Below, piece by piece: positions 1 through 35,221 of a stretch of DNA of 35,221 bases (positions within the stretch are counted from its first letter, which is position 1; each line of letters opens with the position of its first letter). Under the pieces are notes generated by a model. It was not told the DNA's origin. It saw only the letters and a program-made list of their open reading frames with translations, and made no database searches. The position numbers and the translations under genes are program-made. The stretch is from Clostridia bacterium (GTDB lineage: Bacteria; Bacillota; Clostridia; Oscillospirales; Acutalibacteraceae): positions 1 to 35,221 of the forward strand of contig JAFPLH010000108.1 in NCBI GenBank assembly GCA_017402845.1, given 5' to 3'.

Positions 1-135
1 ATCTGCACCGTATCTTCAGCCGTCATCTTGCACAATAAATCCTTGAAATACGTCAGTATTCCTGCGGATTTATTGTACAATCTGCCGACTAAATCTACGG
101 CACATCTGAACGACATTAGGTTTTTAGAACTGCCC
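1..135. repeat. Palindromic repeat (family 3) cut by the window edge
   Basis: Non-coding palindromic block. The arms TTGCACAATAAATCC (29-43) and GGATTTATTGTACAA (66-80) pair at 14 of 15 positions, and weaker pairing continues outward. The loop holds TTGAAATACGTCAGTATTCC, which is also the centre of the MITE copies at 6845, 20132 and 31769. The right end, from about 108 to 135 (GAACGACATTAGG, then TTTTTAGAACTGCCC), recurs at 1392-1419. The left end lies outside the window. It is probably a small non-autonomous mobile element upstream of ddh; no ORF of its own is seen. Confidence 0.6.
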
Positions 136-203
136 TTTATTGAATTTATAAGTTTTGTTTGGTTTAATAAACTATATTATCAGTATTTATTTTCAAACCT
201 CTG

Positions 204-232
204 TTGATTTTAACTGTAATATGATGTATAAT
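204..232 (+). promoter_or_regulatory. Sigma-A type promoter of ddh
   Basis: TTGATT (204-209), a 17-nt spacer and TATAAT (227-232). Transcription would start near 239 and give a leader of about 145 nt that contains the repeat at 252-320. Confidence 0.75.
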
Positions 233-251
233 TTTACCGTAGCAGTCATTT

Positions 252-320
252 AAGGCAATTCAGTACAGAGATCGTGCCAAAATGTGCAGCAAAACAGGCG
301 GTCTTTGCGAGCTGTTGCCA
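252..320 (+). repeat. Leader repeat, family 2, copy 1
   Basis: About 69 bp starting AAGGCAAT and ending TTGCC. It shares AGAGATcGTGCC, AAAATGTGCA, GGCGGTCTTT and GTTGCC blocks with the complement of 12403-12490. It lies between the ddh promoter and the ribosome binding site. Both copies have the same orientation relative to the gene they precede. Confidence 0.6.
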
Positions 321-382
321 GAGAAAAAAGCTGCGCAAAAGTAGTTAAGGCTGCTTGTGAATAATAAATAGAGGTGTTTAAG

Positions 383-1369
383 ATGAGCATTAGAATCGGA
401 ATTTATGGCTATGGCAATCTCGGCAGAGGTGTTGAGGCAGCTATCAGACAAAACAAAGACACACAGTTGGTTGCAGTATTTACAAGACGTGATCCTGCCG
501 GTGTAAAAATCGCAACAGAGGGTGTAGAGGTTGTTTCGTCGGAGAATATTGAGCAGTATAAGGATAAAATCGACGTTCTTATCATCTGCGGCGGAAGTGC
601 AACAGATCTTCCTGTTCAGACTCCGAAGCTTGCAAAGATGTTTAATGTAATAGACAGCTTTGATACACACGCAAATATTCCCACACACTTTAAGAACGTA
701 GATAACGCCGCAAAAGAGGGCGGCAACGTTGGCATTATTTCGGTAGGCTGGGATCCGGGAATGTTTTCTCTTGCAAGACTTTACTCGAATTGTATTCTCA
801 CAGACGGTGCAGACTACACATTCTGGGGTAAGGGTGTAAGTCAGGGACACTCCGACGCAGTAAGAAGAATTGAGGGCGTAGCTGACGCAAGACAGTACAC
901 AGTACCGGTAACTGACGCTCTCAACGCTGTAAGAAGCGGTAAGAATCCTGAGCTTACAACAAGAGAAAAGCACACAAGAGTATGCTATGTAGTTGCAAAA
1001 GAGGGCGCAGACAAGGCCAGAATAGAAAACGAGATCAAGACTATGCCTAATTACTTTGCTGACTACGATACAACGGTAAACTTTATCACAGCAGACGAGA
1101 TGAAGCGCAACCACAGCGGCTTGCCGCACGGCGGATTTGTTATCAGAAGCGGAAAAACAGGTCTGAACGGCGAGCATAATCATATTATTGAGTACAGCTT
1201 AAAGCTTGATTCAAACCCTGAGTTTACAGCTTGTGTTCTTGTTGCTTTTGCTCGTGCAGCGTTTAAGCTTTCATCAGAGGGCGTTTCCGGCTGTAAAACA
1301 GTATTTGACATTCCGCCGGCATATCTTTCAGCAATGCCGCATGAGGAGATCATTTCACATCTTCTTTAA
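383..1369 (+). CDS. ddh: meso-Diaminopimelate D-dehydrogenase
   Basis: NADP-dependent enzyme that reductively aminates tetrahydrodipicolinate to meso-diaminopimelate in one step. This bypasses the acylated branches of lysine and peptidoglycan precursor synthesis. The 328-residue product begins with a Rossmann motif (IGIYGYGNLGRGVEAAI), followed by VAVFTRRDP and the family segment DSFDTHANIPTHF; SVGWDPGMFSLARLY and SGLPHGGFVIRSG are also typical. Length fits the family (about 320-330). ATG 383 is preferred over an in-frame GTG at 374 because GAGGTG (371-376) is correctly spaced from 383 and overlaps the GTG. It stands alone behind its own promoter, with a repeat remnant between it and the next gene. 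Confidence 0.95.
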   Translation: MSIRIGIYGYGNLGRGVEAAIRQNKDTQLVAVFTRRDPAGVKIATEGVEVVSSENIEQYKDKIDVLIICGGSATDLPVQTPKLAKMFNVIDSFDTHANIPTHFKNVDNAAKEGGNVGIISVGWDPGMFSLARLYSNCILTDGADYTFWGKGVSQGHSDAVRRIEGVADARQYTVPVTDALNAVRSGKNPELTTREKHTRVCYVVAKEGADKARIENEIKTMPNYFADYDTTVNFITADEMKRNHSGLPHGGFVIRSGKTGLNGEHNHIIEYSLKLDSNPEFTACVLVAFARAAFKLSSEGVSGCKTVFDIPPAYLSAMPHEEIISHLL

Positions 1370-1373
1370 TAAA

Positions 1374-1419
1374 GGGCATATCTGAAAATTTGAACGATAT
1401 CAGGTTTTTAGAAATCCCC
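1374..1419. repeat. Short inverted-repeat element, family 3 derivative
   Basis: A 46-bp block bounded by GGGCATATCTGAAAA (1374-1388) and TTTTTAGAAATCCCC (1405-1419), imperfect inverted repeats. Its right half, GAACGATATCAGG then TTTTTAGAA, nearly repeats 108-135. It lies immediately after the ddh stop codon and looks like an internally deleted copy of the element at the window start. Confidence 0.55.
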
Positions 1420-1441
1420 TAAAAAAGAGAGGTCTTATCAT

Positions 1442-1963
1442 ATGGGAAATGCTTTGAAGCATTTTATTACCGTAACCCGTCACAGACATAAAGTGTTTGT
1501 GCATTGTGTTAAGGTGGGCATACCTTTACAGGGACTATTACATGATTTGTCTAAATATTCCTTGACTGAATTTGTGCCCGGAGCAAAATACTACCGAGGC
1601 AACCGCAGTCCCAATGAAGCGGAAAGAGAAGATATAGGTTATTCAAAAGCATGGATGCATCACAAGGGACGAAACAAGCACCACTTTGAATACTGGACAG
1701 ATTACAGCCCCGTAACAAAGCAGCTTGAGCCTGTTGAAATGCCTCTGAATTTTGTTAAAGAAATGTTTTGTGATCGTCTTGCCGCAGGAAAAATATATAA
1801 AGGCAAAGAGTATAACGACAAATGCCCGTTAGAGTATTTTTTGAAGGGCAAGGGCAGACGCAGAATACACCCCAAGACATCAGATCTTCTTGAAAGCTGG
1901 CTTGAAATGCTTGCAAACGAGGGCGAAGAAAAAACCTTTGAGTATATTAGACGCTTAAAATAG
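1442..1963 (+). CDS. DUF5662 family protein
   Basis: A 173-residue soluble protein recognised as DUF5662. The family is uncharacterised and common in Firmicutes and phages. Visible conserved features are an N-terminal basic HFITVTRHRHKVFVHC segment, HDLSKYSLTEF (His-Asp pair at about residues 34-35), AWMHHKGRNKHHFEYW (clustered His residues) and a C-terminal basic tail. The His/Asp-rich signatures suggest metal binding and possibly a hydrolase fold, but this is inference. No signal peptide or membrane segment is seen. The start is supported by GAGAGG about 8 nt upstream. It lies 13 nt before the secreted peptidase gene, so the two are probably co-transcribed. Confidence 0.85.
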   Translation: MGNALKHFITVTRHRHKVFVHCVKVGIPLQGLLHDLSKYSLTEFVPGAKYYRGNRSPNEAEREDIGYSKAWMHHKGRNKHHFEYWTDYSPVTKQLEPVEMPLNFVKEMFCDRLAAGKIYKGKEYNDKCPLEYFLKGKGRRRIHPKTSDLLESWLEMLANEGEEKTFEYIRRLK

Positions 1964-1976
1964 GCGGAGAATTGAT

Positions 1977-3188
1977 ATGAATAAAAAAAGCCGCCAAACG
2001 GCGAGAAAAAAATTAATAAGTTGTTTTACTGCCGTTTGGGTGGCTGTTGCAGCAGCAGGAATAACTACGGCAGGGTTTGCAAACAGTGAATCTTTGTCTG
2101 ATACGTATAATTCCTGCTCTGCCGCCTGTTTTCCTGATACGGCAGATACTCCTGACAGTATCGTTAAAGATCGTGTATGTACTCCCGATACTCCCGAAAT
2201 ACCGATAGTATCTGACCTGCCCGAAACATCTGATATTTCGGTACGGCGAATAGCTGAAACACCTGATACTGCTTTAAAAAAACCAAAGGAAAACAAATCG
2301 ACAGATACAGCCGGTACAAAAGATAAAGATACATCTCAAAAAACAGCTTCGGATAAAGACGAAAAAAAGAGTACCGCTGACACTGCGGTGAAAACATCGT
2401 CAGAGAAAACAAGCAGTAAAGCATCATCTGAAAAACAGCAGACAGAAAGCAAAAAAGATAACAGCTCAAAGAATACTTCGTCTGAAAAGGAAAAATCAGA
2501 TACGAAAAAACAGGAAAATAAAGACAGCCAAAACGAAAAGCCAAAGACCAAACAGCCGCCTAAAGAATACCTTATTGATGTTGCTCAGATAAATCAAAAC
2601 AACAATCTTGTTACAGGGTGCGAAATAGTCAGCGCAAAAATGGTGCTTGACTATTACGGAAAAAAGAACATCACCTTTGACGAGATGAAAAAGCACATTG
2701 AATTCTGGGACTTAAAGGTATCAGATAAGGGCAAGCTATACGGTAAAACGCCGTACGAAGCATTTATCGGTAATCCTGATATTATGAGTGGATTTGGTTG
2801 TTTTCCGCCGGTTATCGAAGATATGATCGATGATTTCGATTTTGAAGATCTATATGCAGAGGATACTTGCGGATTGCCGCTTGACTTTTTGGCAAAAACT
2901 TATGTTTCACAGGATATTCCTGTTTTGGTATGGGCAACAGTAGGCATGAGTGAATCATTTCCTACATACACCTGGTACGGAGTGGGGCATAAGGGCGAGC
3001 CGAACAAAAAAACATATACATGGCTTGCAGGTGAACATTGTCTTGTACTTGTCGGTTATGATAAAAACTACTATTCATTTGCCGATCCTATGGCTTATCA
3101 AAAGGTAACAAAGTACGATAAAAAGCTTGTTGAAAAACGATATAAAGAAATAGGAATGCAAAGTATGATAATAAGAAAAGCAGAGTAA
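1977..3188 (+). CDS. Secreted C39-like (papain-fold) cysteine peptidase
   Basis: A 403-residue exported protein in three parts. Residues 1-36 are a signal peptide: basic N-terminus, then a hydrophobic VWVAVAAAGITTAGFA core. Residues about 40-195 are a Thr/Pro/Asp then Lys/Ser/Glu-rich disordered linker. Residues about 198-403 are a C39_2 peptidase-like domain. The catalytic set is visible: Cys215 in NNNLVTGCEIVSAKMVLDYYG, His354 in GEHCLVLVGYD and Asp370 in SFADPM, an order typical of bacteriocin-processing-like C39 folds. The substrate is unknown; a cell-wall or surface-anchored hydrolase is likely because the linker could span peptidoglycan. GGCGGAG at 1963-1969 serves ATG 1977. Its 3' end forms half of a terminator shared with the convergent gene. 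Confidence 0.85.
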   Translation: MNKKSRQTARKKLISCFTAVWVAVAAAGITTAGFANSESLSDTYNSCSAACFPDTADTPDSIVKDRVCTPDTPEIPIVSDLPETSDISVRRIAETPDTALKKPKENKSTDTAGTKDKDTSQKTASDKDEKKSTADTAVKTSSEKTSSKASSEKQQTESKKDNSSKNTSSEKEKSDTKKQENKDSQNEKPKTKQPPKEYLIDVAQINQNNNLVTGCEIVSAKMVLDYYGKKNITFDEMKKHIEFWDLKVSDKGKLYGKTPYEAFIGNPDIMSGFGCFPPVIEDMIDDFDFEDLYAEDTCGLPLDFLAKTYVSQDIPVLVWATVGMSESFPTYTWYGVGHKGEPNKKTYTWLAGEHCLVLVGYDKNYYSFADPMAYQKVTKYDKKLVEKRYKEIGMQSMIIRKAE

Positions 3189-3238
3189 AAGCATCATACA
3201 GAACTGATCGCTTGCGTGGTACTACTCTGCTTTTTTTA
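3176..3238. terminator. Bidirectional terminator overlapping two stop codons
   Basis: AAAAGCAGAGTA (3176-3187) pairs perfectly with TACTCTGCTTTT (3223-3234), 12 bp with a 35-nt loop. Each strand is followed by a T-rich tract. The left arm contains the last codons of the peptidase gene, and the right arm contains the stop codon and last codons of the convergent lipoprotein gene. Confidence 0.75.
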
Positions 3239-3578
3239 GTGTAATATCGCTGCCGTTGTAGTTCAGAGAGAGAGTATTACCGTTAAAGGTATATCCAAAA
3301 ACAAACAAACGCTTTAAAGTGTTGTCGCTTACCGTAAAGCAGTTATCACCGAATACACAGATACCTTGTATTCTGCAATAGTCGTCATTACTTGAAATTG
3401 TGATATCAGCGCTGTTTTCACTAAAGCTGATACGGGCATATGTATTATATAGTCCGTTGTATTCCCATGTACTCATGGTGATCTCATCTGCTTGAGTTGA
3501 TATTTCCTTTGAGGTACAGCCGCAAATATTTATACATATCAGAAATAAAAATATGGCAGTTATCATCTGTTTTTTCAT
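3222..3578 (-). CDS. Small hypothetical lipoprotein
   Basis: A 118-residue protein of unknown function. It starts with MKKQMITAIFLFLICINICGC, a lipoprotein signal with a plausible lipobox ICGC (Cys at about residue 21). The mature part contains short beta-strand-like stretches such as YARISFSENSADITISS and LFVFGYTFNGNTLSLNYNG, suggesting a small beta-barrel or lipocalin-like fold; this is inference. The start at 3578 is chosen over an upstream in-frame Met at 3629 because AAGGAG lies 9 nt before it and because it places the signal peptide at the N-terminus. It is convergent with the peptidase gene. Confidence 0.7.
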   Translation of the reverse strand: MKKQMITAIFLFLICINICGCTSKEISTQADEITMSTWEYNGLYNTYARISFSENSADITISSNDDYCRIQGICVFGDNCFTVSDNTLKRLFVFGYTFNGNTLSLNYNGSDITLKKAE

Positions 3579-3637
3579 GTAATAAATCTCCTTAATATTA
3601 GTATCCTGTAAGTTTAATAAAAAAATCATAAAAACTC

Positions 3638-3666
3638 TTGATTTTTATGAAAGAGTGTTGTATAAT
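3638..3666 (+). promoter_or_regulatory. Promoter of the SRP RNA gene
   Basis: TTGATT (3638-3643), exactly 17 nt, then TATAAT (3661-3666). Transcription should start near 3674. It drives ffs and possibly dnaX. Confidence 0.8.
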
Positions 3667-3673
3667 ATATTAT

Positions 3674-3836
3674 GCAAAGCGAGATCCATATATTTTCATA
3701 TGCGGACGGCAGGCCCTGTGCGAGAGGGCGCCGCGAACCATGTCAGGCGGGGAACCGAGCAGCATTAAACGGAGTTGCCCTCTGCGATGCAGTAAGTCTG
3801 TCGTTCGTATATTAAAGTATATGGATTTTGATTTTT
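3674..3836 (+). ncRNA. ffs: Signal recognition particle RNA (4.5S/scRNA type)
   Basis: RNA scaffold of the bacterial SRP, which binds Ffh and targets nascent membrane proteins. The conserved domain IV tip is at 3742-3763: GTCAGG, stem CGG, GGAA tetraloop (3751-3754), stem CCG, then AGCAGC. Long-range pairing supports the ends: ATGCGGACGGCAG near 3707 with CTGTCGTTCGTAT near 3798-3810, AGAGGGC with GCCCTCT, and ATCCATATA with TATATGGAT (3818-3826). T-rich sequence follows. At about 160 nt it is longer than 4.5S but shorter than the Bacillus large form with its Alu domain. Its position directly upstream of dnaX matches other Firmicutes. The exact ends are estimates. Confidence 0.88.
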
Positions 3837-3853
3837 GTATATTCTTTTTTATA

Positions 3854-3900
3854 CTGATCTCTGCAAGATAAAAAAGCGAATTCGTTACCGCTGAGATCAG
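3854..3900 (+). promoter_or_regulatory. Leader hairpin between ffs and dnaX
   Basis: CTGATCTC (3854-3861) pairs perfectly with GAGATCAG (3893-3900), and the loop contains the small palindrome CGAATTCG. There is no T-tract after it, so it is not a classical terminator. It may separate or process the ffs and dnaX transcripts. Confidence 0.4.
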
Positions 3901-3956
3901 ACATTGTTTAAGAAAAAAAGGAAAGCAGTATTCTATACTTTTCAGGGAGGTGTACC

Positions 3957-5633
3957 GTGTATCGAGTTTTATACAGAAAATGGCGGCCGACATTCTTTTC
4001 TGATGTGATCGGTCAGTCACACGTTACTTCAACACTGAAAAATGAAATTCGTTCGGGGCGTATATCTCATGCCTATCTTTTTACGGGATCTCGTGGAACG
4101 GGAAAAACTACCTGTGCAAAAATTCTTGCAAGGGCTGTAAACTGTTTAGATCCCCAAGACGGAGAACCATGCGGAAAGTGCGATAATTGTGTTGGTATTG
4201 CTTCAGGCAGTATAATGGACGTCGTCGAGATGGACGCTGCTTCAAACAACAGTGTAAACAATATAAGAGAGGTACTCGACGAGGTTGTTTTTACACCGGG
4301 AGAAGCGAAATACAGAGTTTATATTATAGACGAGGTACACATGCTCACAACAGGTGCTTTCAATGCCTTACTGAAAACACTTGAAGAACCGCCTGCGCAT
4401 ATTGTCTTTATTCTTGCGACTACTGAGGTGCATAAGATTCCGGCAACTATACTTTCACGTTGTCAACGGTTTGATTTTAATAGGATCACACCTGAGATAA
4501 TTGCCGAAAGACTTGAATATATATCAAAAGAAGAAAATGTTAGTATAACTCATGATGCAGCTATGCTTATAGCGGCTGTTGCAGACGGTGCGATGCGTGA
4601 CGCATTATCGTTGCTTGACAGATGTATAGGATTAGCTGATAATATTACTGCGGAGATCGTGCGTGAGGCAGCAGGTCTTGCAGGCAGAGATTATCTTTTT
4701 ACACTTGCAGATGCAGTAATAGACAATGATATCCCGCTTGCAATTACTACTGTAAATACACTTCATACAGCTTCAAAGAGTATGTCACGCCTGTGTGAAG
4801 AACTTACAGAGCATTTTCGTACACTTATGCTTATCAGAACTATGAAGAAAAAAGCTGAAGGACTTTTGCTTTTGTCTGAAAATGAGTTAGAGAAAGCATA
4901 CGAACAAGCCAACAGAATTTCACTTGTACAAACTGTTAGCTGTATTGATATTCTTACTGCTTCACTTGAAAAAATGTTCAAGGGCGGAAATAATAAAATA
5001 GAGTTTGAAACATGTATGATAAAGCTTTGCAGTCCTGAACTGTCAGACGATCTTTCGTCAGTACGTGCAAGACTTGATAAGCTTGAACAAGAAATAAAGT
5101 TAGGGTACAGGCGCATTGATGCTCCGCAAAATGATAATAATACGGGTAATACGGAAAAATCGCAGCAGCAGAGTACATCTTCAAAAGGAACTGCAAATGA
5201 TGCCGGAAAAAAGCAAAGCACTGTTATTAGCGGTACTGCTCAGGCTGTACAGGCAAATAAAGCTTCTGCCGAAGAAAGACTCGCAGAGCTTGCCCGAAAT
5301 GCAAAGCCCCTTGCTAATTGGGAAGATGTTCTTGATGCTATGAAAGCTCGTTCAACTGTGCTGTATCATAGAATGACAGGAACAAACGCCTATATTTCCG
5401 GAGATTATGTGCTTATAGAAGCGAAAGACGATACTCCATTTGAATTTTTGCGAAGCGATCCTGCACGAAATACTATCGTTAAAGATACAATAAAGAATGT
5501 GCTTGGCAGAACTTATGCAATCGGCCCTTACCGCAGAAGCGCAAGACCTGTTGAGGAGCAAAAAAAAAATAAATTAGATGAATTTATTGAGAAGATCTCA
5601 AATTCAAATATAAAATTAACTGTGGAGGATTAA
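3957..5633 (+). CDS. dnaX: DNA polymerase III subunit gamma/tau
   Basis: Clamp-loader ATPase of the replicative polymerase. The 558-residue product opens with the family signature YRVLYRKWRPTFFSDVIGQ. It has Walker A GSRGTGKTT (about 44-52), a zinc module with Cys63, 72, 75 and 78, Walker B VYIIDEVHML, the SRC sensor motif LSRCQRFDF, a clamp-loader domain III to about residue 370, and a Gln/Ser/Lys-rich linker (about 390-430). A C-terminal tau-type domain follows (WEDVLDAMKARS...). GTG is the start, with AGGGAGGTG upstream. It is first in the dnaX-ybaB-recR block after the SRP RNA gene, a conserved Firmicute arrangement. Confidence 0.97.
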   Translation: MYRVLYRKWRPTFFSDVIGQSHVTSTLKNEIRSGRISHAYLFTGSRGTGKTTCAKILARAVNCLDPQDGEPCGKCDNCVGIASGSIMDVVEMDAASNNSVNNIREVLDEVVFTPGEAKYRVYIIDEVHMLTTGAFNALLKTLEEPPAHIVFILATTEVHKIPATILSRCQRFDFNRITPEIIAERLEYISKEENVSITHDAAMLIAAVADGAMRDALSLLDRCIGLADNITAEIVREAAGLAGRDYLFTLADAVIDNDIPLAITTVNTLHTASKSMSRLCEELTEHFRTLMLIRTMKKKAEGLLLLSENELEKAYEQANRISLVQTVSCIDILTASLEKMFKGGNNKIEFETCMIKLCSPELSDDLSSVRARLDKLEQEIKLGYRRIDAPQNDNNTGNTEKSQQQSTSSKGTANDAGKKQSTVISGTAQAVQANKASAEERLAELARNAKPLANWEDVLDAMKARSTVLYHRMTGTNAYISGDYVLIEAKDDTPFEFLRSDPARNTIVKDTIKNVLGRTYAIGPYRRSARPVEEQKKNKLDEFIEKISNSNIKLTVED

Positions 5634-5640
5634 GAGAGTA

Positions 5641-5718
5641 TTGATCAGACGCGGTGAAGTAATTGCGCCGTCAAAGCTCATTGAGGCATGGTTTGATCAG
5701 TGCTTTCCTAAAGCCTGA
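5641..5718 (+). CDS. Possible 25-residue ORF between dnaX and ybaB
   Basis: An open frame TTG ATC AGA ... GCC TGA lies in the only gap of this gene cluster. Its predicted peptide is IRRGEVIAPSKLIEAWFDQC plus FPKA after the start. The start is weak (TTG), but GGAGGA lies about 11 nt upstream at the dnaX stop, so translation could be coupled. The composition is protein-like and includes Trp and Cys. I do not recognise it. It could equally be a chance frame or part of an RNA hairpin (GACGCG against CGCCGTC). Confidence 0.3.
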   Translation: MIRRGEVIAPSKLIEAWFDQCFPKA

Positions 5719-5746
5719 CACATATAAAAACGGAGGATAATAAATT

Positions 5747-6100
5747 ATGAAAGCAAGATTACCTAAGGGATATGGAAACAGCGGCGCACCGTCAAATTTA
5801 CAGCAGCTTGCAAAGCAGGCACAGAAAATGCAGGAGAAAATGGACGCTGCAAGCACCGAGCTTGAAGCAAAAGAGTATTCTGCAACAGCAGGCGGCGAGG
5901 CTGTTAAGGTTACTGTTACAGGTGCAAGAATAATAAAGAATATTGATATCAAGCCTGAGGTTGTTGATCCTGAAGACATAGAGATGTTGACAGACCTTAT
6001 CATCGCAGCAGCCAACGAGGCTTTGAGAAGTGCCGCAGAAGAAAAAGAAGCAGTAATGGAAGAAATTTCCGGCGGACTTAATATGCCGGGGTTATTCTGA
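5747..6100 (+). CDS. ybaB: YbaB/EbfC family nucleoid-associated protein
   Basis: Small DNA-binding protein, here 117 residues, usual for the family. It shows the hallmark N-terminal helix NLQQLAKQAQKMQEKMDAASTEL, then EYSATAGGEAVKVTVTGARI and the motif IDIKPEVVDPEDIEMLTDLIIAAANEAL. The family forms homodimers that bind DNA and is nearly always encoded between dnaX and recR; its exact role in recombination or nucleoid organisation is not settled. GGAGG at about 5732-5736 precedes ATG 5747. recR starts 1 nt after its stop codon, so the pair is translationally coupled. Confidence 0.95.
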   Translation: MKARLPKGYGNSGAPSNLQQLAKQAQKMQEKMDAASTELEAKEYSATAGGEAVKVTVTGARIIKNIDIKPEVVDPEDIEMLTDLIIAAANEALRSAAEEKEAVMEEISGGLNMPGLF

Positions 6101-6101
6101 T

Positions 6102-6707
6102 ATGCCCGCAAGCTTTTATGCCCCTGCACTTGCAAAGCTTATTGATAAGTTTAACAGCTTGCCGGGAATAGGTCCTAAAAGTGCGCAGAGAATAGCATTT
6201 TATGTTCTTGCTATGAGTGATGACGCAGCAGAGGATTTTGCCGATACAATAAGAAATGCACATAAGAAAATACACAAATGCAAAAAGTGCTGTAATTTGA
6301 CAGACAGCGAGTTATGTCCTATTTGCAGCAATGATAAGCGAGATAAAAAAACAGTCTGTGTTGTGCAGGATCCCAAAGATGTTATTGCCCTTGAAAAGAC
6401 GCAGGAATACTCTGCATTATATCATGTTCTGGGCGGAGTGATCTCACCTATGAACGGTATCGGACCGGATGAACTCAGTATCAAAGAGCTTATCGCAAGA
6501 GTGAATGAAGATAACGTCAGCGAGGTCATTATGGCGACAAGCGCAAATGCAGAAGGGGAAACTACGGCAATATACATATCTCGTTTGTTAAAACCTTTAG
6601 GCGTTAAGGTAACACGCCTCGCTTACGGCATACCTGTCGGGGCAGATCTCGAATATGCCGACGAGGTAACGCTTGTAAGAGCGCTTGAGGGCAGGAGAGA
6701 ATTATAA
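6102..6707 (+). CDS. recR: Recombination mediator protein RecR
   Basis: Ring-forming partner of RecO/RecF that loads RecA at gaps. The 201-residue length is typical. Domain order is an N-terminal helix-hairpin-helix (IDKFNSLPGIGPKSAQRIAFY), a four-cysteine zinc finger (CKKCCNLTDSELCPIC) and a TOPRIM domain (VCVVQDPKDVIALEKTQEY, then LGGVISPMNGIGPDEL). The C-terminal Walker-like segment is LAYGIPVGADLEYADEVTLVRALEGRREL. It is the last gene of the dnaX operon and is followed by a clear terminator at 6777. Confidence 0.97.
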   Translation: MPASFYAPALAKLIDKFNSLPGIGPKSAQRIAFYVLAMSDDAAEDFADTIRNAHKKIHKCKKCCNLTDSELCPICSNDKRDKKTVCVVQDPKDVIALEKTQEYSALYHVLGGVISPMNGIGPDELSIKELIARVNEDNVSEVIMATSANAEGETTAIYISRLLKPLGVKVTRLAYGIPVGADLEYADEVTLVRALEGRREL

Positions 6708-6776
6708 TTAATTAGTTTCACATCTGTTATCTGCATTGAATTTTTATGCCAGATTATAGAACTTTTTAAACAGAAC

Positions 6777-6808
6777 AAAAAAGCGGTACGGTAATGTACC
6801 GCTTTTTG
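6777..6808 (+). terminator. Terminator after recR
   Basis: AAGCGGTAC (6781-6789) pairs with GTACCGCTT (6796-6804) around a 6-nt loop. The stem is extended by A/T pairs and followed by TTTTG. Confidence 0.9.
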
Positions 6809-6844
6809 TATTTTCTCAGTGATTTTGGGGTATAATAAATCAAG

Positions 6845-7015
6845 GGAAACACTGATTAAATCGAGTGCCCGTATCGCTTAGAATTATTTCAGGCAAATTG
6901 TACGAAAATCACGTAGGAATACTGACGTATTTCAAGTGATTTGAGTGTAATTTGACGAAAAAAGGCAAGCGAGATGGGTGCTCAGTCCGCAGGACGTGAT
7001 TTATTCAGTGTTTCC
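6845..7015 (+). mobile_element. MITE-like palindromic element, copy 1
   Basis: A 171-bp element beginning GGAAACACTGATTAAATC and ending GATTTATTCAGTGTTTCC, flanked on both sides by CAAG (6841-6844 and 7016-7019), a 4-bp target duplication. Inner arms also pair: GAGTGCCCGTATCGCTT (6863-6879) with AAGCGAGATGGGTGCTC (6967-6983), then AAATCAC with GTGATTT around the core. The whole element can therefore fold as one long imperfect hairpin. It differs from copy 2 at about ten positions by eye. There is no coding capacity, so it would need a transposase in trans. Confidence 0.82.
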
Positions 7016-7171
7016 CAAGATATATCTGAAAACTTCACACCGATCATCTATTCCGAATCATCAGAGGTCTTTTTACAATTATAATACGGATATGAGTCAG
7101 TATATGTGCTATATTTGGTAAGTCTCAGTCACGACATGATTTTAGCTGCCTTTTACTGATAGGAGAGTTTT

Positions 7172-7258
7172 ATGACGTCAAACGATTTTTTAGGTTTAGC
7201 ATTCATATTTGCAGGGATAGCAGGCTTTATCTGGCTAAAATTTTTCAGAGAGCATTAG
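7172..7258 (+). CDS. 28-residue single-pass membrane peptide
   Basis: A short ORF starting MTSNDFLGLAFIFAGIAGFI and ending WLKFFREH. Residues 6-23 form one hydrophobic helix, followed by a charged tail. TAGGAGAG lies 4-5 nt before the ATG, a strong ribosome binding site for so short a frame. It is convergent with the SipL-like gene, its stop being 5 nt from that gene's stop. Function unknown; I do not recognise a family. Confidence 0.6.
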   Translation: MTSNDFLGLAFIFAGIAGFIWLKFFREH

Positions 7259-7263
7259 AGCTG

Positions 7264-8802
7264 TCAACATGTGATAAGCAAAAGCCGATCATCACTCAAA
7301 GTGTCAGCGTCAAGCTCGTTTTCGCTTTTGATCGTATCGGCACCGGTGCAGTATGATCTTGCAATATCCCAAACATCTTCTCCGGCTTTTGCATAGTAGA
7401 GAACGAGTGGTTCTCTTGCAATATCTTTTCTCAATTTATCCTTGTCGGCGCTTACTGACGATAAACCTTTCTCACATACCTCATCATAAAGCTCGCCCGA
7501 TACAAGCAATTCAGTTCTTACCTCGATACGTCTTTCAGAGCATATTCTGTAACTTGACGATATACTTACCGTTTCGGTATAAAAGCTCGGCTTATTTGCA
7601 AGAATATCTGCTGAAATTGCATGGGTGTATTCACTGCTTCTTTCTGTGTATATAGTATTGCCCTCGGAGTCTGCTGCAAGAACGCAGATATTGTACTTTC
7701 CGGTAATGTAATTCTTTCCGTCTTTTTGTGTGCAGACAGAGCTTCCCTTTTCGCACCACACATCAGTTACCTTTGAAACGGTACTTTCGGTAAAGTCCAC
7801 GTTTACCTTGTCAACAATGCTTTCCTTGAACTGGGCTTTAAGAACAGGCAGGCTTACTTCGCTAAATTCAGGCTCTGTGCGGTAAAGAGTAGAGTAGCAG
7901 TCAGTAATTACTGTGGTATCACGTTTTTCGAGAACTAAAGCCGTAATGCAAAGCTTCGCAGACAAAACGGGCAGAGGATCGTCAAAGCCTATTTCCGTTC
8001 TCAGAGCAATATTATAACTCATAACCTCTGTGCGCAGCGAAATAGTACTGTTTTCAGTGTTTCCGTCAAGTTCAATAGCTTGGCTGAAAGGAATACTGTA
8101 ATCCATACTTTCAAGCTTTCCGCTATCAAGATCAGAAAGATAAACTAATTTTACTAACAGATCGCCTTTGTAAATAAGCTTGTTGTCGCTAATTTTACAA
8201 TCGCCTTTAACGGCTCTGATGTCGCTTCTTATAACGCTCTGAACGGGGGAGTGGTTTTGCCCCGGTTCGAGCGTTTCTGTTACGCTGAACTGTCTTTGTG
8301 TAATACCGTGAAGATAAGAATAGTCAACAGATTTTTTCTTTTGTTGTATATCAGTACCCTTAATGTGTGTGACGGTACGTTCTTCGCATTTGTCGAGTAC
8401 CTTTATGCTTACGCTAAACGCACCGTGAAGATTAAGCCTTCTCGGACTCAACGCACGGCAGTTAAGATAGTTTACCTTTATATCTGTTTGTACCGCCGGA
8501 TTTTGCGGAGCTTCACGTAGGTTTTCGCTGATACTGAAAGGGTAGCTCTGTTCAGTACAACGTACAGCCATTTTTATAGCGTCAATGTATATGATCTTAA
8601 CGGTACCTGTACCCTCGATCTCTATTCTGTCACCGACTATGTTTCTTGTTTCTATGTGTGGATCAATGCGGCATTTGAGTATTTTTTGAATGTCAGGACA
8701 ATAATCCGGCAGAGCAAAGTCAGCGTCAACAGTTTGCTCACGGGTTTCATTAAAGATCGTTTTGCAAACAAAAAAACCGTCTGTTTTTATGGGATAATTC
8801 AT
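7264..8802 (-). CDS. SipL-like SPOCS (DUF3794) and LysM domain protein
   Basis: A 512-residue protein with DUF3794 (SPOCS) architecture. There is an N-terminal segment with REQTVDADFALPDYCPDIQKIL, a signature of this family, then at least two further repeat modules (about 185-265 and 320-400). A C-terminal LysM-like domain follows (about 465-512: VLYYAKAGEDVWDIARSYCT to LLLIT). In Clostridioides difficile, SipL links SpoIVA to the spore coat through such a LysM domain; by analogy this is a spore-envelope morphogenesis protein, but DUF3794 paralogs exist. There is no signal peptide. AAGGAG lies 7-8 nt before the ATG. A candidate promoter lies at 8900-8928 on this strand. Confidence 0.82.
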   Translation of the reverse strand: MNYPIKTDGFFVCKTIFNETREQTVDADFALPDYCPDIQKILKCRIDPHIETRNIVGDRIEIEGTGTVKIIYIDAIKMAVRCTEQSYPFSISENLREAPQNPAVQTDIKVNYLNCRALSPRRLNLHGAFSVSIKVLDKCEERTVTHIKGTDIQQKKKSVDYSYLHGITQRQFSVTETLEPGQNHSPVQSVIRSDIRAVKGDCKISDNKLIYKGDLLVKLVYLSDLDSGKLESMDYSIPFSQAIELDGNTENSTISLRTEVMSYNIALRTEIGFDDPLPVLSAKLCITALVLEKRDTTVITDCYSTLYRTEPEFSEVSLPVLKAQFKESIVDKVNVDFTESTVSKVTDVWCEKGSSVCTQKDGKNYITGKYNICVLAADSEGNTIYTERSSEYTHAISADILANKPSFYTETVSISSSYRICSERRIEVRTELLVSGELYDEVCEKGLSSVSADKDKLRKDIAREPLVLYYAKAGEDVWDIARSYCTGADTIKSENELDADTLSDDRLLLITC

Positions 8803-8896
8803 GGCTTTTCTCCTTTTCTTTTTTGTGTATTGTATGATACATCGGTATTATTTATATGACGCTTGTATTGTTTTTATTACTTTTTTGTTTTAATGC

Positions 8897-8914
8897 ATTA
8901 CTATATATAGTGAT
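8897..8914. promoter_or_regulatory. NrdR-like palindrome, distal
   Basis: ATTACTATATATAGTGAT is a near-perfect palindrome sharing ACTATATATAGT with the box at 9185-9200. The known NrdR box is close to ACACTATATATAGTGT. No clear second box lies 31 bp either side, so the assignment is weaker than for the proximal site. Confidence 0.4.
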
Positions 8915-8928
8915 GTATTATTAGTCAA
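8900..8928 (-). promoter_or_regulatory. Candidate promoter of the SipL-like gene, overlapped by a palindrome
   Basis: On the minus strand TTGACT (8923-8928), 17 nt, TATAGT (8900-8905). The -10 box lies inside the palindrome at 8897-8914. Confidence 0.45.
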
Positions 8929-9131
8929 TTTATGTCCCTAAAATAGTACATACATATTCTTGACAAGCATAAGAAAGCAGCGTTTTTTCTGTAATTATTC
9001 GTTTGTTTTCCTTTTTTTGTAATACAAAAAACCATATATAGATTGCGAATGATAAAATCATACAAAATATTGTTTTGTTTCGGTGTTTTCACCAAAAATA
9101 CGGTATTTGCTCCTTTTGTCCCTCACAGCTA

Positions 9132-9160
9132 TTGACATCAGGCTTTTTATATTATATACT
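9132..9160 (+). promoter_or_regulatory. Promoter of nrdD
   Basis: TTGACA (9132-9137), 17 nt, TATACT (9155-9160). Transcription would start near 9167, just upstream of the proximal NrdR-like box. Confidence 0.7.
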
Positions 9161-9184
9161 TAATATTGCTCACATGTATGACGA

Positions 9185-9231
9185 ATACTATATATAGTGT
9201 AAAGTAATAACCTTTACACTATGTTTCAAAA
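9185..9231. promoter_or_regulatory. NrdR-type operator in front of nrdD
   Basis: ATACTATATATAGTGT (9185-9200) matches the NrdR box almost fully. A degenerate partner ACACTATGTTTC starts at 9216, exactly 31 bp on, the usual three-turn spacing of paired NrdR boxes. NrdR represses ribonucleotide reductase genes in response to dATP. The same segment contains a perfect inverted repeat AGTGTAAAG (9196-9204) and CTTTACACT (9212-9220). The rest of 8803-9280 is AT-rich with no gene seen. Confidence 0.6.
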
Positions 9232-9280
9232 CTCCCCAAGGCGTATTGAGGGGAATATATTTTTACGGAGGTTTTGAAAA

Positions 9281-11623
9281 ATGATTACCGCAATAATAAA
9301 ACGTGACGGCAGAACAGTTCCGTTTGACGAAGAAAAGATAGTTCAGGCTATATTTAAAGCTGCAGCGGCAGTTGGAGGAAAAGACAGAGATGTTGCGCAT
9401 GATCTTGCAGATCAGGTTGTTGAATATCTTGAAACCGAACTGGGTGAAAACTGTACGCCGACAGTTGAACACGTGCAGGACGTAGTAGAAAAGATATTGA
9501 TAAACAACGGTCACGCACGCACAGCAAAGGAGTATATTCTGTATCGTGCAGACCGCACAAGAGTACGCACAATGAACACAAAGCTTATGCGTATTTATGA
9601 AGATCTTACCTTTAAATCCGCAAAGGATAACGATATAAAAAGAGAAAACGCAAACATAGACGGCGATACCGCTATGGGTACAATGCTGAAATACGGCTCA
9701 GAGGGTGCAAAGCAGTTTTATGAGATGTATATATTAAAGCCGGAGCATGCAAAGGCGCACAGCAGCGGAGATATACATATTCACGATCTTGATTTTCTTA
9801 CGCTTACAACTACCTGTTGTCAGATAGATATAGAAAAGCTTTTCAAGAATGGTTTTTGTACAGGACACGGATTTTTGAGAGAGCCTAACGATATTGCAAG
9901 TTATAGTGCACTTGCGTGTATTGCCATCCAGTCTAATCAGAACGATCAGCACGGCGGTCAGAGTATTCCTAATTTCGATTATGGAATGTCAAGAGGCGTA
10001 CAAAAGACCTACCGCAGAATTTACAGACAAAATCTTGCAAGAGCTATTGAGCTTTTGTGTGATGACGATAACGCACTTGATACAGCTTTTGCACTTGCCG
10101 ATAAAGCTGAGGAAATAAGCGGAAAGATACCAAGACTTGACGACGGCGAGGAGTACAAAAAGCAAGAGCTTTCACTTCTTTCTGAAGCTTACGGTGAGGA
10201 GAGAGCAAAAAGAATTCAGAGCTTTTCATATAACCATGCACAGAAAGAAACAGACAGAGCCTGCTATCAGGCAATGGAGGCACTTGTACATAATCTTAAT
10301 ACCATGCACAGCCGTGCAGGCGCACAGATCCCGTTCAGCTCGATAAACTACGGTACAGATACATCACCGGAGGGCAGACTTGTTATAAAGAATGTACTTC
10401 TTGCAACGGAAGCAGGACTTGGCAACGGCGAAACACCTATTTTCCCTATACATATCTTTAAGGTAAAAGAGGGAATAAACTATAATCCCGAAGATCCCAA
10501 TTACGATTTGTTTAAGCTTGCGATGAGAGTTTCAGCAAAGCGATTGTTCCCGAATTTCAGCTTTATTGACGCTCCGTATAATTTGCAGTATTACAAAGAG
10601 GGACACCCTGAAACAGAGTGTGCATACATGGGATGCAGAACAAGAGTTATAGGAAATGTATATGATAAAACAAGAGAAATAGTAACAGGCAGAGGAAATC
10701 TGAGCTTTACTTCTGTAAATCTGCCGAGAATAGCTATTTTAAGCGGCGGCAAGATCGACTTCTTCTACGATCAGCTTGATCGTCAGATCGACCTTGTAAT
10801 AGATCAGCTTCTTGCCAGATTTGAAATACAAGCAGGCAAAACTCCGAGAAACTTCCCTTTCCTCATGGGGCAGGGAGTGTGGCTTGATTCTGAAAAGCTT
10901 GCTCCAGATGAGCCGATCAGAGAGGTGTTAAAGCACGGTACATTGACTATGGGCTTTATCGGACTTGCAGAATGTCTGAAAGCGCTTATCGGCAAGCATC
11001 ACGGCGAGTCTAAAGAGGCTCAGAACCTCGGTCTTGAAATAATCGGATACATGAGAAGCAGAATGGATCAGGCTTCACAGAAATACGGCTTGAATTTCTC
11101 GCTTATCGCAACACCAGCCGAGGGCTTAAGCGGACGCTTTGTAAAGCTTGACGCAAAGCGTTTCGGAGTTATTCCCGGAGTAACCGACAGAGAGTATTAT
11201 ACAAACTCATTCCATGTTCCGGTATATTATCCGATAAGCGCATTTGAGAAGATCAAACTTGAAGCGCCTTATCACGCTCTTACTAACGGCGGTCACATAT
11301 CATACATTGAGCTTGACGGTGATCCGCTTCAGAATCTTGACGCTTTTGAAAGTGTTATCAGAGTTATGAAAGAAAACGGAATAGGCTACGGTTCAATAAA
11401 TCATCCGGTAGACAGAGATCCATGCTGTGGGTACACAGGTATTATCGGTGATACCTGCCCTCAATGCGGACGTCACGAGGACGAGGACGGCACCGGCTTT
11501 GAACGTATCAGACGTATTACAGGTTATCTTGTAGGTACGGTAGATCGCTTTAACAACGGCAAAAGGGCAGAGGAACACGACAGAGTAAAGCATGATGTAG
11601 CAGATACAGCAGAGCAATTATAA
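9281..11623 (+). CDS. nrdD: Anaerobic ribonucleoside-triphosphate reductase
   Basis: Oxygen-sensitive class III reductase that converts NTPs to dNTPs using a glycyl radical. The 780-residue protein begins with an ATP-cone allosteric domain (about 1-95: ITAIIKRDGRTVPFDEEKIV). The catalytic barrel follows, with TLTTTCCQIDIEKLF, NQNDQHGGQSIPNFDYG and a Cys in ECAYMGCRTRVIGN. The C-terminus has a four-Cys zinc site (Cys715, 716 region, 726 and 729 in CCGYTGIIGDTCPQCG) and the radical loop RRITGYLVGTVDRF with Gly748. GGAGG precedes ATG 9281. No activase gene (nrdG) follows; the next gene is on the other strand. NrdR-like boxes upstream indicate dNTP-responsive control. Confidence 0.97.
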   Translation: MITAIIKRDGRTVPFDEEKIVQAIFKAAAAVGGKDRDVAHDLADQVVEYLETELGENCTPTVEHVQDVVEKILINNGHARTAKEYILYRADRTRVRTMNTKLMRIYEDLTFKSAKDNDIKRENANIDGDTAMGTMLKYGSEGAKQFYEMYILKPEHAKAHSSGDIHIHDLDFLTLTTTCCQIDIEKLFKNGFCTGHGFLREPNDIASYSALACIAIQSNQNDQHGGQSIPNFDYGMSRGVQKTYRRIYRQNLARAIELLCDDDNALDTAFALADKAEEISGKIPRLDDGEEYKKQELSLLSEAYGEERAKRIQSFSYNHAQKETDRACYQAMEALVHNLNTMHSRAGAQIPFSSINYGTDTSPEGRLVIKNVLLATEAGLGNGETPIFPIHIFKVKEGINYNPEDPNYDLFKLAMRVSAKRLFPNFSFIDAPYNLQYYKEGHPETECAYMGCRTRVIGNVYDKTREIVTGRGNLSFTSVNLPRIAILSGGKIDFFYDQLDRQIDLVIDQLLARFEIQAGKTPRNFPFLMGQGVWLDSEKLAPDEPIREVLKHGTLTMGFIGLAECLKALIGKHHGESKEAQNLGLEIIGYMRSRMDQASQKYGLNFSLIATPAEGLSGRFVKLDAKRFGVIPGVTDREYYTNSFHVPVYYPISAFEKIKLEAPYHALTNGGHISYIELDGDPLQNLDAFESVIRVMKENGIGYGSINHPVDRDPCCGYTGIIGDTCPQCGRHEDEDGTGFERIRRITGYLVGTVDRFNNGKRAEEHDRVKHDVADTAEQL

Positions 11624-11637
11624 AAGTATAAAAAATG

Positions 11638-11675
11638 CAGACCGCCACGTTATCGAACGAAGGCGGTCTGTTTTG
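11638..11675 (+). terminator. Terminator after nrdD
   Basis: CAGACCGCC (11638-11646) pairs perfectly with GGCGGTCTG (11662-11670), followed by TTTTGATTT. The downstream A/T-rich end may also serve ribU on the other strand. Confidence 0.85.
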
Positions 11676-11687
11676 ATTTAAAATATT

Positions 11688-12383
11688 TTATATTTTATTA
11701 TTAAGCACAAGGATTATTAAAACACAGGCTGCAATCAATACTGCTGAAGATATCATAACCATGAGCGTAATGTTTTTCTTAGATTCCTTATCAGCTTTTT
11801 CAGATTCATCTGATTTTGGAAGAAGCCTTGCTTTTCTCAGTGCGGTAACAACTGTTTTATAAAGAAATAACGTAATACCAGAATTGATAGCACCTTTAAG
11901 CAGGTTAAACGGTAAAAACACGGTTGGCAGCATAGGAACGATAACTTCTCTCGGTGCGCCCGTATAGATAGGTGTAATGAGAAAATTCCAGAGTATCATC
12001 ATTAACGTCATCGACAGTGTACCAACAATAAGACCGATAACGGCATTACGAAGCTTTGGCTTTCGATAGTAAAAAACAGTACTTACGGTTACAAAAACAC
12101 CGGTCGACAATACGTTCATTAACAGACCTATTGCTCCGGTAGAGCTGATAGTAACCATTTCGACAAGTGAGACTACAAGCGTCATAACAAGAGCAGAGAT
12201 CGGTCCAAAGATAAATCCGCCGATAGCGATAACAGCGTCTTTTGGATCAAGACTCAGATAGGGAGCAGACGGCATAATGGGAATACTGTGCATAAGCACT
12301 GTGCCTACAAATGCAATAGCGCAAAGCAGCGCCATAGTAGTAAGCTTCTGAATGTTGGTTGATGATTTTGACCTGTTGTTCAT
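11688..12383 (-). CDS. ribU: Riboflavin ECF transporter substrate-binding component RibU
   Basis: Membrane S-component of an energy-coupling factor importer that binds riboflavin; shared EcfA/A'/T subunits would be encoded elsewhere. The 231 residues contain about six hydrophobic helices. The RibU-type segment YLSLDPKDAVIAIGGFIFGP lies after the first helix, followed by a Lys/Glu-rich cytoplasmic stretch (about 185-205) and a final helix (MVMISSAVLIAACVLIILVL). The riboflavin assignment rests on both this motif and the FMN riboswitch in its leader. AAGGAG precedes the ATG. Its 5' leader is about 350 nt: riboswitch, terminator, then a family 2 repeat. Confidence 0.93.
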   Translation of the reverse strand: MNNRSKSSTNIQKLTTMALLCAIAFVGTVLMHSIPIMPSAPYLSLDPKDAVIAIGGFIFGPISALVMTLVVSLVEMVTISSTGAIGLLMNVLSTGVFVTVSTVFYYRKPKLRNAVIGLIVGTLSMTLMMILWNFLITPIYTGAPREVIVPMLPTVFLPFNLLKGAINSGITLFLYKTVVTALRKARLLPKSDESEKADKESKKNITLMVMISSAVLIAACVLIILVLNNKI

Positions 12384-12402
12384 AAAAAATAACTCCTTTG
12401 CT

Positions 12403-12490
12403 AAGGCAACACCTCACAAAAGACCGCCTTTAGGCTTAGCAACAAATCTGCTTGCACATTTTTGGAACTATCTCTATGCGGTATTGCTCT
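12403..12490 (-). repeat. Leader repeat, family 2, copy 2
   Basis: About 88 bp, plus-strand ends AAGGCAAC and TTGCTCT. Read in the gene direction it has AGAGATAGTTCC, AAAAATGTGCA, AAAGGCGGTCTTTTGTGAGG and TGTTGCCTTAG, and it aligns with 252-320 upstream of ddh. It lies between the riboswitch terminator and the ribU ribosome binding site, about 8 nt from AAGGAG. Confidence 0.6.
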
Positions 12491-12521
12491 AAAAATTTCA
12501 AACTGCGGCGCTGAAAGCGAG

Positions 12522-12552
12522 AAAATAAAAAAGCCCCCGATTAAAGGGGGCT
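12522..12552 (-). terminator. FMN riboswitch expression-platform terminator
   Basis: On the minus strand AGCCCCC (12552-12546) pairs with GGGGGCT (12538-12532) around TTTAATC, followed by TTTTTTATTTTC. It sits between the aptamer and ribU, so FMN binding should favour termination. Confidence 0.9.
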
Positions 12553-12606
12553 GATTGTAGTTTCTTTACGGTATTGTATCAGACAGACACAGAACAGTAT
12601 AACAAA

Positions 12607-12727
12607 CTTCTCTCATCCGGACTATACCGTCGGCACAGGAATTTCACCTATTCAGCATAAAAACAGCTCACGGGCTTCCGTATTCAGCGGTTACCGTCGG
12701 TGGGGAGTTCCACCCCGCCCCGAAGTT
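12607..12727 (-). promoter_or_regulatory. FMN riboswitch (RFN element)
   Basis: Minus-strand leader with the conserved RFN blocks in order: CTTCGGGGCGGGGTGGAA, CCCACCGACGGTAACCGC, GAAGCCCGTGAGC, TAGGTGAAATTCCTG, CCGACGGTATAGTCCGGATG and AGAGAAG. This is the aptamer that binds flavin mononucleotide and turns off riboflavin synthesis or uptake genes. The basal stem is CTTC...GAAG. A terminator follows about 55 nt downstream. Confidence 0.96.
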
Positions 12728-12739
12728 CTTTCATTGTAC

Positions 12740-12768
12740 ATTATATTACGCTTATGTATTTTTGTCAA
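12740..12768 (-). promoter_or_regulatory. Promoter of the ribU transcript
   Basis: Minus strand TTGACA (12763-12768; TTGACA reads as TGTCAA on plus), 17 nt, TATAAT (12740-12745). Transcription would start about 6-7 nt before the riboswitch. Confidence 0.85.
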
Positions 12769-12790
12769 CAATTTTTTGAGGTGCTCATTA

Positions 12791-13885
12791 TTATTCAGAA
12801 GTGACTTCCAAGCGAGCTTCTGTATCTGTGTTTGTATCGGAATTAGACGTATCATTTTCGGTATTATCTGTATCACTTGCAGGAGCCTTGCTTTTTTCAT
12901 CAGGCTTGCTTTGCATATCGAGTTCTATCTGAGTTTTCAGATCAGAGTGTATAATTTCGCAGTTGGGCAATGCAGAGCTAAGGTCACCGACAGCTTCTTT
13001 TGAAATGCAGTAGTTGCCTTCTATGTTGAGAAGTGAGAGAGATTCCATATTTTGTAAATCTGAAATATCAGAGATCGAGTTGTTTGTAAGTACAAGCTCC
13101 TGTAAGGCGGTAAGCTTTGCAAGCGGAGTGATGTCTGTCATTGAAGTGTTTTCTGCATACAGAATTCTGAGTGACTTGAAGTTTGCAAGGGGTGAAAAAT
13201 CTTCAATTTCAGGGTTAGAGCCAATGTAAAGCTTTTCCATATCAACTGCTTCTCCGATAACGCCCAAGCCGGTTATACCAGACTGAGTAAGATCGAGAAC
13301 ACGCAGATCATTCAGCGGAGTCAAAGCGCTGAAGCCTACAATGTTGTTATAGCTTAAATAAAGCTCCTCAAGACGAGTCAACGATTCAAGGGGAGATATA
13401 TCTGTAATATTAGTTTCGTCTGCATACAGAACCTTCAATTTTGTCAATGACGACAGCGGGGTAATATCTTCAACTGGATTTTTTCCGATATCCAAAGAGC
13501 TGAGGTGTGTTAAGCTTTCGAGTACCGAAATATCTGTGATCTGATTGTTAGACAAAACCAAAGTTTGCAGGTGCGGCAGATTTTTGAGCGCTGAAATGTC
13601 TGTGATCTGATTATTAGACAATACAAGTGTTTTCAAGCCTTCAAGCTTTGCTATCTCGTCAAGTGATGTTATGCTGCAATTATCAAGCTTCAAAGATACA
13701 AGATCTTCACACTCTTTCAAAGCTGAGAGATCATTAACTGACTGATCATTAACTGAAACCTCTGTTGTACTGTAATCGTAAGACTGATCGCCTATCGTAA
13801 AAGTACTATTCTCACATGCAGTAAGCATAACGCCCGAAGATAATATCAATGTGCAAAGAGATAAAGCAAGTAATGTTTTTTTCAT
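12791..13885 (-). CDS. Leucine-rich repeat (internalin-like) lipoprotein
   Basis: A 364-residue exported protein. Residues 1-24 are a lipoprotein signal ending in the lipobox LTAC (Cys at about 24). From about 55 to 300 there are roughly ten 22-residue leucine-rich repeats of the internalin/LRR_4 kind, consensus L..LxxLxLxxNxITDISPLxx. Two adjacent repeats share LVLSNNQITDIS exactly, so part of the array expanded recently. The last 50 residues are an Asp/Asn/Ser/Thr-rich tail. It is a surface-anchored protein-binding module; the ligand is unknown. AGGAG lies about 8 nt before the ATG, and the leader has a CGGCAG...CTGCCG hairpin near 13905-13932. Confidence 0.9.
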   Translation of the reverse strand: MKKTLLALSLCTLILSSGVMLTACENSTFTIGDQSYDYSTTEVSVNDQSVNDLSALKECEDLVSLKLDNCSITSLDEIAKLEGLKTLVLSNNQITDISALKNLPHLQTLVLSNNQITDISVLESLTHLSSLDIGKNPVEDITPLSSLTKLKVLYADETNITDISPLESLTRLEELYLSYNNIVGFSALTPLNDLRVLDLTQSGITGLGVIGEAVDMEKLYIGSNPEIEDFSPLANFKSLRILYAENTSMTDITPLAKLTALQELVLTNNSISDISDLQNMESLSLLNIEGNYCISKEAVGDLSSALPNCEIIHSDLKTQIELDMQSKPDEKSKAPASDTDNTENDTSNSDTNTDTEARLEVTSE

Positions 13886-14095
13886 ATTCGGTTCTCCTGT
13901 TTTGCGGCAGATGAGCAGAATAGCTGCTGCCGATGTAAATATTATAACGGCTATTGATCGAAAAAAATGTCTAAAGATCAGATAGAAAATTCGTTAATTT
14001 ATATCAATAAACCGTGTATAAATATTTTATAACAAATTGCAGAATTTTGCAAGGATATTTCTACACATTGTTACAAAGTATTACAACATTTTAAG

Positions 14096-14125
14096 TTGAC
14101 ATTTGATATACAAATAATTTATAAT
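14096..14125 (+). promoter_or_regulatory. Promoter with a roughly 300-nt leader
   Basis: TTGACA (14096-14101), 18 nt, TATAAT (14120-14125). The predicted start near 14132 leaves about 300 nt before the start codon at 14430. The gap 13886-14095 shows no gene. Confidence 0.65.
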
Positions 14126-14283
14126 AAATATTGGGTTTATTTATTTTAATGTTTTGCAGAATTAACCGAAAGTATTGTGAGTTTTAAAGTAGCGTTTTGA
14201 GAAGAGAAAATATTTGGCAAAAGTGAGATCAGCCGCATATGTGCTGATACAGATGAATCAAGCTGTGTATAAGCTTGTATTGC

Positions 14284-14310
14284 GGACATTTAATGCGGAA
14301 ATAAATGTCC
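14284..14310 (+). promoter_or_regulatory. Terminator-like hairpin inside the leader
   Basis: GGACATTTA (14284-14292) pairs perfectly with TAAATGTCC (14302-14310), followed by TTTATTAT. AATGC in the loop can alternatively pair with GCATT at 14322-14326, so two conformations are possible. A second hairpin, ATCAGC...GCTGAT, lies near 14228-14248, and CCACTGCAGTGG is a 12-bp palindrome touching the ribosome binding site. Confidence 0.4.
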
Positions 14311-14429
14311 TTTATTATACTGCATTTATTGGCTGAAAAAACTAATGATGATTCAGATTGCCATAAGTGTATTCTTAATTAATAAAACTTAATAACATAA
14401 GGTTGACCACTGCAGTGGAGGGGTTTATT

Positions 14430-16490
14430 TTGATAACGTGTAAGTTGTGTGGTACTTCTAACGAAGCAAAATCCTCCGTATGCAAGAAATGCGGAGTTCC
14501 TCTGAGAGAGAGGACAAAACAAAGTATAAAAAATAGTTCCAAAGAGATCTATTCCAGCAGAAAGCCGCAGGATAGCTTTATAGATTTGGATGATAACAAA
14601 GATGTATTTTCTTCAAGGAAAAAATACGAGATAGCCAGAAAAGAAAAGGTATTAGGAAAGATTTACGAGCGTGAGCTTGAATTGGGGGATGCGCCCCTTA
14701 CACCATATACATTTGAAGAGAATACCGCAAAAAATGAAAATGAAACTGTCGAAACAGTTCAGCCGTTGGTAATAAATCGTATAAATACGTCTGATATAGT
14801 AGGCGCAAAGAATACGTTTGTTCCTCGTGATACCGGATACGGTACTGTCGAACACCGAAAAGCCGGAAATAATACAAATAAGAACAATAATAAAAAGAAA
14901 AAGCAAAATAACAAGCAGAACAATAAGAATGATTCTGTGGTCAGTATACCGCAAAGAGAGTTAAAGCCGGTAGATACTCAAAAAATAGCGGCACAGCAGC
15001 AAGCAAGAGAAAGACGTGCAAAGGCTGCCTTTGCTGCAAGAAATAACATTCGCAGGCAGGATAATACTGTTAAGAATAATGAAAGCTCATCCACAGCAAA
15101 GCAAAGCTCAGATGACGTAACCGAGCAAAAAACAAAGGTTATCGAGCTTGAAAAAACAAAAAAAGCAAGCTCACAAAATGACGATGTAAAAACTTTTGAG
15201 CGTAAACCAAAGAAGCCTGTTCGTCAGAATACGGGTGTAAAGGTCAGCGAACGTCCGGTAAACAATTCTATCAGCAGCGATCTTGAAGATAAAAAGAGAA
15301 GCGTCAAGCCTGTCGAAAAGAAAAAAACGGCCGGTGAGCGTTTGAACGACTCTGAAAAAGCTGCTCCGGCTATTCTAAAAAAAGACGATAGTTTAAAGAA
15401 ACGTTATGATGTGACGCCAGACAAAACTATTACTTCTGAGGCAGAACAAGAGCTTTTGAATGCTGTTAAAATCACTCTTACTGAGAATGATTCCGAAAAA
15501 GAGAAGAAAGAAAAAATAACTGTTCAGGAGAAAAAAGCTGTTATATCAAAGTCTGCTGAAACTGCCGAGAATGAAGCAGAGGTAGAGCCGATAAATACAG
15601 TTAACACCAAAGAAAAATCTGCTGCCGAGAATACCGCAGAGAAACCAAGGGTAAAACCTGTAAAGACGGTCAAAACAGAGGATAAACCGACTGCCGAGAA
15701 TACCGCAGAGAAACCGAGGTTAAAACCTGTAAAGACGGTTAAAACAGAGGATAAACCGGCTGCCGAGAATACCGCAGAGAAACGGAGGTTAAAACCTGTA
15801 ACGACGGTTAAAACAGAGGATAAACCGGCTGCTGAGAGTACCTCAGAAAAACCAAGGGTAAAACCTGTAAAGACGGTTAAAACAGAGGATAAACCGGCTG
15901 CCGAGAATACCGCAGAAGAAACAAAGACTGCACCGATAAAGACAGCTAAAACCGAGAAAAAAGCAGATACCGAAAAATCAGGGGAAACTGCTGATACTGA
16001 AACAAAAGCAAGATCGGGCAAAACTGCAAACAGCGCTAATTCAGCAAAAACAAAGAAGAAAGTGTTTAGTGATGAAGATATCGCAGCCAACAAGTATTAT
16101 GCCTCGTGTGCATACTTTGGCGTATTGCTGCTGCTGCCGTTTCTTAAACGCAAAGAGTCAAAGTTTTGCAGAGCGCATACCAAACAGGGAACGGCTGTAT
16201 TTGTATATTCTCTGATAGTTGAGCTTATTTCTTTGCTGCTTGTGATCGGATTGCGTGCACTTCTCGTGTGGGTGCTTGGCATGCCTTATGCAGTATATTC
16301 TGTGCTTATGATTGTTGTATTCTCTGCTATGTGTGTACTATTGGTTATACCTGCTTTTAGTGGAGCCAAAAATGCCTTTAGCGGAAAATATAAGTCAGTT
16401 CCGATAGCAGGCAAATTTGTAAAGAAAAAAAGTACAGGCAAAAAGAAAAGCAGTCAAAAAAAGGCTAAATCGCCCAAAGAAAAAGAATAA
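14430..16490 (+). CDS. Zinc-ribbon, low-complexity and membrane protein
   Basis: A protein of about 686 residues of unknown function. The N-terminal 25 residues are a zinc ribbon with Cys4, Cys7, Cys18 and Cys21 (ITCKLCGTSNEAKSSVCKKCG). A long Lys/Glu/Thr/Asn-rich disordered region (about 30-550) includes 23-residue tandem repeats. The C-terminal 130 residues hold three or more hydrophobic helices: YYASCAYFGVLLLLPFL, a helix after FCRAHTKQGTAVFVYSLIVE, and VLMIVVFSAMCVLLVIPAF. These resemble DUF4870/Tic20-like membrane domains, followed by a very basic tail. TTG 14430 is chosen because GGAGGGG lies 6 nt before it and it starts exactly at the zinc ribbon; the frame also has TTG at 14403. A terminator follows. 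Confidence 0.8.
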   Translation: MITCKLCGTSNEAKSSVCKKCGVPLRERTKQSIKNSSKEIYSSRKPQDSFIDLDDNKDVFSSRKKYEIARKEKVLGKIYERELELGDAPLTPYTFEENTAKNENETVETVQPLVINRINTSDIVGAKNTFVPRDTGYGTVEHRKAGNNTNKNNNKKKKQNNKQNNKNDSVVSIPQRELKPVDTQKIAAQQQARERRAKAAFAARNNIRRQDNTVKNNESSSTAKQSSDDVTEQKTKVIELEKTKKASSQNDDVKTFERKPKKPVRQNTGVKVSERPVNNSISSDLEDKKRSVKPVEKKKTAGERLNDSEKAAPAILKKDDSLKKRYDVTPDKTITSEAEQELLNAVKITLTENDSEKEKKEKITVQEKKAVISKSAETAENEAEVEPINTVNTKEKSAAENTAEKPRVKPVKTVKTEDKPTAENTAEKPRLKPVKTVKTEDKPAAENTAEKRRLKPVTTVKTEDKPAAESTSEKPRVKPVKTVKTEDKPAAENTAEETKTAPIKTAKTEKKADTEKSGETADTETKARSGKTANSANSAKTKKKVFSDEDIAANKYYASCAYFGVLLLLPFLKRKESKFCRAHTKQGTAVFVYSLIVELISLLLVIGLRALLVWVLGMPYAVYSVLMIVVFSAMCVLLVIPAFSGAKNAFSGKYKSVPIAGKFVKKKSTGKKKSSQKKAKSPKEKE
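15627..15902 (+). repeat. Four 69-bp tandem coding repeats
   Basis: Units start at 15627, 15696, 15765 and 15834, each encoding 23 residues of the form ENTAEKPRxKPVKTVKTEDK plus PAA. A fifth degraded unit follows at 15903-15971, and the repeat KS/AAENTAE also marks the left flank. Near-identity at the DNA level indicates recent expansion, and copy number probably varies between strains. Confidence 0.92.
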
Positions 16491-16508
16491 TAAAGATCAG
16501 AGCTTTAC

Positions 16509-16545
16509 AAAAATGCGAGTCGTATGTATTCGGCTCGCATTGTTT
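16509..16545 (+). terminator. Terminator after the zinc-ribbon gene
   Basis: AATGCGAG pairs with CTCGCATT around a 14-nt loop, followed by GTTTTT. It overlaps the 5' extension of the next frame, which argues for the internal start of that gene at 16581. Confidence 0.85.
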
Positions 16546-16580
16546 TTGGGCGGTGTTGCCTCAAAGGAGTTGCAATTATT

Positions 16581-17924
16581 ATGAATGAATTACCGATAGA
16601 CTTTACCGAGCAAATGCATAAACTGCTTGGTGAAAGTGATTATAATGCTTTTTTGCAAACCGCAAACGATCCGCCGTTTAGAGGAGTCAGGGTAAACACG
16701 TTAAAATGCTCTGTTGAAAAGGCTTGCAGGTTTCTTCCTTTTTTAACAGAACAGTCGCCGTTTTGCAAAGAAAGCTTTTATCTGCCGCAAAACATAAAAA
16801 GCATTGGCGACGAACCTTTTCATCACGCAGGAGCATTTTATGTACAAGAACCGAGTGCGTCTGCCGCAGTTACAGTTCTTGACGTTCAGCCGCATGAAAA
16901 GGTGCTTGATCTGTGTGCAGCCCCCGGAGGTAAATCAACTCAGATCGCAGCGGCTTTGAATTCAACAGGTCTGCTGTGGTGCAATGAGATAGTAAAAAGT
17001 CGTGCAATGATATTGTTATCTAACATTGAACGCATGGGTGTATCAAATGCGGTAGTTTCAAGCTGTCATCCGGATATATTGTGTAACAGCTTAAACGGAT
17101 TTTTTGACAAGGTGCTTGTAGACGCTCCTTGTTCAGGTGAGGGAATGTTCCGCAAAGATCCGTCAGCCATAGCAGAGTGGTCTGCCGAACATTCAAAGTC
17201 GTGCGCAGTACGTCAGACAGCAGTTCTCGAAAGTGCCTGCAAAGCTTTAAAAGACGGCGGTACTCTTGTATACTCGACATGTACATTTTCGGTGTATGAA
17301 AACGAAGATGTCATTACGGGCTTTCTGAAAAATCACCCCGAATTCGAGCTTGCCGACTGTTGTGCGGCATTTGGAAAAAGAGCATTAGAAAAGGCTGTGC
17401 GTATATTGCCTCAGCATGGAGGAGAGGGACATTTTGTCGCTAAACTGGTAAAGAAAGGCAAGCTTTATTCCGATACCGAGTATACTAATAGCAGCAACTC
17501 AGTATTCCCCGAAAAAAAGGCTGCACTTTCTATGTATGACGAGATATTCAACAAAAGAGTATTCGGAGAGGTACTCATTAAGACAGGCGATAAAGTACTA
17601 TTGCTGCCGGAAACTGAGCTGCCGCCGCTTTCGGGTTTAGGCGTGATAAGGGCAGGTCTATTGTTGGGCGAGATAAAAAAGAACCGCATAGAGCCGTGTC
17701 ATTCACTGTTTATGGCAGGAAAGAAAGAGTATTTTAACAATTTCGTTGATTTGGAGTACAACAGCGATATACTAAAGCAATATCTTCGCGGAGAAGAAAT
17801 AGAGATCAACGGTATGATTAAAGGATATACGGCGGTACTATGCGAGGGGATCTCCACAGGCTTCGGAAAAGCTTCGGGGGGTGTACTGAAAAACCGTTAT
17901 CCCAAGGGACTAAGAAGTAAGTGA
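16581..17924 (+). CDS. RsmF/RsmB-type rRNA cytosine-C5 methyltransferase
   Basis: SAM-dependent enzyme that methylates C5 of a cytosine in 16S rRNA. The 447-residue protein contains an N-terminal RsmF-like domain, the SAM motif LDLCAAPGGKSTQIAA (motif I), motif IV VDAPCSGEGMFRKDP with a catalytic-type Cys, and motif VI STCTFSVYENEDV with the second Cys. A C-terminal domain (about 300-447) has a PUA-like tail with INGMIKGYTAVLCEGISTGFGK, the RsmF/YebU layout. ATG 16581 is preferred over an in-frame ATG at 16524, which lies inside the preceding terminator; AAAGGAG is 11 nt upstream. rsmA follows 10 nt after the stop, forming an rRNA methylation pair. Confidence 0.92.
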   Translation: MNELPIDFTEQMHKLLGESDYNAFLQTANDPPFRGVRVNTLKCSVEKACRFLPFLTEQSPFCKESFYLPQNIKSIGDEPFHHAGAFYVQEPSASAAVTVLDVQPHEKVLDLCAAPGGKSTQIAAALNSTGLLWCNEIVKSRAMILLSNIERMGVSNAVVSSCHPDILCNSLNGFFDKVLVDAPCSGEGMFRKDPSAIAEWSAEHSKSCAVRQTAVLESACKALKDGGTLVYSTCTFSVYENEDVITGFLKNHPEFELADCCAAFGKRALEKAVRILPQHGGEGHFVAKLVKKGKLYSDTEYTNSSNSVFPEKKAALSMYDEIFNKRVFGEVLIKTGDKVLLLPETELPPLSGLGVIRAGLLLGEIKKNRIEPCHSLFMAGKKEYFNNFVDLEYNSDILKQYLRGEEIEINGMIKGYTAVLCEGISTGFGKASGGVLKNRYPKGLRSK

Positions 17925-17934
17925 GGTGTATAAA

Positions 17935-18822
17935 ATGGATAAGCTTTCCGATATAGGTACAATAAAAGAGATACTTGCAAAATATGGTTTTTCTTTTTCA
18001 AAGGCATTGGGACAGAATTTTCTTGTTAATCCGTCAGTTTGCCCACGCATGGCAGAAAACAGCGGCGCCGATAAAGGCGTTGGAGTTATAGAGGTAGGTC
18101 CCGGAATAGGAGTGCTTACATGCGAGCTTGCAAAACGTGCTGAAAAGGTAGTTGCCGTTGAGCTTGATAAAAGGCTTTTACCGGTGCTTGAAGATACACT
18201 TTCCGAGTATGATAATATAAAGGTAATAAATGCAGATATCTTAAAATTAGATCTGCATAAGCTTATCAAAGAGGAGTTTGAGGGGCTTGACGTTGTTGTG
18301 TGTGCTAATTTGCCGTACTATATAACATCACCCGTAATAATGAAGCTGCTTGAAGATAAGCTGCCTATTCGTTCGATCACGGTAATGGTACAAAAAGAAG
18401 CCGCTGATCGTTTATGTGCGGCTTTGGGTACAAGACAGGCGGGCGCAGTTACAGCGGCTGTAAACTACTACGCAAGACCGGAAATGCTTTTTAAGGTATC
18501 GTCGGGCAGCTTTATGCCGCCGCCAAAGGTAGACAGTGCCGTGATTAAAATGACGCTGCACGACAAACCGCCCGTAGATGTTAATAGTGAAGAATTAATG
18601 TTTCGGGTAATAAAGGCGTCATTTGCCCAGCGAAGAAAAACAATACTCAACAGTTTATCCAACGGGTTTGGAAAGGATAAAAGCAGCGTGTCTCAGGCTT
18701 TGGAAAAAGCAAATATCAGTAAAACATCAAGAGCCGAGCAATTGACGCTTGATGACTTTGCAAGGCTTGCGAATGAGCTTTTGATATATTCTAAAGAAAC
18801 GAGTGATGATCTTGACGTATAA
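17935..18822 (+). CDS. rsmA: 16S rRNA (A1518/A1519-N6) dimethyltransferase
   Basis: KsgA enzyme that dimethylates two adjacent adenines in the 16S rRNA 3' helix during 30S maturation. The 295 residues show FSKALGQNFLVNPSVCPRM, SAM motif VIEVGPGIGVLTCELA, acidic VVAVELDKRL, DILKLDL, motif IV NLPYYITSPVIMKLL and GSFMPPPKVDSAVI, all family signatures. ATG 17935 is used rather than the in-frame GTG at 17926 because GAGGTG (which contains that GTG) is its ribosome binding site. folC begins within its last codons. Confidence 0.97.
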   Translation: MDKLSDIGTIKEILAKYGFSFSKALGQNFLVNPSVCPRMAENSGADKGVGVIEVGPGIGVLTCELAKRAEKVVAVELDKRLLPVLEDTLSEYDNIKVINADILKLDLHKLIKEEFEGLDVVVCANLPYYITSPVIMKLLEDKLPIRSITVMVQKEAADRLCAALGTRQAGAVTAAVNYYARPEMLFKVSSGSFMPPPKVDSAVIKMTLHDKPPVDVNSEELMFRVIKASFAQRRKTILNSLSNGFGKDKSSVSQALEKANISKTSRAEQLTLDDFARLANELLIYSKETSDDLDV

Positions 18823-20107
18823 AGAAGCATTGGAAAAAATAGATTCTCTGCTTGTGTTCGGTTCACATCCCGGACTTGACAGAATAAAAAAGCTGCTTGA
18901 TCTTACGGGTAATCCGCAGGATAAGCTTAAATATGTACATGTCGCAGGTACGAACGGAAAAGGCTCTGTCAGCAATATGACAGCAAGTATATTAAAAAAC
19001 GCAGGGTATAAAACAGGATTGTTTACCTCTCCTCATATAACAGGTTTCGGAGAAAGAATGCAGATAAACAACGAACAGATTACGGAAGCAGACATTATAT
19101 CATTAACCGAAAGACTATTTCCGTTTGTACAAAGTATGAATGAGAAAGGCGAGATAATTACAGAGTTTGAGTTTGTAACTGTAATGGCATTTCATTATTT
19201 TGCTGAACAGAAATGCGATGTTGTTGTGCTTGAAACCGGTCTTGGCGGACGCCTTGACGCAACAAACGTAATAAAAAAGCCGCTTTGCAGTGTTATTACC
19301 TCAATTTCTTTAGATCATACCGCCGTACTTGGCGATACGCTTTCAAAGATAGCTTTTGAAAAGTGCGGAATAATAAAAGAAAACTCAAAAACAGTTTTCG
19401 CCACACAAGAGGATGAAGTAAACGAGGTGGTATTCACAACTGCATGTGAACGAAAAAACGTTCTTTATACGCCTGTAAATTTGTCTGTACTCGACAGCGA
19501 TATTAGCGGTACAACAGTTGAGTATTCGGGCGTAAAGATAAAGCTGCCCCTGCTTGGTCAACATCAGGTGAAGAATATGCAGCTTGTGTTAAGCGTTGTA
19601 TCAGCACTTAAAGAAAGCGGTTTATCTATCAGTGAAGAAAATGTAAAGCAGGGTATTGAAAGTGTAATAATGCCTGCAAGATTTGAGCTGTTTTCAAAAG
19701 AGCCTTTGATAATAGTTGACGGCGCACACAATCCGGGCGGCTGCAAAGCGTTGGCGTGTGCGGTTGACAGATATTTGTCTGATAAAAAAATCGTTTGTAT
19801 AATGGGAATGCTTAAAGACAAAGACAGCGGTACTGCAATAGAATATCTGAGAGGAAAATTCTGTAAAGTTATAACAACGTCAGTTGCAAACAGTCCACGC
19901 AGACAAACAGCAGAGGAGCTGAAATCAAAAGCAAAAGACGTATTTACCGATATAACAGCGTGTGAGGACTATAAACAGGCGGTTGATCTTGCGCTTGAAA
20001 TTGCAAAGCAGGAGCAAAATTCGGCTGTACTTGTTTGTGGCTCACTTTATCTTGCTTCTGATATTCGTGTATATTTGAGTGAAAGATTGAATAAAGAGCA
20101 CCTCTAA
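18806..20107 (+). CDS. folC: Folylpolyglutamate synthase/dihydrofolate synthase
   Basis: Mur-ligase family enzyme that adds glutamate to dihydropteroate or folates. The product is about 433 residues, the usual length. It has P-loop VHVAGTNGKGSVS (about 45-56), FTSPHITGFGERM, VLETGLGGRLDATNV, SISLDHTAVLGDTLSKIA, EKCGIIKE and the second-domain motif VDGAHNPGGCKAL. The start is uncertain: ATG 18806, GTG 18803 and TTG 18812 are all in frame and overlap the end of rsmA, so translation is likely coupled. Its transcription terminator has been split by a MITE (20132-20301). Confidence 0.95.
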   Translation: MILTYKEALEKIDSLLVFGSHPGLDRIKKLLDLTGNPQDKLKYVHVAGTNGKGSVSNMTASILKNAGYKTGLFTSPHITGFGERMQINNEQITEADIISLTERLFPFVQSMNEKGEIITEFEFVTVMAFHYFAEQKCDVVVLETGLGGRLDATNVIKKPLCSVITSISLDHTAVLGDTLSKIAFEKCGIIKENSKTVFATQEDEVNEVVFTTACERKNVLYTPVNLSVLDSDISGTTVEYSGVKIKLPLLGQHQVKNMQLVLSVVSALKESGLSISEENVKQGIESVIMPARFELFSKEPLIIVDGAHNPGGCKALACAVDRYLSDKKIVCIMGMLKDKDSGTAIEYLRGKFCKVITTSVANSPRRQTAEELKSKAKDVFTDITACEDYKQAVDLALEIAKQEQNSAVLVCGSLYLASDIRVYLSERLNKEHL

Positions 20108-20113
20108 ATAATT

Positions 20114-20326
20114 ATCCGCCCGAAAGGTTCAGGAAACACTGATTAAATCGAGTGCCCGTATCACTTAGAATTTTTTCAGGCAAATTGTGCGAAAATCACG
20201 CCGGAATACTGACGTATTTCAAGTGATTTGAGTACAATTTGACGAAAAAGGCAAGCGAGATGGGTGCTCAGTTCGCAGGACGTGATTTATTCAGTGGTTC
20301 CTTAATTTCTATCGGGCGGATTTTTA
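20114..20326. terminator. Bidirectional terminator split by a MITE
   Basis: ATCCGCCCGA (20114-20123) and TCGGGCGGAT (20312-20321) are perfect complements, with A/T tracts outside both arms. They lie between convergent folC and the small membrane protein gene. The 170-bp element at 20132-20301 sits entirely inside the loop. Without it the loop would be about 14-18 nt. Confidence 0.8.
20132..20301 (+). mobile_element. MITE-like palindromic element, copy 2
   Basis: A 170-bp copy, same orientation as copy 1. Ends are GGAAACACTGATTAAATC and GATTTATTCAGTGGTTCC (one T-to-G change in the right terminal repeat). Flanks are TTCA (20128-20131) and TTAA (20302-20305), a decayed 4-bp duplication matching at 3 of 4 positions. 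The palindromic internal structure and the core AATACTGACGTATTTCAA are intact. Confidence 0.82.
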
Positions 20327-20755
20327 TCAATCATTGTTTTTCTTTTTTTTGTTATTGTCTTTTTCGTCGTCCTCGTCGCTGTCGTCCTTTGCGTTTGACT
20401 GTTCTCCGAAGGATCTTCCTGTCAGCTTGTCATAGTAAGTGTATAGCTTTTGCGTGCCGTTTTCAAGATGATAATAGTGTATGATATAAGGAAATAAAAG
20501 CACCATTATCATTATAAAGAGCATAAGTATAGAAATAGATTTGAAATACACAAGAGCCACAAGTATTATTATAGCTGAAAGTGCAAATAAATGAGTTACG
20601 ATCAGATGTATCAGTCTTTCATGCTGGAAAAACTGAGTATGAACAAGCAGCTCTTTGATAAGCTTTTCTTTTTCTTCTTCACTCATCTTTGCAAGCTTTT
20701 CAGAGCTTGTTTGTTCTTCTATAAAAGCAAGAAAGTCGCATAGTCTTTTGTACAT
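20327..20755 (-). CDS. Small two-helix membrane protein, unknown function
   Basis: A 142-residue protein. Residues 1-45 are charged and helical (EEEKEKLIKELL). Two hydrophobic helices follow (about 50-68 LIVTHLFALSAIIILVALVYF and 72-90 SILMLFIMIMVLLFPYII), then a short amphipathic stretch and a very acidic-then-basic tail (DDSDEDDEKDNNKKKK). I do not recognise the family. AAAGGAG lies about 10 nt before the ATG. It is the last gene of the alr-polA unit, 15 nt after polA, so co-expression is likely but functional linkage is not shown. Confidence 0.75.
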   Translation of the reverse strand: MYKRLCDFLAFIEEQTSSEKLAKMSEEEKEKLIKELLVHTQFFQHERLIHLIVTHLFALSAIIILVALVYFKSISILMLFIMIMVLLFPYIIHYYHLENGTQKLYTYYDKLTGRSFGEQSNAKDDSDEDDEKDNNKKKKNND

Positions 20756-20770
20756 ATAATTATCACTCCT

Positions 20771-23368
20771 TTAAGCTTTTGCGTCATACCAGGTTTTTCC
20801 GACAGCGCCGTCTGCTGTCAATGGAACATGAAGGCTGACAGCAGATTCCATTTCTTCTGTCAGAATAGCTTTTGCTTTTTCTGCTTCTTCAATGGGTGCT
20901 TCGATGATAAGTTCATCGTGAACCTGTAAAATAAGCTTTGCTTTCATGTTTTCAGCTTTTAGTCTGTTGTATACTTTGATCATTGCGATTTTGATAATAT
21001 CAGCAGCAGTACCTTGAATAGGCATATTACGTGCGACTCTCTCACCAAACGAACGCAAATTGAAGTTTGAAGATGTAAGCTCAGGCAAATATCTTCTTCT
21101 TCCGAGCATTGTTTCTGCATAACCGAGCTCTTTAGCTTTTGAAACAGCATTATTCATAAAAGAATCTACTCCGCTGTAATGCTTCAGATAAGACTTGATG
21201 TAATTATCAGCCTCTTTGCGTGTTACGCCGATATCCTTTGAAAGAGAGAATGCCCCGATACCGTATACTATACCGAAATTAACGGCTTTTGCTCTGCTTC
21301 TCAAGGTAGAGTTTATCATATTTTCCGGCAGAGAAAAAACCTGTGAAGCCGTAACGGTGTGAATGTCTATTCCTTCGTTAAAGGCTTTTATCATCTCTTT
21401 GTCGTTTGAGATGTGTGCAAGCACTCGAAGTTCGATCTGAGAGTAATCAGCGTCAATAAGAACACAGCCCTCGTCCGCAGTAAAAAAACGGCGGAGTTCT
21501 TTTCCAACGGCAGTTTTTACCGGAATATTCTGTAAATTTGGTTCGAGAGATGAAATGCGCCCCGTTCGTGTTTCTGTTTGATTGAAAACAGAGTGTATTC
21601 GTCCTTTATCGTCGATAACCTTTACAAGGGCATCGCAATAGGTAGATTTCAGCTTTGTAAGTGAACGATATTCTAAGATCATATCTATTGCAGGGTGAGC
21701 ATATCGCAAGCCTTCGAGTACCTCTGCACTTGTGGAATATCCGCTTTTAGTTTTCTTTGAACCGGGCAGACCGAGCTTTACAAAGAGTGCCTCGCCGAGC
21801 TGTTTGGGTGAGTTTATGTTAAACTCATAGCCTACTGAATCATATATTTCTGCTTTTAATTTGTCGGCCTTTTCTCCGAGCAGCTTTCCGTAGTCATCAA
21901 TGCCCTTTGAGTCTATCTTAAAGCCGCAAAGCTCCATATCGGCAAGCACACAGGCAAGAGGTATCTCAATGTTATGAAGCAGATCAAGCTGATCGTTTTC
22001 AGCAAGCTTTTTGTTAAGCACATCGCATAAAGAGGGCAGATAAGCGGTGCAAGAAGCTGCTTCGCTGCTGTATAAGAGTGAGTCCTCATAATACTTGAGT
22101 ACAATGCCGTATTCCTCGCAAAGTCTGTTAGTATCGTATGAGCTTGCAGAAGGGTTCAGCAGATAGCCTGCAAGCTGAACATCAGTAACAATACTCTGAC
22201 ATTCGATATTGTTTGTTATAGCAAGTGCAAAAAGAGCTTTGCTGTTCGAGGTGTGCTTTTGTATTTCTGAGTTGGGAAGAATACTTCTGAGAATATCAAT
22301 TGCCTGATCGGCATCAAAAACATCAACACTATTTTCGCTTCTTGTATAAAGCTTGATAAGCTTGCCCGAATCCGTTTCGGTAATAAAGAAAGCCTTTTTT
22401 TCTTTTTTGATGTACTCAAGCGTTTTTGTGATGTCGGGTTCGGTGCATAACTTAGGCAGTTCAGAGGTCTGAGCTTCGGTCTCCTGGAGCTTGATATCAG
22501 AACGAAGCTCCCATTTCTTTATAAGCGAAAACAACTCCAGAGAAGCAAGCTTTCTTACTGCTTGCTGTGCATTGATATCACCGATTTTATATGCAGAGAG
22601 ATCACGTTCTATGGGTGCTTCACGGCTGATAGTACCGAGCATTTTACTCATAAATGCCAGGTCTTTTCCGGCAATAAGCTTTTTACGTATACCGGGCTTA
22701 ACATCAATAGTATCAATGTTGTCGTAAATATATTCGATATTGCCAAAACGCTGAATAAGGTCTTGAGCGCCCTTTTCACCGATACCCGGAACACCGGGAA
22801 TGTTATCAGAGGAATCTCCCTGAATAGCTTTAAGCTCAATCATTTGTACGGGGGTAACTCCGTATTTTTCTTTTATTTTTTCCGTATCGTATAATTCAGC
22901 TTCGGGCTTGCCTGCCTTTGTCGAGGCAAGTCTTACTGTAACATTATCAGAGATAAGCTGCAAAGAGTCACGGTCACCGGTAGCGATAACGCATTTTACA
23001 CCTGCTTTGTCGCATTCACCTGCAATAGTGCCGAGAATATCATCAGCTTCAAAGCCTTCACATTCAGTAAGCTTATACCCCAGAACGGAAAGAAGCTCTT
23101 TGAGCACAGGCATTTGAGAAGCAAGCTCCGGCGGCATACCCTTTCTGCCTGCTTTATACTCGCTGTATGCTTTGTGACGAAAGGTTGGAGCTTTGAGGTC
23201 AAAAGCGATACAAGCGCAGTCAGGCTGAACAGTTTCTTTTATTTTGTCGAGCATGGTCAAGAAACCGTAAATTGCATTTGTATACTGCCCGTCTTTGGTA
23301 GTGAGCAGTTTAATTCCGTAAAAGGCACGGTTTACGATACTGTTTCCGTCAACAGCCAAAAAAGTCAT
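20771..23368 (-). CDS. polA: DNA polymerase I
   Basis: Repair and Okazaki-fragment polymerase with 5'-nuclease activity. The 865 residues are ordered as follows. A FEN-type 5'-3' exonuclease spans about 1-290 (FLAVDGNSIVNRAFYG, ECEGFEADDILG, GDRDSLQL, IQGDSSDNIPGVPGIGEKGA). A degenerate 3'-5' exonuclease-like domain spans about 310-470. The polymerase spans about 480-865, with motif A DADYSQIELRVLAHIS, motif B RSRAKAVNFGIVYG and motif C QVHDELIIEAP. In the exonuclease region FITETDSG replaces the metal-binding F-D-x-E pattern, so proofreading is probably absent, as usual in Firmicutes. AGGTG precedes the ATG. Confidence 0.97.
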   Translation of the reverse strand: MTFLAVDGNSIVNRAFYGIKLLTTKDGQYTNAIYGFLTMLDKIKETVQPDCACIAFDLKAPTFRHKAYSEYKAGRKGMPPELASQMPVLKELLSVLGYKLTECEGFEADDILGTIAGECDKAGVKCVIATGDRDSLQLISDNVTVRLASTKAGKPEAELYDTEKIKEKYGVTPVQMIELKAIQGDSSDNIPGVPGIGEKGAQDLIQRFGNIEYIYDNIDTIDVKPGIRKKLIAGKDLAFMSKMLGTISREAPIERDLSAYKIGDINAQQAVRKLASLELFSLIKKWELRSDIKLQETEAQTSELPKLCTEPDITKTLEYIKKEKKAFFITETDSGKLIKLYTRSENSVDVFDADQAIDILRSILPNSEIQKHTSNSKALFALAITNNIECQSIVTDVQLAGYLLNPSASSYDTNRLCEEYGIVLKYYEDSLLYSSEAASCTAYLPSLCDVLNKKLAENDQLDLLHNIEIPLACVLADMELCGFKIDSKGIDDYGKLLGEKADKLKAEIYDSVGYEFNINSPKQLGEALFVKLGLPGSKKTKSGYSTSAEVLEGLRYAHPAIDMILEYRSLTKLKSTYCDALVKVIDDKGRIHSVFNQTETRTGRISSLEPNLQNIPVKTAVGKELRRFFTADEGCVLIDADYSQIELRVLAHISNDKEMIKAFNEGIDIHTVTASQVFSLPENMINSTLRSRAKAVNFGIVYGIGAFSLSKDIGVTRKEADNYIKSYLKHYSGVDSFMNNAVSKAKELGYAETMLGRRRYLPELTSSNFNLRSFGERVARNMPIQGTAADIIKIAMIKVYNRLKAENMKAKLILQVHDELIIEAPIEEAEKAKAILTEEMESAVSLHVPLTADGAVGKTWYDAKA

Positions 23369-23386
23369 AATAAATCACCTGCACAA

Positions 23387-24574
23387 TTAATCAATAAGGC
23401 TTTTTACAGCCGTAACCTCTTTATTTTTGATGTATACTCTCGGTACACGCTTTCCTACAAGACAAGCAACTTCGTAACTTATTGTACCCGTCCATGAGGC
23501 AACGTCGTCCATAGTAATTTCGTTTTTACCTGCTTTTCCAACAACGGTAACAGTATCGCCAACTCTCACGTTTTTAATATCTGAAATATCTATCATACAC
23601 TGATCCATACATATCCTGCCAATGACCTTTGCTTTTTTGCCGCAAACTATCATATATGCATTTTCTGCAAGATTTCTGATGTATCCGTCTGCATAACCGA
23701 TAGGAACAGTGGCAATACGCAGCTTTTTGTCTGCCGTAAATGTTCTGCCGTAGCTGACAGTAGTACCGGGTTCAATTTCTTTGATGTGAGCGATAACTGA
23801 CTTTATCTCCATTGCAGGTTTGAGTTCAAGCTGACCTTTAAGCTTGCCCGACGGCGCAAGACCATATAGAATGATACCTGCTCTTACCATATCCATATTA
23901 GCGTTTTTATAGTCCATAATAGCAGCGCTGTTAGAGCAGTGCTTGATTATTATGTCGGTGTCGAAACCGTTTTCCTTCATACCGTTGATAATAAAGTTAA
24001 AACATTCTATCTGATGTTCTGTATACTCTTTGCCGTCCTCTTTTTCGTCTGATACCGCAAAGTGAGTGAAAATACCCTCAATGCAAATATTATCGAGAGA
24101 AGCAATTTCAAGAGCTTCTTTAATAGGAGTATTATCTGTTGTATTCTGACACATAAGACCTATGCGGCTCATACCTGTATCTACCTTTATGTGAGCTTTG
24201 ACTGTTACCGATAAGCTTTGAGCATATTCTGAAAGCTCCTGTGCATATTCGAGTGAGAAAACTGCCTGAGAAATATTGTAATTTGAAAGTTCGCATACAT
24301 AGCTTGCAGGAGTATACCCTAATATGAGAATAGGAGTATTGATACCGCCTAAACGCAGTTCGAGTGCTTCTTCAAGATTTGATACCGCAAAAAAGCTTGC
24401 GCCGAGACGCTCATAAAGCTGAGCAAGCTCCAAAGCGCCGTGACCGTAAGCGTCGGCTTTGATAACGCAGCACATTTTAGTACCTGCCGAAAGCTGTTTT
24501 TTTATAAGTCTGAAATTATGTTCTATTCTGTTGAGATTTATTTCTGCCCAAGTTCTTCTGAAATAATTATCCAA
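23387..24574 (-). CDS. alr: Alanine racemase
   Basis: PLP enzyme that makes D-alanine for peptidoglycan. The 395-residue sequence has the PLP lysine Lys39 in CVIKADAYGHG, the catalytic tyrosine of the second domain at about residue 275 in TTVSYGRTF, HIKVDTGMSRIG, HCSNSAAIM and GRICMDQCMID. The start is TTG, read from the minus strand, with GGAGG 9 nt upstream and no better ATG nearby. A strong promoter lies at 24611-24639. It heads the leftward unit alr-polA-small membrane protein; polA starts 18 nt after its stop. Confidence 0.96.
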   Translation of the reverse strand: MDNYFRRTWAEINLNRIEHNFRLIKKQLSAGTKMCCVIKADAYGHGALELAQLYERLGASFFAVSNLEEALELRLGGINTPILILGYTPASYVCELSNYNISQAVFSLEYAQELSEYAQSLSVTVKAHIKVDTGMSRIGLMCQNTTDNTPIKEALEIASLDNICIEGIFTHFAVSDEKEDGKEYTEHQIECFNFIINGMKENGFDTDIIIKHCSNSAAIMDYKNANMDMVRAGIILYGLAPSGKLKGQLELKPAMEIKSVIAHIKEIEPGTTVSYGRTFTADKKLRIATVPIGYADGYIRNLAENAYMIVCGKKAKVIGRICMDQCMIDISDIKNVRVGDTVTVVGKAGKNEITMDDVASWTGTISYEVACLVGKRVPRVYIKNKEVTAVKSLID

Positions 24575-24610
24575 TGTAAAAAACCTCCGGGAATTTTTAT
24601 TTATAACACT

Positions 24611-24639
24611 ATTATAATACTAACCGAAATAAATATCAA
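24611..24639 (-). promoter_or_regulatory. Promoter of alr-polA
   Basis: Minus strand TTGATA (24634-24639), 17 nt, TATAAT (24611-24616). It is divergent from the promoter at 24692. Confidence 0.8.
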
Positions 24640-24691
24640 TCACCGAGAATGATTTATTTGCAGTAAAAAAGCAAGATATTATGTAAATGTA

Positions 24692-24720
24692 TTGAAATAA
24701 TTTCTTTATCGTGGTAAAAT
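24692..24720 (+). promoter_or_regulatory. Promoter of dockerin protein 1
   Basis: TTGAAA (24692-24697), 17 nt, TAAAAT (24715-24720), about 40 nt upstream of GAGGTG and the ATG. Confidence 0.7.
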
Positions 24721-24767
24721 ATATACATTATTTCAGAAATATCAATGGTATAATGAGGTGACAAATC

Positions 24768-27635
24768 ATGAAATTAAAAAGACTGATAAGTTTGTTTTGC
24801 ACAGTGGTATTCTTGTCAACCGCTGTTGTAAGTCCATCACTTTATGTCGAAGCGTCCGCAGATATGATCCGTACAGTTGAAGATATTGAAGGCTTCGGTA
24901 CATACGAATATCTGCGTCCCGAAAGCGGCGATATTCCCGAAATGCCGGATGTGCTAAAAAAACGCAAGCCGAAGCACCACTTTTTTGAACGTGGTGAGGA
25001 TCATGCCTTGAATTTGCGCAGCGAGCTTATTATGCCCGGCGATACGTTTGAATTTCCTACCGAAATAACGAGAGAAGAAGTCTATATTTCCGACTTTAAA
25101 GGTCGATATAAAGAATTGGAGTTTTTCTCTCCCGAAAAATACGGAATAGAGATAACTGGTTCAGTAGATGTAATGGACTATGAAGTGTATGAAGGTTTTG
25201 ACGGTGACGGCAAACCATTTAAAGATTCTTTTATCAAGACCTTGAAGAATAACACAAATTGCCCCATTACCATTTTATCGACAAGCGGCGGCGAGGGACC
25301 GTATCATTTTTATGAAGACCACGACCAGCGTCTGCAAACCACAAATATTCAATATCTGGCGTATGCACCGTATTATCATTTGAATTACCAGTTCTACTAT
25401 GGTGACGACACAGAAATACACCCTGAACTTGACGAGCTTTTTTGGGAGGCAGGTGAATTAGAAGATATAAAATTCCCTGTGGGCTATTGGTTGAGTGATT
25501 TACCATATACGATACCTGTTCCGAATCCTTCAAAAGAGGGTACAAGATTCTCAGGCTGGAACGCTTATGAAAACAACGGTATAATATCGGTATATAATAA
25601 GCTTGAAAATGTATCCGGCGAATACAGCAATATTACCGTTGAATGGGTTCCTGATTTTAATGAAAGATATATAAACGATGAAACCTACGACTATGTAAAT
25701 ATTTATAATGCAGGTGATCTTACATTTTATACCGGCTGGGACGGCAACTGTAAAACGATAGTTCTTGATCCGAACGGCGGTACAATAAAGGGACGTGATA
25801 AGTGGATAACCTGTGTGAATACGGTTGACAGAATAGAAACAGACGACGCCGAAAGCACCGTACCGGATGACGCAGATTTTGGCGTAGATCTGAAAGATTT
25901 TATCCCCGAAAAAGAGGGCGACACATTTCTCGGTTGGTGTGCAGGAGAATCTGCGCTTTACAGCACTTATGTTACATATGACAGCATAGCCGAGGCATAC
26001 CGTTATTTTTGGGAGTACGATCCGTACGGAACATACAGTGACAAAAATACAAAACAAAAACTCTATGCAAAATGGGCAAGCCAAACAGAAGAAGATTATG
26101 AACGAGCCGAGTGGAAGCTTGATGATAACGGCACACTATATATAATTAATGACCGCGGCGCAGAAAACTGGAGAGAGGCAGCAAAGGCAGACAATACTCT
26201 TGCCCCGAAAGTAAAAAGCGTAGTTCTCGGATATAAAGACTCATATCCGGAGCATCTTGTGGAACGCTGCTTTGAGGGGTGTACATCTCTGGAAGAAATA
26301 ACCTTTGAAAACTCGCTGATACTTGGAGCGTATGCGTTCAACGGCTGTACTTCGCTTAAAAGCGTAACATTTAAATATGATGTGCCGTCAGATTGGTTTA
26401 TGTGGATGCAGTTTTTCGGCGCCGGAAAAGATCTTGTGATACATGTTCCTGATGAGTATTACGAGAATTACAAGAAAGCTCTGGGTGAATATGCATATTT
26501 GCTTGAACCGATCAACGGTCAGCGTTATGCCTTATCGGTAAACGGCATAATGCTTTCAGATGATAATCTTACTATACCGTGCGGCGAGGGAACAGCAGTC
26601 TTTGCCCCAGAAACAAACACGCTTACACTTAAAGACGCACGTTTGACGGAAAGTCTTTATCCTCATTGTGTTGATATTCTGCAATCAGATGGTACGGGAT
26701 ACCCCGACGCCGCTATCGTATCAGGGCTTGACAGCTTGACAATAGTTATTGAGGGACAGGCAGACGTGGTAACAAACGGAAACGACCTTCCGGGATTTGT
26801 AAGAGCGTACGGCGATCTTGTTATAACGGGTACAGGCAAACTGAAAAGTACAAAAGAAGATATGACCTTGCTTTTCAGAGATTCGGAAACTATGGATTAT
26901 GAGTTCTACACAGGTCCGGGAATTCCCCGTATTACCGCACTTTCAAACCTGACTATCAATAATATTACCGCGGAAAGATTATATGCAGACGTATCAAAGA
27001 ATCTGATATTGAACAAAACGAAGCTTTTTGGCGGTCAGATAATTGCAGACGGAGATATTACCGCAACGAACATTTCCGTAAAAATGTTTAATGCTCCTGA
27101 TGACGATAGGATGCATACTACTGAGCTTCCTGCAATATCGTCAAGAGGAAAATCTTCATGTTATACAAATTGTGTTCTTGAAGATATACTGCTGAGCGCA
27201 GGCGAAAACTCACTTTCACTAACGTTTGACAATTGTAATATCATGCCTGCATATCAGATCTATGGCAGCAGCAGCACGCAGCTTAACATTATTAATACAA
27301 ATATTTCCTATTTTAACGAGAAAGTATCGGTAACGAATATTCCCGTTCAGAATATAACTCTTACCGACTGCCAGCTAATAGAGGGCAACTGGACTGAGCC
27401 GGGCGAATTTAAGGTACAGGCTGCATATAATACGTCATACGGCGATGTAAACGGTGACGGTAAGGTTACCGCTAAAGATTCAATGACGGTACAAAGATAT
27501 GCTATCAAGCTTGTCGAATTAACAGACGAACAGTTGAAAGCTGCTGATGTCGATAATGACGGCAAAGTTACCGCAAAAGACGCATTGTATATTTTGAGAT
27601 GTTCAATCAATCTGGCAGTTTTACCGATAGAATAA
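24768..27635 (+). CDS. Secreted InlB-repeat/LRR protein with C-terminal dockerin
   Basis: A 955-residue exported protein. Residues 1-31 are a signal peptide ending near VEASA. Middle regions hold InlB B-repeat (Flg_new) type motifs: PNPSKEGTRFSGWNAYENNG and LDPNGGTIKGR...EKEGDTFLGWCAGES. A BspA-like LRR_5 stretch follows (VERCFEGCTSLEEITFE, AYAFNGCTSLKSVTFK), then a right-handed beta-helix-like region (about 620-880). The last 64 residues (892-955) are a type I dockerin: two calcium loops, DVNGDGKVTAKD (893-904) and DVDNDGKVTAKD (927-938), each followed by a helix. Dockerins bind cohesins on scaffoldins. No glycosidase domain is seen, so this is a non-enzymatic complex or surface component; its ligand is unknown. 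Confidence 0.9.
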   Translation: MKLKRLISLFCTVVFLSTAVVSPSLYVEASADMIRTVEDIEGFGTYEYLRPESGDIPEMPDVLKKRKPKHHFFERGEDHALNLRSELIMPGDTFEFPTEITREEVYISDFKGRYKELEFFSPEKYGIEITGSVDVMDYEVYEGFDGDGKPFKDSFIKTLKNNTNCPITILSTSGGEGPYHFYEDHDQRLQTTNIQYLAYAPYYHLNYQFYYGDDTEIHPELDELFWEAGELEDIKFPVGYWLSDLPYTIPVPNPSKEGTRFSGWNAYENNGIISVYNKLENVSGEYSNITVEWVPDFNERYINDETYDYVNIYNAGDLTFYTGWDGNCKTIVLDPNGGTIKGRDKWITCVNTVDRIETDDAESTVPDDADFGVDLKDFIPEKEGDTFLGWCAGESALYSTYVTYDSIAEAYRYFWEYDPYGTYSDKNTKQKLYAKWASQTEEDYERAEWKLDDNGTLYIINDRGAENWREAAKADNTLAPKVKSVVLGYKDSYPEHLVERCFEGCTSLEEITFENSLILGAYAFNGCTSLKSVTFKYDVPSDWFMWMQFFGAGKDLVIHVPDEYYENYKKALGEYAYLLEPINGQRYALSVNGIMLSDDNLTIPCGEGTAVFAPETNTLTLKDARLTESLYPHCVDILQSDGTGYPDAAIVSGLDSLTIVIEGQADVVTNGNDLPGFVRAYGDLVITGTGKLKSTKEDMTLLFRDSETMDYEFYTGPGIPRITALSNLTINNITAERLYADVSKNLILNKTKLFGGQIIADGDITATNISVKMFNAPDDDRMHTTELPAISSRGKSSCYTNCVLEDILLSAGENSLSLTFDNCNIMPAYQIYGSSSTQLNIINTNISYFNEKVSVTNIPVQNITLTDCQLIEGNWTEPGEFKVQAAYNTSYGDVNGDGKVTAKDSMTVQRYAIKLVELTDEQLKAADVDNDGKVTAKDALYILRCSINLAVLPIE

Positions 27636-27653
27636 TTACTTTGCAGAATAATT

Positions 27654-27685
27654 GAGAGCGTTCAGATACGAACGCTCTCTTAATT
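27654..27685 (+). terminator. Terminator after dockerin protein 1
   Basis: GAGAGCGTTC (27654-27663) and GAACGCTCTC (27670-27679) pair perfectly around a 6-nt loop, followed by TTAATTGTT. Confidence 0.8.
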
Positions 27686-27728
27686 GTTAAATTAATGTCA
27701 AATTTTTTTAAAAATAAAGAAATAATAC

Positions 27729-27757
27729 TTGCAAATTGATTTCGTTTATAGTATAAT
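27729..27757 (+). promoter_or_regulatory. Promoter of rpsB-tsf
   Basis: TTGCAA (27729-27734), 17 nt, TATAAT (27752-27757). Transcription would start near 27764, giving a leader of about 90 nt. Confidence 0.8.
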
Positions 27758-27763
27758 ATGAAG

Positions 27764-27840
27764 GCACTACGCACATAGCCGTGCATTAAACAGGTGCCGC
27801 AAGGTCGTTTAACAAGGCGGCTGTGGAGGAAAAAACCAAG
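27764..27840 (+). promoter_or_regulatory. Possible structured rpsB leader
   Basis: The leader has GGCAC/GTGC and GCCGC...GCGGC pairings ahead of AAGGAGG. This may be an autoregulatory S2-binding leader. It does not match a leader class I can name. Confidence 0.3.
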
Positions 27841-27853
27841 GAGGAAAAAATAA

Positions 27854-28600
27854 ATGGCAGTAGTATCAATGAAACAGCTTTTGGAGGCAGGTGTACACTT
27901 CGGTCATCAGACAAGAAGATGGAATCCTAAAATGGCAGAGTATATCTTTACAGAGCGTAACGGTATATACATCATCGACCTTCAGAAAACAGTAAAGAAG
28001 CTTGAAGAGGCTTACAACTTTGTTCGTGACCTTTCCGTAGAGGGAAAATCAGTTCTTTTCGTAGGTACAAAGAAGCAGGCTCAGGAGTCTGTAAAAGAAG
28101 AGGCAGAGCGTGCAGGAGCTTATTTTGTAAACGCACGTTGGCTCGGCGGTATGCTCACAAACTTCACAACTATCAAGCGCAGAATCGCAAGACTCAAGCA
28201 GCTCCGTGCAATGGAGGCAGACGGAACATTCGATCTTCTCCCGAAGAAAGAGGTTATCAACCTCAAGCACGAGATTGAGAAGCTTGAGAAGTTTATGGGC
28301 GGTATTGAGAATATGGAAGAAATTCCTGGCGCACTCTTTATCGTAGATCCCCGCAAGGAGAGAATTGCAGTTGCAGAGGCTAAGAAGTTGGGTATTCCGA
28401 TAGTAGCTATTGTAGATACAAACTGTGATCCTGACGAGATCGATTACGTTATCCCTGGTAACGACGACGCTATCAGAGCTGTAAAGCTTATTGCAGGGGC
28501 AATTGCAAATGCAATTATCGAAGGTCATGAAGGACGCATGGGCGCTGCAGCAGAAGAGCAGGAAGAAGAAACAACAGAAGAAGCTAACGAAGAAGAGTAA
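27854..28600 (+). CDS. rpsB: Small ribosomal subunit protein uS2
   Basis: Structural protein of the 30S subunit, 248 residues. It starts [20 protein letters not shown] and shows [77 protein letters not shown], then [20 protein letters not shown]. An acidic Glu-rich tail ends it. AAGGAGG lies 9 nt before the ATG. It is followed by tsf in the near-universal rpsB-tsf pair. Confidence 0.98.
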
Positions 28601-28623
28601 TAAATCAGTAATTAAGCGATTTT

Positions 28624-28658
28624 GTTTGCACCTTTGGGCTATGCTTAGAGGTGCAAAC
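28624..28658 (+). promoter_or_regulatory. Hairpin between rpsB and tsf
   Basis: GTTTGCACCT (28624-28633) pairs perfectly with AGGTGCAAAC (28649-28658), 10 bp, followed by TTTAAAA. It could be a partial attenuator or processing site that sets the S2 to EF-Ts ratio. Confidence 0.55.
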
Positions 28659-28698
28659 TTTAAAAATAATATTAATAAATAATTGGAGGTTGAATACA

Positions 28699-29622
28699 AT
28701 GGCATTTACAGCTAAAGATGTAAAGGTGCTCAGAGAGAGAACAGGCTGCGGTATGATGGACTGCAAAAAAGCTTTGACAGAAGCTAACGGCGACATGGAT
28801 GCAGCTATTGATATATTGAGAGAACAAGGTCTTGCAAAGGCAGCTAAGAAGGCAAGCAGAATTGCTGCTGAAGGTGTGGCTTATGCAGTAACAAACGCAG
28901 CAGGCAATGCAGGTGTTGTTATCGAGGTAAACGCAGAAACAGACTTTGTTGCAAAGAACGCAGATTTCCAGGCATTTGTAAAAACACTCGCAGATACAGT
29001 AATGGCAGAGAATCCTGCTGATGTTGACGCACTTGCACAGTGCAAGGCTAACGGCACAGATGTTCTCGTAGCAGATCTTCTTCAGGAGAAGATCCAGACG
29101 ATCGGTGAGAACATCAAGATCAGACGTTTTGTTAAGTATGACGGTCCTTGCGTAGCTTATGTACACGCAGGCGGTAAGATCGGTGTTCTTGTTGGTTTTG
29201 AAACAACAGTTGATCCGGCAAACGCAGATTTCGTTGCATACGGTAAAGACGTTGCAATGCAGATCGCAGCTCTTAACACACAGTACCTTGATGAGAAAGA
29301 CGTTCCCGCAGAGGTTATCGAGCATGAGAAAGAGATCATGATCGCACAGATGAAGCAGGATCCGAAAATGGCTAACAAGCCTGAGCAGGTGCTTACAAAG
29401 ATCGTTGACGGTAAGGTTGGCAAGTTCTACAAAGAAAACTGCCTTGTTGACCAAGAGTTCGTTAAGGACAACTCTCTTACAGTTAAGGCTTACACAGCAA
29501 ATTGTGCAAAGGCACTCGGCGGTGACATCAAGATCACAAAGTTTGTTCGCTTTGAAAAGGGCGAAGGACTTGAGAAGCGTCAGGACGATTTCGCAGCAGA
29601 AGTTGCAAGCATGGTAAAATAA
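28699..29622 (+). CDS. tsf: Translation elongation factor Ts
   Basis: Nucleotide exchange factor that recycles EF-Tu from its GDP form. The 307 residues begin with the UBA-like domain (AFTAKDVKVLRERTGCGMMD, CKKALTEANGDMDAAIDILRE). The core follows with VIEVNAETDFVAKNADFQAF, the EF-Tu contact motif TDFV, and VGFETTVDPANADF. ATG 28699 is preferred over an upstream in-frame ATG at 28651 because TTGGAGG lies 9 nt before it and the product then starts at the family N-terminus. A strong terminator follows. Confidence 0.98.
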   Translation: MAFTAKDVKVLRERTGCGMMDCKKALTEANGDMDAAIDILREQGLAKAAKKASRIAAEGVAYAVTNAAGNAGVVIEVNAETDFVAKNADFQAFVKTLADTVMAENPADVDALAQCKANGTDVLVADLLQEKIQTIGENIKIRRFVKYDGPCVAYVHAGGKIGVLVGFETTVDPANADFVAYGKDVAMQIAALNTQYLDEKDVPAEVIEHEKEIMIAQMKQDPKMANKPEQVLTKIVDGKVGKFYKENCLVDQEFVKDNSLTVKAYTANCAKALGGDIKITKFVRFEKGEGLEKRQDDFAAEVASMVK

Positions 29623-29646
29623 TTGACTAAAAAATAATATTAATTT

Positions 29647-29682
29647 GAGCTGTACATTTTTGTACAGCTCTTTGTTTTTTTG
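29647..29682 (+). terminator. Terminator after tsf
   Basis: GAGCTGTACA (29647-29656), a TTTT loop, TGTACAGCTC (29661-29670), then TTTGTTTTTTT. Confidence 0.93.
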
Positions 29683-29691
29683 AAAGGTAGA

Positions 29692-29720
29692 TTGACAATA
29701 AAACAAAAAAATGATATAAT
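29692..29720 (+). promoter_or_regulatory. Promoter of dockerin protein 2
   Basis: TTGACA (29692-29697), 17 nt, TATAAT (29715-29720); both boxes are consensus. The leader is about 130 nt. Confidence 0.85.
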
Positions 29721-29855
29721 GTATGAAAAATTTTATAGATGCTGTATTAAAAGAAGGTCAATTCCAAAATAGCTGTCATTCATAGGTTCAGATGATAGAC
29801 GTTAAGCTTTTCAGAGGTGTCCGGGATAATAACATACAGCAGTAAGGAGTATAAA

Positions 29856-31763
29856 ATGAAAAAATTTTTAGCGTTGTTTATGACGGGAATACTTATGACA
29901 TCTTTTGTATGTCCGCCGGCTAACGCACTGACAGAGGATAGCGTAAATAAGTCGCAGTATACACAGGAATATCAACCGTCGTTGTTGTATGATTCATTTG
30001 AATACAGTATTGATCGTGACCACACAAAAATAACAATTACAAATTATTATGGTGAAGACGAGAAAATAGTTGTACCTACAGAGATAGATTCTATTCCTGT
30101 AAAGGTGATCGGTAAGGGTGCATTTTCATTTAATATGACTATTAAAGAGGTAACCTTGCCGGATAGTATTGTTCTTATAAGAGATAATGCTTTTTATGGT
30201 TGTTCTTCTCTTGAAAAAATCAACTTTCCCGAAGGTCTTTTGGAGATCCAAGAATTAGCATTTACAGAATGTAGAGCACTGAAAAATGTACATCTTCCAA
30301 AGAGCCTTGATACTTTTGGTACGGGCGTTTTTGGTATGTGTGATTCTTTGACAGAATTGTCAGTTGAGCCTGAGAATACGAGCTTTGTTTCAGAGAACAA
30401 CGCAGTTTATAACAGCGATAAGACAATTATTTTGGAATATGCAGCAGGTGCAAGCGGCGAGTTTAATATACCCAATACCGTAACAGAAGTAGCAGACAGA
30501 GCTTTTCTCGGCTGTACAGGTCTGACAGCTGTAACACTTTCTGAAAACACGGTATCATTGGGCGAGGATAGCTTCTTTGCAAGCACGGCATTGGCACAGG
30601 TAAATTTTAATGACGGCCTGAAAAAGATCGGTTATCGTTCCTTTACACACTGTTCTTCGCTTGCGAGTATAGCTCTGCCCGATTCTGTGGAAGAAGTGGG
30701 CGAAAATGCTTTTTCAAATAACTATACGCTCACAGGTACGGTCAATATTTCAAAGAATCTGACAAGCATCGGACGTTCAGCCTTTATGGATACATCTGTT
30801 ACCGAGTTTTCTGTTGATACCGAAAACCCTGTATATACTGCCGTAGACGGCTGTATTTACAGTAAAGATATGAAAACAATAATTATATATCCGGGTGGCA
30901 AGAATGGTGTTTATCAAATCGTTGACGGCACAGAGAGAATAGAAAAAAATGCTTTTTCCGGTTCGCTTGCAATTACAGGCGTAGTAATTCCCGACAGCGT
31001 TATTACTATTGATGATGTAGCATTTGGTCACTGCTTGTCTTTGGAAACAGTAGAATTCGGAAAAAATGTTGAATCGATCGGAGATTCTGCGTTTTGTGAG
31101 GCAAAGATAAAGACTCTGAAATTACCCGATTCACTTAAATATATTGGTACATTTGCATTCTATAATTGTGCTGAGCTTAAAGAAGTCGAGATCCCTCGAG
31201 GTGTACACGAGATCAAAATCGATACATTCGGCCGTTGTGTAAACCTTGTTAAAGTAATAATATATGAAACTGTGGATGCAATAGATGATTTTGCGTTTGA
31301 TTACTGCGATGATCTTGTTATTTATGGTTATCCTAATACTTATGCGGAAAAGTTTGCAGATGCTCATTTTATTGATTTTGTATCTTTAGATGATATTTCT
31401 GATACCGAAACCCAGGTGGATACAGAAACAGATATTCTCACAGATTCAGATACACAATTGGATACAGATACACATAAGGATACAGAAACTGATACTTCAT
31501 TCGATACTGATACTCTGATAGATACCGACACACAAGAGGATACTGATACTATACCGGCGCTGTATGGTGACCTGAATGATGACGGAAAGGTTACAGCTAA
31601 GGATTCTATGATGGTACAATTCTATACGATTAAATTGATCGATCTTTCTACAAAACAGTTTGCGGCTGCCGATGTAGATTTAGACGGCAAGGTTACAGCA
31701 AAAGACGCTCTTTATATTTTGCGTTCGTCAATAAATCTTGCAGTATTGCCCGTAGGTAAATAA
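29856..31763 (+). CDS. Secreted BspA-like LRR protein with C-terminal dockerin
   Basis: A 635-residue exported protein. Residues 1-25 are a signal peptide (KKFLALFMTGILMTSFVCPPANA). About 45-510 are BspA-type LRR_5 repeats, e.g. IGKGAFSFNMTIKEVTLPDS, DNAFYGCSSLEKINFPEGL, EIPRGVHEIKIDTFGRCVNL. A Thr/Asp-rich linker (about 515-565, repeated DTDT/DTET units) leads to a dockerin in the last 65 residues, with calcium loops DLNDDGKVTAKD and DVDLDGKVTAKD. The dockerin closely resembles that of dockerin protein 1, so both probably bind the same cohesin class. ATG 29856 is chosen because AAGGAG precedes it and it starts the signal peptide; an upstream GTG at 29817 is unlikely. No catalytic domain is seen. 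Confidence 0.92.
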   Translation: MKKFLALFMTGILMTSFVCPPANALTEDSVNKSQYTQEYQPSLLYDSFEYSIDRDHTKITITNYYGEDEKIVVPTEIDSIPVKVIGKGAFSFNMTIKEVTLPDSIVLIRDNAFYGCSSLEKINFPEGLLEIQELAFTECRALKNVHLPKSLDTFGTGVFGMCDSLTELSVEPENTSFVSENNAVYNSDKTIILEYAAGASGEFNIPNTVTEVADRAFLGCTGLTAVTLSENTVSLGEDSFFASTALAQVNFNDGLKKIGYRSFTHCSSLASIALPDSVEEVGENAFSNNYTLTGTVNISKNLTSIGRSAFMDTSVTEFSVDTENPVYTAVDGCIYSKDMKTIIIYPGGKNGVYQIVDGTERIEKNAFSGSLAITGVVIPDSVITIDDVAFGHCLSLETVEFGKNVESIGDSAFCEAKIKTLKLPDSLKYIGTFAFYNCAELKEVEIPRGVHEIKIDTFGRCVNLVKVIIYETVDAIDDFAFDYCDDLVIYGYPNTYAEKFADAHFIDFVSLDDISDTETQVDTETDILTDSDTQLDTDTHKDTETDTSFDTDTLIDTDTQEDTDTIPALYGDLNDDGKVTAKDSMMVQFYTIKLIDLSTKQFAAADVDLDGKVTAKDALYILRSSINLAVLPVGK

Positions 31764-31768
31764 TCTAA

Positions 31769-32003
31769 GGAAACACTGAATAAATCACGTCCTGCGGACT
31801 GAGCACCCTTCTCGCTTGCCTTTTTTAGTCAAATTGCACTCAAATCACTTGAAATACGTCAGTATAGTCTCGCCTGCTGTCTCGGTCGGTGCTGTTGCCT
31901 ACGGCAACGTCTGCCACCGGCAGACCGCACCCTGCGTGATTTTCGCACAATTTGCCTGAAAAAATTCTAAGCGATAAGTGCACTCGATTTAATCAGTGTT
32001 TCC
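31769..32003 (-). mobile_element. MITE-like palindromic element, copy 3, with central insert
   Basis: A 235-bp copy in inverted orientation. Ends GGAAACACTGAATAAATC and GATTTAATCAGTGTTTCC are flanked by a perfect 4-bp duplication, CTAA (31765-31768 and 32004-32007). It starts 5 nt after the dockerin stop codon. The arms match the other copies, but a 66-bp block (31866-31931) replaces the centre between CGTCAGTAT and TGCGTGATTTT. Confidence 0.85.
31866..31931. repeat. GC-rich cloverleaf insert in MITE copy 3
   Basis: 66 bp, visibly more GC-rich than its surroundings. It contains hairpins GTTGCC-TAC-GGCAAC (31894-31908) and TCTGCC-ACC-GGCAGA (31910-31924), closed by GGTGC (31888-31892) with GCACC (31927-31931), a three-way junction. 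It is absent from copies 1 and 2. Confidence 0.65.
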
Positions 32004-32016
32004 CTAATACTTTTGT

Positions 32017-32047
32017 GCAGACAGTCAAAAAGGCTGTCTGCTTTTTT
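32017..32047 (+). terminator. Terminator downstream of dockerin protein 2
   Basis: GCAGACAG pairs with CTGTCTGC around a 9-nt loop, followed by TTTTTTAT. The MITE lies between this terminator and the stop codon it serves. Confidence 0.88.
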
Positions 32048-32121
32048 ATGGCAGTAGCGCACAGAGAATGTGCCGGAGATACGGTGCATATTAGCAGTGT
32101 GAGGTTATTAGTGGTGCTCTC

Positions 32122-32153
32122 AAGTATAGAATAATAAAAAATTGCCTATACTT
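32122..32153. promoter_or_regulatory. Inverted repeat upstream of spoIIR
   Basis: AAGTATAG (32122-32129) and CTATACTT (32146-32153) are perfect inverted repeats 16 nt apart, about 30 nt before the spoIIR start. SpoIIR is made under sigma-F in known spore formers, but I cannot match a clear sigma-F -10 box here. Confidence 0.35.
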
Positions 32154-32181
32154 CTTCCAAAGCGAACGGAGGAATAGTATA

Positions 32182-32838
32182 ATGAATATGTACAGAAGAA
32201 AAAGTATTGATCGTTTAAGAATAATTAAACTTGTTTTTCGTGCGGTACTCTGTGGTTTTGTGATATGCTGCATGTTATCTCTGACGAAATTTGACGCACA
32301 GTCACGCAGTATTGCTGACAGCGTTGTAAGACTGCATATACTTGCAAATTCTAACAGTGCGGAGGATCAGGCATTAAAGCTGCATGTACGAAATTTGGTA
32401 CAAGAGCTGTGTTATAATATGTATGCAAATGCAGAAACACGCAGCGAAGCAGAGGCACTGATTCAAAAGCGATTACCGTATATAGTTGAAAACGTGCAAG
32501 ACGAAATTCAAAAAATGGGGTACGACTATAAGATAAACGGAGAGCTTGTTAATATGTACTTTACAAACCGCACATACGGCAGCGTAACTTTACCGGCGGG
32601 GTATTATCACGCTGTTCGGCTGACGATAGGCGAAGGAAAAGGTCACAATTGGTGGTGTGTAATGTATCCACCTATTTGTATTAGCTGTGCTGAAAAGCGA
32701 GCAGACATTTCAGATGTATTAGATGAAGAACAAACAAAGGTCGTTACCGAGAAATCTTATAAGTATGAATTTAAGGTGTACGAGCTGTATCGGGATTTTA
32801 CAAATAAAATAAAGGCAGCAACAGAGAATCGCAGCTAA
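32182..32838 (+). CDS. spoIIR: Stage II sporulation protein R
   Basis: Forespore-made signalling protein that triggers SpoIIGA to cleave pro-sigma-E in the mother cell. The 218 residues start with a basic segment and one hydrophobic helix (LVFRAVLCGFVICCMLSL). Family motifs follow: SIADSVVRLHILANSNSAEDQALKLHVRN, split here as SIADSVVRLHILANSN and EDQALKLHVRN, then NRTYGSVTLPAGYYHAVRL, IGEGKGHNWWCVMYPP and ICISC. Length and motif order match the family. GGAGG lies 10 nt before the ATG. It supports a spore-forming host, as does the SipL-like gene. Confidence 0.95.
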   Translation: MNMYRRKSIDRLRIIKLVFRAVLCGFVICCMLSLTKFDAQSRSIADSVVRLHILANSNSAEDQALKLHVRNLVQELCYNMYANAETRSEAEALIQKRLPYIVENVQDEIQKMGYDYKINGELVNMYFTNRTYGSVTLPAGYYHAVRLTIGEGKGHNWWCVMYPPICISCAEKRADISDVLDEEQTKVVTEKSYKYEFKVYELYRDFTNKIKAATENRS

Positions 32839-32878
32839 TGTTACGATCTTTGTGCGGTGTTGCCGAAGGAGTGATATA

Positions 32879-35221
32879 ATGCTATATATGGTTGAGGGCA
32901 GGAGCGGTACAGGAAAAACACATTATACCGCAAATATGATTGCCGAAAAAGCAAAAAAAGGGGATACAAAGCTTTTGTGGCTGATTCCCGAACAGAATTC
33001 ATTTGACAGTGAAAGAATGTTTTTAAAATTATTAGGGTCGCTTCTGTGCAGAAACATAAACGTAATGTCTTTTACAAGACTGTATGATATGGTAATGCGT
33101 GTAACAGGTGGCTTTGCAGGAACGCCGATTGATGACGCTTCACGAAAGATATTAATGTCGCTTGCACTTGAAGACTGTGCATATGAGCTTAATCTTTACA
33201 AAAAGCAGGCAGGAAAGCCACAGCTTACAGATTTGATGATAAGCGCAGTTAAAGAGTTTAAAATGTGCGGTATAACATCAAAACAGCTAAGAGAGCAGGC
33301 TGCACTAAATAAAGGTACAGACCTTGCTGAAAAGCTTAACGAGGTAAGCTTGATCTACGATTATTATGACGCGCATCTTTCAGGGAGCAGCATTGATCCT
33401 CTTGATAATAATGCACGTCTTGAAAATCGTATAGCAGAAACAAACTTTTTCGAGGGATATACAGTTGTAGTTGACGGATTTTCAGGCTTCACCGCACAGG
33501 AAATGAAAATACTTATGCTTATAATGGAGCAGTCAGAGGATTTTTATATTACGTTTTGTCTTGACAGTGAATCAGAGGACGATCTCTTTTTCAGTGCAAA
33601 TAAAACTCGTAAGCACGTATTAGCAAAAGCGAAGATGTTGGGTATTGAAGTAGCACCACAAATAGTTCTTAATGAAAATCACAGAATTAAGAACAGCGAG
33701 ATCAGCTTTTTTGAAAAGAGTATATATCGTATTGATTCTGAAAAGCTCGACTCAGAAGAAAACAGTCAGGGCGGTATAACCCTTTGCGAAGCGTCAGATA
33801 TTTTTGAAGAATGCAGCTATATTGCCGATACTATATATAGTATGGCGGTAAATGGAGAGTGTCGCTATAAAGATATTGCGGTTGTATTCAGAAACAGCGG
33901 TGCATATCGAGGAATACTTGACTCCGCTTTTGACAGCAGAAATATCCCGTATTTTATGTCAAAGCCTCGTACCGTGATAAATAAACCTATAATGCTGATT
34001 GTTCTTTCGGCTTTTGAGTATGTATTGTCAAAGAGGAGCTGTGATCCTGTTATTTCGATAGCCAAAAGCGGATTGATCGGGCTGAACGATTACCATGCTT
34101 CCATGTTTGAAAACTATATATATGTATGGGATCTCAAACCAAATGACCTAAGCAGAGAATTTGTAAACAGTCCTGACGGATATTCAGAAAACTATGACAA
34201 TGAAAATGATAAGAGATTACAGAAGATAAATACTGCAAGAGAGAAAATAATATCTCCTCTCGCCGCATTTGAAAAGAAGCTGAAATGTGAAAATATAGGT
34301 GCATATGAAATATCATCAGCTATATATGAGCTTTTGATCGATTATAAAGTCGATATAAACATAAAACATAAAAAAGACGAATTCTCAGAAGAATCAAATC
34401 GCTTGTGGGATATGCTGATGAATATAATAAATAAAATGTATGTTACTCTTAGCAGTCGTGCGGTTTCTGTGAAAAGATATTACGAACTGCTAAAAATGGT
34501 TATCGCAGCAGAAGAAATATCAGATATACCTCAAACAGCAGATCAGGTCATTGTCGGAAGTGCCGAAAGTATCAGACTTTCAAATCCGTATGCGGTGTTT
34601 GTTATAGGTGCGGTCAACGGAGAATTTCCGCATATGCCGGTGGCGTCGGGAGTATTCAACGACAACGAAAGACAAACTCTTATAAACAGCGATCTTCCGC
34701 TGTATGACAGCTTGACGGATCTTTTCAAGCAAGAGAAATATCTTGTATATAGTGCAGTTTCTGCCCCAACATCAAAGCTGTACATTACATATTATGCAGC
34801 CGATCTGAAAGGAGTTGAAACAGCGCCGTCATCTATTGTCAGCGAATTGTTGAGATTGCTACCACAGGTAAAGAAAGAAAGTCCTTCACTTTTTGGTATG
34901 TATGAGAAGGTATCAAGCGAAAAATCTGCATTTGAGGAGTGCGCATTGAGATATAATGACAATAGTGCATACAGCGAAGCTTTATGCGAATATTTTTCCT
35001 CTAAGCCGGAGTATAAAGGACGCCTTGCGGCTGTTGACAGAACGGTAAACAAAAAGCAGTTTAGTATTACCGATAAAAAAGCCGCAGAAAGTCTTTTTGG
35101 AAAAAACAAAAATGTTTCAGCTTCGCAGGTAGAGTCTTTTTATAATTGCAGATTCCAATATTTTTGTACATACGGATTACGACTCAAAGAACGAAAAAAA
35201 GCTCGTATAGACGCATTGGCA
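32879..35221 (+). CDS. addB: ATP-dependent helicase/nuclease subunit B (5' part)
   Basis: AddB of the AddAB helicase-nuclease, which processes double-strand breaks for RecA loading; functionally it replaces RecBCD. 781 codons are present and the frame is open at the window end; the full protein is usually about 1,150 residues, so the nuclease domain is missing. Walker A VEGRSGTGKTHYTANMI lies at residues 5-21, followed by LLWLIPEQNSFDSERM, NVMSFTRLYDMV and VVVDGFSGFTAQE. AFVIGAVNGEFP-like sequence (VFVIGAVNGEFPHMP) lies near residue 575. The first iron-sulfur Cys segment is SASQVESFYNCRFQYFCTYGL at the end, split as SASQVESFYNC and RFQYFCTYGL. GAAGGAG precedes the ATG. Confidence 0.95.
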   Translation, partial: MLYMVEGRSGTGKTHYTANMIAEKAKKGDTKLLWLIPEQNSFDSERMFLKLLGSLLCRNINVMSFTRLYDMVMRVTGGFAGTPIDDASRKILMSLALEDCAYELNLYKKQAGKPQLTDLMISAVKEFKMCGITSKQLREQAALNKGTDLAEKLNEVSLIYDYYDAHLSGSSIDPLDNNARLENRIAETNFFEGYTVVVDGFSGFTAQEMKILMLIMEQSEDFYITFCLDSESEDDLFFSANKTRKHVLAKAKMLGIEVAPQIVLNENHRIKNSEISFFEKSIYRIDSEKLDSEENSQGGITLCEASDIFEECSYIADTIYSMAVNGECRYKDIAVVFRNSGAYRGILDSAFDSRNIPYFMSKPRTVINKPIMLIVLSAFEYVLSKRSCDPVISIAKSGLIGLNDYHASMFENYIYVWDLKPNDLSREFVNSPDGYSENYDNENDKRLQKINTAREKIISPLAAFEKKLKCENIGAYEISSAIYELLIDYKVDINIKHKKDEFSEESNRLWDMLMNIINKMYVTLSSRAVSVKRYYELLKMVIAAEEISDIPQTADQVIVGSAESIRLSNPYAVFVIGAVNGEFPHMPVASGVFNDNERQTLINSDLPLYDSLTDLFKQEKYLVYSAVSAPTSKLYITYYAADLKGVETAPSSIVSELLRLLPQVKKESPSLFGMYEKVSSEKSAFEECALRYNDNSAYSEALCEYFSSKPEYKGRLAAVDRTVNKKQFSITDKKAAESLFGKNKNVSASQVESFYNCRFQYFCTYGLRLKERKKARIDALA

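Follow-up and report, generated by a model that had tools for sequence, protein, structure and literature searches.

Intrinsic terminators of bacteria, including bidirectional ones, combine a GC-rich stem with a T-rich tail directly after a stop codon, and their loops usually span a few nucleotides (PMC12207403); the median loop among intrinsic terminators that have been measured is 4 nt, and the TransTermHP criteria admit loops of up to 13 nt and stem-loops of up to 59 nt (PMC12207403). IS1272 is a transposable element found at stem-loop sites, where it takes the place of the target stem-loop without producing a duplication (PMC5678879). The IS5-family MITEs of Porphyromonas gingivalis (BrickBuilt, MITE239, MITE464 and MITE700; PMC4596501) are short, non-coding, multicopy and strongly folding, and their terminal inverted repeats correspond to those of an IS5-family transposon; predicted Rho-independent terminators often flank BrickBuilt copies (PMC4596501).

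We analysed a window (the whole stretch of 35,221 nucleotides) from a Clostridia bacterium, Ruminococcus-like and of the rumen, and confirmed that an element of known kind, a MITE, has inserted into the loop of a terminator whose two arms are preserved. The stem shares the GC-rich pairing, the T-rich tail and the position directly after a stop codon (that of folC) with the described terminators, whereas its loop now measures 188 nt rather than a few. As with IS1272, a transposable element occupies a stem-loop site; unlike IS1272, which would have replaced the stem-loop without a duplication, this one retained both arms, and its flanks carry a 4-bp duplication in which one base differs. The element resembles the P. 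gingivalis MITEs in being short, non-coding, multicopy, strongly folding and bounded by IS5-type terminal repeats, but differs from them in its sequence and in the repeats themselves; furthermore, the terminator of BrickBuilt_5 lies upstream and is undisturbed (PMC4596501), whereas here the element is within the loop. A search of the open-access literature found no report of a MITE within a terminator loop. The features of the junction are listed below, where G013 denotes a sister species represented by a rumen-type MAG, the best relative available for an empty-site comparison.

18803..20107, plus strand: folC, folylpolyglutamate synthase/dihydrofolate synthase type (ORF; Pfam Mur_ligase_M, Mur_ligase_C)
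20114..20123, plus strand: left (5') arm of the terminator stem, ATCCGCCCGA (sequence; same in the G013 empty site)
20128..20131, plus strand: left copy of the target-site duplication, TTCA, differing from TTAA by one base (the G013 empty site has TTAA)
20132..20301, plus strand: MITE, 170 bp, imperfect terminal inverted repeats GGAAACACTGATTAAATC / GATTTATTCAGTGGTTCC (repeat-family comparison)
20302..20305, plus strand: right target-site duplication TTAA
20312..20321, plus strand: right (3') arm of the terminator stem, TCGGGCGGAT (sequence; same in G013)
20321..20325, plus strand: T run where the stem ends, TTTTTATC, tail for folC transcripts (sequence)
20327..20755, minus strand: 142-aa ORF, last gene of the convergent operon (ORF; DNA conserved beside polA in G013)
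20771..23368, minus strand: polA, DNA polymerase I (ORF, Pfam)
23387..24574, minus strand: alr, alanine racemase (ORF, Pfam)

The name folC came from the original prediction and fits the Mur ligase domains of the protein. On the opposite side, that prediction had placed an alr-polA unit facing folC; polA and alr do lie in the convergent operon, but the gene directly facing folC is the 142-aa ORF, which had no Pfam or NCBIfam match and whose stop codon is 5 nt from the right arm. Any read-through from folC would therefore be antisense first to the 142-aa ORF and then to polA. Elsewhere in the window, we observed a small bacterial SRP RNA (3707-3806, plus strand) and an FMN riboswitch (12601-12731, minus strand), both above the Rfam gathering score, and a 695-aa ORF (14403-16490, plus strand) with in-frame repeats of type KTEDKPAAENTAEKPRVKPVKTV followed by a hydrophobic C-terminal region.

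The two arms are perfect 10-bp complements with 7 G-C pairs; the stem begins 6 nt past the folC stop codon and is followed by TTTTATC. The inverted repeat across the junction scored 28.5 against a best shuffle of 25.5 (0 of 3000 shuffles of the 40-nt flanks were as good). We infer that the stem is a working intrinsic terminator. The plus-strand tail after the stem is T-rich and short (TTTTATCA), and the minus-strand tail is weaker (AATTATTT), so that termination in both directions, as originally proposed, has partial support from the sequence and is plausible. The relative quality of the tails is reversed in G013 (minus strand TTTGTTAT, plus strand AAATTATT).

Comparison with the orthologous junction in G013 (locus L061) revealed an empty site, ATCCGCCCGAAAGGTTAATACCGATCGGGCGGAT, in which the element is absent and TTAA stands at the insertion point (in full, TAA-CAAA-ATCCGCCCGAAAGGTTAATACCGATCGGGCGGAT-AAATTATT). 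The two genomes share the convergent layout, with protein identities of 87% for folC and 90% for polA, and all 20 of 20 arm bases are identical between the window and the empty site. Since G013 has the arms but lacks the element, the stem is older than the insertion, and the claim that a MITE had entered the loop of a pre-existing terminator-like stem was borne out: an empty site without the GC-rich arms would have contradicted it, and the arms are kept. Other folC loci of the genus were uninformative as empty sites because their downstream sequence differs, and the folC/142-aa ORF junction was absent from all of those examined apart from G013. The original target was most simply TTAA, with the left copy since changed by one base to TTCA. 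The insertion lengthened the loop from 14 to 188 nt and left arms and tails unaltered; the rebuilt empty site is 34 nt long, with pairing continuing inward through the 14 nt between the arms, and the composite is 208 nt long, far outside the size range used for intrinsic terminators (loop 3-13 nt, stem-loop at most 59 nt). The notion that there was no earlier stem, the arms having arisen as a repeat by coincidence or belonging to the MITE itself, found nothing in its favour. It is refuted by the empty site, the flanks of other MITE copies lack these arms, and their match exceeds chance in the shuffle test; we regard it as virtually excluded.

The MITE starts with GGAAACACTGATTAAATCGAG, ends with CGTGATTTATTCAGTGGTTCC and had no match in an Rfam search. 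BLAST with its sequence returned at least 45 matches in this genome, with some copies represented by more than one fragment and scoring limited to 40 candidates; a terminal-repeat pattern search of the same genome gave 130 ends resembling the terminal repeats, equivalent to about 65 copies. A matching right end was present for 56 of the 68 distinct left ends examined, and the complete copies are mostly 170-172 bp long, with variants of 133-492 bp. Identical 4-mers flank 43 of these 56 copies (mainly TTAG, TTAA and CTAA), 31 of the 43 conforming to YTAR. Target duplications of the YTAR type are typical of the IS5 group, and this property holds at family level, the copy at the folC junction having TTCA/TTAA with one mismatch. 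Relative to the family consensus, this copy carries 4 substitutions and 1 indel, placing it among the youngest of 39 copies compared; the insertion thus appears to be recent, and because the copy looks young, conservation of the arms cannot serve as a sign of selection after insertion. The window holds further copies at 6845-7015 (plus strand, 171 bp) and 31769-32003 (minus strand, 235 bp), flanked by the duplications CAAG and TTAG, respectively. Another copy of this genome (L003, about 1465-1725; G000:C28) lies between two terminator-like hairpins, the left one ending in a T run and the right one being CCCTCTGCCG...CGACAGAGGG.

Among the 18 congeners searched, 14 gave matches to this MITE family; 11 genomes from other families of the order gave 0. 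One congener (G021, L239 1304-2519) carries a complete 1,216-bp element whose ends, GGAACCACTGATTTAAT / ATTTGTTCAGTGTTTCC, match those of the MITE; its 341-aa transposase scored 294 bits against a cut-off of 140 for NCBIfam transpos_IS5_4 (NF033581), and this element, a likely autonomous relative, is a likely parent type of the MITE family. Transposase fragments in two other congeners (G003 and G006) have a similar right end downstream of the transposase. The window's own genome (G000), a draft assembly that may miss such a gene, had no PF01609 match or related transposase. The family is therefore short, transposase-free and multicopy, with terminal repeats matching a likely autonomous IS5-family element, and the copy studied here is present in the window genome and absent from the orthologous G013 site, as expected of an IS5-family MITE.

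We investigated whether the loop is a preferred target by scoring inverted repeats across rebuilt empty junctions of 56 own-genome and 43 congener copies, with 272 YTAR sites from non-coding parts of same-genus loci as the control. Strong arms occurred at 1 of the 56 own-genome insertions, the folC junction only, and at 2 of the 43 congener insertions, both in G005 (L236 and L238, the arms of L238 being imperfect). At L236 (G005:C283, about 165-400), a MITE of the same family lies between 13-bp perfect inverted arms, AAGCAATAGCTTT / AAAGCTATTGCTT. Stem-loop targets were not enriched (3 of 99 insertions, compared with 7 of the 272 controls; Fisher p = 0.73), and with no excess over control sites, the insertion into the loop is best read as chance followed by tolerance. 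A transposase favouring hairpin or terminator targets, as IS1272 does (PMC5678879), would account for the two further insertions between inverted arms in G005. The control comparison and the single case in the own genome nevertheless led us to reject it, and the folC junction, where the stem is retained and a duplication present, departs from the IS1272 pattern as well; this idea is highly improbable, although the small numbers leave room for a modest hairpin preference of the transposase.

We then considered the predicted folding of the junction. Predicted energies were -20.8 kcal/mol for the rebuilt empty hairpin, -23.3 kcal/mol for that of G013 and -92.3 kcal/mol for the composite, of which the arms contributed -19.6 kcal/mol when added to the inner segment. 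Their predicted pairing probability in the composite was 0.98-1.0 on the plus strand and 0.87-1.0 on the minus strand. These values agree with the original expectation that the arms can still pair with the element in place, at a probability near 1 and with almost the energy of the empty stem. The accompanying proposal, that the hairpin of the MITE brings the arms together, gained weak support: shuffled inserts of the same length gave an arm pairing of 0.94 and a gain of -18.7 kcal/mol, and since these are nearly as good, the element's own hairpin adds little to the predicted structure, which can form without it. For a growing plus-strand transcript, the arms were predicted to pair once the 3' arm is present, the 5' arm being partly paired with other RNA until then (mean about 0.45-0.65). 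Equilibrium folding of this kind holds little information on the short time window for termination. A consensus terminator scanner flagged neither the MITE nor the junction, and this silence is no evidence either way because the scanner also missed the intact G013 stem.

Taken together, we consider it probable that an IS5-type MITE inserted by chance into the terminator loop and was tolerated, folC termination being largely kept. In the course of events that we propose, the MITE would have transposed into a TTAA within the loop of an intrinsic terminator that already separated folC from the convergent 142-aa ORF-polA-alr operon, a site not selected for its hairpin; the insertion would be one among many TA-rich hits, itself without obvious harm. 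During transcription of folC, the MITE would fold on itself, the 3' arm would then pair with the 5' arm, and RNA polymerase would be released at the TTTTTATC tail, with some loss. Such a loss is credible because the usual terminator loop is about 4 nt (PMC12207403). The main rival holds that the 188-nt insert delays pairing of the arms past the pause at the T run, which would weaken or abolish the terminator and imply folC read-through, antisense to the 142-aa ORF as well as to polA, and likewise in the other direction. It draws on the composite being far beyond usual terminator sizes (PMC12207403), on the short plus-strand and weaker minus-strand tails, and on the scanner's silence over both MITE and junction, the last with the reservation given above. 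Against this, the arms are predicted to pair at near 1 once made and to recover almost the full free energy of the uninterrupted hairpin, and local folding of the MITE would cut the effective distance between them. Retained termination is the likelier outcome, and weakening by read-through is rather unlikely. We infer that termination has persisted after the insertion and that the MITE is most likely a tolerated passenger.

An effect in the opposite direction, with the insertion improving termination, starts from the short spacing of the stop codons (6 nt for folC, 5 nt for the 142-aa ORF). In Escherichia coli, a stem close to the stop codon left the tR2 terminator almost completely repressed, and full activity was reached once the two were more than about 30 bp apart (PMC4824070). 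Because the MITE shifts the 3' arm and the tail 174 nt further, the ribosome would already have cleared the stop codon, and would no longer block the hairpin, when the stem closes. The 5' arm, however, remains close to the stop codon, and the G013 stem has the same short spacing (4 nt). Furthermore, transcription-translation coupling in Bacillus subtilis is reportedly much less frequent or absent (PMC12207403), so a benefit from ribosome distance may not apply in a Bacillota host, where the ribosome may never have interfered. Improved termination by this route is thus quite improbable. The broader conjecture, that the composite 208-nt hairpin equals or beats the original terminator through a self-folding MITE that joins the arms and a tail that leaves the stop-codon ribosome behind, is only slightly less doubtful; if it were true, structured transposons could enter terminator loops at no cost.

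Our understanding of terminators or of MITEs is unchanged by this locus unless RNA data show unexpected behaviour. It nonetheless offers an example of a MITE persisting between convergent housekeeping genes and, with the orthologous empty site as control, a clean natural experiment on the tolerance of an intrinsic terminator for a long, structured loop insert.
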